In this document: positions 1-64,000 of the stretch, one piece after another | How positions within the stretch are numbered: the first letter of the stretch is position 1 | Layout: the number at the start of each line of letters is the position of its first letter | Source of the DNA: Ignavibacteriota bacterium | GTDB taxonomy: Bacteria > Bacteroidota > Ignavibacteria > Kapaibacteriales > UBA2268 | Assembly (NCBI GenBank): GCA_024636855.1 | Contig: JAGXGG010000075.1 | Coordinates: forward strand, 1 to 64,000 | Direction of reading: 5' to 3' | DNA: 64,000 nucleotides | Program-made: the position numbers and the translations under genes | The notes under the pieces: model-generated | What the model saw: only the letters and a program-made list of their open reading frames with translations | Databases searched by the model: none | Told to the model about the DNA's origin: nothing

Positions 1-2277
1 AGTCATTACAGGGTTGTCTTCATTATTCCTGAAATACACAGAGTAAGGATTCTTTCTATTATAAACGTTATATACTGAGAATACCCATTTTCCTGTCCAC
101 CAGTCACCAGGTTCATCTTCAGGATCATACGTCAATGATAAATCCAATCTATGGGTCAAAGGTATTCTGAAGTTATTTCTAGATCCTTGGGCATTATGTG
201 GTATATAGTACCCTTGCCATTCGTATCTATTCGTTGGGAAAGTAGCTGGTGTACCTGATGCTAGTATGAAGTTTGCCGATAAACTCCAGGTGTCAGATAA
301 ATCATAGAATCCTACGATACTCAAATTATGAGTTCTATCGAATCGAGCAGGAAACCAATCACTATTGTTTATTCCATTAACTTGTCTTTCTGTTTTCGCT
401 AGAGTATAGCTAATCCAGCCTGTTAGATCTCCACTATTCTTTTTCACATAGAATTCGGCACCGTATGCTCTACCGTCACCACTTAGGAAGTCAGCCTCCA
501 AATACTCATTTAACAGAAGGTCTGCTCCATTTCTATACTCTATCTGATTTTTTAAATCTTTATAGTAAACCTCTACGGAAGTTTCCCATTCATTATCTTC
601 GAAGTTCTTGAAATATCCTAAAGCTACTTGGTCTGCAATCTCTGGTTTGATATTGTTCGTAGTTGGTGTCCATACATCCAAAGGAGAAGAAGCAGCAGTA
701 TTAGATACTAAGTGAACATATTGAGCCATTCTGTTATAGCTTGCTTTTAATGAACTTTCTTTATCAAGTTGATACTTAACTGAGAATCTAGGTTCGAAAT
801 TAAAATAATCTGCCATATTAGCAAAATCATCAAACTTTTCTTCTCTAATCAGCGGTTTTGAAATCCCTAAAGTTGTATCTCCATAAGTATAAGCAGTCCC
901 TGGACCTAAATATTGATAATAAGATGCACGAAGTCCATATTTGAATGATAAATCATCACTTGCATCTATTTCTTGTCCTATATATGCGGATAATTGTCCT
1001 GCAAACTGTTCATCTAAACTAATCGGTACAGAAATGCCGTCACTTACACCTACGGCATTACCTGGAACGAAGTCATAGTACAATGCCTCGATACCAAAAT
1101 CAATATTATTATTAGGATTAAAGAAATACTCTAAATCATATTTAACAGATTGAGTTACAATATTTGCTTGCCATTTGAAAACATCCTGATCATCATCACC
1201 AAACTGTAATTTATAATCATAATTGCTGTAGTAGTATGTTAGGTTAGAAAATAGCTTATCACTGAATAAGTGATTCCATCTAGTAGTGAATGTTTGGCTA
1301 CCCCAATCAAATCCGAATCCCGCTCCGAATACATCTCTACCGAAATATCCAGATGCGAAAACAGTATTATTCTCATCTACTTTCCAGTTCGTCTTTGCTG
1401 TCAAATCATAGAAATAGAATTTGCTGTCTTCCAATCCATCTGTTAGAAATGGTTTTGCTAGTACATCAATATAAGATCTACGAGCAGCTACAAGGAATGA
1501 TAACTTGTCATCGATTATTGGACCTTCGATAGCCAAACGGCTAAATATAGCTCCAACTCCACCATCGATATTGAATTTTCTATTATTTCCTTCTTTCAGT
1601 CTTACATCTAGTATAGAAGATAGACGCCCACCATACTCGGCTGGAATACCACCTTTTACTAGTTTTACGTCCTTCACTGCATCGGGATTGAATACTGAAA
1701 AGAATCCAAATAGATGAGAAGAGTTATAAACTGGGGCTTCATCTAGAAGTACTAGGTTTTGATCTATGCCACCTCCTCGCACGTTGAATCCAGTCGAACC
1801 TTCACCTACGGAGCCAATACCTGGTAGTAGCTGAATAGATTTCACTACGTCCGTTTCACCTAATAAAGCTGGCATACGTGATAATGTTTGTGCACTAAGT
1901 TCTAGTGTGCTCATCTCTATCGAAGTAACATTGTTATTAGCTTTTTGTGCGGTTACTAGTACTTCATCAGAAAGAATATCCAAAGTAATTAACTCTATGT
2001 TCATCTTTGTATCTTTATTAAGGTCTATAGCTTTTTCTGATTTTTCGAACCCTATGTAAGATGCAGTGGTAGTATATTTACCTTCTGGTAGTGTGAGTGA
2101 ATAAAAACCGTAAGCATTAGTTACTGCTCCTAGTTTTGTACCCTTGATGCTGATAGTAGCTCCTATCAGGGTCTCACCTGATGATTTATCTTTTATATAA
2201 CCGCTTAGAGTATATTCTTCTTGAGAGAATAGACTAATAAATGGTATAAGTAAAGATAATAGTATTATTCGTTTCAT
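1..2277 (-). CDS. TonB-dependent receptor with N-terminal carboxypeptidase-regulatory-like domain (3' end truncated by window edge)
   Basis: Minus-strand reading from ATG at 2277 gives MKRIILLSLLLIPFISLFSQEEYTLSGYIKDKSSGETLIGATISIKGTKLGAVTNAYGFYSLTLPEGKY..., a plug-like segment (VRGGGIDQNLVLLDEAPVYNSSHLFGFFSVFNPDAVKDVKLVKGGIPAEYGGRLSSILDVRLKEG) and a long beta-barrel. Absent from the ORF track because it runs off the window. Confidence 0.93.
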   Translation of the reverse strand, partial: MKRIILLSLLIPFISLFSQEEYTLSGYIKDKSSGETLIGATISIKGTKLGAVTNAYGFYSLTLPEGKYTTTASYIGFEKSEKAIDLNKDTKMNIELITLDILSDEVLVTAQKANNNVTSIEMSTLELSAQTLSRMPALLGETDVVKSIQLLPGIGSVGEGSTGFNVRGGGIDQNLVLLDEAPVYNSSHLFGFFSVFNPDAVKDVKLVKGGIPAEYGGRLSSILDVRLKEGNNRKFNIDGGVGAIFSRLAIEGPIIDDKLSFLVAARRSYIDVLAKPFLTDGLEDSKFYFYDLTAKTNWKVDENNTVFASGYFGRDVFGAGFGFDWGSQTFTTRWNHLFSDKLFSNLTYYYSNYDYKLQFGDDDQDVFKWQANIVTQSVKYDLEYFFNPNNNIDFGIEALYYDFVPGNAVGVSDGISVPISLDEQFAGQLSAYIGQEIDASDDLSFKYGLRASYYQYLGPGTAYTYGDTTLGISKPLIREEKFDDFANMADYFNFEPRFSVKYQLDKESSLKASYNRMAQYVHLVSNTAASSPLDVWTPTTNNIKPEIADQVALGYFKNFEDNEWETSVEVYYKDLKNQIEYRNGADLLLNEYLEADFLSGDGRAYGAEFYVKKNSGDLTGWISYTLAKTERQVNGINNSDWFPARFDRTHNLSIVGFYDLSDTWSLSANFILASGTPATFPTNRYEWQGYYIPHNAQGSRNNFRIPLTHRLDLSLTYDPEDEPGDWWTGKWVFSVYNVYNRKNPYSVYFRNNEDNPVMT

Positions 2278-2442
2278 CGATCTCTTTATTTGTTGATTAT
2301 TTTTCTTCCCTTTGACGGTATGCTTTTGATTTTGGTTTACATGACAATCAATTTTAACCATTAAAATTTCTTATATAACGCATATACAACTCCCAATAAT
2401 CTATTTAATTCATTTGGCACAAGTCTTGATAGCACTATTAGT

Positions 2443-3861
2443 ATGAAAAATATAATACTATATATAATTGCTCTAGCATTTATAACGAGTTCTGCTACTT
2501 CGCAAACTCTTCGAATAGAAAGAACCGATGTTGACACTGCTAGATACGGACATGTAACAGCTAATTTCAAATTTGGAATAGATGTTTACATAGATGAAAT
2601 AGATAATGTGAACAGCGCTTCGTTCCAATTACAATGGAACTTTGGTGATTATGTCCACTTTTCTGGATATAAAATCGGAGATTTTGGCGATAATGGTACA
2701 GTTTATATTACCAAACCGAAATTAATTCCTGGCACCGGCGATAAGTTTATGAACGTTGGTATTTTCTCAGGCACTACTGTCGGGGAGAATGATTTTGATA
2801 GCCCTAAAATTCTTCATTTAGAATTCGCTGTATCTAATGATATACCGAATAGAGAGTCACTCATATTTACATTCGTAAATTTTTATGCTACTGCTTTTAT
2901 AGATAGCAGCCAAACAAATGTTGAGGTTTCAAGTGAGCAATTAGAGCTAAATATACATAGCTTTATCAACGTATGGCCTGGGGATAGTAATAATGACGGA
3001 TTAGTAGATACTCGAGATTACAATCAGATTGGTCTTTACTTTGAAGGAAATTCTATTCAAAACGATGGAAGAACTTTCAAAAGAAAGAATTCAACTATTA
3101 TGTGGACTGGTCAAAAAGTATTAGTTTGGGATAATGCCGATGCTACTTTCGCAGATTGCGATGGTGATGGTGTAATAACAGTAGCCGATGGTATGGTTGT
3201 ATTTCACAACGATAGCAAAACTCATAACGAGGGTACTGGACTATCTGGAGAAAATACTACAACTGGTTTAGTTGAGTACATAGATGAATCTAAATATAAG
3301 AAAATACCTATTTTTAGCTCAGTTACTAGTGAATATAGAGCAATAACGGCAAAGGCAGAAATACCTAAAGAACTAAAAATCAAAGCTATAATTGCAGGTG
3401 ATTTATTCGAAGGAACAGACGCTCATATTATCAAGAATATCAATAATAATAACTTAGAATTTACAATTGGTAGTTTTGATAGAAACTTTGAGATTAATAA
3501 ATCTGGTATTATTGCTTATTTACTAGTAGAAGATGAAGTGGAATTAACTAAGCCAATACTAATAGAAGAAGCAACAATACTGAACAATGAAAACAGGTTA
3601 ATGCCAGTTGGTATTACCACTGGTGTTGATGATGCAGATATTGATAACATTGGTGTATCCATAAGCAATAGTGAGATACAAATCACTTTACCTCAGCTAG
3701 CTAATGAAGTAAAGCTTTACAATATAAACGGAAGATTAGTAAAGCAATCTAATATGAAATCGAACTTATATACTTTCCAAAATGATTTGGAATCTGGAAC
3801 ATATCTATTATTAATCGAAAATGATAAAGTATCTATAAAGACAATACAAATCCTAAAGTGA
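2443..3861 (+). CDS. secreted protein with cohesin-like region, dockerin-like calcium repeats and C-terminal T9SS sorting domain
   Basis: Signal peptide; GDSNNDGLVDTRDYNQIG and DCDGDGVITVADGMVVFHND are dockerin type I-like; C-terminus VKLYNINGRLVKQSNMKSNLYTFQNDLESGTYLLLIENDKVSIKTIQILK is Por-sorting-like. Confidence 0.75.
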   Translation: MKNIILYIIALAFITSSATSQTLRIERTDVDTARYGHVTANFKFGIDVYIDEIDNVNSASFQLQWNFGDYVHFSGYKIGDFGDNGTVYITKPKLIPGTGDKFMNVGIFSGTTVGENDFDSPKILHLEFAVSNDIPNRESLIFTFVNFYATAFIDSSQTNVEVSSEQLELNIHSFINVWPGDSNNDGLVDTRDYNQIGLYFEGNSIQNDGRTFKRKNSTIMWTGQKVLVWDNADATFADCDGDGVITVADGMVVFHNDSKTHNEGTGLSGENTTTGLVEYIDESKYKKIPIFSSVTSEYRAITAKAEIPKELKIKAIIAGDLFEGTDAHIIKNINNNNLEFTIGSFDRNFEINKSGIIAYLLVEDEVELTKPILIEEATILNNENRLMPVGITTGVDDADIDNIGVSISNSEIQITLPQLANEVKLYNINGRLVKQSNMKSNLYTFQNDLESGTYLLLIENDKVSIKTIQILK

Positions 3862-3917
3862 TTAATATTGTACAATAAGCTGTTTACTAATGCAGCACAA
3901 AAAGTAATAATACCGTA

Positions 3918-3950
3918 GGAAGCCCTGTTTATCGGGGCTTTTTTTATTTG
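3918..3950 (+). terminator. rho-independent terminator
   Basis: AGCCCtgtttatcgGGGCT followed by TTTTTTT. Confidence 0.75.
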
Positions 3951-3995
3951 GCACATCAATTGTACCATTTATGACAAAGGAAGCTAATATTCAGG

Positions 3996-4781
3996 ATGAA
4001 CTATTTTTTTCGATATATAATTGCCATTGCGGTATTCTTCATGCTCTCAACCACTATGGTAGAGAAAGCATCTGCTCAACAAAATCAGCCCCAAGGTATT
4101 TCACTGCCAAAACTTTCCGTCAGCGTTGACGGTTCCAATGATAAAAATGACTTAGTTTTAACATTACAAATTCTAGGTGTTGTCACTGTATTGGCATTGG
4201 CTCCATCTATACTAATAATGATGACTTGCTTTACACGTATTATAGTGGTGTTCAGCTTTCTGAAGCAGGCTTTGGGTACTCACTCGCAACCACCAAATCA
4301 GCTATTAACAGGATTGGCACTATTCCTCACGTTCTTCGTCATGCAGCCCGTCTTGGACGAGGCAAATGAAAAGGGGATACAACCCTATATGAATGACCAA
4401 ATAACTCAGGATGAGGCATTGGACGCAGTTATATTACCTTTCCGTAATTTCATGTTGAAGCATACTAGAGAAGCTGACTTAGGACTATTTATCAAACTTA
4501 GTGGCAAAGACAAACCAAATGATATTTCTGAAGTTTCGACTTGGAGTGTAATTCCAGCATTTGCTATTAGCGAACTGAAGACAGCATTCCAGATTGGATT
4601 TCTATTATTCATTCCGTTTCTAGTTCTCGATATGATAATAGCCAGTATATTGATGTCGCTCGGTATGTTCCTATTGCCACCGCAATTAATATCGCTGCCT
4701 ATTAAAATACTACTATTTATATTAGTCGATGGTTGGTATTTGGTTATAGATTCTCTTATGAAAAGTATAATGCAACAATAG
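3996..4781 (+). CDS. fliP: flagellar biosynthesis protein FliP
   Basis: SILIMMTCFTRIIVVFSFLKQALGTHSQPPNQLLTGLALFLTFFVMQPV and downstream FliP core; syntenic with fliQ/fliR/flhB. Confidence 0.97.
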   Translation: MNYFFRYIIAIAVFFMLSTTMVEKASAQQNQPQGISLPKLSVSVDGSNDKNDLVLTLQILGVVTVLALAPSILIMMTCFTRIIVVFSFLKQALGTHSQPPNQLLTGLALFLTFFVMQPVLDEANEKGIQPYMNDQITQDEALDAVILPFRNFMLKHTREADLGLFIKLSGKDKPNDISEVSTWSVIPAFAISELKTAFQIGFLLFIPFLVLDMIIASILMSLGMFLLPPQLISLPIKILLFILVDGWYLVIDSLMKSIMQQ

Positions 4782-4789
4782 GTGATATA

Positions 4790-5059
4790 ATGACTGATCA
4801 AATGGTGACAGAAATAGCAGGAAAGGCATTTTACTATATTATGATAGTGAGTGGACCTATTCTTTTGGTTTCATTAGTTGTTGGTTTGATTATTTCAATT
4901 TTCCAAGCGGCTACATCTATATCTGAGCAAACTCTAACCTTCGTACCAAAAGTAATTGCAGTATTTTTAGTTACTATTCTAATATTTCCATTTATGATTT
5001 CTAGTATGAAGACATTTACAATTGAGATGTTTTCGATGATAGAAAAAATGGGTCCATAG
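4790..5059 (+). CDS. fliQ: flagellar biosynthesis protein FliQ
   Basis: MTDQMVTEIAGKAFYYIMIVSGPILLVSLVVGLIISIFQAATSISEQTLTFVPKVIAVF. The ATG at 4790 is preferred over the track start at 4733, which lies inside fliP. Confidence 0.96.
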   Translation: MTDQMVTEIAGKAFYYIMIVSGPILLVSLVVGLIISIFQAATSISEQTLTFVPKVIAVFLVTILIFPFMISSMKTFTIEMFSMIEKMGP

Positions 5060-5068
5060 GGTGACTCT

Positions 5069-5869
5069 ATGTTAGATTCACTCACCTTATTATATCTAGA
5101 AGGTAAATTTGTTATTGGTCTGCTTATACTTGTACGTGTAAGTGGCCTTTTTGCAACTGGTCCATTCTTCAAGAATTCTGCTATAGTACCACAGATGAAG
5201 ATATTTCTGATACTAATGCTATCAGTTATTATTACCTCTGCCTTTTGGCAAGAGCAACCCGAAATCGGACTTAATGTATTTAATCTAGTTATGCTAGTGA
5301 TTAAGGAATTTATGGTAGGTGCACTATTAGGATTTGTAGCCAATATACCATTTACAGCAGCAAGGTTTGCTGGTGGTCTAGTCGATATGGAAATGGGATA
5401 TCAGACTGGAGCACTTTTTGACAGGGAAGCCTCGACACCAACACTTGTTGGCGAGTTCAATGAGCTGATACTACTGATGCTGTTTTTGATTATGAATGGG
5501 CATCATTTTCTAATAGAAGGTATATATTATAGCTTCAAAGTGCTACCTCTTGATACCATGGTTTTCACCCAAACAACGTTCGATTTACTTGTCACAACTG
5601 CAGTTTCTATATTTATACTAGCTGTTAAGCTCGCATCACCTTTACTAATTGCTCTCTTTCTAACTAATCTTGGTTTAGCTCTATTAGCAAGAGTAGCACC
5701 TCAGACAAACGTATTCGTACTTAGTTTCCAGATGAAAGTAATGATAGGTCTTATCATGCTAACAGTTTCATTGCCAGCATTTGTTATGATAAGTAAAAAT
5801 GCTCTAACTGTCGTACAAGGTGACTTCCTAGATGCGCTTATCTCACTGAATCCAATGAGGGTACCTTAG
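5069..5869 (+). CDS. fliR: flagellar biosynthesis protein FliR
   Basis: FliR-family membrane protein (VRVSGLFATGPFF...; MEMGYQTGALFDREASTPTLVGEFNELILLMLFLIMNGHH), between fliQ and flhB. Confidence 0.95.
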   Translation: MLDSLTLLYLEGKFVIGLLILVRVSGLFATGPFFKNSAIVPQMKIFLILMLSVIITSAFWQEQPEIGLNVFNLVMLVIKEFMVGALLGFVANIPFTAARFAGGLVDMEMGYQTGALFDREASTPTLVGEFNELILLMLFLIMNGHHFLIEGIYYSFKVLPLDTMVFTQTTFDLLVTTAVSIFILAVKLASPLLIALFLTNLGLALLARVAPQTNVFVLSFQMKVMIGLIMLTVSLPAFVMISKNALTVVQGDFLDALISLNPMRVP

Positions 5870-6951
5870 TGGCTGAGAATAAGGAAGGCCAGGAAAAAAC
5901 CGAGTCCGCAACCCCCAAGCGGCTTAGTGAGGCAAAAGAAAAGGGGCAGGTATCTAAGAGTACTGATATTACCACTTCAGTTATGGTACTCATAGGTGGT
6001 ATGTCCCTCTTTGTATTTGGTGCTACTATCTATACCCGAATGATCAAGTTTTTCGATTATTCTTTCCGAAATTCTTGGAGTATAAAGCTGACCGAAGCAA
6101 ATATACTTAAGATGTACCCAGACCTAATTACATTTATTGCTTCTCTTATATTGCCATTACTACTCCTGTTTACATTTCTAATACTAGCTGCCGAGATTAG
6201 CCAAGTCGGACTAACTGTAGCTACAAAAAAATGGACTGATCCAGAGACTTATAAGAAAATATTCAAAATCGGTTCGGGTCTGAAGCGTATATTTTTTAGT
6301 TCACAATCATTTTTTGAACTACTAAAAAGTGTGGCCAAAGTAGTATTACTAGGTGCTGTAATCATGTGGATAGTATATGATGATTTGGAAGCAATAGTGA
6401 CAATTCCATTGCAGAACTATACTGCTCTAATCGAGTTAATGGCGGATCTGAGTTTCAAAATAGTACTTGGAGTTGGTCTTGCTTATATAGTAATAGCCAT
6501 CAGCGATTTGATGTTTCAGAAATGGAAACACAAAGAAGATATGAAAATGACAAAGCAAGAAGTAAAAGATGAAACGAAACAATCAGAGGGTGACCCTCAT
6601 GTGAAAGGTAAGTTAAAAGGATTAATACGCTCTAGATTCAGAAAAATGATGATACAAAATGTAGCAGAAGCGGACGTAGTAATCACAAACCCGACTCACT
6701 TTGCCGTTGCACTAAAATATGATAATAATAATATGGGTGCACCAAGAGTAGTAGCCAAAGGTGCCGATTTCCTAGCAGCTAGAATAAGAGAAGTGGCTAA
6801 GGAAAATGGAGTACAAATAGTAGAAGACCCACCACTAGCACGAACACTTTTCTTCAATGTCGAAATTGACATGGAAGTCCCAGAGAACCTATACAAAGCC
6901 GTAGCCCAAGTACTAGCTTATGTATTCTCACTGAAAGGTAAGAGAGGGTAG
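5869..6951 (+). CDS. flhB: flagellar biosynthesis protein FlhB
   Basis: Starts GTG at 5869 overlapping the fliR stop; EKTESATPKRLSEAKEKGQVSKS N-terminus; NPTH autocleavage motif (VVITNPTHFAVALKY). Confidence 0.97.
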   Translation: MAENKEGQEKTESATPKRLSEAKEKGQVSKSTDITTSVMVLIGGMSLFVFGATIYTRMIKFFDYSFRNSWSIKLTEANILKMYPDLITFIASLILPLLLLFTFLILAAEISQVGLTVATKKWTDPETYKKIFKIGSGLKRIFFSSQSFFELLKSVAKVVLLGAVIMWIVYDDLEAIVTIPLQNYTALIELMADLSFKIVLGVGLAYIVIAISDLMFQKWKHKEDMKMTKQEVKDETKQSEGDPHVKGKLKGLIRSRFRKMMIQNVAEADVVITNPTHFAVALKYDNNNMGAPRVVAKGADFLAARIREVAKENGVQIVEDPPLARTLFFNVEIDMEVPENLYKAVAQVLAYVFSLKGKRG

Positions 6952-6973
6952 GGCTTACCGCTTAAGAGAAGCC

Positions 6974-7015
6974 CAGTCATTCTGATAACGCTGGAAGCGT
7001 TAGAAGAATCCAGGA
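6974..7015. repeat. interspersed palindromic element family A (copy 1)
   Basis: cagtcattctgataacgctggaagcgttagaagaatccagg. Confidence 0.7.
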
Positions 7016-7110
7016 AATATACAGTATTGCCGTTGGCTTCAGCCAAAGGTTAATGAATAGACTAAAACTTCAAGTCTCAAAGTATGCCGATTCGAAGTAG
7101 TAAATAGTGA

Positions 7111-7166
7111 AATTCCCCTTTTTTCAAAAAGGGGTGGCAGACACACGCAGAGTGGCTGACGGGGTA
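7111..7166. repeat. left inverted repeat flanking the DUF559 gene
   Basis: attccccttttttcaaaaaggggtggcag...tggctgacggggt matches the reverse complement of 7588-7643. Confidence 0.75.
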
Positions 7167-7167
7167 T

Positions 7168-7563
7168 TCAAATATCCACAAAGTTTGTGATTATCTGATT
7201 CTTTAAATTTAGGATTATATTATCCAAATTAATTTTCACATCCAAGTCAGAATATCTTATAACAACTAATCCAAGACTTTTTAAGTAGTTGTCTCTTATC
7301 TCGTCTTCTTCAATTATTTCGTTGTGGCTAACCCCATCGATCTCAATTACAATCCCGAGTTTTTTTATGTAAAAATCAACTATGTAATTACCAATTATTT
7401 TCTGCCTATCAAAGTCAAGATTTAAGATTTTTTTGTGCTTTACTTCGTTCCAAAACAGAACTTCCGAAAGTATTCCTTGTTTCCGAAGATCTCTCGCTCT
7501 TTGTTTTAGTTGTGGGTTTGATGGTAGATTTAATATTCTTTGTTTGAATTTATATTTACTCAT
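7168..7563 (-). CDS. DUF559 domain-containing (endonuclease-like) protein
   Basis: ARDLRKQGILSEVLFWNEVKHKKILNLDFDRQKIIGNYIVDFYIKKLGIVIEIDGVSHNE...RDNYLKSLGLVVIRYSDLDV is the DUF559 / restriction-endonuclease-like pattern. Confidence 0.88.
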   Translation of the reverse strand: MSKYKFKQRILNLPSNPQLKQRARDLRKQGILSEVLFWNEVKHKKILNLDFDRQKIIGNYIVDFYIKKLGIVIEIDGVSHNEIIEEDEIRDNYLKSLGLVVIRYSDLDVKINLDNIILNLKNQIITNFVDI

Positions 7564-7587
7564 ATAGCATTAGTTTTAATAATTTAA

Positions 7588-7643
7588 CACCCCGTCAGCT
7601 AAAGCTGCCACCCCTCTTTCGCGTTGCTTAAAGAGGGGAATCC
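7588..7643. repeat. right inverted repeat flanking the DUF559 gene
   Basis: caccccgtcagctaaagctgccacccctctttcgcgttgcttaaagaggggaatcc, reverse complement of the left copy apart from inner variation. Confidence 0.75.
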
Positions 7644-7693
7644 GTTGTTTATCATATTTTCTATCTTCCCATTAGCTGTTTCATCTATTTATC

Positions 7694-8938
7694 CTACTCC
7701 ACCACAAACTTTTTAGAATATTTAACACCTTTCGTATCTGTTAATTGTAAGAAATAGATTCCAATTTGAAGTTTGCTTACATCTATACTATTTCTCATAG
7801 CGTTAGCTATTTTATCATTGATTACTTCTTTTCCAGATAAATCAACAATACTCTGCTGAATAATAGATGTGATATTATTAGTTTCGTAAGATAGAAGTGA
7901 ACTCGCTGGGTTAGGATATATTGATATTCCATTTATATTTGGTTCAACTTCTACATCTGTTATTAAATCACTAAGTTTGAATACGCCACTACTAGATGTG
8001 ATAAACCAGAAGTTATTGCTTTTATCCAACTTAAAATCAGTAAACCCTGTACCAGTATTTGGTTCAAATAAACTTTCTGGTGCTGTGTAGCTTTTCCATA
8101 TATCAGTCTCAGGATTGAAATTATGGAGATTCCTTCTTTCGGCAATCCATAAGGTGTTATATCTATCAACAATTATAGTATGTGGGATATTAAAGCCAGC
8201 GCTTATTGGGGTTTCTGTAGTGTCTCTAACAATCCATTCTTTTAACATAGTATTTAAATACATTAACGAGTTTTGATTATTTACAACCCAAATATTGTTA
8301 TTGCTGTCTACCGCAAGCCCATTATAATAGAATGGGTTAACTTTAGAATAGCTTCTGAATAAACCATCTGAATAAATAAATACTCCTTTTCTACTTGATA
8401 GAAAACAAATATTATTATTTTTATCTATTTCTATTTCAGATACCTCGGTATAATCATTACTCTGAATGTGTTTATATTGAATCCAATCATTATTTTGATG
8501 AGTCCAAATATAATCCCCTGTTGCAAACCATGGAGTATTGTTTTTATCAAAAATTATATCCCTAATTGTATAAGCATCAAATTTAGAATTTTTTTCATTA
8601 TACTCTATCCAATCTTGTCCATCAAAAATTGCTAAACCACGACTAGGACCATCGCTACCATACCCTATCCAAATATTATCTTCATTGTCAACTTCAACTG
8701 AATATAATTGATTTTCAGGTAAATCAGAATTCAAAGTATCATAAACTGTCCAATTAGTTCCATCATATTTCAGCAAACCACTTAATGAGGCAAACCAAAT
8801 ATTTTGCTCGGAATCAATATCCAAATCATAAAGTTGTTCGGTATAAAGATTCAAATCTTTTAAATTATAATTAGTCCAAGTCTGCGAGCTAAGTATCGAT
8901 GATAGGAATAGAAATATAAAAAATAGTAGTGTTTTCAT
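7694..8938 (-). CDS. two-component-regulator-propeller-like beta-propeller protein with T9SS sorting domain
   Basis: Signal peptide, repeated NIWFASLSGLLKYDGTNWTVYD / NIWIGYGSDG units, C-terminal ISIYPNPASSLLSYE...GIYFLQLTDTKGVKYSKKFVVE. Confidence 0.85.
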   Translation of the reverse strand: MKTLLFFIFLFLSSILSSQTWTNYNLKDLNLYTEQLYDLDIDSEQNIWFASLSGLLKYDGTNWTVYDTLNSDLPENQLYSVEVDNEDNIWIGYGSDGPSRGLAIFDGQDWIEYNEKNSKFDAYTIRDIIFDKNNTPWFATGDYIWTHQNNDWIQYKHIQSNDYTEVSEIEIDKNNNICFLSSRKGVFIYSDGLFRSYSKVNPFYYNGLAVDSNNNIWVVNNQNSLMYLNTMLKEWIVRDTTETPISAGFNIPHTIIVDRYNTLWIAERRNLHNFNPETDIWKSYTAPESLFEPNTGTGFTDFKLDKSNNFWFITSSSGVFKLSDLITDVEVEPNINGISIYPNPASSLLSYETNNITSIIQQSIVDLSGKEVINDKIANAMRNSIDVSKLQIGIYFLQLTDTKGVKYSKKFVVE

Positions 8939-9091
8939 CTTAATAAATTAAGTAGTTGTAAATATCTATTTACAAGATACATATTTATTATCAATTTTGG
9001 AATCTTAATTTTACCACCAAAAAAAAATGGCTGCCCAAAAGCATTTGGACTATTACAACAGAAATTTTTTATATTGAACTGCTCACCAGTT

Positions 9092-9134
9092 TTCCTGGAC
9101 TCTTCTAACGCCTTCGGCGTTATCAGAGTGACGT
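9092..9134. repeat. interspersed palindromic element family A (copy 2)
   Basis: ttcctggactcttctaacgccttcggcgttatcagagtgacg. Confidence 0.75.
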
Positions 9135-9311
9135 GATATGAGTAATCCGCGAAGTCCTTTAATCCGATTAATCTGTGATTCTGACAAAAAGAGTTTAGAT
9201 CCATCACTAGGTTCAGGAAAGAAGTGGCTTTCCTTGCTTATTCATATAAATAGAATCATCAGAATAATCTTAATCATCTTGTACTGAATACATTTGATTA
9301 CAATAATACCC

Positions 9312-10298
9312 CTACATCAAAAATCCATTCTCAGCTTCCGTTGGTTTCGGAATATCTGTGTCATTTATCATTTCTCTCATATCTATCTCGATTCCCCTTG
9401 CTATAGATGTAATAGGAACGTCATTGTAAGTTCCCTCAAATGGGTTCTCAGAGTAATCTCCTATCTTTTCCATTAGAAAGAATATCCAGATAATTAGAGC
9501 CGACATAATAGGCGAAAGCCAAAATACCCAACCCAAAGTATAGTTGAAAATATCAACTAACCCTAGTGGTACTAAAGCACAAAAGACAAATGTCAACCAC
9601 AATGCCGTCGATGCATATTGTCTAGGGAAAGGGAAATTCTTGATTCTTTCTGCCTTGCCTTGCTCTTCGTATAAGTTAGTTATTAGATTTTGTAGTTCCA
9701 TGTGACGGAAATCTTCGTAAGTTTCATTGTCACGTAATTCTTGTAATCTAACGGATTGTGTTTTTAGGATTTGTGTAGCCAAGTTAGATTTTCCCTCTAA
9801 TTCTTTAATTTCAGATTGGCTGATATAGTTAGATAGTTCGGAATTGAGGCTTGCTGTATAGCTCTCGCAGACGTTCTCAGAATATCTGTTTTGGATTCTT
9901 TCTTCTTTGTGTTCCCAAGTTCTGCTCAAACGAAGCTGATACCTTAGCGCAGTCATCCATGCAATATGTCTATAGATCAACTCTTTCTTTATGTGGTCGC
10001 TGTCATCTCCTTTAACAAAAGAGCTAATCTGTGCACCTATAGAGCGACTATTATTGACTATTCCACCCCAGATTTTTCGAGCCTCCCAAGTCCTATCATA
10101 AGAGCTATTGTTTTTGAAACCAAGATAGAAGGCAACGGCAATACCGATTACTCCGATTGGTTGCCATGGCAAACCCAATCCTATTTCAAAAGTATAGAAA
10201 ATAATAGATATAAGAAGGGAATAGAAAAAACCGTAAATCATTGGTTTCTTAGACCAGTTTAGGGTCATCAAGAAACTATAATTCTTATTTATATACAT
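9312..10298 (-). CDS. bestrophin family membrane protein
   Basis: GLPWQPIGVIGIAVAFYLGFKNNSSYDRTWEARKIWGGIVNNSRSIGAQI is typical of bacterial bestrophins. Confidence 0.9.
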   Translation of the reverse strand: MYINKNYSFLMTLNWSKKPMIYGFFYSLLISIIFYTFEIGLGLPWQPIGVIGIAVAFYLGFKNNSSYDRTWEARKIWGGIVNNSRSIGAQISSFVKGDDSDHIKKELIYRHIAWMTALRYQLRLSRTWEHKEERIQNRYSENVCESYTASLNSELSNYISQSEIKELEGKSNLATQILKTQSVRLQELRDNETYEDFRHMELQNLITNLYEEQGKAERIKNFPFPRQYASTALWLTFVFCALVPLGLVDIFNYTLGWVFWLSPIMSALIIWIFFLMEKIGDYSENPFEGTYNDVPITSIARGIEIDMREMINDTDIPKPTEAENGFLM

Positions 10299-10350
10299 TT
10301 TTAGTAACCTATATTATTTTGGTAACAAGTTACTAAAAAAAGTTATATAT

Positions 10351-10740
10351 CTAAACTTCGTTTGCAGCTGCTTGATTAATATTAAATAGAAACGTTTTTG
10401 CTATCATCTTTGCTCTTGTTACAGCTTCTTCGGCTCTAACACCTTCGAACAAATCATCAATAGTTTCTGTAAACAAGCGTAACCACTCTGCGAATTGTAT
10501 CTCACTCATCTGTGTTTTTCTACTTAGCATAATGTGCTTATACATTGGGTTACCTCTGAACTCATTCTCACCGAAAAGTATTCCTCCCCAAAACTTATAC
10601 ATGTGGGGCAGGTGATTTTCCCAATTTACTTTAGCTATATCATCAAATATAAATCCGAGTATAGGGCTTGTTTGTACTTTCCCGTAGAAAGTATCAACCA
10701 TTAGTTTTATATCATCTTTGTTTCTAATATCTGTTTTCAT
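10351..10740 (-). CDS. group III truncated hemoglobin
   Basis: MVDTFYGKVQTSPILGFIFDDIAKVNWENHLPHMYKFWGGILFGENEFRGNPMYKH. Confidence 0.9.
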   Translation of the reverse strand: MKTDIRNKDDIKLMVDTFYGKVQTSPILGFIFDDIAKVNWENHLPHMYKFWGGILFGENEFRGNPMYKHIMLSRKTQMSEIQFAEWLRLFTETIDDLFEGVRAEEAVTRAKMIAKTFLFNINQAAANEV

Positions 10741-10944
10741 TTTCTTTTTCTTTTTGTGAAGTAACAGGAATAAACATCGGACAATTTAGTCTTTTATTGT
10801 AGGTTGTGTATATCAAATTAGTAATCTTTTAGCAACGAAATGATTATATACAATAATTATTAGACTTAGGTTTTTTTAAATAAATTTAATTTTGTAAGTT
10901 GCCTTACATTCTATTTTTTTAATAACTAACAAAGGGATATATCT

Positions 10945-11796
10945 ATGAAAAACATAGTAAAAATATTCACGATAATAGTGATTACTGGGTTGATGTTAAC
11001 CTCTTGTGATACACCCGTAGATGCTGATGGAACAAACATTGATGACCTATCATTAGGTAAAAAAGCTGGGCCTAATACCATATTTGATTTGGATTTCAGC
11101 GAATCAACTGATGACGACGATAATACAGCTTCAAATGCAGGATGGATAGTTGATCGTAAAGCACCTGAATCATTTAGTAGTACAGACTTTGATGGAGATG
11201 ATCGTCTACAAATCAATATAGATGAAGCAGGACCAACTAGTGGTTTCTATACATATCAAGGAATGAAATACCATGATGCCGATGAATCTTACTGGAACGC
11301 GAAAAAGAATCCACGTTTTTCATATAGCTTTTATATCGATCCCGATTGGGAAGATGACGGTGGTAAAGAGCAACAAACTGGTGTATGGCCAGTACTAGGT
11401 AATGAAGATGGCGAAATAAGTGCCTATCCAATTTTGGAGTACCAAGATAGTGATAGAAATGAGAACGGTGAAGCAGGATTTCGAGCTTATATCTATGTCT
11501 CTGATGATAACGGTAATTTCGTAGAAGCAAAATGGGTAAGCATAGGTTTGCCAAAGCAGTTAAAAATTGATCCAGATAAAGGTGGTTGGGTTACTGTCGA
11601 AGCTCAGTTACAAAAAAATAATGAAGGCTCCGTTGTTAAATGGCGTATCAACAACAAGCTAATTTTGGACGAACGTGGATATAATGTCTTTGCATCTAGT
11701 ACTCAATATCTAGAATTTATCTTTAATAGTCCAAACTTTGGAGAGGATCAAGACTATTACTATGATGATATCAGGCTAACTGAAGCAGGAAAATAG
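10945..11796 (+). CDS. hypothetical lipoprotein
   Basis: Lipobox-like ITGLMLTSC; no family recognised with certainty. Confidence 0.7.
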   Translation: MKNIVKIFTIIVITGLMLTSCDTPVDADGTNIDDLSLGKKAGPNTIFDLDFSESTDDDDNTASNAGWIVDRKAPESFSSTDFDGDDRLQINIDEAGPTSGFYTYQGMKYHDADESYWNAKKNPRFSYSFYIDPDWEDDGGKEQQTGVWPVLGNEDGEISAYPILEYQDSDRNENGEAGFRAYIYVSDDNGNFVEAKWVSIGLPKQLKIDPDKGGWVTVEAQLQKNNEGSVVKWRINNKLILDERGYNVFASSTQYLEFIFNSPNFGEDQDYYYDDIRLTEAGK

Positions 11797-11830
11797 AATT
11801 AAAAAAGCGAAATTAATTTCATAAATTTTT

Positions 11831-11884
11831 AAAAGGGCCATACTGGATCATACGTAAGAACCAATATGGCCTTTTACTTTTTAT
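11831..11884 (+). terminator. rho-independent terminator
   Basis: aaaagggccatactgg...ccaatatggccttttactttttatt hairpin after the 10945-11796 CDS. Confidence 0.65.
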
Positions 11885-11990
11885 TACTCGCAAATAAGTA
11901 AATAGGACAGTCTCCTCTCTCTGAATTTAACAAACTGATTCTTAAGAGGTAATCAAAATAAGAAGTGAGAAGATGAGTTGAATATTTTTT

Positions 11991-12033
11991 CACCTGGATA
12001 CTTCTAACGCCTTCGGCGTTATCAGTATGACTG
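11991..12033. repeat. interspersed palindromic element family A (copy 3)
   Basis: cacctggatacttctaacgccttcggcgttatcagtatgactg. Confidence 0.75.
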
Positions 12034-12104
12034 AGCTATTTTGAAATAAATCCATTCCTTAATCCCTTAAATCCAGCAAATTCTGATTCTGACTAACAAG
12101 TGGA

Positions 12105-13301
12105 TTATCCCACAACAAATCCAGCGAAGCTGACCATAGATTCAGTTTCTTCTTCTTGCCATTGGTTATAGCCGGCTGCTATTACTGCACTACTATCTAC
12201 TAAGCTGAGTGCCGAGTAGAATGGAGCTGTACCGCATATCTTATTCTTATCACCAGCTGCTGATATTTCTGTAAAGAATGCATTTTTATCTGCGTTTGTT
12301 AGCTTTTCGATTAGTGATTCATCTTCGTGTTTTACTCTGATTTGCTCTGTAGCAGCAGGGAATTCATCACCGAATTTTCTACCTACATGAGACAAATCCC
12401 CGCTTGATAAGATTAGGACTTTTTTACCTGAAGTAGCTATTGCATCTTTTATAGCATCTATAGTGCTATTATACTTTTCGTTGCTATCCGGTGTAGTGTT
12501 TTCATTGAAATAGTGAGCAGGTGAACCTGTAAGAATAGGAACTATTTTAAAGTTTTTATCTTTCATTAAGTGCTGCAAGAATATAAGATGGAACTCTATA
12601 GAGTGCTCTTTATAATGAGCTATATCATCGTAAACTATATCAGTATTCTTTTCTATTTCGGTTAATAATTCGTGGTCAACTTCAGCTGTTCCCAATGGAG
12701 TTTCGAAGTCTTTCTTAGAGAACATAAAGTCTGCAGTACTTCTATAATGAGCAGTTCCCAGTAGTATTACTGTATCTATTTCTTCTACATTTTTCAATGC
12801 AAGAAAAGAGTTAGCATAAGTCTTCCATGATTCTTCTAATCGCAAATCAATATGAGGGGCTAGTATTGCTTTGATTGGCTTATCTGTTAGAGAAGTACCC
12901 TTATCTAATATTATATTAAGAAAAGCTTCTAGTTCTGCTGGGTCTTCTGGATATGAGAATGAGTGGCAATATGAGTTGCGAATATTCCCATTTTTATAGC
13001 TTTGCATGTTCTCTATGGCTATTCTTGTGCTCGGGGTATCTATCATATTCAGAGTTACTAGATTGTCTAGCAAAGTGTATAATTTATCTTCTGATAGTTT
13101 AAGTAATTTTGCTGCTCCATCTTTCGCTATTTCTTCTGCCGTTTTTTTTCCTTCCATTAGAATTTGTATCAATGAGTAGTAAGAGAATGGAAGTGCAATT
13201 GGCTCTGCAATCAGTAGCGGGTCGCTTATATATATGAACTTATTCTCAAATTCTTGGATGAGATCTATATCCAAATCATCTCTAAGTTTAATTAGGCTCA
13301 T
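12105..13301 (-). CDS. amrB: AmmeMemoRadiSam system protein B (MEMO family)
   Basis: ILAPHIDLRLEESWKTYANSF...TVILLGTAHYRSTADFMFSKKDFETPLGTAEVD...EHSIEFHLIFLQH...LSSGDLSHVGRKFGD. Confidence 0.88.
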   Translation of the reverse strand: MSLIKLRDDLDIDLIQEFENKFIYISDPLLIAEPIALPFSYYSLIQILMEGKKTAEEIAKDGAAKLLKLSEDKLYTLLDNLVTLNMIDTPSTRIAIENMQSYKNGNIRNSYCHSFSYPEDPAELEAFLNIILDKGTSLTDKPIKAILAPHIDLRLEESWKTYANSFLALKNVEEIDTVILLGTAHYRSTADFMFSKKDFETPLGTAEVDHELLTEIEKNTDIVYDDIAHYKEHSIEFHLIFLQHLMKDKNFKIVPILTGSPAHYFNENTTPDSNEKYNSTIDAIKDAIATSGKKVLILSSGDLSHVGRKFGDEFPAATEQIRVKHEDESLIEKLTNADKNAFFTEISAAGDKNKICGTAPFYSALSLVDSSAVIAAGYNQWQEEETESMVSFAGFVVG

Positions 13302-13545
13302 TCGGCTCGCTCTGTCTCTTTTGCTTTAATTCTTCTAACTTGCGAAGTTTAGTTTTGAATCTCGACACCACAACCATGAACAATACTCCGGCTATTAACA
13401 TTGCTATCCCAGCTATTAGAAACCAGATTTCATTAGTAACTTTATATACCCAAAGTAGTATAAAGAAAGTAACAAAGTTAGCACCTGACATGAACATAAC
13501 TGACATAGTCAGATTCTTGTTCATATTATTCTCTGTTTTTGCCAT
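13288..13545 (-). CDS. small membrane protein
   Basis: Two hydrophobic segments; tightly packed between dapD and the MEMO gene. Confidence 0.6.
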   Translation of the reverse strand: MAKTENNMNKNLTMSVMFMSGANFVTFFILLWVYKVTNEIWFLIAGIAMLIAGVLFMVVVSRFKTKLRKLEELKQKRQSEPNEPN

Positions 13546-14366
13546 TATCTCAATGCCTCTTCTAGTGCAGTTTTTGCGTCCGTTTTATCATCACGATATT
13601 TTATAATCAATGGGGTAGAGATAGACAATCCGTTTTCTTTAGCGAAAGGAGAGTTTAAAGCTCTGCTACCTGGTACAACTACTGCACCAGCTGGTATCTC
13701 AAGCGGGCTTTCTGCAGAAGATGAAAGTATAGTTCCATTAACCAAGTCATAGACTTTTGTACTTGCGTTGAGTATTACACCAGTACCTAGTACTGCTCTC
13801 TCTCTAACTAGTACACCTTCGTAAACACCGCAGTTACCACCTATCATAACATTGTCTTCTATCACTACTGGTCTAGCTCCAGCTGGTTCTAATACACCAC
13901 CGATTTGTGATGCTGCACTTAAGTGAACATTCTTACCAATCTGAGCGCATGTACCAACTAACGCGTGAGAATCTATCATTGTACCTTCATCTACATAAGC
14001 ACCAATATTGATGTACATAGGAGGCATACAGATTACACCCTTAGCTACATAACAACCACTTCTTATAGAACTACCACCTGGTACTAATCTTACACCATCT
14101 TCTAGCTTCAGTGGCTTTAGTGGGATAGTATTTTTGTCGAAGAAAACGAATTCTTCATTGATTGACATATCTTCCATTTTACTATATTTGAATAGCAAAA
14201 GAATGCCTTTCTTAACCCACTGATTGGCTATCCAACCACCTTTGCCATCTGGCTCAGCAGCTCTGATTGTCCCGTTATTAAGTTTTCCTATTATCTCAGC
14301 TTGTAGTTCTTTTATTTCTATTTCACTCGGATTTTCGAGATTTTCTATTCTATTTTTTAAGTCCAT
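13545..14366 (-). CDS. dapD: 2,3,4,5-tetrahydropyridine-2,6-dicarboxylate N-succinyltransferase
   Basis: Left-handed beta-helix acyltransferase: [64 protein letters not shown]. Confidence 0.96.
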
Positions 14367-14392
14367 AATATTATAAATTTTATGTTATAAGT

Positions 14393-16837
14393 TTATTTTT
14401 TCCATTTAACAATACTGTGTGGTAGTGCATCAGTTATATGCTCGACAAAGATAATTTCTAATCCTTTCTTGATAAAAGCATCTATCTCTTCTACGTCCCT
14501 CTTATTATCGAAAGGAACTAACACTTTCTTAATTCCTCTTTTCTTAGCAGCAAGTAGCTTCTCGCTAAGACCACCAATAGGTAATATATTACCTCGAAGA
14601 GTAATCTCGCCTGTCATTGCTACATTTCCTTTCACAGCTTTATTCGTAGCCGCAGAGACTAGAGCAGTACACATAGTTATACCAGCCGAAGGTCCATCTT
14701 TAGGTATCGCTCCCTCTGGTACGTGTATATGTATTTCCATTCCTTTTGTAAACTCTTCTGGAACACCTAATGATTTGTAGTTAGCTCTTACATACGATAA
14801 TGCTGCCATTCCAGACTCTTTCATCACATCGCCAAGCTTACCAGTTAGAGTTAGCTTCTCGCTCTTACTAGGCATTATGTTCACTTCTATAGGAAGTAGA
14901 TCTCCACCAGTACTAGTCCAAGCTAATCCTGTTGCTACACCTACTTTGTCTTTCAAATCTTCTTTTTTCAGTTTATGCTTTGGTGCTTTCAAGTATTCTT
15001 CTACTTTAGCAGGAGTAATTACTATACCCTTATTCTTGTATTTTTTCTTGAATTCGGGGTTGTCTTTTAGAGCTACAGTTTTATCTTTTACTTTGTCGCC
15101 ATATTGCACAACTATTTCTTTAGCTAACTTTCTAAATACATTTGCTATAGTTCTTTCCAAATTACGTACACCAGCTTCGCGAGTGTATTCTGTTATCATT
15201 CGTGTTATAGCTTTATCTTCGAACTTAATTTTTATATTATCGAAGCCATATTCCTTTATTAGCTTAGGAATGATGTGTTTCTTAGCTATTTCCAATTTGT
15301 CGTGATCTAGATACGAAGTAAGTTGTATCACTTCCATTCTGTCTAGCAAAGGTTGTGGTATATTGTGTAACACATTAGCTGTCGTGATGAATAGCACGTT
15401 CGATAAATCATAATCCACTTCTAGGTAGTGGTCATTGAAGTTAATGTTTTGTTCTGGGTCTAGTACCTCGAGCAATGCTGATGCAGGGTCACCTCTGAAA
15501 TCAGAAGCTAGTTTATCTATCTCATCAAGCAATATAACGGGGTTTCTAGTCCCAGCTTTTTTCATAGATTGGATTATCTTACCTGGCATCGAGCCGATGT
15601 AAGTTCTTCTGTGACCTCGTATCTCCGCTTCATCGCGTATACCACCTAATGAAAATCTAACGAATTCTCTATTAAGAGCTCTTGCGATTGATTTAGCTAA
15701 TGATGTCTTACCAACACCCGGAGGGCCGACGAAACAGATTATCTGACGTTTCAAAGACCCAGCTAGATTTAGTACAGATATAAATTCTGTGATTCTCTCT
15801 TTCGGCTTTTCTAAGTCATAGTGGTCATCATCTAATACTTTCTGAACATGATTAATATCTAAGTTATCTTTAGATGATTTGTTCCAAGGTAGTTGAGCCA
15901 TTAGTTCCAAGAAATTTCTATTTACAGAAAATTCAGGCGACATCTGAGGAGTTTTTCGCAATCTGTTCAGTTCTTCATCTGCCTTTTCTCTTGCGTGTTT
16001 AGGTAAATCAGCCTCATCCAACATCTTACGAAGTTGTTCTATTTCTGGTTCTGCTTCCTCGTCTTCACCTAACTCTTTTTGTAGAGCTTTTATTTGCTCT
16101 CTGATATAGAAAGCGCGTTGAGTCTTCTGTATTGAATCGCTTACTCTTTCGCCTACCTGATTTTGTATTCTAGATAATTCAATTTTAGCTGTTAGTAGCT
16201 TTAATAATTCAGTGTACTGAGACTTCAAAAATCTATGGTTTAGTATGCGTTGCTTTTCTTTTATATCTGCTTGCATATTGGCAGCAGCATAGTACATCTT
16301 ACGAACAGGATCATCTATATTATCAAATGCACTGACCAAATCTGGCGGCAGATTGTCTTTCGAAAAAACATACTCTTTGAATATTTCACCAGTTTGAGTT
16401 ATGAGTTCACGTGTGTCTTTATCTTTTTCATTGTACTTAACAGGTATTTGCTCTATTATTGCTTCCATACAATCGTTATTATCGACCGGCTTTTTTATTT
16501 TAGCATGGAACATACCTTCTATCAGGACTTTCAATAAGTTATTTGGTAACCTCAACACTTGGATTATTTTACCAATTGTACCATACTCATTGATATCACT
16601 TATAGTTGGTTCTTCTATATTCGAATCTTTCTGACTAGATAGAAAAATGAATTTATCATTATCTATCGCCTTAGCTATTGCCTTCAGCGATGAAGTTCTA
16701 CCTATCAAAACTGGGAAAATCATATTCGGAAATAATATCATCTCACGTAGGGGTAATACCGTCAAACTCTCGGGTATCTCTACGCTTTTCATTTCCGCAT
16801 CTACTATCGATTTTAATACTTCTTCTTGCTTTGCCAT
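14393..16837 (-). CDS. lon: ATP-dependent endopeptidase La (Lon)
   Basis: Walker A GPPGVGKTSLAKSIA; GSMPGKIIQSMKKAGTRNPVILLDEIDK; catalytic region PKDGPSAGITM. Confidence 0.98.
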   Translation of the reverse strand: MAKQEEVLKSIVDAEMKSVEIPESLTVLPLREMILFPNMIFPVLIGRTSSLKAIAKAIDNDKFIFLSSQKDSNIEEPTISDINEYGTIGKIIQVLRLPNNLLKVLIEGMFHAKIKKPVDNNDCMEAIIEQIPVKYNEKDKDTRELITQTGEIFKEYVFSKDNLPPDLVSAFDNIDDPVRKMYYAAANMQADIKEKQRILNHRFLKSQYTELLKLLTAKIELSRIQNQVGERVSDSIQKTQRAFYIREQIKALQKELGEDEEAEPEIEQLRKMLDEADLPKHAREKADEELNRLRKTPQMSPEFSVNRNFLELMAQLPWNKSSKDNLDINHVQKVLDDDHYDLEKPKERITEFISVLNLAGSLKRQIICFVGPPGVGKTSLAKSIARALNREFVRFSLGGIRDEAEIRGHRRTYIGSMPGKIIQSMKKAGTRNPVILLDEIDKLASDFRGDPASALLEVLDPEQNINFNDHYLEVDYDLSNVLFITTANVLHNIPQPLLDRMEVIQLTSYLDHDKLEIAKKHIIPKLIKEYGFDNIKIKFEDKAITRMITEYTREAGVRNLERTIANVFRKLAKEIVVQYGDKVKDKTVALKDNPEFKKKYKNKGIVITPAKVEEYLKAPKHKLKKEDLKDKVGVATGLAWTSTGGDLLPIEVNIMPSKSEKLTLTGKLGDVMKESGMAALSYVRANYKSLGVPEEFTKGMEIHIHVPEGAIPKDGPSAGITMCTALVSAATNKAVKGNVAMTGEITLRGNILPIGGLSEKLLAAKKRGIKKVLVPFDNKRDVEEIDAFIKKGLEIIFVEHITDALPHSIVKWKK

Positions 16838-16911
16838 TCTTATCTTGATTTTTTTTTACTTAATTAGCCTTAGACGGACATTAAGTATATTAATTTAAAA
16901 CGATTATAATA

Positions 16912-16947
16912 AAAAAAAGGCAACTTATTGCCAAGCTGCCTTTTACA
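16912..16947 (-). terminator. rho-independent terminator (ilvE)
   Basis: Minus strand AAAAGGCAGCTTGGCAATAAGTTGCCTTTTTTTT. Confidence 0.75.
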
Positions 16948-16964
16948 AATTTATACAATTTCTA

Positions 16965-18053
16965 TTAAATAGAAGCCACTTTATGAATCCAGCCGTGAGT
17001 ATCTTCTGTCTCGCCTCTTTGTATTCCTACTATAGTCTCGTACATATCGTGTGCTACAGGGCCTATTTCATTATTATTTATTACTATTTCTCTACCTTTG
17101 TAATTAAGCTTTCCAACCGGAGAAATGATTGCAGCAGTACCAGTACCGAATACTTCTTTTAATTCACCGCGTTCATGAGCATCATATACTTCTGATATTC
17201 TGATTCTTCTTTCAGAAGTTTTAATTCCTTTCTCTTTCGCAAGTGCTAAAACAGTTTCTCTTGTTACACCAGGCAATATTGAACCTTGATCAAGAGTTGG
17301 AGTTACTAACTCATCACCAATTACAAACATAATATTCATAGCACCAACTTCATCTACATACTCTTGGTGAACACCATCTAGCCATAAAACTTGGTCGAAT
17401 CCTTTAGCTTTTGCTTCCTTACCAGCTAATAGAGATGCGGCGTAGTTTGCAGCAGTTTTAGCCATTCCCAAACCGCCACGAACTGCTCGGACATATTCGT
17501 GTGATACTAAGATGCTTACTGGTTTCAACCCAGCAGCATAATAAGAAGCAACTGGTGAACATATAATTATTAGTTTATAATTCTCTGAGCTATGTACTCC
17601 TAAGAAATTACTAGAACCGAACATAACAGGACGTATGTATAAAGCTTGTCCACGTTCTTTTGGTATCCAATCTTTGTCTACAGCAACCAATTCACTTATT
17701 GCTTCCAAGAATTTCTCTTCAGGGAACTCAGGCATAACTAGCCTAGTTGCTGAGTTATTCAATCTTGTTGCATTTTTATCTGGTCTAAATATATTTATTT
17801 CGCCATTGATATCATAATAGGCTTTCAACCCTTCGAATATAGTTTGACCGTAGTGCAATGTACACATAGTAGGTTCAATAGCCATTTCGCTATAAGGAAT
17901 AATCTTACCTTCTTCCCATTGACCATTTATATAGTCTACAACAAAGATATGATCAGAAAAGACTTTTCCAAAACCTAGTGCATTCCAGTTTACATTTTCA
18001 ATCTTACTACTTTTTGCTTTTGTTATCTTAATATTATGTTCAATTACGTTCAT
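16965..18053 (-). CDS. ilvE: branched-chain amino acid aminotransferase
   Basis: MCTLHYGQTIFEGLKAY...IFRPDKNATRLNNSATRLVMP...GGLGMAKTAANYAASLLAGKEAKAKGFDQVLWLDG. Confidence 0.95.
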   Translation of the reverse strand: MNVIEHNIKITKAKSSKIENVNWNALGFGKVFSDHIFVVDYINGQWEEGKIIPYSEMAIEPTMCTLHYGQTIFEGLKAYYDINGEINIFRPDKNATRLNNSATRLVMPEFPEEKFLEAISELVAVDKDWIPKERGQALYIRPVMFGSSNFLGVHSSENYKLIIICSPVASYYAAGLKPVSILVSHEYVRAVRGGLGMAKTAANYAASLLAGKEAKAKGFDQVLWLDGVHQEYVDEVGAMNIMFVIGDELVTPTLDQGSILPGVTRETVLALAKEKGIKTSERRIRISEVYDAHERGELKEVFGTGTAAIISPVGKLNYKGREIVINNNEIGPVAHDMYETIVGIQRGETEDTHGWIHKVASI

Positions 18054-18121
18054 TTCAGTCTCCTTTTCTCTTTTTCATATTTTGGGGATTCATATTTTCC
18101 GAAACGATTTACATCTATCTT

Positions 18122-19795
18122 TTATTTGAAATCGTATGTTGTATCCAAATCTCTTGGTATAGATTTTAGTTTCTCTATATTTGATTCTATTCTTTCTGTT
18201 ACATTACCATAGTCTTTTTCTAGGTTAACAGCCGCGTCATAATCGCCTTCAGCTTGTATAGTTAGTATTTTACCGGCTAACTCACCTACAACTTCGAAAA
18301 ATATTTCATCGTTAATACCTAAAGTACCATCTTCATTTGATATTATTGCTCCTTTATCCATCAAGTAATTTAACTGAATCAAATTACCTTTACCATGAGC
18401 TTTTTCGTCACCAAATCTGATAGATCTATATAGTCCAGCTACATAGGTAGCTTTCGTTCGTTGTACATAGTCATCATCTATAAGACCCAAATCTCTCATA
18501 ATTGAGATATTCCATAAGCCAACTATGTCAGCTTTGCACTCTTCTAAGAAAGAATATTTTTCCTTAAGCATAGAAGCAACAGTTACATCTTTCTTGCCAT
18601 ATACATATCCTCTACCCAAAGTATGAGATACTTCGTGAAGTGTTACAAAACTAGTGAATGCTTCTTTATCTATATATTTTCTTAGTTTAGGTTCAAGAAT
18701 TATATTGCCGATAGGGCGCACTATTTGGTCGAATTTTGCTTCCATCATATTCTTGAACATTGATTTTTTTGCACCTTTAGCTTGGTGAACTCTTGGGTCA
18801 TTAGGTAATGAAGCAGCTATTGTCTTTGTTCCTTGCTGACCGTGACCACCAAAATAGGAAACATTAACTACTTGTAACTTAGTACCTTTGCCAGCAGTTT
18901 CTCTTATATATTTCTTATCATAAGGTAATCTTGCTTCGAATTTATCTATGTTGTTTTCGAACATAGCTAATTCTTCCGAGGCTTTCTTATCTTTTACCAT
19001 GACTATTGATTCGTATGAAGTCTTATATCCTAATAATTTGTCTGCATAAGATTCGATAGGACCAATTACAACATCTATGTCATTATTATCTAATTCCATC
19101 CAAGCCAAATCACTTTCATAGTACTCGTCAGTCCTAATAGCTTTCGCTCTCAATAACAGATAGTTTTTTAAAGTAACATTATCAGCATAAGTAGCGGCTT
19201 CTTCTAAGTATTTAGCTAACTGTTCTACTTTGTCAGCGTAAGCTTCGTGGTATGGTATAGCCTTGTAGCCTTTATCATCTTTTTGTATTATAGTATATAG
19301 ACTTGTGAAATCCTCTTTGACTTCTGGGTTTTCTACAACATATTTTTCGAAATCACTTTTAGTCATATCCGTTGGATAGAAATTACCTCCATCTGGTCTG
19401 ATGCTTGGTCCATCTCCAACAAATCGCTCACTTCCGTATATCTCATCATAAGGACCATAGTTTATATTGACATAATCCAAGTATATCTTTGCAGATTCGG
19501 ATTTGCTTTTCTTCAGTGAATCTCTGATACTAATAGCATCTGGAGTATTTTGTATCCAGAATATTTCATCAGATACTTGTCCTGCTTTTACTAATAATTC
19601 TATTACTTTTTTCTGATTATATGTAAGATTAGAAACATCAGCTGAAATTTTAGTAGGGCTGTATGCCTTTATTCTCTCAACAACTTTTTCCATATTTTCA
19701 TCTTGATTATTGAATTCTTCCATTTCCTCCTCCGAAGAGCAAGATATAAATGATACTAAAAAAACTGTAAGTACTATGGCGTTGAAAATTCTCAT
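18122..19795 (-). CDS. M49-like dipeptidyl-peptidase III family lipoprotein with HEXXH motif
   Basis: Lipobox FISC; TSFVTLHEVSHTLGRG and EECKADIVGLW correspond to the M49 zinc-binding motifs. Confidence 0.8.
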   Translation of the reverse strand: MRIFNAIVLTVFLVSFISCSSEEEMEEFNNQDENMEKVVERIKAYSPTKISADVSNLTYNQKKVIELLVKAGQVSDEIFWIQNTPDAISIRDSLKKSKSESAKIYLDYVNINYGPYDEIYGSERFVGDGPSIRPDGGNFYPTDMTKSDFEKYVVENPEVKEDFTSLYTIIQKDDKGYKAIPYHEAYADKVEQLAKYLEEAATYADNVTLKNYLLLRAKAIRTDEYYESDLAWMELDNNDIDVVIGPIESYADKLLGYKTSYESIVMVKDKKASEELAMFENNIDKFEARLPYDKKYIRETAGKGTKLQVVNVSYFGGHGQQGTKTIAASLPNDPRVHQAKGAKKSMFKNMMEAKFDQIVRPIGNIILEPKLRKYIDKEAFTSFVTLHEVSHTLGRGYVYGKKDVTVASMLKEKYSFLEECKADIVGLWNISIMRDLGLIDDDYVQRTKATYVAGLYRSIRFGDEKAHGKGNLIQLNYLMDKGAIISNEDGTLGINDEIFFEVVGELAGKILTIQAEGDYDAAVNLEKDYGNVTERIESNIEKLKSIPRDLDTTYDFK

Positions 19796-19921
19796 TTTTC
19801 TCCTTATTATATAGAATTATTAGGAATTTTGTGATAAGTCTTATATTATTGGGAGTTAAAATTTGTTCAAGAAACAATATATTTTTCTACCCATTAATTT
19901 GACTCAATTTAAACAAAAACA

Positions 19922-21040
19922 ATGAAAAAAACAAAAATTAGTTTTTCGTATAAGTATTTAATATATAGCACCTTAGTGCTGTTGATGGTAATTCTACCTT
20001 CATATAACCTTGTTAGTAAAGCGATTAATAAGCCTTGGTTACAAGGATTAGATGCTAATCAATTATACGTATTAGTAGAGTCGGACAACGCAAAAGATAT
20101 TACCGTGCATTACCGAATGATTAATGACGCAACCAATCAAAATATGAGCTCCAGTACTAAATTCTATAGAAAATCAAACTTTGGTGGAAACACTTTTGTA
20201 CATAGAATACTACTTGAAAACTTGAAATTTGGTGCTGATTATGAGTATTGGATAGAAAGTAAAGAGAAATTCAAATTTAGAGTACCGAATGAAGAAGGTG
20301 AATTCACGTTCGCCAATATGGGTGATAATCGCTCTGGGACTAAGTATTGGAGAAAAGTAGTCGCAAATATGGGGAGCGAGAATCCCGATTTTATGATATT
20401 CAACGGAGATTTGGCTTATAAAAAAGAATATAATTATTGGATAGATGAATTTTTCGTTGATGAAGCACAGACAGTATTCACACAATATCCGTTCTATAAC
20501 TCAACTGGTAATCACGAAGGCTGGAACGAAAATACTCAGGCATTTACACAATCAACTTCTATAAGCCAGGAAGCTAGAGCCTACTATTCATTCGAGAGGG
20601 GAGATGCTTTCTTCTTAATTTTGAATACTGAAGTAGGAGTTGGGTCTAATAGCCAACAATGGAAATTTGCAGAAGATCAACTCAAACATACAAATAAGAA
20701 ATGGAAAATAGTTGTGTTCCATATACCTGCCTACAGCTCTGGTGCACATGGCGAAAACAAAGCTATGAAGCTAATGACCGAAAAAATATTCGAGAAGCAT
20801 GGAGTCCAGTTAATACTTACAGGGCATTCGCATTATTACCAACACAACTTAGTAAATGGGATACACCACATGGTATTAGGTGGCGGTGGTTCCGGATTAG
20901 CCACTCCAGTAAAGGCAAGCTACACATTAGAGCAAGCTAAGAAATATCATCATGCTATTGTGAATGTTAATTCAGAGAGAATTAAATTCATAGTAAAAGA
21001 CCTAGACATGAAAGTAATAGATGATTTCGAAATAAAGTAG
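19922..21040 (+). CDS. metallophosphoesterase (purple acid phosphatase-like)
   Basis: MGDNRSGTKYW...MIFNGDLAYKKEYNYW...NSTGNHEGW...LTGHSHYYQ...GGGGS metallophosphatase motifs. Confidence 0.88.
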   Translation: MKKTKISFSYKYLIYSTLVLLMVILPSYNLVSKAINKPWLQGLDANQLYVLVESDNAKDITVHYRMINDATNQNMSSSTKFYRKSNFGGNTFVHRILLENLKFGADYEYWIESKEKFKFRVPNEEGEFTFANMGDNRSGTKYWRKVVANMGSENPDFMIFNGDLAYKKEYNYWIDEFFVDEAQTVFTQYPFYNSTGNHEGWNENTQAFTQSTSISQEARAYYSFERGDAFFLILNTEVGVGSNSQQWKFAEDQLKHTNKKWKIVVFHIPAYSSGAHGENKAMKLMTEKIFEKHGVQLILTGHSHYYQHNLVNGIHHMVLGGGGSGLATPVKASYTLEQAKKYHHAIVNVNSERIKFIVKDLDMKVIDDFEIK

Positions 21041-21171
21041 ACTTAATTATAAATCTGTCAAAAAGCTATATATTTCCTTTATGCAATGCAAGCAATGTAT
21101 TTGAGAAATATAGGCAACCTTATTAAGGAATTAAATAAATCCTTCTTAAAATAGGGGGCAATTCCGTGCGA

Positions 21172-21208
21172 ACAAAAAAGACTGTTCAGTATTAAAGAAC
21201 AGTCTTTC
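21172..21208 (-). terminator. rho-independent terminator
   Basis: aaagactgttc-agtattaaa-gaacagtcttt hairpin; T-tract on the minus strand. Confidence 0.75.
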
Positions 21209-21236
21209 ATAATTCATATATTTTAATATTATAATT

Positions 21237-21911
21237 CTATGGTGTGTACTTTGTTAACTCTTGTACAATTGATTCTACTTCAGTTTTAGCCACTATTTTA
21301 ATTATCCCTACACCTTTAGCATAATGGTAGACATATTCGCTTAACTGGAATACTGAACCAGCTTCAGTTTTTAGATAGAGCTTAATTTGTGTCACAATTA
21401 TATCGTTATAGGTGACACCTTTAACTTTATATGAATCAAGCCTATCTAATAATTCTAATCTATGTATAGAACTATCCTTCTTGTTATTCTGAGTTTTTAA
21501 TGGTGCTGATTTCTCCCATTTATCACCAATACTAGAGTTGACATCGAATAATAGTAACTGGTAATCTCCTATAAATGAAGAAGAACCATCAGGAGTTAAT
21601 CCATAATATTTCCCATCTACATATTTCCTATATGATCTAGTTGGAATTTGTCCTTCTACTTGCTCTTCAAATTCAACATACTCACCAGAGTCAAATTTTC
21701 TAGTCCCAGTAACTTTGAGTATACTTGTTCCGAGATTTCCGTTATAATTAAAACTATATTCCCATGTCGAGCCCATTTTAGCTGGTATATAATCTCCTAT
21801 TGGAACACCTAAATCATTAGAATCAACTTCTGGTCCAGTTGAGCTCTCTTCTTTACATGACGAGAATAGTGCTAGTACAATTAATAGTGCTATAAATTTT
21901 GTGTATTTCAT
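21237..21911 (-). CDS. hypothetical lipoprotein (paralogue of 22023-22688)
   Basis: Lipobox LFSSCKEE; shared GxYxPAxxGSxWxY start and YHYAKGVGIIKIV...VQELTKY end with the neighbour. Confidence 0.75.
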   Translation of the reverse strand: MKYTKFIALLIVLALFSSCKEESSTGPEVDSNDLGVPIGDYIPAKMGSTWEYSFNYNGNLGTSILKVTGTRKFDSGEYVEFEEQVEGQIPTRSYRKYVDGKYYGLTPDGSSSFIGDYQLLLFDVNSSIGDKWEKSAPLKTQNNKKDSSIHRLELLDRLDSYKVKGVTYNDIIVTQIKLYLKTEAGSVFQLSEYVYHYAKGVGIIKIVAKTEVESIVQELTKYTP

Positions 21912-21969
21912 TTGAAAAAATCCTCTAAGTTGAAAAATATGATTGTGGGAATATAATTAAATTTTGAAT

Positions 21970-21998
21970 AAAAAAACCTCGCCTAAGCGCGAGGTTTG
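21970..21998 (-). terminator. rho-independent terminator
   Basis: aaaaaaacctcgcctaagcgcgaggttt. Confidence 0.75.
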
Positions 21999-22022
21999 AA
22001 GTAAATATACTGTCGATCATTT

Positions 22023-22688
22023 TTATTCTTTATACTCTATCAATTCTTGTGAAACTGTAGTTCCAGAGCCTGCACCTACTGCTTTGATAACTCCAACTCC
22101 AGAAGCATAATAATATATCTGGTCAATTAGATTCATCTGTTGTCCGTAGTAAGTAGCGCTTAGGTTTAAATACATAGCTATTACGTTATTATAAGTATTG
22201 CCACGAACTTCGTAACTACTGTACTTGTCATAAACTTCAACTTTGTATAAAGATTTTATTGTTGTATTAGTTCCTTGTACTCTAACATCAGCGGGAATCT
22301 CCCATTTATCACCTTTTTCAGCATTTTCATCCATTAATAAAAACTCAAAGTCTCCAACTATAGTTGTAGTACCATCTGGAATAAGGCTATAGTATTTACC
22401 ATTCTCATATCTTTGATACCCTATTTGAGTTTGACCACTCATGACTGATTCAAATTCAATCCATTTTTTCCCAACTTTCTCTTTAGTCCCAACAGCCGTC
22501 ATAGTCATATCTTTTGATACTCCGTTTTGGGTTAACTCATATTTCCAATAAGAGCCAACTTGTGCCGGTGCATATTGTCCTACTTCTACACCAAGCGATT
22601 TAGAATCTGTTGGTGATCCACTATCTTCTTTACACGAGGTGAAAAGGATTATTGATAATGCTACTAGAGCAAATTTTATTTGTTTCAT
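22023..22688 (-). CDS. hypothetical lipoprotein (paralogue of 21237-21911)
   Basis: Lipobox LFTSCKED; GQYAPAQVGSYWKYELTQNG...YYYASGVGVIKAVG...VSQELIEYKE. Confidence 0.75.
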   Translation of the reverse strand: MKQIKFALVALSIILFTSCKEDSGSPTDSKSLGVEVGQYAPAQVGSYWKYELTQNGVSKDMTMTAVGTKEKVGKKWIEFESVMSGQTQIGYQRYENGKYYSLIPDGTTTIVGDFEFLLMDENAEKGDKWEIPADVRVQGTNTTIKSLYKVEVYDKYSSYEVRGNTYNNVIAMYLNLSATYYGQQMNLIDQIYYYASGVGVIKAVGAGSGTTVSQELIEYKE

Positions 22689-22743
22689 ATTGACTTTCCT
22701 CTTGTTGATTAAATTGATTTTTGGAATATAATAAATTCTTATT

Positions 22744-22776
22744 AAAAAAAAAACCTCACCAATTGGTGAGGTTTTG
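22744..22776 (-). terminator. rho-independent terminator
   Basis: aaaaaaaacctcaccaattggtgaggtttt. Confidence 0.75.
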
Positions 22777-22800
22777 AATTCTAATTCTTTTATTGTGTTA

Positions 22801-25728
22801 TTACTTGATTATATTAATGCTACCAGCTACTGATTTTTCTTCATTTTCTATTACTAGAATATAAGTACCAGTAGTAATGTTTTTTGCATCCAAATCAAAG
22901 TTATTATTTCCATCAATTGTATTCAGATTTGTTTGATAAACTACGTTACCAGTCATATCTACTAACTTGATGTTAGAAACACCAGCTTTACCATCGAATG
23001 ATACTCTTGATATATTAGTAACAGGCATAGGGCTAACTGATAGCTTCGAAGTCCCAAAGTCTAAATAGTCAACTGAAGTTGTTATTTGACTAAGTACTAT
23101 TTCTGTTTCTACTTCAATATCTTTTGAGTAATCTACTTCCACAACTTCTGAGTAAGCTTCGAAACCAAATTTATCAATACCTAAAGTATATGTACCTGGC
23201 TCTATCCCTTCTAACTCAAAGTAACCATCTAAATCTGTAACAAAGTAGTTCACTACATTGCCAGCATCATCAGTTAGATAAACTAATCCGCCATTTATAG
23301 CATCGTCAGTATCGCTTCCATTGTTACCGTCAGGTGATAGTCCTTTTAGACCTTTTAATAAACGTCCTTTGATTCTTGCTATTCCTTTAGCTCTATCTTT
23401 GCCAGAAGGAGCATGAATAATATCAACCATCATAGTAGGTGCAAAATCTCCAACTCCTACTAATGTAGCATTTTTCCATTTCAAAGTAGTATAGTCGCCT
23501 GTTACATAGTAACCAGGTATATAGCTATTTTCAACTGGTAGTGATAATAAAACATATTCGCCATATTTCAGATTACTGAAATAGAAGTTACCTTCTTCAT
23601 CAGTTCTTGTAACTGCTTTGTATTCTGTATTGTTTTTGTCTTTTAACAATGCAATAACAGTTGACATTACAATGTTTCCTTCTTTATCAGCAACTGAACC
23701 ACTCATAGCGCCTTGAGTTGCTTCATCAGCTCCCAATTTGAAGTCGATACCGTCTTTGTCGGAATCTAGATAAATAATATCTGCTTCGTAATAAGAGTCA
23801 GCACCTTCGTACCATTGCATTTTGTATCTATCAGTATTAGTCATTGCTACAGCATTAGCATAGTACGTAAATGTGTCTGGTAATTTGATTGAGTAATTAC
23901 CTTTTTCGTCAGTTTTTACACGATTATCAAATTTGAAATCTATGAATTCTTCATCATTATCTTTACCACCTAATACCCATTTAACAGGTAAGAATGTAAC
24001 TACAGCAGGTAACGGTTCACCAGTAGCTGCATCTGTTACTTGACCAGTAACTACGTAGTAGTTAGGCTCAGGAATAGAGTGTAACATCATACTAACTTCT
24101 ACTTTCTCATTTTCACCAACACCAATTGTTTTAGCATTGATTAACTCAAAAGCATCTTCGTAGTATTGCCCTTTGTAGCCTTTTACTTCTGCTTTTAAGT
24201 AGTATTTACCTGATGGTAATTTGATTGTAATAGAAGTTCCATTTAACTCAGCAGTGAAAACTCTTCTATCTTTAGTAGGAGGAACTCCAGGGACTTTATC
24301 TGTTGCATTCCAGACTGTAACTTTACCAAAGAAATCTTTGATATCATCTGTTTCGTCATAGAAATTACAAGTTAGTATACTAGTATATTCTTTTTCTTCT
24401 CCTCTTACAATCAGATAAAAGTAACCAGTAATTTGAGTAAAAGTAGCACCATCATCACATGTAGACCTTACTATAACAGGTACCTTATACTCACCTTTTA
24501 CAGGGTTTTCCCATACCATCATACCAGTCTCTTCGTCCAATCTTAAATCTTGAGGAGTTGAATTGTGACCATCCTGTGCATCAGATAAATAATAAGCTAA
24601 ACTACAATCACCTTTCGAAACAGCATTGACATCATATTTCCAAGCAACACCTGCTTCTAATTTGTGAGTGAACATGGTACCTTTTTCAAAGTAAATTTCT
24701 GGTTCGTTAGAGTTACAATCACCCCAGCAAATATCGAAAGTCAATTTACTTACTATTTCGCCTGTACATTTGTTTCTCAAACCAATAACAGATTTATATT
24801 TTCCTTTTTCTTGAGCCGTAAAACTAATAAGAGCAGAATTTTCATCTAACTCTGATACAGCAATTTTTACTTTTGATTCAACTACAATTATATCAAATTC
24901 ACAATCAGTGTCGTTAATAATTTTTATTCTAGTTGATTCTTGACCTTCGTCATTAAGATTTATAAATTGATAAATTCCAGCAAAGTACATTCTCGGAGTA
25001 GGATTATCATCACAATCACCGAAGCAAATTTTTAGTGAAATTTTGCTTACTACTTCTCCCGTACATTTGTTTACAAGTCCAATTAATGCAAAGTGTTTTC
25101 CTTTTTCATCTGATTGGATTGTGAATACTACAGCGTCTTTACCTTGCTCCGCAACTTCAATTTTCACATCTGATTCTATATCTGATTCTATGATTTTTAT
25201 GCCATATTCACAATTTGTGTTATTGAATATTTTTACGGCTATCCTGCCTTTCCCATCAGCATCAAGCTTTATAAATGCTTCATCTGAAAGGAAGCTCATT
25301 CTTTCTTTTGGGGGAGTATTTTCAGCAATTTTGCCACATACTCTTACCGACAAATCACTAGCAACATCATTTTTTTCATCATATAGGCCTATAGTATAGC
25401 AATAGTCGCCCGCAGCTAATTTTTCAATTACAAATTTGTACTCACTTTTATTGTTTCGCTCTACTTTACCAACTCTTTCTTCTTTTTCTTTTCCGTCAAC
25501 TTTCTTGTATTGAGTTATTCTAAAATAGTTACCTAATTCATTTTTTCTTTCTCCATCTGCCCAAGTCAATGTAATATTACCTTGAACTGGTGATGATTCC
25601 ATAATGTCAACTTTAATTCCAACCTCGATTGGCTTTGCCGGCTGTTTTGCTAGCAAGTCAATGCTACCAGCACTCATGAAAGCTGCAATGAATCCAAGCA
25701 GCATTATTTTATATATAGTTTGTCTCAT
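22801..25728 (-). CDS. large secreted protein with carboxypeptidase-regulatory-like domains and T9SS sorting domain
   Basis: Signal peptide; repeated GxVxDxxTGEPLPAVVTFLP / NVVNYFVTDLDGYFELEGIEPGTYTLGIDKFG modules; C-terminal VSPMPVTNISRVSF...GTYILVIENEEKSVAGSINIIK. Confidence 0.85.
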   Translation of the reverse strand: MRQTIYKIMLLGFIAAFMSAGSIDLLAKQPAKPIEVGIKVDIMESSPVQGNITLTWADGERKNELGNYFRITQYKKVDGKEKEERVGKVERNNKSEYKFVIEKLAAGDYCYTIGLYDEKNDVASDLSVRVCGKIAENTPPKERMSFLSDEAFIKLDADGKGRIAVKIFNNTNCEYGIKIIESDIESDVKIEVAEQGKDAVVFTIQSDEKGKHFALIGLVNKCTGEVVSKISLKICFGDCDDNPTPRMYFAGIYQFINLNDEGQESTRIKIINDTDCEFDIIVVESKVKIAVSELDENSALISFTAQEKGKYKSVIGLRNKCTGEIVSKLTFDICWGDCNSNEPEIYFEKGTMFTHKLEAGVAWKYDVNAVSKGDCSLAYYLSDAQDGHNSTPQDLRLDEETGMMVWENPVKGEYKVPVIVRSTCDDGATFTQITGYFYLIVRGEEKEYTSILTCNFYDETDDIKDFFGKVTVWNATDKVPGVPPTKDRRVFTAELNGTSITIKLPSGKYYLKAEVKGYKGQYYEDAFELINAKTIGVGENEKVEVSMMLHSIPEPNYYVVTGQVTDAATGEPLPAVVTFLPVKWVLGGKDNDEEFIDFKFDNRVKTDEKGNYSIKLPDTFTYYANAVAMTNTDRYKMQWYEGADSYYEADIIYLDSDKDGIDFKLGADEATQGAMSGSVADKEGNIVMSTVIALLKDKNNTEYKAVTRTDEEGNFYFSNLKYGEYVLLSLPVENSYIPGYYVTGDYTTLKWKNATLVGVGDFAPTMMVDIIHAPSGKDRAKGIARIKGRLLKGLKGLSPDGNNGSDTDDAINGGLVYLTDDAGNVVNYFVTDLDGYFELEGIEPGTYTLGIDKFGFEAYSEVVEVDYSKDIEVETEIVLSQITTSVDYLDFGTSKLSVSPMPVTNISRVSFDGKAGVSNIKLVDMTGNVVYQTNLNTIDGNNNFDLDAKNITTGTYILVIENEEKSVAGSINIIK

Positions 25729-25985
25729 TTGAGATACCTCTTTATGTAAATTTATAATTATTTATTCCGCATTTGATATAACAACACATAACCTCAAAAA
25801 AGGTAACAAAAAGAATCAAAAAAAAATTAAATATATAGAAATGTGTAATTACTCTTTAGTTTATCTTTTTCTAACATCTTCATTTATAAATATATTCATT
25901 ATTTCCTCGTCCACCAAAAGTATTATGTCAAAATTTGTTAATTTTGCTAAACTAAAAAATCAAAAATCATATAAAAGGTTTATAA

Positions 25986-27251
25986 ATGACTGGTTCTAAA
26001 ATAACAATAAACAATGGTAAACTAAGTGTCCCTAATGACCCGATTATCCCTTTCATCGAAGGTGATGGTATTGGTCCAGATATTTGGGCAGCAACTGTAA
26101 GAGTGCTAGACAGTGCAGTAGAAAAAGCATACAATGGCGAAAAGAAAATAGTATGGAAAGAAGTATTAGCTGGTGAGAAAGCATTTGATAAAACTGGTGA
26201 ATGGCTACCTGCTGAAACACTAGAAAATATAAATGAATATCTAATCGCTATCAAAGGTCCATTAACTACTCCAGTTGGTGGTGGTATTCGCTCTCTGAAC
26301 GTTGCTCTAAGACAGCAACTAGACCTTTACACTTGTTTACGTCCCGTTAGATGGTTCCAAGGTGTTCCGTCTCCGGTCAAAGAACCTAATAAAGTTGACA
26401 TGGTTATATTCCGTGAAAATACTGAAGATATCTATGCTGGTATAGAATGGAAAGCTGGCACTCCTGAAGTGAAAAAAGTAATTGACTTTATCCAAAATGA
26501 AATGGGAGTTAAGAAAATCAGATTCCCAGAATCATCGTCAATAGGAATCAAACCAATCTCAATCGAAGGAACAGAGAGAATAGCAAGAGCAGCTCTTGAC
26601 TATGCTATAGAGCACAAACGTGACTCTGTAACTTGGGTACACAAAGGTAACATCATGAAGTTTACTGAAGGTCTATTCAAAGATACTGGATATGATGTAG
26701 CGGAAAACGAGTATGGAGATAAGGTTTTCACATGGAGACAATACGACAAGATAAAAGAAGAGAAAGGCGAAGAAGCTGCTAACACGGCTCAAAAAGAAGC
26801 ATTAGCAAATGGTAAAATATTAGTAAAAGATGTGATAGCAGATGCGTTCTTACAACAAATCTTATTGCGTCCGGAAGAGTATGAAGTAGTATGTACTATG
26901 AACCTAAACGGCGATTACATATCTGATGCATTAGCTGCTATGGTAGGTGGTATTGGTATAGCACCGGGTGCTAACATCAATTATATTACAGGTCACGCTA
27001 TATTCGAAGCGACTCACGGTACTGCACCGAAATATTCTGGTTTGGACAAAGTGAACCCAGGTTCAGTAATCCTATCTGGTGTGTTGATGCTTGAGCATTT
27101 GGGATGGCAAAAAGCTGCTGATCTAATCGTAGATTCAGTAGAGAAAACAATTTCTCAGAAAACTGTAACTTACGATTTTGAAAGACAAATGGACGGCGCA
27201 AAATTGCTAAAAACTTCTGAATTTGGCGATGCACTAATTAAGAATATGTAA
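25986..27251 (+). CDS. icd: NADP-dependent isocitrate dehydrogenase
   Basis: [21 protein letters not shown]...[15 protein letters not shown]...[14 protein letters not shown]...[26 protein letters not shown]. Confidence 0.96.
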
Positions 27252-27283
27252 TCTGATTAGAATTATTCTTTAGATTTTAAGAG

Positions 27284-27316
27284 AACCGCTTTCGAAAGAA
27301 GGCGGTTTTTTTTTGT
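27284..27316 (+). terminator. rho-independent terminator (icd)
   Basis: gaaccgctttcgaaagaaggcggttttttttt. Confidence 0.8.
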
Positions 27317-27329
27317 GGATTATCTTTCA

Positions 27330-27470
27330 TTTTAAGGGACTAAAGTCCTTTCAAAATGCTCATCTATTTATCCATCGGTTAAAACCGATGGCAATAAATT
27401 CTAAAATGCTTTGAGACATTTTTCTTTATCATACACAAAGTATTGCCGTTGACTTTAGTCAACGGATACA
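27330..27470. repeat. cluster of short palindromes (GGACTAAAGTCC / CCATCGGTTAAAACCGATGG / CCGTTGACTTTAGTCAACGG)
   Basis: Three consecutive palindromes; the last two resemble copies at 7022-7052 and 49140-49215. Confidence 0.7.
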
Positions 27471-27548
27471 AACATTCCCACCACCAGCAACCCCCTTAAA
27501 ATAAAAGTAATTCTCAAACTTCAATCGAAAGTTATATAATACAAACCT

Positions 27549-28985
27549 TTGAACTTTCGATTTATGCAACAAAAACCTAATAAGCTAACTGAAGGATCGA
27601 TACTTAAATCGCTAATCACTCTTGCCCTGCCAGTTATATTTGTCAATATATTACAGACAGCGTATCAGCTAACAGATACTTTCTGGGTTGGCCGCTTGGG
27701 GACTGATGCAGTTGCCGCGGTTTCTATTAGTTTTCCTATTATCTTTTTTATTATTTCACTTGGTATTGGGTTAGGAGTAGCTGGGACTATACTAGTTGCT
27801 CAGTATGCTGGTAAACAAGACCAAGCGACTGTTGATTATACTTCCTCTCAAACTTTTCTGATGGTAATAGTTGTATCAATAATTTTAGGGGCAATTGGTT
27901 ATCTACTTTCCCCTTATATGACTATGGTAATGACTGATGACTCGAACGTAATCTACCCTGCCATTTCTTACATGAGAATATCTTTCATAGGGTTAGTGTT
28001 TATGTTTACTTATATGATATTCCAATCATTGCTTCGGGGAGTAGGTAATGTAAGAACACCTATGTACATAGTGTTAGGTACTGTACTACTAAACTTAGTC
28101 TTAGACCCATTATTTATCTTTGGATACGGACCTATACCTGCCATGGGCGTCAAAGGGGCGGCGATATCAACAATATTGACTCAAGCTATTGCATCTATTA
28201 TTGGAATTGCTTTATTGTCTGGAGGTAAATACGGAATTAAGTTAAAATTAAGTCATTTCAAACCCGATTATCCTCTAATCTATAAAATGTTCAAGATTGG
28301 ATTCCCTTCGTCTGTTGAGCAATCTACTCGAGCACTTGGATTAGCCGTTATGACATTGCTAGTGACTACATTCGGCACACTTACGGTTGCTGCTTATGGT
28401 ATTGGCACTTATGTGCTGATGTTTGTTATCATTCCAGCAATGGGTCTATCTATGGCGACTTCTACATTAGTAGGACAGAACATAGGAGCAGGTAAAATAG
28501 AGCGTGCTGAGAGAATTGCTATATTAAGTACTAAATTGGCGTTCATAGCACTATCTATTGTGGGAATAATAATATTTATTTTTGCTAACCAAGTTGTAGC
28601 TTTCTTCATTCCAGGTGAAATAGAAACTATAAAGACTGGAGCTCTTTTTCTAAGAACAATGTCATTAACCTTTGGGTTTGTAGGTGTACAGCTAACATTA
28701 AACGGAGTATTTATAGGTGCAGGTAATACGATGATATCCATGATTCTAGCTATTGTAAGTTTATGGGTACTGAGATTCCCATTGGGTTATGTATTAGCTA
28801 TGCACACCTCACTTGCGGAAGTCGGTATATGGATAGCATTCCCAATATCTAATATAGTAGCCGCACTTGCTACATTGGTTTGGTTCAAAAAAGGGACTTG
28901 GAAAGAAAAGAAAATAACTGAAGAAATGAAACAGATAGAAGACACTAGAACTGAAACTATAATAGAAGAAGGTGGATTGGGGTAG
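27549..28985 (+). CDS. MATE family efflux transporter
   Basis: SLITLALPVIFVNILQTAYQLTDTFWVGRLGTDAVAAVSISFPI...GAGNTMISMILAI; track start at 27549, likely true start near 27564. Confidence 0.93.
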   Translation: MNFRFMQQKPNKLTEGSILKSLITLALPVIFVNILQTAYQLTDTFWVGRLGTDAVAAVSISFPIIFFIISLGIGLGVAGTILVAQYAGKQDQATVDYTSSQTFLMVIVVSIILGAIGYLLSPYMTMVMTDDSNVIYPAISYMRISFIGLVFMFTYMIFQSLLRGVGNVRTPMYIVLGTVLLNLVLDPLFIFGYGPIPAMGVKGAAISTILTQAIASIIGIALLSGGKYGIKLKLSHFKPDYPLIYKMFKIGFPSSVEQSTRALGLAVMTLLVTTFGTLTVAAYGIGTYVLMFVIIPAMGLSMATSTLVGQNIGAGKIERAERIAILSTKLAFIALSIVGIIIFIFANQVVAFFIPGEIETIKTGALFLRTMSLTFGFVGVQLTLNGVFIGAGNTMISMILAIVSLWVLRFPLGYVLAMHTSLAEVGIWIAFPISNIVAALATLVWFKKGTWKEKKITEEMKQIEDTRTETIIEEGGLG

Positions 28986-29019
28986 TGTAAAGATTTCAAA
29001 TCCTTCATAAAAAAAATTA

Positions 29020-29053
29020 GAAACCGATTCATTATTTGAGTCGGTTTTTTTTA
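29020..29053 (+). terminator. rho-independent terminator
   Basis: aaaccgattcattatttgagtcggtttttttta. Confidence 0.7.
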
Positions 29054-29281
29054 TTCGAAAAATAGATTTCATTAATACTTTACCTAATTGGTAATAACAA
29101 AAACAGGACACTACAAACGGGGGAGGTTTGAAAGTGTCCTGTAGTATCGTCGCTTATATAAACGCTCGATCGAACAATGACATTTATACACCTACAATTA
29201 TGAAGCCAAATTTATGTCATTTTAAATTATTATTTTTGTTATTCGTCAAGTTCGTGAAAACAAATAAATTGAGATTGATAA

Positions 29282-30940
29282 ATGACTACTAAAAGAACAG
29301 TAACTGTACCAAGAGGTACCGAATTAACTTGTAAGAACTGGCAACTTGAAGCCGCGTACCGTATGATACACCACAATCTAGACCCCGAGAATGCCGAGAA
29401 ACCAGAAGAGCTAATCGTATATGGTGGGCTAGGAAAAGCTGCTAGAAATTGGGAAAGCTTCGATGCTATTACCAATACCCTCAAGAATATGGACATAGAT
29501 GAAACTCTTTTAGTTCAGTCAGGCAAGCCAGTTGGTGTTGCTAAGACTTATTCTGCTGCTCCTAGAGTAATAATAGCAAATTCGAACCTAGTTCCGAATT
29601 GGGCAAATTGGGAACATTTCCGTGAATTAGATAAAAAGGGTCTGATGATGTACGGTCAGATGACAGCTGGTAGTTGGATATACATTGGTACGCAGGGAAT
29701 AGTACAAGGGACTTATGAGACTTTCGCTGAGTGTGCTAGACAGCATTTTGGTGGTACATTAAACGGTCGATTCCTATTGACAGGCGGTATGGGTGGAATG
29801 GGTGGTGCACAACCACTAGCCGCTAAATTCGCTGGCGCTGCTTCTATCACGGTCGAAATAGATGAAACAAGAATAGACAAGCGTATCCACGACGGATATT
29901 GCGATGTAAAGGTTGATAATCTGGACGATGCACTAAGAGTAATGAATGAAGCTAAAAATAACAACGAAGCAAAGTCTATAGGGCTAATTGGGAATACAGC
30001 AGAAGTTCCTCCTGAACTTTTGAGACGTGGTATTGTTCCAGATATAGTGACAGACCAAACTTCGGCACATGACCCACTAAACGGTTACTATCCAGCTGGG
30101 TATAGCAAAGACGAAGCTGATAAGCTAAGAGCTGCTGACCCAGAGAAATATTTAGCAGAAGTTTATAAATCCATAGCTACTCACGTAGAAACTATGGTTG
30201 AATTCCAGAAGAAAGGAGCCGTTGTGTTCGATTATGGAAATAATATACGTGGTATAGCTCAAGACAATGGCGGCTATAAAGATGCTTTCGCATTCAAAGG
30301 ATTCGTACCTGAATATATCCGTCCTCTATTCTGTGATGGTAAAGGGCCCTTCCGTTGGGTAGCCCTATCAGGTAATCCAGACGATATCGCAGTTACTGAT
30401 GCTGCAATCAAAAATCTTTTCCCTGATAACGAACCGCTACATAGATGGATAGATAATGCTGCCGCTAATATCGGCTACCAAGCATTACCAGCAAGAATTT
30501 GTTGGCTTGGCTATGGCGAAAGAGCGCTAGCAGGACAGTTATTCAACGAGCTAGTAAGAACTGGCAAAGTCTCTGCTCCAATCGTAATAGGTCGTGACCA
30601 TTTGGATTGCGGTTCAGTTGCTTCACCTTACAGAGAGACAGAGGGAATGCTAGATGGCTCTGATGCAGTTTCTGATTGGGTGTTCCTAAACTTTGCACTG
30701 AACGCTATCGGTGGTGCTTCGTGGGTGTCTCTTCACCACGGTGGGGGAGTAGGTATGGGATTATCACAACATGCAGGCATGGTAGTCGTCGCTGATGGTA
30801 CAGATGAAGCAAAAGGCAGATTAGAAAGAGTTCTAACTTATGACCCACTAATGGGGATACTAAGACACACAGATGCTGGCTACGAAAGAGCCGCAGACAA
30901 TGCAAAGAAATTCGATATAAATATACCAATGGGTAAGTAA
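29282..30940 (+). CDS. hutU: urocanate hydratase
   Basis: [16 protein letters not shown]...[53 protein letters not shown]...[18 protein letters not shown]. Confidence 0.97.
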
Positions 30941-30941
30941 A

Positions 30942-31550
30942 ATGAAAGCAATAGTAATAGGTGCCACAGGCACAATAGGAAAAGGAATAGTAGAGGAACT
31001 AGAAAGCAAGGGATACGAAGTTATCTCTGGTCACAGAAACTCAATAGTGAGCATAGACATAGATAACCCCGAATCAGTTCACAATTTCTTCGAAAGTACA
31101 GAAATGGTAGATGCAATAATATGTGCAGCTGGTAGTGCAGCATTCGCTCCAGTGAGTGAACTAGACGAAGAAAAAATCCAATCTAGTTTGAATAGCAAGT
31201 TCGCTGGTCAGCTAAGAGTAGCCAAATATGGTATGAAAAATCTACATAAGAATGGAGCAATCATCTTGACTGGTGGTATGTTCGCTTATGCTCCTTGGCC
31301 ATCAACTTCTATTATTTCAGCAGTGAACAAAGGACTAGAGGGATTTGCTCTAGGTGCGACTTTAGAAATGGAAGATGGGAAACGAATTATGGTGGCTCTT
31401 CCACCACTACTATCAGAGTCAGCTGAGAAAATGGGAATGCCTACAGACCCATGGCCAAACTCTAGCGAAGTAGCTAAATCATATTCCAAAGCATTGGAAA
31501 GTGGCAAAAGTGCCGACGTATTCTACGTAGATGGTTACGAACCAAAGTAG
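30942..31550 (+). CDS. short-chain dehydrogenase/reductase
   Basis: MKAIVIGATGTIGKGIVEELESKGYEVISGHR... Rossmann fold; starts 1 nt after the hutU stop. Confidence 0.88.
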   Translation: MKAIVIGATGTIGKGIVEELESKGYEVISGHRNSIVSIDIDNPESVHNFFESTEMVDAIICAAGSAAFAPVSELDEEKIQSSLNSKFAGQLRVAKYGMKNLHKNGAIILTGGMFAYAPWPSTSIISAVNKGLEGFALGATLEMEDGKRIMVALPPLLSESAEKMGMPTDPWPNSSEVAKSYSKALESGKSADVFYVDGYEPK

Positions 31551-31564
31551 TTAGAATAAATCCA

Positions 31565-31607
31565 TGTCACTCTGATAACGCCGAAGGCGTTATCAGAGTC
31601 TAGGTGA
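31565..31607. repeat. interspersed palindromic element family A (copy 4)
   Basis: tgtcactctgataacgccgaaggcgttatcagagtctaggtga. Confidence 0.75.
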
Positions 31608-31632
31608 ATAAGTAGTTGATAATTTAAGAGGA

Positions 31633-31752
31633 TCTTGAAAAAGGTTCTCTTTTTTTATATATTACATTTCGGGAAACACTATGGATTTATAATATCAAAC
31701 TCATCACAATCATATTTTTAGCTTTTGCTATCCCTTTTAGTGGGTATGGGCA
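31633..31752 (+). repeat. 120-nt direct repeat (left copy): terminator tail plus OMP leader 1
   Basis: About nine mismatches by eye against 35229-35348. Confidence 0.85.
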
Positions 31753-32371
31753 AGTTATTGATGAAGACCCTTTGACTAATTGTAGAGGACCATTACCTAA
31801 TTATCTGCACTTTAACACAGGTGTTAATTATTCAAAACTTAATGGTAGTCAACTTAAAAATATAGACTTTAATCAAAGATATCAGGTCTCGTTTACTTAT
31901 GAAGTTTATTTTGGAGACCAATATGTCGATCCTATAAATTCATTTGAATACGGGTTGAGTTATAATCAAAACGGGTTTAAACACGAAAATGCAAATGGAA
32001 AAGTAGAAACAATAAATTATGAATACCTATCTATACCAATAACATACAACTATATTGTTTATAATACATTTCCAAAAAGAGAACAAAATCGCTTTTTTGA
32101 TCATATTCTATTGCTTCGTGGTGGAGCGTACTTAAGTTATTTAATGAATAGTAATGTTGATAATAATAAAAATTCAATACCTACTTTAGATTATGGAATT
32201 AAATTTGGGCCTAGAATAGAATTTTTACCATTTTCATATTTCTTTTGCACTCTGGAATATAACTTATTCTTAGGTTTAGGTGATTTTAGCGGTGATTTTG
32301 AGAAGAGTAATAATATTTCTCATTCGATAGAACTTGGTGTTGGTATGTATTTTCGATTTTTTTATTATTGA
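31691..32371 (+). CDS. OMP cassette 1: outer-membrane beta-barrel protein with leader NIKLITIIFLAFAIPFSGYGQ; no in-frame ATG/GTG/TTG before the leader
   Basis: The open frame (track ORF 31772-32371) continues upstream through the conserved leader. An out-of-frame ATG lies at 31681. Confidence 0.65.
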   Translation, partial: NIKLITIIFLAFAIPFSGYGQVIDEDPLTNCRGPLPNYLHFNTGVNYSKLNGSQLKNIDFNQRYQVSFTYEVYFGDQYVDPINSFEYGLSYNQNGFKHENANGKVETINYEYLSIPITYNYIVYNTFPKREQNRFFDHILLLRGGAYLSYLMNSNVDNNKNSIPTLDYGIKFGPRIEFLPFSYFFCTLEYNLFLGLGDFSGDFEKSNNISHSIELGVGMYFRFFYY

Positions 32372-32380
32372 GATAAATGA

Positions 32381-33022
32381 ATCAAACTACTCACATTCAT
32401 ATTGCTTGTTTTTGCTATTCCTTATAGTGGGTATGGGCAGGTGGGTGTGAACCCTCTAACATTTTATCCGACATCAAGACCTTTTTATCTTGGTCTAAAT
32501 GGAGGATTGAATTATTCTAAAATCAATTACGATGACGCATCCACGGAATACCTCCCTTCAGTTCAGTTGGCAATCGAGTTTCAGTCATTTCTTTCTTCAT
32601 ATAAAAATGCAAGAAGTACATTACTGTATGGGGTGAGCTACGAATTAAAACAGTTTAGTATTCTGAACTCAAGTAATGAATCAATACAATTGGAATCAAG
32701 TTATTTATCATTCCCTATAAAATATCAATACTATTTTACTGATTTGCAAAAGAGTATTCCTGTTAGTGTAGTACTAGGGGGCTTTTATAGTTTTAAGCTT
32801 GATGAAAGTTCTATAGACAAAGATATTGAGTATTTACCAAATAGTAATTATGGTATTATTGTAGGTCCTAAAATAGAAATAATTTTAAATTATGGATTCT
32901 TTTTAAACCTTGATTATAACTTTCAATATGGTTTTGCATCGTTGAAAAATTCTATTTCGACTACTAATAACATAAGTCATATAATAAACATCGGTTTCAA
33001 ATTTCCATCAACAGTATTTTAA
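32381..33022 (+). CDS. OMP cassette 2: outer-membrane beta-barrel protein, leader IKLLTFILLVFAIPYSGYGQ, in-frame TGA immediately 5' of the leader
   Basis: Track ORF 32402-33022 starts at TTG inside the leader. Same C-terminal pattern NNISHIINIGFKFPSTVF as the other cassettes. Confidence 0.65.
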   Translation: MKLLTFILLVFAIPYSGYGQVGVNPLTFYPTSRPFYLGLNGGLNYSKINYDDASTEYLPSVQLAIEFQSFLSSYKNARSTLLYGVSYELKQFSILNSSNESIQLESSYLSFPIKYQYYFTDLQKSIPVSVVLGGFYSFKLDESSIDKDIEYLPNSNYGIIVGPKIEIILNYGFFLNLDYNFQYGFASLKNSISTTNNISHIINIGFKFPSTVF

Positions 33023-33037
33023 ATTAAAAAAGCAACA

Positions 33038-33697
33038 AATATCAAACTACTTACAATCATATTGCTGGCTTTTGCTATTCCATTTAGTGGGTATGGGCAG
33101 TTGAGTGACTCTGAATTAAGTACTCGTTACTTTATGGATTACTTTACATTAAGTTCTGGGGTTAATTTCGTAAATGTTACTCAAAATAGTAATGAAATAT
33201 TTGGTAGTTATCGTGGCTTTCAGGCAAATTTGACTTATGAAAAATACATTGGCTCCAGTTACACCAAACCGACAAACTCAATAGAGTTCGGAGTAAGCTA
33301 CATTAGTAAAGAATTCGCTAGTAGTTATAATAATTCCCAAAACTCATTAAATGTGTATTACTTATCTTTGCCGATAAACTATAATACGCGATTTTTATCT
33401 GTGTTTCTGATGAAAGTAGGAGGTTATGTGAGCTATAAGTTAAATAACCTAGATGGTTTTTACAGAAATTATTCTAGTGAAAATTTATTGACTTTGCCCG
33501 AACTCGATTATGGAATACACGTTGGTACTCGCCTAGAGCTAAATGAGATATCTAGTGAAGTCTCTATTCCTGTCTTTATAGAATATAATCTCCAATATGG
33601 CCTAGTTAGTATAGAAGAGATTTTACCAAACAGTTTTAATGGTACTCATACTATAAACCTTGGGGTAAAATTTCCAATAGTTGTATCTAAAAAGTAA
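33038..33697 (+). CDS. OMP cassette 3: outer-membrane beta-barrel protein, leader NIKLLTIILLAFAIPFSGYGQ
   Basis: Track ORF 33062-33697 starts at TTG inside the leader. The frame is open back to the previous gene's stop with ATT AAA AAA but no standard start. Confidence 0.65.
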   Translation, partial: NIKLLTIILLAFAIPFSGYGQLSDSELSTRYFMDYFTLSSGVNFVNVTQNSNEIFGSYRGFQANLTYEKYIGSSYTKPTNSIEFGVSYISKEFASSYNNSQNSLNVYYLSLPINYNTRFLSVFLMKVGGYVSYKLNNLDGFYRNYSSENLLTLPELDYGIHVGTRLELNEISSEVSIPVFIEYNLQYGLVSIEEILPNSFNGTHTINLGVKFPIVVSKK

Positions 33698-34370
33698 TTA
33701 TTACAGGTATATTATCAAACTAATCACAATCATATTACTAGCTTTTGCTATTCCATACAATGGGTATGGGCAAGGGGATCAAGATGACCCATCAGACCGT
33801 CCTCCAAGAGCCCAACCGTTTTTAATTGGCTTAAGTAGTGGTATAAACTATTCTAATATGATGTATGAAAATACTTCAACTGAATTTATGTTTTCTGGAA
33901 AAATTTCATTGGATTTTGAATACCCAATGCTCTATATTAATGAATATCGCAGAGACTTCACTTTTTCCACTGGAATTAGTTTCGATAATAAAAACTTAAA
34001 TATAAATGATGCAAACAATAACCAGAAACAGTCAAACATAACATTTCTAACAATTCCAATAAAATATGAATTACTAATAGGTACAAATTATTCAGAAAAT
34101 AAACTTAGAACCAGCATAGTGGTTGGTCCTTCATTTAGCTTTCTTATATCTAATCCCTTTAAAGTAATTAAAGAAAAACCACTATGGCTAAATGTAGGAA
34201 TAATCTTAGGTCCTAAATTTGAATATGTTTTAAACCCTGAACTTTTTATGTTTATAGAGTATAATTATCAAATTGGGCTAACTAAGCTCTATGATATTGA
34301 AGCATTAAATGCAATTAATAGCCATATTGTAAATATAGGATTCAAAATCCCTTCAACCGTTTTATTTTAG
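33681..34370 (+). CDS. OMP cassette 4: outer-membrane beta-barrel protein (TTG start possible at 33681)
   Basis: MYLKSNYYRYIIKLITIILLAFAIPYNGYGQG... with C-terminus NSHIVNIGFKIPSTVLF. Confidence 0.7.
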   Translation: MYLKSNYYRYIIKLITIILLAFAIPYNGYGQGDQDDPSDRPPRAQPFLIGLSSGINYSNMMYENTSTEFMFSGKISLDFEYPMLYINEYRRDFTFSTGISFDNKNLNINDANNNQKQSNITFLTIPIKYELLIGTNYSENKLRTSIVVGPSFSFLISNPFKVIKEKPLWLNVGIILGPKFEYVLNPELFMFIEYNYQIGLTKLYDIEALNAINSHIVNIGFKIPSTVLF

Positions 34371-34384
34371 AGGCAGGATAAACA

Positions 34385-35018
34385 ATATCAAATTCATCGC
34401 AATCATATTACTAGCTTTTGCTATCCCTTTTAGTGGGTATTCTTCAATGGGTCCTGGCCCTGCACATCCTATCTGCATTGGCTTAAGTGGAGGTGTTAAC
34501 TACTCAAATATAAGGAATGATATTTTTTCTTCGGAAAGCAATCCTTCTGAACAATTTTCATTATATTTCGAACATCGCTTAGGTAATATTAAGGCGAAGT
34601 CAAGATTGGGATCGGTTGCTTTTGGGATAGGTTTTAATAATAGAACAATGAACTTAACGGATTCAAATAATATAGAATATAAATCAAGTCTAAATTACAT
34701 AACAATCCCAGCAATGTATCAATTCCCGTTTTTTGGTTTAGATAAAGAAAACAAGTTTAGTGCCTATTTTTTTTTGGTTTTTCATTAAATCTTTACGTTT
34801 CTCAATCTAATAATCGAGTTGTAAAGAATCCTCATTGGCTATATGTTGGAGTTTTAATTGGACCTAAAATTGAATATGAAATAACTTCTAATCTGTCAAT
34901 ATTTATGGATTATAATTATGAGTTTGGAATAACAGATATTCAGGATATAGATAAAATAAGTAGGAGTACAATGCACTTAATCAACATAGGTTTCAAAGTA
35001 CCTACAACCATATTTTAA
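34385..35018 (+). pseudogene. OMP cassette 5: outer-membrane beta-barrel protein interrupted at a 9-T tract; no standard start before the leader
   Basis: Frame 34385-34788 ends ...FFFVFH*. In another frame past the T-run the barrel continues (SLNLYVSQSNNRVVKNPHWLYVGVLIGPKIEYEITSNLSIFMDYNYEFGITDI...MHLINIGFKVPTTIF*) to 35018. Confidence 0.75.
34767..34775 (+). repeat. poly-T(9) homopolymer at the frameshift point
   Basis: GCCTATTTTTTTTTGG read directly. Confidence 0.85.
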
Positions 35019-35019
35019 A

Positions 35020-35210
35020 GAAAATTATACCGCTCCTCTGGAGCTTATTTGTCTTTTTTCAATTCGAATGCTACAGATATTAAGCCCCTCTGGGGCTGTA
35101 ATGGATTATTGAATTATACTAAACTAACCACGTAGTGGCTAAATATCTGTAGTAAAAAGTCAACCCACAATACCAATCAGCCCCGTAGGGGTTGAATATA
35201 AAGTATTGTA
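35020..35210. repeat. REP-like palindrome cluster (family D)
   Basis: gctcctctggagc, gcccctctggggc, ccacgtagtgg, gccccgtaggggt with intervening atatctgtag. Confidence 0.8.
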
Positions 35211-35228
35211 ACATTAGATATTTAATAG

Positions 35229-35348
35229 TCTTGAAAAAGGTTCTCTTTTTATATATATTACATTTTGGGAATCACTTTGGATTTATAATATCAAACTCAT
35301 CACAATCATATTACTAGCTTTTGCTATTTCTTTTAGTGGATATGGGCA
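35229..35348 (+). repeat. 120-nt direct repeat (right copy): orphan OMP leader followed by stop
   Basis: tcttgaaaaaggttctc...aatatcaaactcatcacaatcatattactagcttttgctatttcttttagtggatatgggca; reads ...FAISFSGYGQG* directly after the leader. Confidence 0.85.
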
Positions 35349-35369
35349 GGGGTAAGATAAACCATTTGA

Positions 35370-36791
35370 TTATTTAGAATTTGCGAGCTTTTTAATTAGT
35401 CCATTGAATATAAATCCGTGGAATGGGAATACCGAAAACCAATATAGCCTACCAGCTAGTCCTAAGGGTCTGAAAGTAGCCGTTTGTATTATATATCCAT
35501 CTTCTACTTTGAATTCTAACCATGCATCCCCAGGTAATTTCATCTCAGCAAAAAGTAATAACCGACCTTCTTCTTTATCAGCATATAGCACTCGCCAAAA
35601 ATCCAAAGCATCGCCTGTTGATATTGTTAACTTATTTGTTCGACCTCTCCTGAGTCCTACTCCACCAACGAATTTGTCTAATATACCACGAATTTTCCAT
35701 AGCCAATTACCATAGTACCAACCGGTTTCACCACCAATTTTCCATATATTATTTATACAGGTATCTCTGTCTGCAATTTTTCTAGTTCGTTTATCTTTGA
35801 ATGAGCCAAATTCAGGTACTTTTACAAATTCACTTATGTTGAAATTGATACCACTGCTAGAGTATGAATCTTTCCAACTTGAATAGATATTATTGTCTTC
35901 AATTCTTTTAAATGCCTTACCGATAGCTTCTTTGAATGAGATGGGCTCTACACCTAATATTCTATTTATATCATGGTTACGGCATATTACTTCTACTTTC
36001 ATGCTATTGACTAATGAACGAGCTAGTCGATATGAAGTAGACGTAACAAAATACAACCAATAAGATGACAATTTCGGTGTCATTAGCGGTACTGTAAATA
36101 TTTTCCGTTTCAAGTTCCTTGCTTCGGCAAATTGGAGTAGCATTTCTTTGTAAGTCAGAATATCATAGCACCCAATATCAAAATTCTTATCATAAGTTTC
36201 TTCTTTCAAAATTGATTTCGTAAGAAATGTTAGTACATCAGATATACCTATTGGTTGACATCTAGTTGAAAGCCATTTCGGTGCTATCATAACGGGTAAT
36301 TTTTCTACTAGATCTCTTATTATCTCAAATGAAGCGCTACCAGAACCCACTATAATACCTGCTCTCAGGCATGTAAAGTGATATGTTCCTTTGCCTAGTT
36401 CTTCTTCTACTTTTTTTCTAGATTCTAAATGTTTGGAGAGTTTGGACTCATTGATAATACCGCTTAGGTATATCACCTGCTGAGCATTAGTATTAGAAAT
36501 TCTCTTTCTGAAATTAATTGCAGATTGCTGTTCTAATTCTGTGTAATCATCAGACGAGGACATAGAATGAACCAAATAATATGCTACATCTATGTCATCA
36601 GGTATATTTGACAAACTATCTTCTTTGAGTAAATCAATTTCTACTATCGAGATATTGGGAGCTAAAGAATTAGCATAGTTGAACCTTGTTTTGTCTCTGA
36701 CACAGCAAACAACGTGATGCCCTTCCTCAACGAGTAGTGGTAACAATCTTTTACCTATATAACCTGTAGCACCAGTAAGAAGAATTTTCAT
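35370..36791 (-). CDS. SDR/NAD(P)-binding protein with C-terminal DUF2867
   Basis: MKILLTGATGYIGKRLLPLLVEEGHHVVCCVRD...; C-terminal GGVGLRRGRTNKLTISTGDALDFWRVLYADKEEGRLLLFAEMKLPGDAWLEF. Confidence 0.88.
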   Translation of the reverse strand: MKILLTGATGYIGKRLLPLLVEEGHHVVCCVRDKTRFNYANSLAPNISIVEIDLLKEDSLSNIPDDIDVAYYLVHSMSSSDDYTELEQQSAINFRKRISNTNAQQVIYLSGIINESKLSKHLESRKKVEEELGKGTYHFTCLRAGIIVGSGSASFEIIRDLVEKLPVMIAPKWLSTRCQPIGISDVLTFLTKSILKEETYDKNFDIGCYDILTYKEMLLQFAEARNLKRKIFTVPLMTPKLSSYWLYFVTSTSYRLARSLVNSMKVEVICRNHDINRILGVEPISFKEAIGKAFKRIEDNNIYSSWKDSYSSSGINFNISEFVKVPEFGSFKDKRTRKIADRDTCINNIWKIGGETGWYYGNWLWKIRGILDKFVGGVGLRRGRTNKLTISTGDALDFWRVLYADKEEGRLLLFAEMKLPGDAWLEFKVEDGYIIQTATFRPLGLAGRLYWFSVFPFHGFIFNGLIKKLANSK

Positions 36792-36839
36792 ATTACCTAT
36801 TACGTATCATGGTACTATTTAATATATTTTATAATCTTA

Positions 36840-37090
36840 TGGTTACAGATATTAAGCCAATTCGTGGCTTATATGGAATTAATCCGCCTTCTAACTCCGC
36901 TCAGGCATCATAATTCTGACCTAGCGGGGCAGTGTTTGTTTTGTAGCATCCCATTTCAACAGATATTATGCTCCGATGGTGCCGCAATTCTGTATTGAAT
37001 TATCCTAAATTAGCCACGTAGTGGTGATATATCTGTAGCTAAATGAATAGATAAAAATCAATTGCCCCGTAGGGGTAATATATTTATTTC
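36840..37090. repeat. REP-like palindrome cluster 5' of the transposase
   Basis: agccaattcgtggct, gccacgtagtggt, gccccgtaggggt, with cagatatt / atatctgtag linkers. Confidence 0.8.
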
Positions 37091-37121
37091 CAGAATAATT
37101 GATTTTTTATTAATTTTATAA

Positions 37122-37571
37122 ATGCCTAATACATATCATCAAATATATTTGCACATTGTTTTCTCTACTCTAAATAGGGAAAGGACTATTCGTGACCCAT
37201 TGAAAACAGAACTTTTGAAATACATTAATAAAATTATTCAAAACAATGAATCAAAACCAATTTGTTTGAATGCTCACATTGATCATGTACATTTATTAAT
37301 TGGGATGAACCCATCAATAAAGATTAGTGATTTAATTCGTGATATCAAATCAAGTAGTTCAAAGTGGATAAATGAAAACCGAAAACTAAACGACAAGTTT
37401 AGTTGGCAATCTGGCTACGGTTGTTTCTCTGTGTCGAAATCAAGTTTACAGTCGGTTATCAGATATATAGATAACCAAGAGGAACACCATAAAGTAAAAT
37501 CCTTCAAAGATGAATATCTTGAGTTATTAAAGAAACACGGTGTTGAATTTAATATCGATTATGTCTTTTAG
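37122..37571 (+). mobile_element. IS200/IS605-type Y1 (HUH) transposase, REP-associated (RAYT-like)
   Basis: MPNTYHQIYLHIVFSTLNRERTI...LNAHIDHVHLLIGMNPSIKISDLIRDIKSSSSKWINE...FSWQSGYGCFSVSKSSLQSVIRYIDNQEEHHKVKSFKDEYLELLKKHGV: HVH motif and Y...Q.EHH tail. Confidence 0.92.
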
Positions 37572-37575
37572 TATT

Positions 37576-37833
37576 CCACCCCTACGGGGCGGATTGGGTT
37601 GTTAGCTAGTCAATGGGGCTACAGGTATTGAGCCACTACGTGGCTAATAAAGTATCACAAACAAAATTGAATTCAAAAACCGTTTTCCAAATATCAATCG
37701 TAAATGCCCCAGAGGGGCAGTATATCTGTAGCAACCAAGTTTGAAAAAGTTAGAAAAAGCCACGTAGTGGCGATATATCTGTAGCCAATGTGGCTACCAC
37801 CCACACACCACCAGCCCCGTAGGGGCGGTATAC
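37576..37833. repeat. REP-like palindrome cluster 3' of the transposase
   Basis: cccctacgggg, gccactacgtggc, gccccagaggggc, gccacgtagtggc, gccccgtaggggc. Confidence 0.82.
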
Positions 37834-37861
37834 CTTTAAGTTATTAATTTTCTTTCAATCA

Positions 37862-37902
37862 AAAAAAATCCTCATTTCTTCAAGAAACAGGGATTGTAAT
37901 TA
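37862..37902 (-). terminator. terminator hairpin; left copy of near-identical 40-nt repeat
   Basis: Minus strand TAATTACAATCCCTGTTTCTTGAAGAAATGAGGATTTTTTTT. Confidence 0.8.
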
Positions 37903-37914
37903 CATTATTCATTC

Positions 37915-38679
37915 TTAATCTTTTATTTTGATTTCGATTCTTTCATTTTCTAATTCGATATTGAAATAAACAAAACCATATTCCAGATTAAAATAATATG
38001 TTGCCTTGTTGATATTCCTTGATCCATTCAATTCTTGACATTCACATTTTATTACCCAAACATCCAGCATTCCCTTATTCGACTTATAATCCGATTCTCC
38101 CTTAACCATATATGTACAATCCGCTAATTCAGTCTTGTCAATTTCAAGCTCTTTAGTCTCAGACACATAAGAAGGTTCGTCTGATTTATTGACGTTTGAC
38201 TTTACTACAGTTTGTTTTACAGTTGTTTTTTTGGGTCTAGCTAAAATTTTAGTATTGATTGTTGAATTGAATAATGGCAATACAACTTTAGGTTCTAATA
38301 TTTTTTTATTCAAATCAATAATGTTAACTAAAGGCGGTAAACTTAATTCAAATGCTTTAAAATTACTAAAGTCAACATTTTGATTTTCTTTAACAGGAAA
38401 AGCAGAGCTCAAATCTATAATAGGGTCAAAATTTAATGTTTGGATTATCATATTCTGATTAGAACCAGGCATACCAGAATAATTAAGAGTCCAGGTCCAA
38501 GTTTGATCAGAATTTGTTTCATCCTTATTACTTTTTAAATTCAAATCATACCTTAGAGTATCATTTTCTCGGACATGAGTTACCTCATAATTAAAAGTAG
38601 CTTGGCTTTCGTACACATCTGACGAATATGCTATGTTAAAAGCAATAATAAAAAGAAATGAATAAATTAGAGGTCTCAT
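37915..38679 (-). CDS. hypothetical secreted protein (part of the STAS/ATPase module)
   Basis: Signal peptide MRPLIYSFLFIIAFNIAYSS; no recognised family. Confidence 0.65.
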   Translation of the reverse strand: MRPLIYSFLFIIAFNIAYSSDVYESQATFNYEVTHVRENDTLRYDLNLKSNKDETNSDQTWTWTLNYSGMPGSNQNMIIQTLNFDPIIDLSSAFPVKENQNVDFSNFKAFELSLPPLVNIIDLNKKILEPKVVLPLFNSTINTKILARPKKTTVKQTVVKSNVNKSDEPSYVSETKELEIDKTELADCTYMVKGESDYKSNKGMLDVWVIKCECQELNGSRNINKATYYFNLEYGFVYFNIELENERIEIKIKD

Positions 38680-38806
38680 AACTGTACCAATGTTAAATAA
38701 TTTATAGAGAAACAGGTGTCAATGTGAATTTACAGAATTCTAATAATATTTACAAAAAGGATCCATCACCCAAGCATTATTTTAATTGCAAGTTGTTTAT
38801 TTACTT

Positions 38807-39349
38807 TTATCCTTTGTAGTTAAATAAGAATTTTAATATTTCTGTTTTAGCTTCTGTAATTGGTTTCAATATTGTTGTGTTGTACATTGCTTTGTCAGTT
38901 AAATTTAAACCATTATTAAATATATTTTCATAAAGTTTACCCTGTAACTCATCAAATTTACTTAGGATATTACTATAAAGGCTATTATCTACCGCCAATA
39001 AAGTATCAACAAATTTCCTTCTAATCATAATAAATAATTCATCTGTTTCTTCAATTAAATTTTCTTTTTCATTTTGACTTACAACTGAATTAGTTAATAT
39101 ATTCAAATTAAGTTCAAGTTGATCAATAAAGTCATAAAGAAATTTCAAATTTTGATCTAAAATAAGAGTCTTAAGCAATTTCATTTTTCTTTCTTGCTCT
39201 TTAGATACGTCAGAATTCTGTTGATTTAAACTAAATATATAATAAGTTATTACTATATTAAATAGAGCGATAACTATTGCTGCAACTTTAAAAATTATAT
39301 CAAGTATATCTGTTTGATTTGATAGACTTTGTGAACAATGTAATATCAT
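38807..39349 (-). CDS. small membrane protein (one TM plus cytosolic helical domain)
   Basis: ILDIIFKVAAIVIALFNIVITYYIFSLNQQ TM segment; start overlaps the 39346 gene end. Confidence 0.75.
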   Translation of the reverse strand: MILHCSQSLSNQTDILDIIFKVAAIVIALFNIVITYYIFSLNQQNSDVSKEQERKMKLLKTLILDQNLKFLYDFIDQLELNLNILTNSVVSQNEKENLIEETDELFIMIRRKFVDTLLAVDNSLYSNILSKFDELQGKLYENIFNNGLNLTDKAMYNTTILKPITEAKTEILKFLFNYKG

Positions 39350-39684
39350 CCTAATGCCGTCCCTTGTCTTAATATCCTTTCAATTGCTTCATTTAATGGT
39401 TTCTCATATTTATAAGAACCTTGAGATTCAAATTCAAATTTTGATAAAAATTTTTCTCTACCCAAAGAAAGAACAACTTCAAGAAATAATTCTTCAAAAA
39501 ATGAGGGAATAATTGAGTAAACATTATCGGGTATAATAATTTTAACTTTATCATACTTTTTCTCTATTTCATTAATTTGTGACTCCTCTCTTGCTCTTTT
39601 TCCTCTATCACGACCAGTATAAACTTTAGCCCCCTTTGCTCTATAATCTTCTAGATTAATTATATTATCTTTACTTAATTTCAT
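39346..39684 (-). CDS. STAS-like (DUF4325-like) protein
   Basis: DYRAKGAKVYTGRDRGKRAREESQINEIEKKYDKVKIIIPDNVYSIIPSFFEELFLEVVLSLGREKFLSKFEF. Confidence 0.78.
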   Translation of the reverse strand: MKLSKDNIINLEDYRAKGAKVYTGRDRGKRAREESQINEIEKKYDKVKIIIPDNVYSIIPSFFEELFLEVVLSLGREKFLSKFEFESQGSYKYEKPLNEAIERILRQGTALG

Positions 39685-41137
39685 TTGTTAAATCATCCTC
39701 ATTAAACAATATTTTTGCACTAATAACGGTTCCTGGGAAATAATTATCTTCAAATTTAACATAATTTGAATCTGGTTTTTCTTCTATTTCACCTGAATTA
39801 TTAAAAGTCATATACTTATATGTGTCCCCTAATTCATCAGTCTTTTCTTTAATTGCATATTTGCCATCAAAAACTATACTTGTTTTCCCTGACAGTATTG
39901 CCATTTTAGAAAAATCATCTTCATGATTATTATACCCTTTAATATTAAAGAAGCTTTCAATAAAGCGAATAGATCCATTTCCTCTTTTTTTATACTCTGT
40001 TTCTGCTACACTTGTAACACCTTCCTGTAAAGAATATAATGTCCAAAGAGTTTCTTCTTCAAATTGTTCACGACTAAAGAACCTTCTTCTTGTATATTCT
40101 TCAGATAATTTTTTCATTTTTTGTACAATTCCTACGTTTGGGCAATCAGGCGAGTTAAATTTTTCATATATAGTTCCTCCAAAATTTAAAATAACTAAAT
40201 GAAACATACCATAATGTTCATTCGCCTTATTGATTTCATGAAAATAACCTATTGAAAAACGATAGTCAGTAGTTGAATGTTCTTCTGCATTTATTAACAT
40301 TTCGCTTATAACTACGCATAAATCATCTAGTTTTTCAACGGTTAATCTCTTTCCCATTCGTTTAAGACATGACAAAACATAATCTACTAGCTTTGTTGTA
40401 TCTATGTCCTTTTGTTCTGAAATGACAACTGAATCTCCTTGTTTAGCTCGATTATGAACACACAATGGGTATGGAATTATATCTTTAAAATCTCTTCTAT
40501 CATCTGTGTGAATCGCAGGGGACCCTACTGAAAATAATAATTTGTTAACATTACTATTATCTATGTTAATTGCACTAATTCTTTTAATTCTAGTATTCAT
40601 TTCTAATGAACTAGAACAAGCTTTATAAAATGTTAACATATCTTTTAGAATTATATCAAGAAGTACTTGAGCTTCTAAGTCAACTTTTTCACATTCTGAA
40701 TAATCAATCTCAACTAAACTAGAGTTTTGATTAACTAAAACCCCCAACAAATTTGTTATGAAGGTGTAACTTTCATTACTCTTCTCAATCAAAGAAAAAT
40801 GTTTTGGCACTTGTATTTTTTGATTTCTATGACTTACTCCTTTAGTTATTTTGTCTAAATTGAAATTAGATTTTTCATTTGATAATAGGAATTTAGTGTT
40901 AATCGGCATAAATCTATTGATTAGCTCTTGTATCGTATATTTATCAATATACGACTCTTTTGACTTCAAAAATTGTAAATATTCTCTAACTCTCCTTGCT
41001 TTTCTTTTTCTTTTACTTTTTAAACGTCTTTGAAATCGTTTTTCAGCAATTGTTTTTTTTATTTCAATTTTTTTCTTCAAAAGTGACCTTACGTATACTC
41101 TATTAGCATTTTTCAAGTTTTTCAAAAAAATCCCCAT
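39671..41137 (-). CDS. STAS-like/GHKL (HATPase) domain protein
   Basis: STAS-like segment (SSLVEIDYSECEKVDLEAQVLLDIILKDM) then DDLCVVISEMLINAEEHSTTDYRFSIGYFHE (N-box) and RGNGSIRFIESFF; overlaps the DUF4325-like gene start. Confidence 0.75.
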   Translation of the reverse strand: MGIFLKNLKNANRVYVRSLLKKKIEIKKTIAEKRFQRRLKSKRKRKARRVREYLQFLKSKESYIDKYTIQELINRFMPINTKFLLSNEKSNFNLDKITKGVSHRNQKIQVPKHFSLIEKSNESYTFITNLLGVLVNQNSSLVEIDYSECEKVDLEAQVLLDIILKDMLTFYKACSSSLEMNTRIKRISAINIDNSNVNKLLFSVGSPAIHTDDRRDFKDIIPYPLCVHNRAKQGDSVVISEQKDIDTTKLVDYVLSCLKRMGKRLTVEKLDDLCVVISEMLINAEEHSTTDYRFSIGYFHEINKANEHYGMFHLVILNFGGTIYEKFNSPDCPNVGIVQKMKKLSEEYTRRRFFSREQFEEETLWTLYSLQEGVTSVAETEYKKRGNGSIRFIESFFNIKGYNNHEDDFSKMAILSGKTSIVFDGKYAIKEKTDELGDTYKYMTFNNSGEIEEKPDSNYVKFEDNYFPGTVISAKILFNEDDLTNEIK

Positions 41138-41160
41138 TTCTTCAAGAAACAGGGATTGTA
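41120..41160 (-). terminator. nrdJ terminator hairpin; right copy of near-identical 40-nt repeat
   Basis: Minus strand TAATTACAATCCCTGTTTCTTGAAGAAATGGGGATTTTTTTGAAAAA. Confidence 0.85.
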
Positions 41161-41175
41161 ATTATTATCTATTAT

Positions 41176-44100
41176 TTATGAGCAGCCGCTTGTGGTGCCG
41201 CAATCCTCGCAGACCGTACAGCTTCCGTTTCGCTTCACCCTCGATGAGCTACAAGTGCTACACATCTCACCAGTATAACCCAAGCTGCGGGCTTCGTCTA
41301 GCTCGGCTTGCTTTTGTGCTCTGCCAGCATCAATTGTAGTTGAAGCTTTTAGCTGTACTAACTGTGGTGCGATTATACTTTTAGCAATGTCTTTTTCATC
41401 TGGTTGCGAACCGCCTTTGTCATCTATGTCATTTGCTTTAGATTCAGGAGATTGCAACTCAGGAGTATCGCCCCCATTCGGGTTGTTCTTGTCTTCATCA
41501 ACCGCAAATACATGAACTAGGTCATTTCTTTTTAGGTAGTCGTAGCCAAGTGTACGGAATACATAGTCTAGGATAGAAGTCGAATTCTTGATTGCTTCGT
41601 GACCTTGTACCATACCTGCTGGCTCGAATCTAGTGAATGTGAATGTATCTACTAGCTCTTCTAGAGGCACACCATACTGTAATGCCTTAGATGCTAATAT
41701 AGCGAAACTGTTCAACATACCACGGTATGCAGCGCCTTCTTTGTACATGTCGATAAAGATTTCACCTAATTGACCATCTTCGTACTCACCAGTTCTTAGG
41801 AATATTTTGTGTCCGCCAACAGTTGCTTCTCTGATTGTACCTTTACGACGTTTTGGCAATTTGTATCTTTGTGATTTTCTTACAGACTTGCCTTCGATTT
41901 GCTCGTGCATTTCTTTAGCGCCTAGAGTTTCGTCTAGTGTATGCTCGTCACCCAATAGAACTGTTTCTTCTAGTCCATCATAGTTCGCTGAGTTCAATGG
42001 TTGTGATAGTTTAGAGCCATCACGATATAGAGCGATTGCTTTTAACATCAGTTTCCATGACTTCATGTGAACTTCGCTTATATTGTTCACTGTAGCGCTT
42101 CCAGACATATTAACAGTCTTGGATATAGCACCAGAGATAAACGGTTGAGCAGCAGCCATTATGCGTACGTGAGCCATATAAGCTATAGAGCGTTCGCCTT
42201 TCTTACCACATGTGTTCGCGCAATCGAAAATAGGTAGATGTTCATCTTTCAGATGCGGTGCACCCTCTATCATCATAGTACCACAAACGTAGTCATTAGC
42301 TTTTTCGATTTGCTCAGCAGTAAAGCCAAGAGCAGCTAATAGGTTCAGAGATGAGTCAGCTATTTCTTCATCAGAAAGCCCTAGCTTCATCATGAAATCT
42401 TCGCCCAATGTCCATTTGTTAAACGCAAATTTGATGTCGAATACATCGTCTAGTTGATCTTCTACAAGTTTGATTTTATCTTCAGTAAACCCTTTCTCAA
42501 TCAAAGATACTTTGTTGATTTCTGGACAGCCAGCGAATGTGCCGTGACCTTTACTGTATTTTGTTATTTCTTCAATTTCAGTTTCAGTGTAGCCTAGTTT
42601 CACTAGTGCTTTTCTTACTGATTGGTTTACTATTTTGAAGTATCCACCACCAGCTAATTTTTTGTATTTCACGATAGCGAAATCTGGCTCGATACCCGTA
42701 GTATCACAATCCATAACAAGACCAATAGTTCCAGTAGGAGCTATTACAGTTACTTGTGCATTGCGATATCCATAGTGCTCGCCCATTTCTAAAGCATTGT
42801 CCCATACTTCACGAGCCGCTGTTAGCATATCTTGAGGGCAGAAACGAGTATCTATACCTTGAGGTCTTATAGTCAAGCCTTCGTACTCAGAAGTTTTAGC
42901 ATTGTAAGCCGCTCTTTTGTGGTTACGGATTACTTTTAACATGTGCTTTTCATTTAGCTTGTATTCTGGGAATGCACCTAGCTCTTTTGCCATCTCGGCA
43001 GAAGTAGCATAAGCTTGCCCACATAGAATAGAAGTCAAAGCACCAGTCCAAGCAAGAGCTTCATTCGAATCGTAAGGAATGCCGTTTACCATTAGTAATG
43101 AACCAATGTTAGCATAGCCAAGACCTAAAGTTCTGAATTTGTAACTAAGGTCAGCAACTCTCTTAGATGGGAATTGAGCCATTAGTACAGATATTTCTAG
43201 AACTACAGTCCAGATACGAGCAGCATGCTTGTACGCTTCTATATCGAACTCACTAGTCTCTTCGTTGAAGAATTTCATTAGGTTCAAACTTGCTAGGTTA
43301 CAAGCTGTATCGTCCAAGAACATATATTCTGAACATGGGTTAGATGCGTTGATACGACCAGACTCAGGGCAAGTGTGCCATTCGTTGATGGTAGTATCAT
43401 ATTGTAATCCTGGATCAGCCGACTTCCAAGAAGCTAAGTTAATTTTGTTCCATAGGTCACGAGCTCTCACACGGCGAACGTGCATTTCGTCAGTACGCCA
43501 TTTTAGTTCCCACTCTTCGTCAGCTTCTACAGCCTTCATAAATTCATTAGTAACACGAACAGTGTTATTCGCATTTTGACCGCTTACAGTGTTGTATGCT
43601 GCACTCTCATAGTGTGTATCGAAAGCTTCAGTATCAACAGAAGTGAATCCTTGTTTCACAAGATCTAATACTCTATCCATGTAATTAAGAGGAACACCAC
43701 GATGAGCTCCACGTTTGATAAGCTCTTTTAAAGTTTGATTTTTTTCAATATCAGGGCTATTAGTGATGGCTTCTTCCATTATAGCTTCTAGGAATACTTT
43801 ATTAATCCTAGAACCAGTAACTAATGCAGCAACTTTCTCTTCTTCTCTAGCTTTCCACTCTATGAATTGCTCCACATCTGGGTGGTCTATATCCACAACT
43901 ACCATTTTTGCTGCACGCCTTGTCGTACCACCAGATTTAATAGCTCCGGCAGCTCTATCAAATATCTTCAAGAAGCTCATCATTCCAGAAGATACCCCCC
44001 CTCCAGATAATGGTTCTTCGCTACTACGTATGCGAGAGAAGTTAGACCCAGTACCACTACCGAATTTGAATATACGTGCTTCTCGCGTAATCAAATCGAA

Positions 44101-44694
44101 GATACCACCTTCGTTAAGCATATCGTCACTAACAGATTGGATAAAACATGCATGAGGTTGAGGTCTAGTATAAGCGTCTTTTGATTTTTCTATTTTCCCA
44201 TTGTCAGGGTTAACGTAGTAGTGTCCTTGCTTGCTCCCCGTAATACCATAAGCGAAGTTCAACCCAGTATTAAACCACTGAGGTGAGTTAGGAGCTGCAG
44301 CTTGATTCATAAGCATATATGCCGCTTCTTCGTAGAATATTTCAGCATCTTTTGTAGTGTCGAAATAATTGTTTTGCTCGCCCCAATGTCTCCAAGTACC
44401 AGCAAGTCTATGAATTACTTGCTTAACTGAATTTTCTGAGCCAGTAGCATGTTCGCCATTTTCATCTTTGACTTTCTTACCTTTCTCGTCGAAAAGAGGT
44501 ACACCCGCTTTTCTGAAATACTTTTGTGCCAATATATCGGTAGCCATTTGAGACCATCCGATTGGGACTTCTACATTTTTCATATCGAAAACAGTTGAGC
44601 CGTCTGGGTTCTTTATAGTTGATGAGCGGTGTGTATATTTGAAAAGGTCATATACGTTCACGTCATCTTTGGTAAAATGTCGAGAAAATTTCAT
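41176..44694 (-). CDS. nrdJ: vitamin B12-dependent ribonucleotide reductase
   Basis: Class II RNR: FGSGTGSNFSRIRSSEEPLSGGG..., NPCSEYMFLDDTACNLASLNL, C-terminal CSTCSSSRVKRNGSCTVCEDCGTTSGCS. Confidence 0.97.
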   Translation of the reverse strand: MKFSRHFTKDDVNVYDLFKYTHRSSTIKNPDGSTVFDMKNVEVPIGWSQMATDILAQKYFRKAGVPLFDEKGKKVKDENGEHATGSENSVKQVIHRLAGTWRHWGEQNNYFDTTKDAEIFYEEAAYMLMNQAAAPNSPQWFNTGLNFAYGITGSKQGHYYVNPDNGKIEKSKDAYTRPQPHACFIQSVSDDMLNEGGIFDLITREARIFKFGSGTGSNFSRIRSSEEPLSGGGVSSGMMSFLKIFDRAAGAIKSGGTTRRAAKMVVVDIDHPDVEQFIEWKAREEEKVAALVTGSRINKVFLEAIMEEAITNSPDIEKNQTLKELIKRGAHRGVPLNYMDRVLDLVKQGFTSVDTEAFDTHYESAAYNTVSGQNANNTVRVTNEFMKAVEADEEWELKWRTDEMHVRRVRARDLWNKINLASWKSADPGLQYDTTINEWHTCPESGRINASNPCSEYMFLDDTACNLASLNLMKFFNEETSEFDIEAYKHAARIWTVVLEISVLMAQFPSKRVADLSYKFRTLGLGYANIGSLLMVNGIPYDSNEALAWTGALTSILCGQAYATSAEMAKELGAFPEYKLNEKHMLKVIRNHKRAAYNAKTSEYEGLTIRPQGIDTRFCPQDMLTAAREVWDNALEMGEHYGYRNAQVTVIAPTGTIGLVMDCDTTGIEPDFAIVKYKKLAGGGYFKIVNQSVRKALVKLGYTETEIEEITKYSKGHGTFAGCPEINKVSLIEKGFTEDKIKLVEDQLDDVFDIKFAFNKWTLGEDFMMKLGLSDEEIADSSLNLLAALGFTAEQIEKANDYVCGTMMIEGAPHLKDEHLPIFDCANTCGKKGERSIAYMAHVRIMAAAQPFISGAISKTVNMSGSATVNNISEVHMKSWKLMLKAIALYRDGSKLSQPLNSANYDGLEETVLLGDEHTLDETLGAKEMHEQIEGKSVRKSQRYKLPKRRKGTIREATVGGHKIFLRTGEYEDGQLGEIFIDMYKEGAAYRGMLNSFAILASKALQYGVPLEELVDTFTFTRFEPAGMVQGHEAIKNSTSILDYVFRTLGYDYLKRNDLVHVFAVDEDKNNPNGGDTPELQSPESKANDIDDKGGSQPDEKDIAKSIIAPQLVQLKASTTIDAGRAQKQAELDEARSLGYTGEMCSTCSSSRVKRNGSCTVCEDCGTTSGCS

Positions 44695-45060
44695 AGTGGG
44701 GCACCTATATTAGTAATAAATCATTGATTACACTCAGCATAATGACTTACAAATAATTTGGTGAAGTAGGGTTCACAATTAGATTAGCGGCTACTTCGGC
44801 AAATTATTTATTGATAATGACACAACTAAGTGGATACAATTAAAATGTTTTTTTTGATTCATTACAAGGTGTAATTATCAACACCAATCAATGATAGGAC
44901 TTTCAAATTATCCACATTGTTTTGCTTATATTTTTTCCTTTTTGGAATGTAGTTTTATGCTGCTTTTCTAAAATAAAAAATAAAAATGTTTTATGCAAAC
45001 GTAAGGTCTTAATTAATATTGTGTTAAGGTGGGGTTATAAATTAACAGTACTACCGATAT

Positions 45061-46212
45061 CTATTTATCCAGCCAACTCTGAAAAAAAGGTTTGATGAAG
45101 TATTGAGGTATAAGGCTTTTGATTACTTTGAAGTCCTGTTTGAGTGTACTTTCACTATCTAGGAATGCAAGTACATCAGATGCTTTTGCAGAAGAAAACA
45201 TGTCGGTAAACAATTGATGACCTTTGTATTTTCCATCCGCTAGTACTTTCAGTAAAGTACTGTCATATAGTTTGTGCTTCAGAGATATATGTTCCTCTGT
45301 GTAGTGAGGAGTTCCATTCGATTGATAACTATTTATGATCTTTGTAATAGTCTTCTGTGTATTAGTAAATGTATAACCTGTGGAGCCACGAGTATCTCCT
45401 CCTACAGTACCAATATTTATTATATTACCATCTGCTCTAGCAAAAGGATAGTCAGTCATAGGAATAACACCAAATTCGCTATCTATTATCTTGTAATCAT
45501 TGATATTTAGAACTTCAGTTATGTATTCTTCTATTCGCTTATCATAAATTTCCTTTTCTAATAGCTTATCGGAGAATAAAGTATACTCTACTAATGCTGT
45601 AGTTTCCGAGGTTGGAAGTACATAGAAGAATGTATTACCGTTTTCTTGACTTGTCCGAAAATCCATCAGATAAATTTGTTTTGGGTCTAGGTTCAGTTCA
45701 TTGGATTCTATTACTACTCCTTTGAAATGCTGTAGCAGGTATGTGTGCTTTTCTTCTAATTTAGGTTTATCATAAATGGAGTTGAATACATATTCAGAAT
45801 GGTAAGTGTGACTGTCTGTAACTACTTCACAGCTATTCCCAATTGAAGTTACGCTTTTGATATTATCATTTAGTATAGTCAAATTCGATTGGGATTTCAA
45901 ATAATCTAATGTATGATTGTAAAAGTCAATACTTCGTATCATATTATAATTATAATCACCTGTATTAAGCAGAAAGCTTTTGTTGTCAACACTGAAAAAG
46001 CACATCTCGTCCCACTTTCTATATATTATTTCTTCAAAAGGGGAGATGGAGTTTTCCCAAAAGCACCATGTTCTATCATTGACAGATTTGTCGCTCTTAT
46101 CGATTAATAAGATAGATTTGTTAGCCCAAACACCTGATAACAAATCTCTATATACTAGACTGAGCCCAGACATTCCACCACCGCAAACTATAATGTCATA
46201 TTCCATTTTCAT
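45061..46212 (-). CDS. lycopene cyclase family protein
   Basis: MEYDIIVCGGGMSGLSLVYRDL...NDRTWCFWE...LLQHFKGVVIES...YVLPTSETTALVEYTLFS...GVIPMTDYPF...GGDTRGSTGYTFTNTQ. Confidence 0.9.
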   Translation of the reverse strand: MKMEYDIIVCGGGMSGLSLVYRDLLSGVWANKSILLIDKSDKSVNDRTWCFWENSISPFEEIIYRKWDEMCFFSVDNKSFLLNTGDYNYNMIRSIDFYNHTLDYLKSQSNLTILNDNIKSVTSIGNSCEVVTDSHTYHSEYVFNSIYDKPKLEEKHTYLLQHFKGVVIESNELNLDPKQIYLMDFRTSQENGNTFFYVLPTSETTALVEYTLFSDKLLEKEIYDKRIEEYITEVLNINDYKIIDSEFGVIPMTDYPFARADGNIINIGTVGGDTRGSTGYTFTNTQKTITKIINSYQSNGTPHYTEEHISLKHKLYDSTLLKVLADGKYKGHQLFTDMFSSAKASDVLAFLDSESTLKQDFKVIKSLIPQYFIKPFFQSWLDK

Positions 46213-46250
46213 AGATTGTCAGGTGAATAATAGTTAGAATTATTATGAAG

Positions 46251-46961
46251 TTAAAATGCTAAAATAAAGCGAAGCATTTCGGGTAGCTTAGATAGAGAAA
46301 TTAATCTAAATCCGAGGAATGTACCAAAGCCGATGAATGTAACACCTGCTGCTTGCTTGATTCTGAAAATCATATTCGTAGAGAATTTGTGCTTATACTT
46401 GTTAGTTAAAGTGGCAATGAAATTGACCCAAAACAGATTTCCAAGACCGAAGCCAAGAGCAAATAAGAAATTAGATATTGCTCCACCATTCGTCATACCA
46501 GCTTCGTGTACCCAGATAGTAACGGCCGCAAGAGATGGTAGGAAAGTAGGATTCGCTAGATTTGTTAAAGCGATTGCTATACCGAGGAAAACAGGTCCTT
46601 TTTTACCTAATTTGGATGCGTAGCCTGATGTAGCTTCATCACCTTTTTTAATTTTTCTTTTTTTCGCTTTTAGATTTAGGAAACCGATGATAAATAATGC
46701 AGAAATAGTACCAATTTGGAATACTAGATATGCAGCAGGATAATCTTTTGAAAAACTACTAAGTGTAGATATAGCAGCCGTAGTAGCGAATATAACGCCC
46801 AAACAGTAAATAAAATCCATTATGGCATTGCCTAGAGCGAGATGAAACCCAGCTTTTTTGTTCTGGAATAACCCAATCTCAATAGCTGTTACCCCCACAG
46901 GTCCAGGAGGAAGAGCCAAAGCAACACCAACTATGAAACCAAATAGTATAGATAAATCCAA
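46251..46961 (-). CDS. LysE family transporter
   Basis: LFGFIVGVALALPPGPVGVTAIEIGLFQNKKAGFHLALGNAIMDFIYCLGVI. Confidence 0.88.
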   Translation of the reverse strand: MDLSILFGFIVGVALALPPGPVGVTAIEIGLFQNKKAGFHLALGNAIMDFIYCLGVIFATTAAISTLSSFSKDYPAAYLVFQIGTISALFIIGFLNLKAKKRKIKKGDEATSGYASKLGKKGPVFLGIAIALTNLANPTFLPSLAAVTIWVHEAGMTNGGAISNFLFALGFGLGNLFWVNFIATLTNKYKHKFSTNMIFRIKQAAGVTFIGFGTFLGFRLISLSKLPEMLRFILAF

Positions 46962-47112
46962 GAGAACCTAATGGTTGTTAGAAATATAGAAATATGTCTT
47001 TCGACTTATATCCAAAGAGCAAGTAACGAAAATAAAATATAAAATCAAAATTACCTTCTTAACAAAGGGGGGTATGCTATAATGTATGATAGAGTTACGC
47101 TGCCGAATAATA

Positions 47113-47733
47113 TTAATGAATAGTCAATGTAAGTCCAATACCACCAACGAAACCAGATATATCTGAATTCTCGATTCCGCTATATTCGAGACCAGATATA
47201 ATGCGATAACCAATGTTAAAATCAATTAGAACATTATTTGTGATATGAAAATAAATATTCGCTTCAGGCTCAATATTGAATAACCAATCACCTGTTAGGT
47301 CATCACTAATTGGTGAATTTCCGAAGCTAGTAAACGTAGCACGGCCAAATCCTATGTTCAAACCTACTGAGAATGGTAGAGAGTAGCTATTAGAAACAAA
47401 ATAATCAACATTGAAGCCATACAAATCATAGAGTAATGCGGCTTTTAGATTGTTACCATTGGGTTCAAATATCACAGAATTATCAAATAAATAAAAATAA
47501 TGTGCTCCTATTACCAAATCATCTGTTGCGTATATACCTAGCTTGATACCAATATCATTCATCGAATAGGTATCATTAGTCGTATATTTATACTTTGCCG
47601 AGATCATAGCTTTATTATTAGCGTTAGTTTTCAGCGGTTCTGTCTCATATCTATCGTATTGACCACCTGGTAGCTCCTGCGAGTACAGTGAGCTACTGAT
47701 AGATAGTAAGATGATAGCTATGATATATTTCAA
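47113..47733 (-). CDS. outer-membrane beta-barrel-like hypothetical protein
   Basis: Signal peptide; alternating amphipathic strands; C-terminal SGFVGGIGLTLTIH. Confidence 0.65.
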   Translation of the reverse strand: MKYIIAIILLSISSSLYSQELPGGQYDRYETEPLKTNANNKAMISAKYKYTTNDTYSMNDIGIKLGIYATDDLVIGAHYFYLFDNSVIFEPNGNNLKAALLYDLYGFNVDYFVSNSYSLPFSVGLNIGFGRATFTSFGNSPISDDLTGDWLFNIEPEANIYFHITNNVLIDFNIGYRIISGLEYSGIENSDISGFVGGIGLTLTIH

Positions 47734-48123
47734 TTATTTTAACCTATTGATAACGGACTTTAGTTTTTCTTCTACTTCGTGTGCTATAGCACCTAACTTC
47801 TCATTCTCGATTGCTTGCATAGATGCCATAGGGCTAACAGCAGTTACATCGAATTCACCTTCTCCAGCTTCTACTACTATTACATTGCAAGGTAGCATAA
47901 CGCCAATATTGTCTTCTATGCTTAACGCTTTATAAGCAAAATGAGGATTGCACGCTCCTAATATACGATACTTTTTGAAATCTACATCTATTTTTTCTTT
48001 CAAAGTTTTAGTCACATCTATTTGAGTTAATACCCCAAATCCTTCTGTCTTTAGTTCTTCAGTTACTCTTTCTATTACTTCTTCGAATTCGCCTTTTACC
48101 TTTGTACTATATGAGTAGTTCAT
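47734..48123 (-). CDS. DUF302 domain-containing protein
   Basis: VTEELKTEGFGVLTQIDVTKTLKEKIDVDFKKYRILGACNPHFAYKALSIEDNIGVMLPCNVIV. Confidence 0.92.
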   Translation of the reverse strand: MNYSYSTKVKGEFEEVIERVTEELKTEGFGVLTQIDVTKTLKEKIDVDFKKYRILGACNPHFAYKALSIEDNIGVMLPCNVIVVEAGEGEFDVTAVSPMASMQAIENEKLGAIAHEVEEKLKSVINRLK

Positions 48124-48258
48124 ATGCTATTGTCCTAACTTTAAGTGAAACTTATTATTATTTTGTAAAGTATAATAACATAAGAAGTAGCAAAATTCAA
48201 AATATTTGATTTTATATTTATCATATTACAATTATATAATACTAAAGGAATTACTGAA

Positions 48259-48918
48259 GTGAACACTAATATACTTTCTAAATTACTAAGCAAATACAAA
48301 AACCTAGCACTTCTCGTGTTACTAGCTGTGATAGCTACTTCATGCGTATCTATAGAAACAACATCTTACTCTGACCCAGATTTTACAAATAAAAAATATT
48401 CTAAGTTTTGTGTTTATTCGGTAGAGCAAAACCTCAACAAACGTGCTTTAATAGAAAGAGTATTCGTGGAGGAATTCAAAGAAGCAGGGATATATGCTGT
48501 AGAAGGATCTAATATATTCCCACCTACTAGAACATGGGAAGAGGGTGAATTCCAATCTCAGCTTATGAAAAATGGGTTCGACGGATTTATTAAAATAGAA
48601 ATCATGGATGAGGTAGTCAATGAAAGAGTTATTCCTCAAGTACATACTAATACTGAAACTACGACTACCAAGAAAAAGAATGGTAAAGATGCTACTGTAA
48701 CTAATACTAATACTTATGTAACGAATGATATAGATGTATATATGAATAATCAATTCCAAGCAGATTTAGTAGACGTAGCTACTAATAAAGTCGCTTGGAA
48801 AGGCTATTCGAGTACTTCAGCCCAAATCAATATGGTCGGTATGGATATAGAGACTATTATTGAAAAATTCGCAGAAGACGTAATAGAAGAAATGCAAGCC
48901 AAAGGGCATATCAAATAA
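48259..48918 (+). CDS. hypothetical lipoprotein
   Basis: Lipobox LAVIATSCVSIETTSYSDPDF. Confidence 0.7.
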   Translation: MNTNILSKLLSKYKNLALLVLLAVIATSCVSIETTSYSDPDFTNKKYSKFCVYSVEQNLNKRALIERVFVEEFKEAGIYAVEGSNIFPPTRTWEEGEFQSQLMKNGFDGFIKIEIMDEVVNERVIPQVHTNTETTTTKKKNGKDATVTNTNTYVTNDIDVYMNNQFQADLVDVATNKVAWKGYSSTSAQINMVGMDIETIIEKFAEDVIEEMQAKGHIK

Positions 48919-48926
48919 AGATATTA

Positions 48927-48966
48927 CAAGTGTCCACAAATCCTATCCGAATTGTGGACACTTGAT
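48927..48966. terminator. hairpin / probable terminator
   Basis: caagtgtccacaa...ttgtggacacttg inverted repeat. Confidence 0.55.
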
Positions 48967-49139
48967 ATATTAAGTTAATCCCACTAAGGGGGTAACTCTG
49001 CTATAAGTAATATCTTATATCCCTAACTCCCTCAAGTCAAAATCTAAACTCAAATAAATTCATTATTCTTGAGACATTTTTGCTGTTCATGTGTCTATAG
49101 ATTATAGGGAGATGCTACCTGAACTAAAAGCATAGGTGT

Positions 49140-49215
49140 TTGATATGGGACTAAAGTCCAAAAAGTATTTTGGAATGATTGCTATCCGTTGGCTAAAGCC
49201 AACGGCAATACAAAA
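49140..49215. repeat. interspersed palindromes (GGACTAAAGTCC; CCGTTGGCTAAAGCCAACGG)
   Basis: Same motifs as at 27330-27470 and partly 7022-7052. Confidence 0.7.
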
Positions 49216-49260
49216 TAACATTTTGATAATTCTGTAAATTCTGATTTTGACTAATGGAGA

Positions 49261-49854
49261 TTACACCAACTTATCTGCATTTATATCGCTCATAGATTTG
49301 AGTGTACCATGCTCAGCTATGTTATGTAGTGCCTTCACAGCTTTTAGGATTGATTTGGTTAGTTCGCCGTTCCATTCTTCCTCGGTGAATTCGGAGAGTA
49401 CATAGTCAACCAGCTCTCCAGGGCCGAAGTTCTTGCTAATACCCATTCGTAGTTTGTAGAATTGGTCTGTATCTAAATGAAAAAGTAGTGATTTTAGTCC
49501 ATTGTGACCACCAGCACTACCACCAATTTTCAAGTGAATTTTACCCAACTCAAAATTGTACTCGTCAACTAGTACTATTATATTTTTCGTAGGAACTTTA
49601 TATTTCTTAATTGCAGCTCGTACAGATTCACCCGAATTATTCATATATGTAGTCGGAAGTAGGCAAAGTATGTTCTTGTCACCAATCTGTACTTTCGCTT
49701 GGAATGCCTGCAATCCGTCAGATTGGTTGAAGTCCTTATTGTTGCGAAGCACAAATTCATACAGAGCAAGCCATCCAATATTGTGGCGAGTCTTCGAGTA
49801 CTTTGATCCTGGGTTGCCTAACCCAACGAATATATAGTCGAATGTATTTTTCAT
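49261..49854 (-). CDS. pth: peptidyl-tRNA hydrolase
   Basis: IFVGLGNPGSKYSKTRHNIGWLAL...TYMNNSGESVRAAIKKY...GSAGGHNGLKSL. Confidence 0.96.
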   Translation of the reverse strand: MKNTFDYIFVGLGNPGSKYSKTRHNIGWLALYEFVLRNNKDFNQSDGLQAFQAKVQIGDKNILCLLPTTYMNNSGESVRAAIKKYKVPTKNIIVLVDEYNFELGKIHLKIGGSAGGHNGLKSLLFHLDTDQFYKLRMGISKNFGPGELVDYVLSEFTEEEWNGELTKSILKAVKALHNIAEHGTLKSMSDINADKLV

Positions 49855-49867
49855 AATTAATTAAGTA

Positions 49868-49912
49868 TAAAAAAAGGGTATTCTTAAAATCAATCAAGAA
49901 TACCCTAAAAAT
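49868..49912 (-). terminator. rho-independent terminator (rplY)
   Basis: agggtattctt...aagaataccct with T-tract on the minus strand. Confidence 0.75.
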
Positions 49913-49928
49913 ATTAATCGAAGAGCGA

Positions 49929-50576
49929 TTATTCGCTAGCAGCCTCTTCGCCACCTTCAGTTGCAGCTCCTTCTTCACCGATTGAGTCTTCATCCTCATC
50001 ATCCATGTCGATAGTAGTGCCAGCAGTAGCAACTCTCGGGCGAGATACACCAGCTATTACAGCATTGCCTTTTACAACAACTTCCAATTCGCCTAAGTCA
50101 ATTTCATCTAGTTTGATTAATTTACCTATTTTCAATTTAGAGATATCTACTTCGATAGTCTCAACCAAATCTTTAGGGAAACATCTTACTTTAACTTTTC
50201 TTAGTACGTGGTTCAATATACCACCATTTCTAACACCAATTGATTGACCAACTAGAGTGATAGGAATGTTTACTACTATTCTGTTACCAGGAGTTAATCC
50301 CATTAAATCAAAGTGAAGAATTTCATCTGTGATTGGGTCGAATTTAACTTCCTTTAGAATACATTTTCTATTTTCTTCTTCGTCTATTACCAAATCAACT
50401 ACATTAGTCAATGAAGTGAAAACGATAGATTTCAAATCTTTGAAATTAGAAGTAATAGGAACTGACTCAGTACCATTGATGTAGTAAACACCAGGTATAA
50501 AGCCTTGTCTTCTTACGTCACTTACTTTCGTACTCTTAGCGTCTCTTTTAGCTACTTTTAATTGTATAGAAGCCAT
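49929..50576 (-). CDS. rplY: 50S ribosomal protein L25/general stress protein Ctc
   Basis: KRDAKSTKVSDVRRQGFIPGVYYINGTESVPITSNFKDLKSIVF...NIPITLVGQSIGVRNGGILNHVLRKVKVRCFPKDL. Confidence 0.94.
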   Translation of the reverse strand: MASIQLKVAKRDAKSTKVSDVRRQGFIPGVYYINGTESVPITSNFKDLKSIVFTSLTNVVDLVIDEEENRKCILKEVKFDPITDEILHFDLMGLTPGNRIVVNIPITLVGQSIGVRNGGILNHVLRKVKVRCFPKDLVETIEVDISKLKIGKLIKLDEIDLGELEVVVKGNAVIAGVSRPRVATAGTTIDMDDEDEDSIGEEGAATEGGEEAASE

Positions 50577-50597
50577 AATTAAAAACCTGTTTAAATA

Positions 50598-51536
50598 TTA
50601 TCTTTCAATTTCAAAAAGTGAACTTACCGACCGATTGTCGTGAGTTCTACTGATAGCTTCGGCAAGCAACTCAGCTACCGAAACCACTGTTATTTTCTTT
50701 GATTCTTTACGCAATGGGATAGTATCTGTTACTATCATATTGTCTATTGCATCGCTCTTTTCAATTCTTTCTATCGCTAACCCAGAGAAAACTGGATGAA
50801 CGCAAACACCGACTATTCGTCTTGCACCAGCCGCTTTTAATCCTTCAGCAGCACCAACAAATGTTCCGCCTGTATCTATCATATCGTCTAGGATGACTAT
50901 GTCTTTTCCTTCGACTTCGCCTATGATATTCATAACTTCCGATTTGTTATGTCCAGAGCGACGTTTGTCCACTAATACTAAATCACCGTCCAATCTCTTT
51001 GCATAAGCTCTAGCAGTACGAACACCCCCTACATCGGGAGAAGCTACAGTTGGGTTTTTAATTCCCATCTTATTAATAGCATTAATCAATACATTAGATG
51101 CGTAAAGATTATCAAGTGGTATATCAAAGAAACCTTGTATTTGAGACGAGTGTAAATCAATCGTTATTACTCTATCTGCACCAGAACGAACTAATAAATT
51201 AGCTAATAATTTAGAGGTAATAGCTACCCTTGGTTGATCTTTTCTATCCTGACGAGCATACCCATAATAAGGTATAACGGCAGTAACTCTACTAGCAGAA
51301 GCTCTTTTAGCTGCATCTATTAGCATAAGTAGTTCAAAGATATTGTCAGTAGGTGCGAAAGTAGATTGTAATATATATAAATCTACTCCTCTAACATTCT
51401 CATTGTACTTTACCCAGATTTCACCATCGCTAAAATTTTTGATAGAAGTATCAGCAAGTGAAACTCCTAGTGATTTAGCCACCTTGCTAGCAAGAGGTAA
51501 ATTGGATCTTCCGGTGGCAATTTTGAAATCTGACAT
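50598..51536 (-). CDS. prs: ribose-phosphate pyrophosphokinase
   Basis: MSDFKIATGRSNLPLASKVAKSLGV...; YARQDRK; DLVLVDKRRSGHNKSEVMNIIGEVEGKDIVILDDMIDTGGTFVGAAEGLK. Start moved to 51536; the track ORF begins upstream of the tRNA. Confidence 0.95.
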   Translation of the reverse strand: MSDFKIATGRSNLPLASKVAKSLGVSLADTSIKNFSDGEIWVKYNENVRGVDLYILQSTFAPTDNIFELLMLIDAAKRASASRVTAVIPYYGYARQDRKDQPRVAITSKLLANLLVRSGADRVITIDLHSSQIQGFFDIPLDNLYASNVLINAINKMGIKNPTVASPDVGGVRTARAYAKRLDGDLVLVDKRRSGHNKSEVMNIIGEVEGKDIVILDDMIDTGGTFVGAAEGLKAAGARRIVGVCVHPVFSGLAIERIEKSDAIDNMIVTDTIPLRKESKKITVVSVAELLAEAISRTHDNRSVSSLFEIER

Positions 51537-51556
51537 TAGTACACACTGTATATTAG

Positions 51557-51628
51557 TTGGGATGGCAGGGTTCGAACCTGCGTATGACGGTACCAAAAAC
51601 CGTTGCCTTACCACTTGGCCACATCCCA
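51557..51628 (-). tRNA. tRNA-Gln(TTG)
   Basis: Minus strand TGGGATGTGGCCAAGTGGTAAGGCAACGGTTTTTGGTACCGTCATACGCAGGTTCGAACCCTGCCATCCCA(A): 7-bp acceptor stem, anticodon loop TTTTGGT (anticodon TTG), T-arm GCAGG-TTCGAAC-CCTGC. Confidence 0.93.
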
Positions 51629-51635
51629 ATATTAT

Positions 51636-51667
51636 AAAAAACACGCTCTGACTATATCAGAGCTTAC
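51636..51667 (-). terminator. rho-independent terminator
   Basis: Minus strand GCTCTGATATAGTCAGAGCGTGTTTTTTAT. Confidence 0.65.
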
Positions 51668-51794
51668 AAATATAATTGATGGATTATTAAATACCAATAA
51701 TTGATGTAAGTTTTTTTGAAATAATTTACTTTTTATCTAATTATCCTAAAATCAGAACACTTTTAATTAAAAATTTACTTGACTGTTTCGTTAC

Positions 51795-53231
51795 CTACTT
51801 CCTTATTATCGTTACTTTTCTAGTTTTATCTGACTCTAATACAATAATTATGTAATTTTCGTTGATTTGTTCTAAGTTGATTGTATTATCATTCAATTCT
51901 GATTCTTCGAGTAAAATCCCCGAATAATTGTAGATTCTGTAGCTTTTGAATTCACTTTTAGGTAAATATAAAATACCATTACTCAATAGAATGTTATCAG
52001 AATTTTTATTACTAAGTATGGAAGAGGTAGGGTTTACCTCAAATGCTCCCATAGTTGGTGGATTTGCATACAATAACGAATCATAATCAAATGTTGATTT
52101 ACTTAACTCTTTGCCTCTACCGGCCATGACCAAAGATTTTAATGGATAAATATCAAATCCATATTTTTGTCTTAGCTCAGGACTAGTTCCGGTTATACTA
52201 TTAAGGTCTTCAGATGGCAAATTGTGATTCCAAGGCTTACCTTTTTCCTTATACCATAAATTATTATAAAACTTGAAAGATTCAGGTCTAGTATTTGAAC
52301 CAATATTTACGGTCATACTAAGCGAGTCATCGAACTGGACTGCATTATTATAGAAACTATTATCACCACAAGACAGAAACCTATCTGGGTCAACAGTCTC
52401 TTGTAAAATTCGAAAAACCCATTTGCGTGAGCCGACTATAGTATTATTATATACGTGACTATTGACAGTACCTACAAAGGCAACTGCACATTCACCTCCT
52501 ACGAAGACATTCGCATATATTGACATATCTTGTGATTCTGTTTTCGAATCTTGAGGACGAAAATATGCCAATCCGGTACTGCCGCCTATGTTTACAGCTC
52601 TGTTTCCACCATTTATAAACATATTTCGAGTTATGTTTATATTTCGAGTCCCTCCCTTCGCCTGAATGCAATTGGAACCCATATTCTCGAAGTAATTATT
52701 AGCTATCAGACCATTGTGGCAACCCACCATATCTATTCCGCTACCACCTTCAGAGCCGTTGACGAAAGTACAATTAGTAACCTCAAAATCTTCGAATCCA
52801 GACAGTTTGAGTAGATCATTATTTCCAGTCCCAGCCATATCACGAAAAGTACAATTATCTATCTTTATATGATGAGTAGGAGTGTTGTAACTGCCAGCAT
52901 CATCTATATTCATTCCGTTCAGTATTTGTTTTTCTATAATTAAATTCGAGATATGTACATATTCACAATCAGAGAGTTGCAAAGCGGTATTTCCACCACT
53001 GTATGTAGCGTTTTCTTTACCTATTATATATATCCAATTACTAGGATTGCCTTTCAGTTCAGCAACTTGGTCTCCCAGAGTCAATGTACCTTTTATAAGT
53101 ATAGTATCTCCTGGAATTGCAATACCAGAAGCACTAGAAAGTGATTTATATTCACAATCAGTGCATACTTCGAACTGCCTAGCCGACATTAGGATAGGTA
53201 ATAATAATAAGAGTAATGCTGTTGTCTTCAT
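51795..53231 (-). CDS. right-handed parallel beta-helix protein with T9SS-like C-terminal domain
   Basis: Repeated HIKIDNCTFRDM / DFEVTNCTFVNGS / NGLIANNYFENMGSN / NINITRNMFINGG turns; C-terminal YRIYNYSGILLEESELN...VTIIRK. Confidence 0.85.
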   Translation of the reverse strand: MKTTALLLLLLPILMSARQFEVCTDCEYKSLSSASGIAIPGDTILIKGTLTLGDQVAELKGNPSNWIYIIGKENATYSGGNTALQLSDCEYVHISNLIIEKQILNGMNIDDAGSYNTPTHHIKIDNCTFRDMAGTGNNDLLKLSGFEDFEVTNCTFVNGSEGGSGIDMVGCHNGLIANNYFENMGSNCIQAKGGTRNINITRNMFINGGNRAVNIGGSTGLAYFRPQDSKTESQDMSIYANVFVGGECAVAFVGTVNSHVYNNTIVGSRKWVFRILQETVDPDRFLSCGDNSFYNNAVQFDDSLSMTVNIGSNTRPESFKFYNNLWYKEKGKPWNHNLPSEDLNSITGTSPELRQKYGFDIYPLKSLVMAGRGKELSKSTFDYDSLLYANPPTMGAFEVNPTSSILSNKNSDNILLSNGILYLPKSEFKSYRIYNYSGILLEESELNDNTINLEQINENYIIIVLESDKTRKVTIIRK

Positions 53232-53296
53232 AAATTAAATTGAAAAGTTATTTTCTGTAAGTTAAATAAAATTCAAATACGTTATTAGCAAAAATT

Positions 53297-54241
53297 ATGA
53301 AAGGCAGATTCAATATAAACCCAGCACTCCAAAAAGCAATTTTCATTGTGGCTGTATTACTTTGTCTTTCTTCTTTTGTATCAAGCCCTGTTGCTTTAGT
53401 AGGTGGCTTTCTATTTGTATATCTCTTCGGGCATCCTTTTCCCGATTTGAATAGTAAGTCAGTAAGTCTGTTACTTAAGGTTGCTGTAGTCGGCTTAGGT
53501 TTCGGAATGAATATTACTCAGGCACTAGCAGCTGGTAAAGATGGTTTTTTACTTACAGTATTTTCTATTCTATTTACTCTAGTTCTTGGCTATTTAATTG
53601 GCAAAAAGTTAGGGATGGAAAAACGGACAAGTCATCTCCTTTCTTCGGGTACAGCTATTTGTGGTGGAAGTGCAATAGCTGCTGTTGCTCCTGTTATCAA
53701 TGCTACTGAGAAAGATATGTCCGTTTCATTGGGTGTTGTATTCCTTTTGAATTCAATAGCTCTCGTTTTATTCCCCATTTTAGGTCATCTATTTTCTTTG
53801 GATCAGCATCAGTTCGGTCTATGGAGTGCTATAGCAATACACGATACTAGTTCAGTAGTAGGAGCCGCCTATTCTTACGGTGAAGAAGCATTACGAGTAG
53901 CCACTACCGTAAAACTAGCAAGGGCATTATGGATTATTCCACTTTCATTTGTTTCTCTATATCTATTCAAGGGCAAGGGAAAAAGCATTAAAATACCTTG
54001 GTTCATTTTCCTATTCGTAGTTGCGATACTGGTAAATTCGTATCTACCTATACCAGAGGTACTGACAAATAGTATAACAACTGCATCCAAGTCATTACTA
54101 GTACTCACTTTATTTTTAATAGGAGCGGGGCTCTCTATAGAAAAGATAAAATCTGCGGGCTGGAAACCAATGATATTAGGGCTTTCTTTGTGGGTTGCTA
54201 TATCAGTGGCCTCGTTATTTCTGATAGTGAATTTGTATTAG
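53297..54241 (+). CDS. YeiH family putative sulfate exporter (UPF0324)
   Basis: GGFLFVYLFGHPFPDLNSKSVSLLLKVAVVGLGFGMNI...HLLSSGTAICGGSAIAAVAPVINA...DTSSVVGAAYSYGEEAL. Confidence 0.93.
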   Translation: MKGRFNINPALQKAIFIVAVLLCLSSFVSSPVALVGGFLFVYLFGHPFPDLNSKSVSLLLKVAVVGLGFGMNITQALAAGKDGFLLTVFSILFTLVLGYLIGKKLGMEKRTSHLLSSGTAICGGSAIAAVAPVINATEKDMSVSLGVVFLLNSIALVLFPILGHLFSLDQHQFGLWSAIAIHDTSSVVGAAYSYGEEALRVATTVKLARALWIIPLSFVSLYLFKGKGKSIKIPWFIFLFVVAILVNSYLPIPEVLTNSITTASKSLLVLTLFLIGAGLSIEKIKSAGWKPMILGLSLWVAISVASLFLIVNLY

Positions 54242-54302
54242 GAAGGAATATCCGAACAAGATTGCTAGATAGATAAGATTGACATGATGATTTGAATGAG
54301 TC

Positions 54303-54393
54303 TGTCACAGCGAGGACTGAAAGGACATGGCTGTCTCAATACACTATTATACCCTCTGGAGACTGCCACTTCGATTCGCTTCTCGTAGTGACA
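54303..54393. repeat. long imperfect inverted repeat (MITE/REP-like)
   Basis: tgtcacagcgaggactgaaaggacatggctgtctc pairs imperfectly with gagactgccacttcgattcgcttctcgtagtgaca. Confidence 0.7.
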
Positions 54394-54569
54394 TGTTTAC
54401 AAGGAGTGATTTAGGGATGTGTTATTTCCACACGCAATTACTTGCATTATTCTATTCCTTTTATTATGTTTAGGGAATCCGAACACATAAAAGTTAGTAA
54501 TCTGTGAGACGTTTTTGCAGTTCATGTGTCTGTTAAGGTATGTACTTGTGCAAATTTGGAAAAACTATT

Positions 54570-55814
54570 ATGAAAAAATATTTACTAATTCTTACATTAT
54601 GTGTTTTACCACTCAACGCACAGTTTTCTTTTTACAATTCTGAAAATTCGAACATTCCATTATCAATCATTCTTGATATTGATCAGATCGATGATACAAT
54701 GTGGTTTTCTACACATAATAGCGGTATTATTTCGTTAAGTGAACAAGGTATATGGCAAGTATACGATACTAACAATTCTGAGATTAATGCGAATGATATT
54801 CCCCATATTGAAAAAACATCAGACAATAAGTTATGGTATGGTTCTATAAAAGGATTAGGCAATTTTGATGGTGTCAATTGGACATCTTATTTCCCAAATA
54901 AGAATATTAATGGGCTCGCTACTTATAAAAACATTGTTTATGCTCTAATTTATTATGATTTATATAGATTCGAGGGAGAAAAATGGGATAAACTTTATTC
55001 TTTCGATATTATAAACTCCCCTTTTTTTAATCTAGTTAATGATAAGACAGGAGTACTTTGGATTGGTTTTAGTACTCTTGAGAATACATTATTCAAACTA
55101 GTTGGTGATGATCTACAAAAAGTCGAACTTAATGTAACAGCTCAAGAAATAGATAGCAGTGAAATAACATCAATGGCAATAGATAGCTTAAATAATTTAT
55201 GGATTACTTATTTATACTTAAGAGAGCAAAGAGTAGCTAAATACAATATAGAATCTGATGTTTGGAAAATATTTACAAAAGATGATTTGAATTATAGTGA
55301 TAGTGAAAGAACAGTATTTACCGATATAACTGTAGCTCCAGACAATACAATTTTTATTTCCTCTGCTATAAATAGATATAGATCACCCAGAAATCTAGTC
55401 GAATATGATGGAGCTGAATGGAAAACTTATCAGCTTGATAGTCTATATACAGACTCAACTTGCCTTTGCCCTCTCCGTTGTGTTGCCTCTGATACCAAAG
55501 GAAATATTTGGACAGGAACTTATGGAGTAATCAAGTACGCGGGTTCTCAAACGAGTGTTACAAATATTGATAAGTCATCATACACCATCTACCCCAATCC
55601 AACTACTAGTTCTATCAATATAGAATTGGAAAACGAAGCACTAGCCACTAGCTACAAAATAACAGACACAAAGGGCGAGCAAGTATTGACTGGTAGTTTG
55701 TCGACATCAAGTTCAGTTAGTATAGATGTGGAGCAATTATCGTCAGGAGTGTATATTATAGAGCTAACAACCAGCAGTGGAGAGATGATTATTGATAAAT
55801 TTGTGAAAAGGTGA
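54570..55814 (+). CDS. two-component-regulator-propeller-like protein with T9SS sorting domain
   Basis: MKKYLLILTLCVLPLNAQ signal; TMWFSTHNSGIISL / KLWYGSIKGLGNFDGVNW repeats; YTIYPNPTTSSINIELENEALATSYKITDTKGEQVLTG...IDKFVKR. Confidence 0.85.
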   Translation: MKKYLLILTLCVLPLNAQFSFYNSENSNIPLSIILDIDQIDDTMWFSTHNSGIISLSEQGIWQVYDTNNSEINANDIPHIEKTSDNKLWYGSIKGLGNFDGVNWTSYFPNKNINGLATYKNIVYALIYYDLYRFEGEKWDKLYSFDIINSPFFNLVNDKTGVLWIGFSTLENTLFKLVGDDLQKVELNVTAQEIDSSEITSMAIDSLNNLWITYLYLREQRVAKYNIESDVWKIFTKDDLNYSDSERTVFTDITVAPDNTIFISSAINRYRSPRNLVEYDGAEWKTYQLDSLYTDSTCLCPLRCVASDTKGNIWTGTYGVIKYAGSQTSVTNIDKSSYTIYPNPTTSSINIELENEALATSYKITDTKGEQVLTGSLSTSSSVSIDVEQLSSGVYIIELTTSSGEMIIDKFVKR

Positions 55815-55837
55815 GGATGAAGCTTCGAGTTGACTTT

Positions 55838-55908
55838 AAGAGATAGCCCAAGCCTTCGGCTTGGCAAGCACTTAATTTCAGCAAGCTGAAATTCCTCGCT
55901 ATGACAAT
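55838..55908. repeat. hairpin cluster downstream of the propeller gene
   Basis: agccttcggct and atttcagcaagctgaaat palindromes followed by cctcgctatgaca. Confidence 0.55.
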
Positions 55909-55939
55909 ATTACAAAACGTTAGAGTACGACATTGACTA

Positions 55940-55972
55940 TAAAAAAAATCCCAACCAAATGGTCGGGATTCT
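55940..55972 (-). terminator. rho-independent terminator (rplI)
   Basis: Minus strand AATCCCGACCATTTGGTTGGGATTTTTTTT. Confidence 0.75.
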
Positions 55973-56000
55973 TTCATTTCAACTTTTATAAAGTAAGGGA

Positions 56001-56447
56001 TTAATCTTCGCTAATAACCCAAACTTTAAGAGGAGCAACTACATCTTTGTGCAATTTAACTTTCACGCTAAATACACCTAATGATTTGATTGGCTCGTCA
56101 ATAATTATATCTCTTCTATCTATGTTGTGACCCATCAAGCTCATTTGCTCAGCAATAGCTTGACCAGTAACAGCACCGAATAATTTGCCTTCTTCACCAA
56201 CTTTCATCGGGATAGACACTTGTAACTCAGCTAACTTAGCTGCTAATGATTCAGCAACAGTTTTTTGCTCTTCTTGACGTTTGTCATATTGCTTTCTTTC
56301 GAATTTGATTCTTTGGATAGCAGCAGGAGAAGCATAGTATGCATATTGTCTAGGGATAAGATAGTTTCTACCGTAGCCGTTTTTCACTTCTACTACGTCG
56401 CCTATCGAACCTAAGTTGTCTAAATCTTGTCTTAAAATAACTTTCAT
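56001..56447 (-). CDS. rplI: 50S ribosomal protein L9
   Basis: MKVILRQDLDNLGSIGDVVEVKNGYGRNYLIPRQYAYYAS. Confidence 0.97.
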   Translation of the reverse strand: MKVILRQDLDNLGSIGDVVEVKNGYGRNYLIPRQYAYYASPAAIQRIKFERKQYDKRQEEQKTVAESLAAKLAELQVSIPMKVGEEGKLFGAVTGQAIAEQMSLMGHNIDRRDIIIDEPIKSLGVFSVKVKLHKDVVAPLKVWVISED

Positions 56448-56482
56448 CTTAACACCTGAATTTTAAATTTCTTTTTTTTAAA

Positions 56483-56857
56483 TTATTCTGACTTTTCTTC
56501 TACTTTTTCAGCAGAAACTTTGCCAGCTTCCAAATCTCTTTGCTTTCTGTATTCTATCATTGCATCTGGTAAATCTAAGTTCAAGTGTCTTAGTATTGTA
56601 TCTTCCAAAATTAAAAACTTATTATAAATAGTTTGGAATTCAGAAGAAGCAAGGAATTGAATATGTACATAACAGCCATTGTATTTCTTATTGATTGGGT
56701 AAGCCAATCTACGACGACCTGCATTTTTTACATTTTCAACTTCGCCACCATTATCTTCTATATATTTTGTAACTTTTGATACTACTGCGTCGATCTCTTG
56801 ATCTTCTAGAGCAGCGTTAATTATCAAAGTGGTTTCGTATCTACGACGTTCAGCCAT
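56483..56857 (-). CDS. rpsF: 30S ribosomal protein S6
   Basis: RRRYETTLIINAALEDQEIDAVVSKVTKYIEDNGGEVENVKNAGRRRLAYPINKKYNGCYVHIQFLA. Confidence 0.96.
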   Translation of the reverse strand: MAERRRYETTLIINAALEDQEIDAVVSKVTKYIEDNGGEVENVKNAGRRRLAYPINKKYNGCYVHIQFLASSEFQTIYNKFLILEDTILRHLNLDLPDAMIEYRKQRDLEAGKVSAEKVEEKSE

Positions 56858-57108
56858 GTATAACTCCGATTACTGACGGTTTATAGTTTGTACTATCTAA
56901 CTATGTACAAACCAGTAAATCATTAATTGTATTTAATTAGACCACAAAATTATCTAAATATAACTTATTAACAAAATATTATTGAAGAAAAACGATAAAA
57001 AAACAAGAAAACACCTATCAAGTTTTGTTTCAAAGATTTATAATACTTAACTTGTGAATCGTATAAAAACACATTTAGAATTTTAAACACACATCTTAAT
57101 CGAAGCGT

Positions 57109-58611
57109 ATGAGTAACGAAGAACTAAAAAACACTGAAAACAGCCAACCAGAGACTGAATTAAATTCGGAAGAAACATCTGCCAGTGCTGAGCAATCTGC
57201 TGAAACTGTAAACGAAACTCCTGTAGTAGAAGCTGCTGAAGAGAAAGTTGAGGCTACTGCCGAAGCTAGTCCTGAGCCTGTGGTTGCTGAAGAGAAAGTT
57301 GAAGCTCCTGCTGAAACTGCTCCTGAGCCAGTTGCTAAAACAGAAGAGCCTAAAGCTGAGGAATCTACTGATTCTAAGCCAGAAGCTAGTAAATCTGATG
57401 ATTCAGAAACAGAAGCCAAAGCCCATTATAATAGTGTTGTTAGCTCTTTGGAAAAATTAATTGGTACAGAAGATACAATCAACGTAGAAGTAATTGCGAA
57501 AGCAAAAGGCGGACTTCGTGTTGTATATGATTCTGTTCCTTTATTTTTACCTGCCTCTCATTTCTCTTTAGAAAAAAATGTTAAAGACGAAAAATTAGAA
57601 GAAGCAGTTAATACCAAATTCGACGTAAAAGTCACTGAAGTGAAGCAAATAGGCGATGGTAAAATCGTTATTGTTTCTCGTAAAGAACTAATACAAAAAG
57701 AACTTTGGGAAAAAATCAAAGTTGGTGAAGATTTGACTGGTAAAGTTTCTTCCATTACTAATTTCGGTGTTTTCTTAGATTTGGGTGGAGTAGAAGGCCT
57801 GATACACGTATCACGTCTTTCGCACTCACATATAGATAATCCTAAAAATCACTTTCACAAAGGCGATGAATTAACTGTAAAAGTTATAGAAGTTGACCAA
57901 AAGAATGGTAAAATCACTCTAAGCAAAAAAGCTTTGGAAGATTCTCCATGGAAAGGTGCAGAAGAGAAATACAAAGCTGGTGAATCAGTTACTGGTAAAA
58001 TCAAACGTTTAACAGATTTCGGTGCGTATGTAGAATTAGAGCCGGGTGTAGAAGGTTTACTAAGAGTAAGCGAACTAAGCTGGGCTAAGAGAATCAACAA
58101 GCCTTCTGACATGTTAGAAGAAAATCAAGAAATAGAATTAAAAGTAATTCAAATATCAGAAGAAAAAGGGCAAGCAGCTCTTAGTTTAAAGCAAAACCAA
58201 GAGAATCCTTGGCCAGCTCTAGCTGAGAAATACAGCAAAGGCGCTGAAGCTTCTGGTAAAGTTGAGAAAGTATTTGACAAAGGTGCTATCATCAGAATCA
58301 ATGATGAAGTTGATGCATTTATGCCAATAAGCCGTATCAGCGCATTGAAAGTAAATGAAGATGACCAACCACTTAAAGTTGGTGCTGATATAGCTGTCAA
58401 AGTTATTGACTCTACTGCTAAAGATGAATCATTAGTTGTATCTCCAGTACTTTCTGAAGAACAACAAGAAAAAATGAACAATAGAAGAGAGAAACGCGAA
58501 AGAGCTCCTAGAAAACCTGTTAATAATATTCAGACTTCTGGTGGATCTATTTCTTTCGGAGATTTACTTTCTAAAGCAGCTTTAGATAGCTTGAATAAAG
58601 ATTCTAAATAA
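57109..58611 (+). CDS. rpsA: S1 RNA-binding domain protein (30S ribosomal protein S1-like)
   Basis: Four S1-like modules, e.g. GEDLTGKVSSITNFGVFLDLGGVEGLIHVSRLSH and GESVTGKIKRLTDFGAYVELEPGVEGLLRVSELSW; long acidic N-terminus. Confidence 0.9.
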   Translation: MSNEELKNTENSQPETELNSEETSASAEQSAETVNETPVVEAAEEKVEATAEASPEPVVAEEKVEAPAETAPEPVAKTEEPKAEESTDSKPEASKSDDSETEAKAHYNSVVSSLEKLIGTEDTINVEVIAKAKGGLRVVYDSVPLFLPASHFSLEKNVKDEKLEEAVNTKFDVKVTEVKQIGDGKIVIVSRKELIQKELWEKIKVGEDLTGKVSSITNFGVFLDLGGVEGLIHVSRLSHSHIDNPKNHFHKGDELTVKVIEVDQKNGKITLSKKALEDSPWKGAEEKYKAGESVTGKIKRLTDFGAYVELEPGVEGLLRVSELSWAKRINKPSDMLEENQEIELKVIQISEEKGQAALSLKQNQENPWPALAEKYSKGAEASGKVEKVFDKGAIIRINDEVDAFMPISRISALKVNEDDQPLKVGADIAVKVIDSTAKDESLVVSPVLSEEQQEKMNNRREKRERAPRKPVNNIQTSGGSISFGDLLSKAALDSLNKDSK

Positions 58612-58635
58612 GATTAAAATTTAGAAATCCATACT

Positions 58636-58676
58636 ATTAATCCCTTATAAATCGTTTTTGTAAGGGATTTTTTTTA
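58636..58676 (+). terminator. rho-independent terminator
   Basis: aatcccttataaatcgtttttgtaagggatttttttt. Confidence 0.8.
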
Positions 58677-58681
58677 TTTTA

Positions 58682-59446
58682 ATGGTTAGGTGTGAAAACA
58701 TATTACACAAAATGACGTTAATTCAAGTAAAACAAAACCCAACTATGATAAAATCAATCCCTTTATTTATAATTTTACTACAAGTCAGTCTTTTTTCTCA
58801 GAATGAAGATGTAAAAACTATTTTGAAGAAAGAAGATAGAATATCTTCCTTCGATGTATTCACAAAAGATAGCTCTGATACTAAAATACCAGGTATAGAA
58901 AATAGAACTACACCTGCTCAAGATAGTGCTTATGCTCAAGCTTTGAGGATGAAGCTCCCAATAGAATTACGCTTACGCTATGACCTAATGAACATAGGCT
59001 ATACTCTAATAAGTTTGGATCCTGAAGCAGAGAAAACGGGTATGGACTATTTACCTACTGATGCTTTCAAACCAGATCCGAATATGATAGTCCAAAGACA
59101 AGAAAACCTAATGCGTGCTTTCGAAGTGCCTTATGCTAGGACTTATAATCCTTATGGGGTAAGATTATCTTTTGCAGACATAGGTAGCTTTTTTGGTCTG
59201 ACAGAAGATTATAGTGGTAATATTCAGTTCAGAGTAGATCATTACACTGAGATAGAAGTAGTTATATACTCTATCCAAGCAGTAGTAGTTGCTACTATAT
59301 TCAAAGGGTATTTGCCACCAGGTAGCTATCAGCGTACTTGGACAGGAAGAGATGAGAACGGCAGAAAGCTCCCACCGGGTGATTATATAGGTGAAGTCCG
59401 TATAAAGGGTGAAAACTCATACAGAAAACAGATTATATTAAGATAG
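58682..59446 (+). CDS. hypothetical exported protein (likely start MIKSIPLF... near 58745)
   Basis: Long ORF with internal signal-peptide-like start; C-terminal GYLPPGSYQRTWTGRDENGRKLPPGDYIGEVRIKG resembles FlgD-Ig-like segments. Confidence 0.65.
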   Translation: MVRCENILHKMTLIQVKQNPTMIKSIPLFIILLQVSLFSQNEDVKTILKKEDRISSFDVFTKDSSDTKIPGIENRTTPAQDSAYAQALRMKLPIELRLRYDLMNIGYTLISLDPEAEKTGMDYLPTDAFKPDPNMIVQRQENLMRAFEVPYARTYNPYGVRLSFADIGSFFGLTEDYSGNIQFRVDHYTEIEVVIYSIQAVVVATIFKGYLPPGSYQRTWTGRDENGRKLPPGDYIGEVRIKGENSYRKQIILR

Positions 59447-59689
59447 AAAAAGATTTAAATAAGGGGAAGTAAGTGGCTCCTTCTCCATCCCATTAAAGCC
59501 ATAGCGGTAATCCTCACTAGCGTTGTAGATGGCGTTAGTGCCATAACTCTTACCATAAGGGCACATATTGCTTATGTTCTTCACGTCTGCTAGGTACTTC
59601 CATGCCGCAATTGGTGGTGCTGTTAGTTCTGGGTTTTTATAGTCAGCTATCACTGTTCTTACTTTTCCTAGGTGGTTGATGTTAATCAC
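59438..59689 (-). pseudogene. RHS repeat-associated core fragment
   Basis: NHLGKVRTVIADYKNP...YRYGFNGMEKE is the RHS core signature, truncated right after GMEKE. Confidence 0.75.
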
Positions 59690-60176
59690 ACCCCAATGAA
59701 TCTTTCCAATTTTTTATATCCTCATTAAATACTCTAAGCGAATCTCCTGCGAAATATGCTGGATTTAATTGTAAATTTACTATTCCCATATATCCGAAAT
59801 ACTGTAAGCTTACAGAAGGTCCTAGGTTAGTTAAACTTTGAATCTCTCTGAAAACCCAATAATAATAATTTTCTTTCGGAAGTCGACTCCCAGTTATTAA
59901 ATTAGTATCAATCATTAAAACTTCTGTAAGATTAGGATTATTCCATACCCGAGATTTCTCAACTAAAATAGGTCTAAATATAGAGTCAAGGTGTTTAATT
60001 TTACTACAATCATCTAAAGACATAAAATTGCTCCATTTCGTTTGAATGTAATCATTTTCAAAAACGTAATCTTTTGGTTCAATGTCTCTAAACTTTGTAC
60101 TCGAACACCCAATAATTAAAAACATAGAAGATATAATCAAACTATTTATCAAGTTTATCCCCAGTCGTTTCATCAA
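59682..60176 (-). CDS. hypothetical lipoprotein
   Basis: Lipobox SSMFLIIGCSSTKF. Confidence 0.65.
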   Translation of the reverse strand: MMKRLGINLINSLIISSMFLIIGCSSTKFRDIEPKDYVFENDYIQTKWSNFMSLDDCSKIKHLDSIFRPILVEKSRVWNNPNLTEVLMIDTNLITGSRLPKENYYYWVFREIQSLTNLGPSVSLQYFGYMGIVNLQLNPAYFAGDSLRVFNEDIKNWKDSLGCD

Positions 60177-60250
60177 AAGTATTACCTTCTTTTAATTCAG
60201 ATTTCTTCATAATTCCATTTTCATATGTTGCTTCTACAGTCGATTTTTGT

Positions 60251-61159
60251 TCACCTTAACTTCGTTCTATTGTTTGATAATAATGACTTCATTTGACTAA
60301 TAGCAGTTAAATTGAGTTTCTCAAGTCTTTCTTCTTGTGATAAATCCATCTTTATAAATTCGGCATTCAGACTTTCTATGTTGGCTAATATCAATAGTTG
60401 CTCTATCGTTGCAAAGTCACGGATATTGCCACCCAATGTTGGATTCTCTTTTCTCCATTGCTTAGCCGTTTTTCCAAAGAGTGCTACATTTAGAATATCC
60501 GCTTCATTTGCATAGACCATACTGATTTGTTCTATGCTTAGATTCCCGGGAACTATGTTTTCTTTTATAGCATCAGTGTGGATTCTATAATTAATTTTGG
60601 CAAGAGTACGATTCAGATTCCAATTAAGATTTAATCGGTCATTCTCATCTTCTTTTAATCGTTGAAATTCTTTAATTAGGTATAATTTAAATGGGGCACT
60701 GATAGCCGAACCAAACTCAAAAGCAATATCCTTATGAGCATAAGTACCGCCATAACGACCTCTTTTAACTATAATTCCAATTGCGTTTGTTTTTTCTATC
60801 CACTCAGATATACTCATGACAAAGGTATTTAGACCAGCTTGCATTTTAAAGTGGTCGAATTCGACCACTTTAAAATCTGGATTATTCATTTGCTCCCATG
60901 TACCTAAAAACTCAAGAGTATAACGGTTTCTAATCCAGTTTTTTATAATGTCAGCGGCACGGCTTACACTTTCTTTAGCATTCGCCATATCAGTAATACA
61001 GATGTAATCGGTTGTATTCTCTGTGATTACTTGAACTGGGATATTTTGTACAATAATTGCTTTTTGTTTACTCATAGCTGACTTTTTCGAATAGTTCAAT
61101 CTCAGAATAAAGTAATATAGAATATATTTTCTTACTTTCCTATTCTTTATTAATGTCAA
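60251..61159 (-). CDS. KilA-N domain-containing protein (likely start MSKQKAI near 61075)
   Basis: YICITDMANAKESVSRAADIIKNWIRNRYTLEFLGTWEQMNNPDFKVVEFDHFKMQAGLNTFVMSISEWIEKTNAIGIIVKRGRYGGTYAHKDIAFEFGSAISAPFKLYLIKEFQRLK. Confidence 0.93.
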   Translation of the reverse strand: MTLIKNRKVRKYILYYFILRLNYSKKSAMSKQKAIIVQNIPVQVITENTTDYICITDMANAKESVSRAADIIKNWIRNRYTLEFLGTWEQMNNPDFKVVEFDHFKMQAGLNTFVMSISEWIEKTNAIGIIVKRGRYGGTYAHKDIAFEFGSAISAPFKLYLIKEFQRLKEDENDRLNLNWNLNRTLAKINYRIHTDAIKENIVPGNLSIEQISMVYANEADILNVALFGKTAKQWRKENPTLGGNIRDFATIEQLLILANIESLNAEFIKMDLSQEERLEKLNLTAISQMKSLLSNNRTKLR

Positions 61160-61310
61160 TTATATACGTTATTAAATGATCTTTCCAATAATTCTTTTTG
61201 CTCAAAATAGTGTAGTCTCTATTACAAATAGAATTTTTAATTAACCGTCCAACTTTTGGGGTTCAGTCCAAGTGGCTCCTTTTTTTATTTTCTAATTATC
61301 ATTGTTTGTC

Positions 61311-62870
61311 TTAGTGCTTGAAGTGACGCATACCAGTGAATATCATCGCTATGTTGTTATCATTAGCTGCTTTTATTACTTCGTCATCTCTCACAGAGCC
61401 ACCCGGTTGAATTACCGCTGTTGCTCCTGCTTTGACGGCTTCTAGTAGTCCATCAGCAAATGGGAAGAATGCATCGGAAGCAACAACACTACCTTGTAGG
61501 TCTAGCTCCATTAGCTTCGATTTCTCTACTGCTATTCTCGATGAATCTACTCGTGACATCTGACCAGCACCTATTCCTAGAGTTCTGTCGCTCTTACCAT
61601 ATACAATTGCATTTGATTTAACGTGCTTACAAACTTTCCAGTTGAACATCAGTGCTTGCCACTCATCGTTCGTTGGCTCTCTGTCTGTAACTACTTTCAT
61701 ATCTTCATTGTTTATCAAATCAGCATCAGTCGATTGAGAAAGCAATCCACCTAGTACAGATTTTAGCTCATAACCTTGTGCATTTTTCAGCATATCATAG
61801 TTCAGTCTAATTAATCGTCTATCTTTTTTCTTAGATAGATGTTCTAGTGCTTCTGCAGTGAAATCTGGTGCTATTAGAACTTCAGTGAATATACTATGTA
61901 TCTTCTCTGCCATCTCTATATCCAAAGTCTTATTCATAGCTATTATACCACCGAAAGGGGAGACTCTGTCAGTAGCAAAAGCATTGTCATAAGCTGTAAC
62001 TAGATTACTTCCACGACCAACACCACAAGGGTTTGTGTGCTTGATTATAGATACTGTTGGTTCTTCATCATCAGAGAATTCGTTTATTATTCTTGCCGCT
62101 GAGTCTATGTCTATTATGTTATTATACGATAGCTCTTTGCCGTGTAACTTCTCAAATATCTCAGATATGTTCCCATATAGAGCTGCCGATTGATGCGGGT
62201 TTTCTCCATAGCGTAGGTCTTGTTCTTTCTTGAATGATATATTGATAGTTGGGCCTAAATCAATGGCATTATGCTTATTGAAGTAGTTAGAAATGATTGA
62301 ATCATATCTAGCAGTGTGATTGAATACTTCGCCTGCTAGTTGCACTCTCAATCCTTCGGATATAGTACTACCGTTTGACTCCAATTCATTTAGAACTGTA
62401 TCATATTTATCAGGATTAACTACTACTGCAGTCCACTTGTAGTTCTTCGCAGCTGCACGTAGCATAGTCGGTCCACCGATGTCTATATTCTCAATCATCT
62501 CATCATGAGGGGCATTTTTCTTTAGTGTTTCTTCGAATGGATATAGGTTCACAACAAGTAAATCTATTGATTTCAGATTGTGTTTCTCTAGCTCATCTAT
62601 ATGGTCTTGCTTACCTAGGTCCGCCAATATACCCGAATGGATAGCTGGATGCAGAGTCTTTACTCTACCGTCCATAATCTCTGGGAAATTAGTCAATGCA
62701 CTTACTGATTGTACATTGATTCCTGCACTAGCTATTGTTGCTTTAGTTCCACCAGTTGAGTATATCTCTATACCTAGTGAGTCTAGCTTTCTTGCAAATT
62801 CTACTACACCAGTCTTATCCGAGACTGATATTATTGCTCTTTCTACTTTATGTGTTGAAGGGGTTTTCAT
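61311..62870 (-). CDS. purH: bifunctional AICAR transformylase/IMP cyclohydrolase
   Basis: RAIISVSDKTGVVEFARKLDSLGIEIYSTGGTKATI...RYGENPHQSAALYG...NPCGVGRGSNL...ADGLLEAVKAGATAVIQPGGSVRDDEVI. Confidence 0.97.
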   Translation of the reverse strand: MKTPSTHKVERAIISVSDKTGVVEFARKLDSLGIEIYSTGGTKATIASAGINVQSVSALTNFPEIMDGRVKTLHPAIHSGILADLGKQDHIDELEKHNLKSIDLLVVNLYPFEETLKKNAPHDEMIENIDIGGPTMLRAAAKNYKWTAVVVNPDKYDTVLNELESNGSTISEGLRVQLAGEVFNHTARYDSIISNYFNKHNAIDLGPTINISFKKEQDLRYGENPHQSAALYGNISEIFEKLHGKELSYNNIIDIDSAARIINEFSDDEEPTVSIIKHTNPCGVGRGSNLVTAYDNAFATDRVSPFGGIIAMNKTLDIEMAEKIHSIFTEVLIAPDFTAEALEHLSKKKDRRLIRLNYDMLKNAQGYELKSVLGGLLSQSTDADLINNEDMKVVTDREPTNDEWQALMFNWKVCKHVKSNAIVYGKSDRTLGIGAGQMSRVDSSRIAVEKSKLMELDLQGSVVASDAFFPFADGLLEAVKAGATAVIQPGGSVRDDEVIKAANDNNIAMIFTGMRHFKH

Positions 62871-63093
62871 TTATCTTTTTGTTTTATTTTGAATTACTTA
62901 CTACAAAATTAATAAAATAATAGACTCCTATCATTACCTTTTACTATTGAGTTATACACAGTCAATTAGACATATAATATTCTCAATAAATAACCTTTAG
63001 CTATTGCTAATAATATGATATTTGCAATATAATTCTATTAATTCGTTTATAAAGATAGACGATATTGTTTAACTATATGATGGAGATGTAAAA

Positions 63094-63285
63094 ATGGATA
63101 ACCTAATAGTAAAAGGAAACTGGAACGAAGTGAAAGGTAAACTAAAACAAGAATTCGGTGAGTTAACCGATAATGATTTAACTTACTCTGAAGGTAAGGA
63201 AGATGAATTAATCGGTAAACTTCAACAGAAACTGGGTAAGACCAAAGATGAAATAAAGAAAAAAATTGCCGAATATACTAGCTAA
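63094..63285 (+). CDS. CsbD family protein
   Basis: [53 protein letters not shown]. Confidence 0.95.
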
Positions 63286-63305
63286 TAATTGCTAAAACAA
63301 AGTAA

Positions 63306-63332
63306 AGCATCCACGATTGGATGCTTTTTTTT
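63306..63332 (+). terminator. rho-independent terminator (csbD)
   Basis: gcatccacgattggatgctttttttt. Confidence 0.8.
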
Positions 63333-63369
63333 TATATTTGCAGCATAATACAACAATGAAATCTGAGAA

Positions 63370-63726
63370 ATGAACATAGAAAATCCTTTATTTTTAATTC
63401 CAATTATAACTGGTCCAATAGTTATTATTATAATGCTCATTACTTTAAAATACCCTCCTAAGAAAATAAATTCTATATATGGATACAGAACAAAACGGTC
63501 AATGACAAGTCAAGAAGCTTGGGATTTTGCGCAACCTTTCTCAGGAAAGATGATGATTAAGTATATGGTAATCTATACACTAACTTCAGCTTTAGCTTTA
63601 CCTATGAAAGATTTAGACCCAATAATTGGAGTTTTTCTATCTTTATTAACTATGATCTTATTTATGGCAATTCCTATAGTAAAAACAGAAAGTGAACTTA
63701 AGTCAAGATTTGGTGATAAACCCTAA
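63370..63726 (+). CDS. SdpI family membrane protein
   Basis: PKKINSIYGYRTKRSMTSQEAWDFAQPFSGKMM is typical of SdpI-family proteins. Confidence 0.88.
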   Translation: MNIENPLFLIPIITGPIVIIIMLITLKYPPKKINSIYGYRTKRSMTSQEAWDFAQPFSGKMMIKYMVIYTLTSALALPMKDLDPIIGVFLSLLTMILFMAIPIVKTESELKSRFGDKP

Positions 63727-64000
63727 CGTAGCATTGAAGCAGAGTCTTTTTCTATTTTCTGTATTAGTCTATCCGAGAGATAGTTCCCTATGTCCTTGTG
63801 CATTTCTTGATTCCAATGTCCACTCGTATTTGTTGCTTTCCAATAATATGGATCTATTCCTGCTTTATATAGGGAATCCACAAAATGGCTAGTATCCCAA
63901 TATGTAATTCCTAATCTATTTATTTCGTCAACAAAAGGGTTGTAAAGAGGGGAATAATCTCTATTTACTATTATAACATTCTTATCCAGATTTCTTAAAA
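63723..64000 (-). CDS. hypothetical protein, C-terminal part only (5' end beyond window); possibly SGNH-hydrolase-like
   Basis: Open minus-strand frame ...WKATNTSGHWNQEMHKDIGNYLSDRLIQKIEKDSASMLR* running off the window end. Confidence 0.55.
   Translation of the reverse strand, partial: LRNLDKNVIIVNRDYSPLYNPFVDEINRLGITYWDTSHFVDSLYKAGIDPYYWKATNTSGHWNQEMHKDIGNYLSDRLIQKIEKDSASMLR

Follow-up and report, generated by a model that had tools for sequence, protein, structure and literature searches.

We report a small genetic unit in the window (the whole 64,000-nucleotide stretch of Ignavibacteriota DNA that was analysed) in which a single DUF559 gene is enclosed by two arms, each made of two hairpins and the second inverted relative to the first. 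This unit is probably a single-gene mobile element, either REP/RAYT-like or homing-like, whose Vsr-like nuclease would act on the hairpin arms. The case draws on the anatomy of the unit, the association between gene and arms, arm classes that appear cognate to the nuclease, covariation at the DNA level, presence/absence polymorphism, gene-less derivatives and in-frame insertions into other genes; from comparison of these loci we infer that the unit is mobile. A DUF559 gene combined with hairpins in this manner seems to represent a type of bacterial mobile element that has gained little recognition. DUF559, which includes E. coli YcjD, is a nuclease family with no assigned role, and its tie to palindromes, class by class, raises the testable question of whether it mobilises them. 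If so, DUF559 would acquire a role, a Vsr-like nuclease would join the enzymes that mobilise DNA, and the palindrome-coded in-frame linkers and nuclease domains of restriction-modification (R-M) enzymes would be explained.

The first-pass annotation had proposed a DUF559 nuclease-like gene that almost fills the interval between inverted, foldable repeats of about 55 nt. Each of these elements was recovered (Table 1): both arms fold into two hairpins to which coordinates could be assigned, the gene is separated from the left arm by 2-3 nt at its stop codon and from the right arm by 20-25 nt at its start codon, and the product matches PF04480. The arms are inverted in architecture and are not exact copies, since their loops and stem sequences differ; an inverted-repeat search found them complementary over 21 nt at 86% and over 15 nt at 93%. 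Terminal inverted repeats, a trait of DNA transposons and insertion sequences, are present both at the window element and in the wider flank test described below. Arms follow the layout ATTCCCC-hairpin 1-GGGGTGG-hairpin 2-GACGGGGTRTT, with conserved segments ATTCCCCTYTTT, GGGGTGGCAG and GCTGACGGGGTRTT, and the covariance model R1 matches the window at 7113-7168 (+) and 7586-7640 (-) with E-values of about 1e-15 to 1e-16 per genome, both window arms being among the sequences used to build it. For the candidate outer tip of the left arm, comparison shows that RTGAAATTCCCC is found again at left-type arms. In the CGTC-tagged stem-loop of the window, the C of CGTC forms the first stem position, and the last, just before CCA, is a G.

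Table 1. Features of the window element, and genes hosting in-frame DUF559 domains
Feature	Position or locus	Strand	Sequence, form or basis
Left class I arm	7112-7167	+	ATTCCCCTTTTTTCAAAAAGGGGTGGCAGACACACGCAGAGTGGCTGACGGGGTATT; two hairpins
Left arm, hairpin 1	7115-7123/7126-7134	+	
Left arm, hairpin 2	7138-7144/7152-7158	+	
Possible outer tip of left arm, GTAAATAGTGAA	7100-7111	+	Sequence comparison
DUF559 (PF04480) gene, predicted Vsr-like nuclease, 131 aa	7168-7563	-	Pfam, PDB, alignments, AlphaFold2/Foldseek
Right class I arm	about 7586-7643	-	Minus-strand sequence ATTCCCCTCTTTAAGCAACGCGAAAGAGGGGTGGCAGCTTTAGCTGACGGGGTGTT; two hairpins
Right arm, hairpin 2	7596-7599/7604-7607	-	
Right arm, hairpin 1	7611-7619/7630-7638	-	
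CGTC-stem-loop-CCA, tag and tail as in CGTC REPs	7593-7610	+	Sequence, comparison with PMC3733652
HsdR hosts	L133, L135		Pfam or motif
HsdM host	L019		Pfam or motif
HsdS hosts	L127, L132		Pfam or motif
Type ISP hosts	L125, L130		Pfam or motif
Eco57I-like and N6/N4 methylase hosts	L028, L033, L037, L122		Pfam or motif
Probable type III Mod hosts	L038, L124		Read from sequence
Lipoyl-synthase-like host, one gene	L138		Pfam or motif

The window ORF matches PF04480 with an E-value of 2.5e-25 (88.9 bits, against a curated Pfam cut-off of 20.6) and PDB entry 3hrl by sequence with an E-value of 1.2e-9. In alignments, E34, D63, E74-x-D76, H80 and D87 are invariant or nearly so, and the protein is presumably catalytically active. 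An AlphaFold2 model from a 32-sequence alignment reached a pLDDT of 92, and the solved structures ranked highest by Foldseek were 3hrl, itself a DUF559 protein, and 3r3p (E 8.5e-5), the catalytic domain of the homing endonuclease I-Bth0305I, with Vsr ranking lower at a weak E-value; the predicted structure accordingly has the Vsr-like catalytic fold. E. coli YcjD was already placed in the PD-(D/E)XK superfamily in 2005, with Vsr as a profile match (PMC1189080). Pfam returned DUF559 and a weak REase match within the window unit, with no Y1 HUH transposase, and no DDE-like or HUH partner was found inside it. In published titles and abstracts, with bioRxiv and most subscription journals outside that scope, no link was found between palindromes and DUF559, ycjD or COG2852, and priority for such a link is unproven.

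Copies and relics of the element are common in its own genus. The source genome holds three DUF559 genes: besides that of the window, there is a C2 copy with arms of the same kind, interrupted by the end of its contig, and a C14 copy flanked on both sides by a different palindrome, AATCCCCCAACCCCCTTAAA... Class I arms identified by R1 number 14 in this genome, against 39, 19 and 27 in the three congeners, and most arms in the genus have no adjoining DUF559 gene; several are paired in gene-less units of ~200 nt, consisting of a left-type arm, a remnant of the DUF559 3' end and a right-type arm. One such unit occupies the window locus in congener G043, at the same place beyond flhB; in G042 the repeat downstream of flhB runs directly to the end of the next gene with no element, and from G041 the element is also absent. 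Elsewhere in the family other loci vary similarly, with the L023/L045 element present in G053 and G050 and absent from G052 and G051, the L016 element absent from G050 and G052, and a solo arm of G042 (L119) absent from G043. When the flanks of the g1 and g27 elements were joined and searched for in congeners, empty sites came up in which intergenic divergence hides the exact junction. Solo arms and gene-less copies thereby answer to the orphan arms that the first-pass annotation had envisaged; of its suggestion that empty sites in relatives would define a target duplication, the empty sites were found and the duplication could not be defined. At G042/G043 and at the hsdR site described below, where flanks are too divergent, no target-site duplication was seen, and intergenic divergence together with an 11-nt difference at hsdR blurs the junctions.

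Across the family, DUF559 is present in 34 of 54 genomes, and its stand-alone copies are mostly bracketed by palindromes of varied sequence. The association of arms with DUF559, to which the earlier proposal was tied, is borne out at this level: all 13 genomes with a class-I-associated DUF559 have at least 7 arms (median 27), against a median of 7 in the 21 genomes with other DUF559 genes and of 0 in the 20 without any, and arm number follows class I DUF559 (p 1.3e-5, 54 genomes). Arms do occur in four DUF559-less genomes (17 in G004, 26 in G021, 15 in G028 and 15 in G039), as expected of relics or of the product of another mobiliser. As a separate observation, stand-alone DUF559 genes in G051 and G052 (L066, L067) have no recognisable arms and altered conserved residues, and are possibly decayed or repurposed copies.

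The palindrome-bracketed picture recurs in a scan of named genomes covering 80 DUF559 loci from many phyla. Under one fixed rule, the best inverted alignment of left against right flank with a threshold score of at least 16, 66 of 106 stand-alone DUF559 genes qualified, whereas the 233 other ORFs at these loci and the 13 DUF559 domains embedded in long ORFs gave no qualifying case. Strong inverted or direct flank repeats accompany 80 of the 106 genes and at most one control, and among the 26 with neither, some have decayed or diverged arms and some lie at contig ends. This measure is conservative, because the window element, whose arms have diverged, scores just 12. Two arm patterns were distinguished, class I (two hairpins, GGGGTG...CGGGGT) and class II (CCCCC-nn-CCCCC...GGGGG), with 25 genes fitting neither and control hits of 1 and 4 among 222 ORFs. 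On the DUF559 protein tree, many forks of which are unresolved, there are four changes between classes I and II, and seven between class I and all other rows, compared with a shuffled mean of 26.6; a class II call among the class I rows (L129) is really a class I arm with its first hairpin mutated. Arms of the same class, which the first-pass annotation expected at other DUF559 genes, flank the closest relatives of the window gene in at least nine phyla (Bacteroidota, Ignavibacteriota, Balneolota, Bacillota, Cyanobacteriota, Pseudomonadota, Thermodesulfobacteriota, Acidobacteriota and Myxococcota), and this mixing of phyla suggests that class I has spread horizontally; the genus-level and class I samples are mutually non-independent. 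Neighbours of stand-alone copies are unrelated genes, including flhB in the window, a purN- and a purH-like gene with the copy between them, and the suf operon, and units occur in isolate genomes and plasmids too. A search for DUF559 in phages yielded one distant match only, so phage carriage is not the main route. On a Sphingomonas plasmid (L297, 1480-1890), the DUF559 gene lies within the suf operon, between sufB and sufC, and has palindrome-like residues at its termini.

The arms appear to be constrained as DNA. Among 27 class I arms from several phyla, 96.8% of stem cells are paired, against 49-66% in slid structures, and covariation is 0.520 versus 0.142 after shuffling. G-U pairs occupy 1 of 312 cells; since such pairs are tolerated under RNA constraint, their scarcity suggests that the arms act as hairpins or cruciforms of DNA.

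Where DUF559 lies in a long ORF, the domain has in many cases been inserted into another gene, mostly of an R-M system (Table 1), with the translated arms as linkers, e.g. NSPPLEGCPKDGVV. In both type ISP hosts the Type_ISP_C domain picks up at profile position 182 after DUF559, and the PDB structures of LlaBIII and of EcoR124I HsdR can be aligned both before and after the insertion. A Myroides plasmid hsdR with 91% DNA identity to the Weeksella hsdR (L133) lacks the insertion; its empty site reads ACATTA-GGGAATTTATTAAATG and the filled allele reads GGAGGGGAATTTATTAAATG on the right side, the arm tip coinciding there with GGGAAT of the target and about 11 nt differing on the left. At two hsdS 3' ends (L136, L142) the arm tip likewise coincides with an ATTCCCC that is compatible with the usual HsdS terminus, ...QQLFP; intergenic empty sites lack a motif of this type. 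One insertion place is common to HsdR enzymes of two phyla, as is one in ISP enzymes of two phyla, and such shared positions may derive from transfer of the whole gene with its insert. No intron or intein was seen around DUF559. In L039 and L135, arm-like units form in-frame tandem runs (NNSPLLEGTQGVF repeated, for example), which indicates that such units multiply inside coding sequence. Elsewhere, DUF559 lies in frame at the C-terminus of acetyltransferase-like ORFs of Bacteroidales and relatives (L174, L176, L178, L183), apparently as a stable fusion.

The element is real, recurrent, palindrome-bracketed and accompanied by non-autonomous derivatives, its nearest kin are REP/RAYT-like and homing-like systems, and movement driven by DUF559 is the best reading of it. 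The nuclease would recognise the arms as its cognate structures, much as RAYT transposases do with REP hairpins, and gene-less two-arm copies (MITE/REPIN-like) and solo arms would be its non-autonomous derivatives. The Vsr-like nuclease may nick or cut DNA where arm hairpins are extruded or single-stranded, or where a target resembles an arm, after which repair may copy the unit to a new place or leave it there, as in homing. To our knowledge Vsr-like enzymes do not carry out strand transfer, and for this reason the copying step assumes host repair. Hairpin recognition, the copying route and the driving part given to DUF559 are putative. The small mobile unit of the first-pass annotation is supported by the recurrence of arms in at least nine phyla, by gene-less copies and by empty sites; of the homing and transposon-like life styles that it named, we lean towards the homing-like form because the modelled DUF559 fold matches a Vsr-like homing endonuclease.

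It is unlikely that the arms are ordinary REP or terminator hairpins moved by another enzyme, such as a RAYT, with DUF559 genes as passengers. Such an account would accommodate the arms in the four DUF559-less genomes and the CGTC/CCA tags of class I hairpin 2, which are those of a REP superfamily without a known mobiliser. However, DUF559 subfamily predicts arm class across phyla, the flank test separates DUF559 genes (66/106) from neighbouring ORFs (0/233), gene-less copies retain remnants of the DUF559 3' end, and CGTC units flank no RAYT gene in the species of PMC3733652. The single gene, inverted terminal repeats and MITE-like derivatives could also belong to a classical transposon with DUF559 as a true transposase, capable of cut and paste with strand transfer, as TnsA-like nucleases in Tn7. 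We regard this as very unlikely, given that the solved structures related by fold (3hrl and 3r3p at the top, Vsr lower) belong to nickases or homing nucleases, that the unit has neither a DDE-like nor an HUH partner and no visible target-site duplication, and that the many solo arms better fit REP-like spread.

The prevalence of R-M genes among long-ORF hosts (HsdR, HsdM, HsdS, type ISP, Eco57I-like and type III-like Mod) invites a reading in which DUF559 is a defence nuclease, fused or added to these genes by selection and joined to them by arms that are incidental linkers. This appears highly improbable: the domain is enclosed in frame by translated arms of the same kind, stand-alone copies lie beside unrelated genes, one insertion is in a lipoyl-synthase-like gene, and solo arms have spread without the nuclease. 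That a housekeeping gene happens to lie within a fortuitous inverted repeat, or within an assembly artefact, is scarcely credible; although a draft genome has some copies at the ends of its contigs, the flank-test controls and the tracking of arm class with the protein tree refute it, and units recur in isolate genomes and plasmids.

GTAG REPs have RAYTs, and REP-like palindromes are among the commonest bacterial repeats. REPs and REPINs with their RAYTs (REPtrons) resemble the DUF559 unit in having one small nuclease gene between short palindromes in inverted orientation, further palindromes scattered singly or in pairs, enzyme classes matched to repeat classes and no target-site duplication seen. 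They differ in that the RAYT is a Y1 HUH transposase, whereas the window enzyme is a DUF559/Vsr-like nuclease, and in the arms, where the DUF559 unit has two hairpins with CGTC/CCA in place of the REP tag GTAG; GTAG-tagged hairpins, a RAYT and IS200-IS605 trait, were not found in the window arms. CGTC REPs are tagged with CGTC at one end, and their tail mostly fits CCA; they are found in Bacteroidetes, Chlorobi, Spirochaetes and Proteobacteria, include dRS3, RPE-4 and RPE-6, lack a dedicated transposase and flank no RAYT gene in the species studied (PMC3733652). On the other strand, class I hairpin 2 likewise reads CGTC-stem-loop-(G/T)CCA, and intragenic in-frame insertions are common to both; GACGGGG and GGGGTGG flank hairpin 2 in nearly all 27 class I arms; in some of these the C of CGTC is paired, and one base often precedes CCA. 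The published repeats differ in having one 8-9 bp stem with A-T first pairs and no enzyme, whereas class I arms add hairpin 1 (CCCCTYYT) and accompany a DUF559 gene. The full CGTC-REP stem (8-9 bp, A-T at the first two positions, 4-5 nt loop) was not found in hairpin 2, which varies in length and first pairs, and we read the likeness as resemblance, not membership. By a strict pattern, no CGTC dRS3-type hairpins were found flanking alphaproteobacterial DUF559 genes, whose arms are box-C-like or, in Novosphingobium, class I-like.

I-Bth0305I shares with DUF559 the catalytic-domain fold and repeated insertion places in conserved enzymes; in contrast, DUF559 comes without intron or intein, its insert is retained in the protein as an extra domain, and its unit is palindrome-bracketed and has non-autonomous copies. 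MITEs and Rickettsia palindromic elements similarly place short palindromic units in frame in coding genes (PMC10969869), whereas here a gene-bearing form with the same arms exists. In E. coli, ycjD (L202, L211) lies between sapF and fabI and has downstream of it a palindrome dispersed over a median of 19 places per genome; some class II-like arms resemble this palindrome and those flanking Sinorhizobium DUF559. We take the E. coli palindrome to be box C, and we know of no enzyme assigned to it. Box C is described as a 56-bp repeat with 32 copies (PMC2267715). Unlike the window element, ycjD has class II-like arms and occupies one conserved locus, in phylogroups A, B1 and C (PMC12817139). Its presence or absence was considered as a clean insertion and rejected, as ycjD-less strains carry the eefRABCD operon between sapF and fabI (PMC12817139). 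We offer tentatively, with rather less in its favour than against it, the broader proposal that DUF559 nucleases are the missing mobilisers of whole palindromic-repeat superfamilies (CGTC-type REPs and box-C-like repeats), acting as homing-type, Vsr-like enzymes on DNA hairpins, entering genes in frame and favouring R-M hosts. Were DUF559 to mobilise CGTC or box C repeats, this would be a new kind of system.

Two further repeat associations were observed in the genus. A dispersed palindromic repeat, GTCATTCTGATAACGCTGGAAGCGTTAGAAGAATCC, occurs in the window at 6976-7017 and about 9091-9132 in opposite orientations, and has dozens of matches over the four genus genomes. In addition, class I elements and arms of the genus (L060, L061, L064, L069, L110, L112, L113 and L002) often adjoin RHS-repeat-like gene fragments, and do so at two positions that recur, one following GTGATAGC and the other following CCTARGTGGT.
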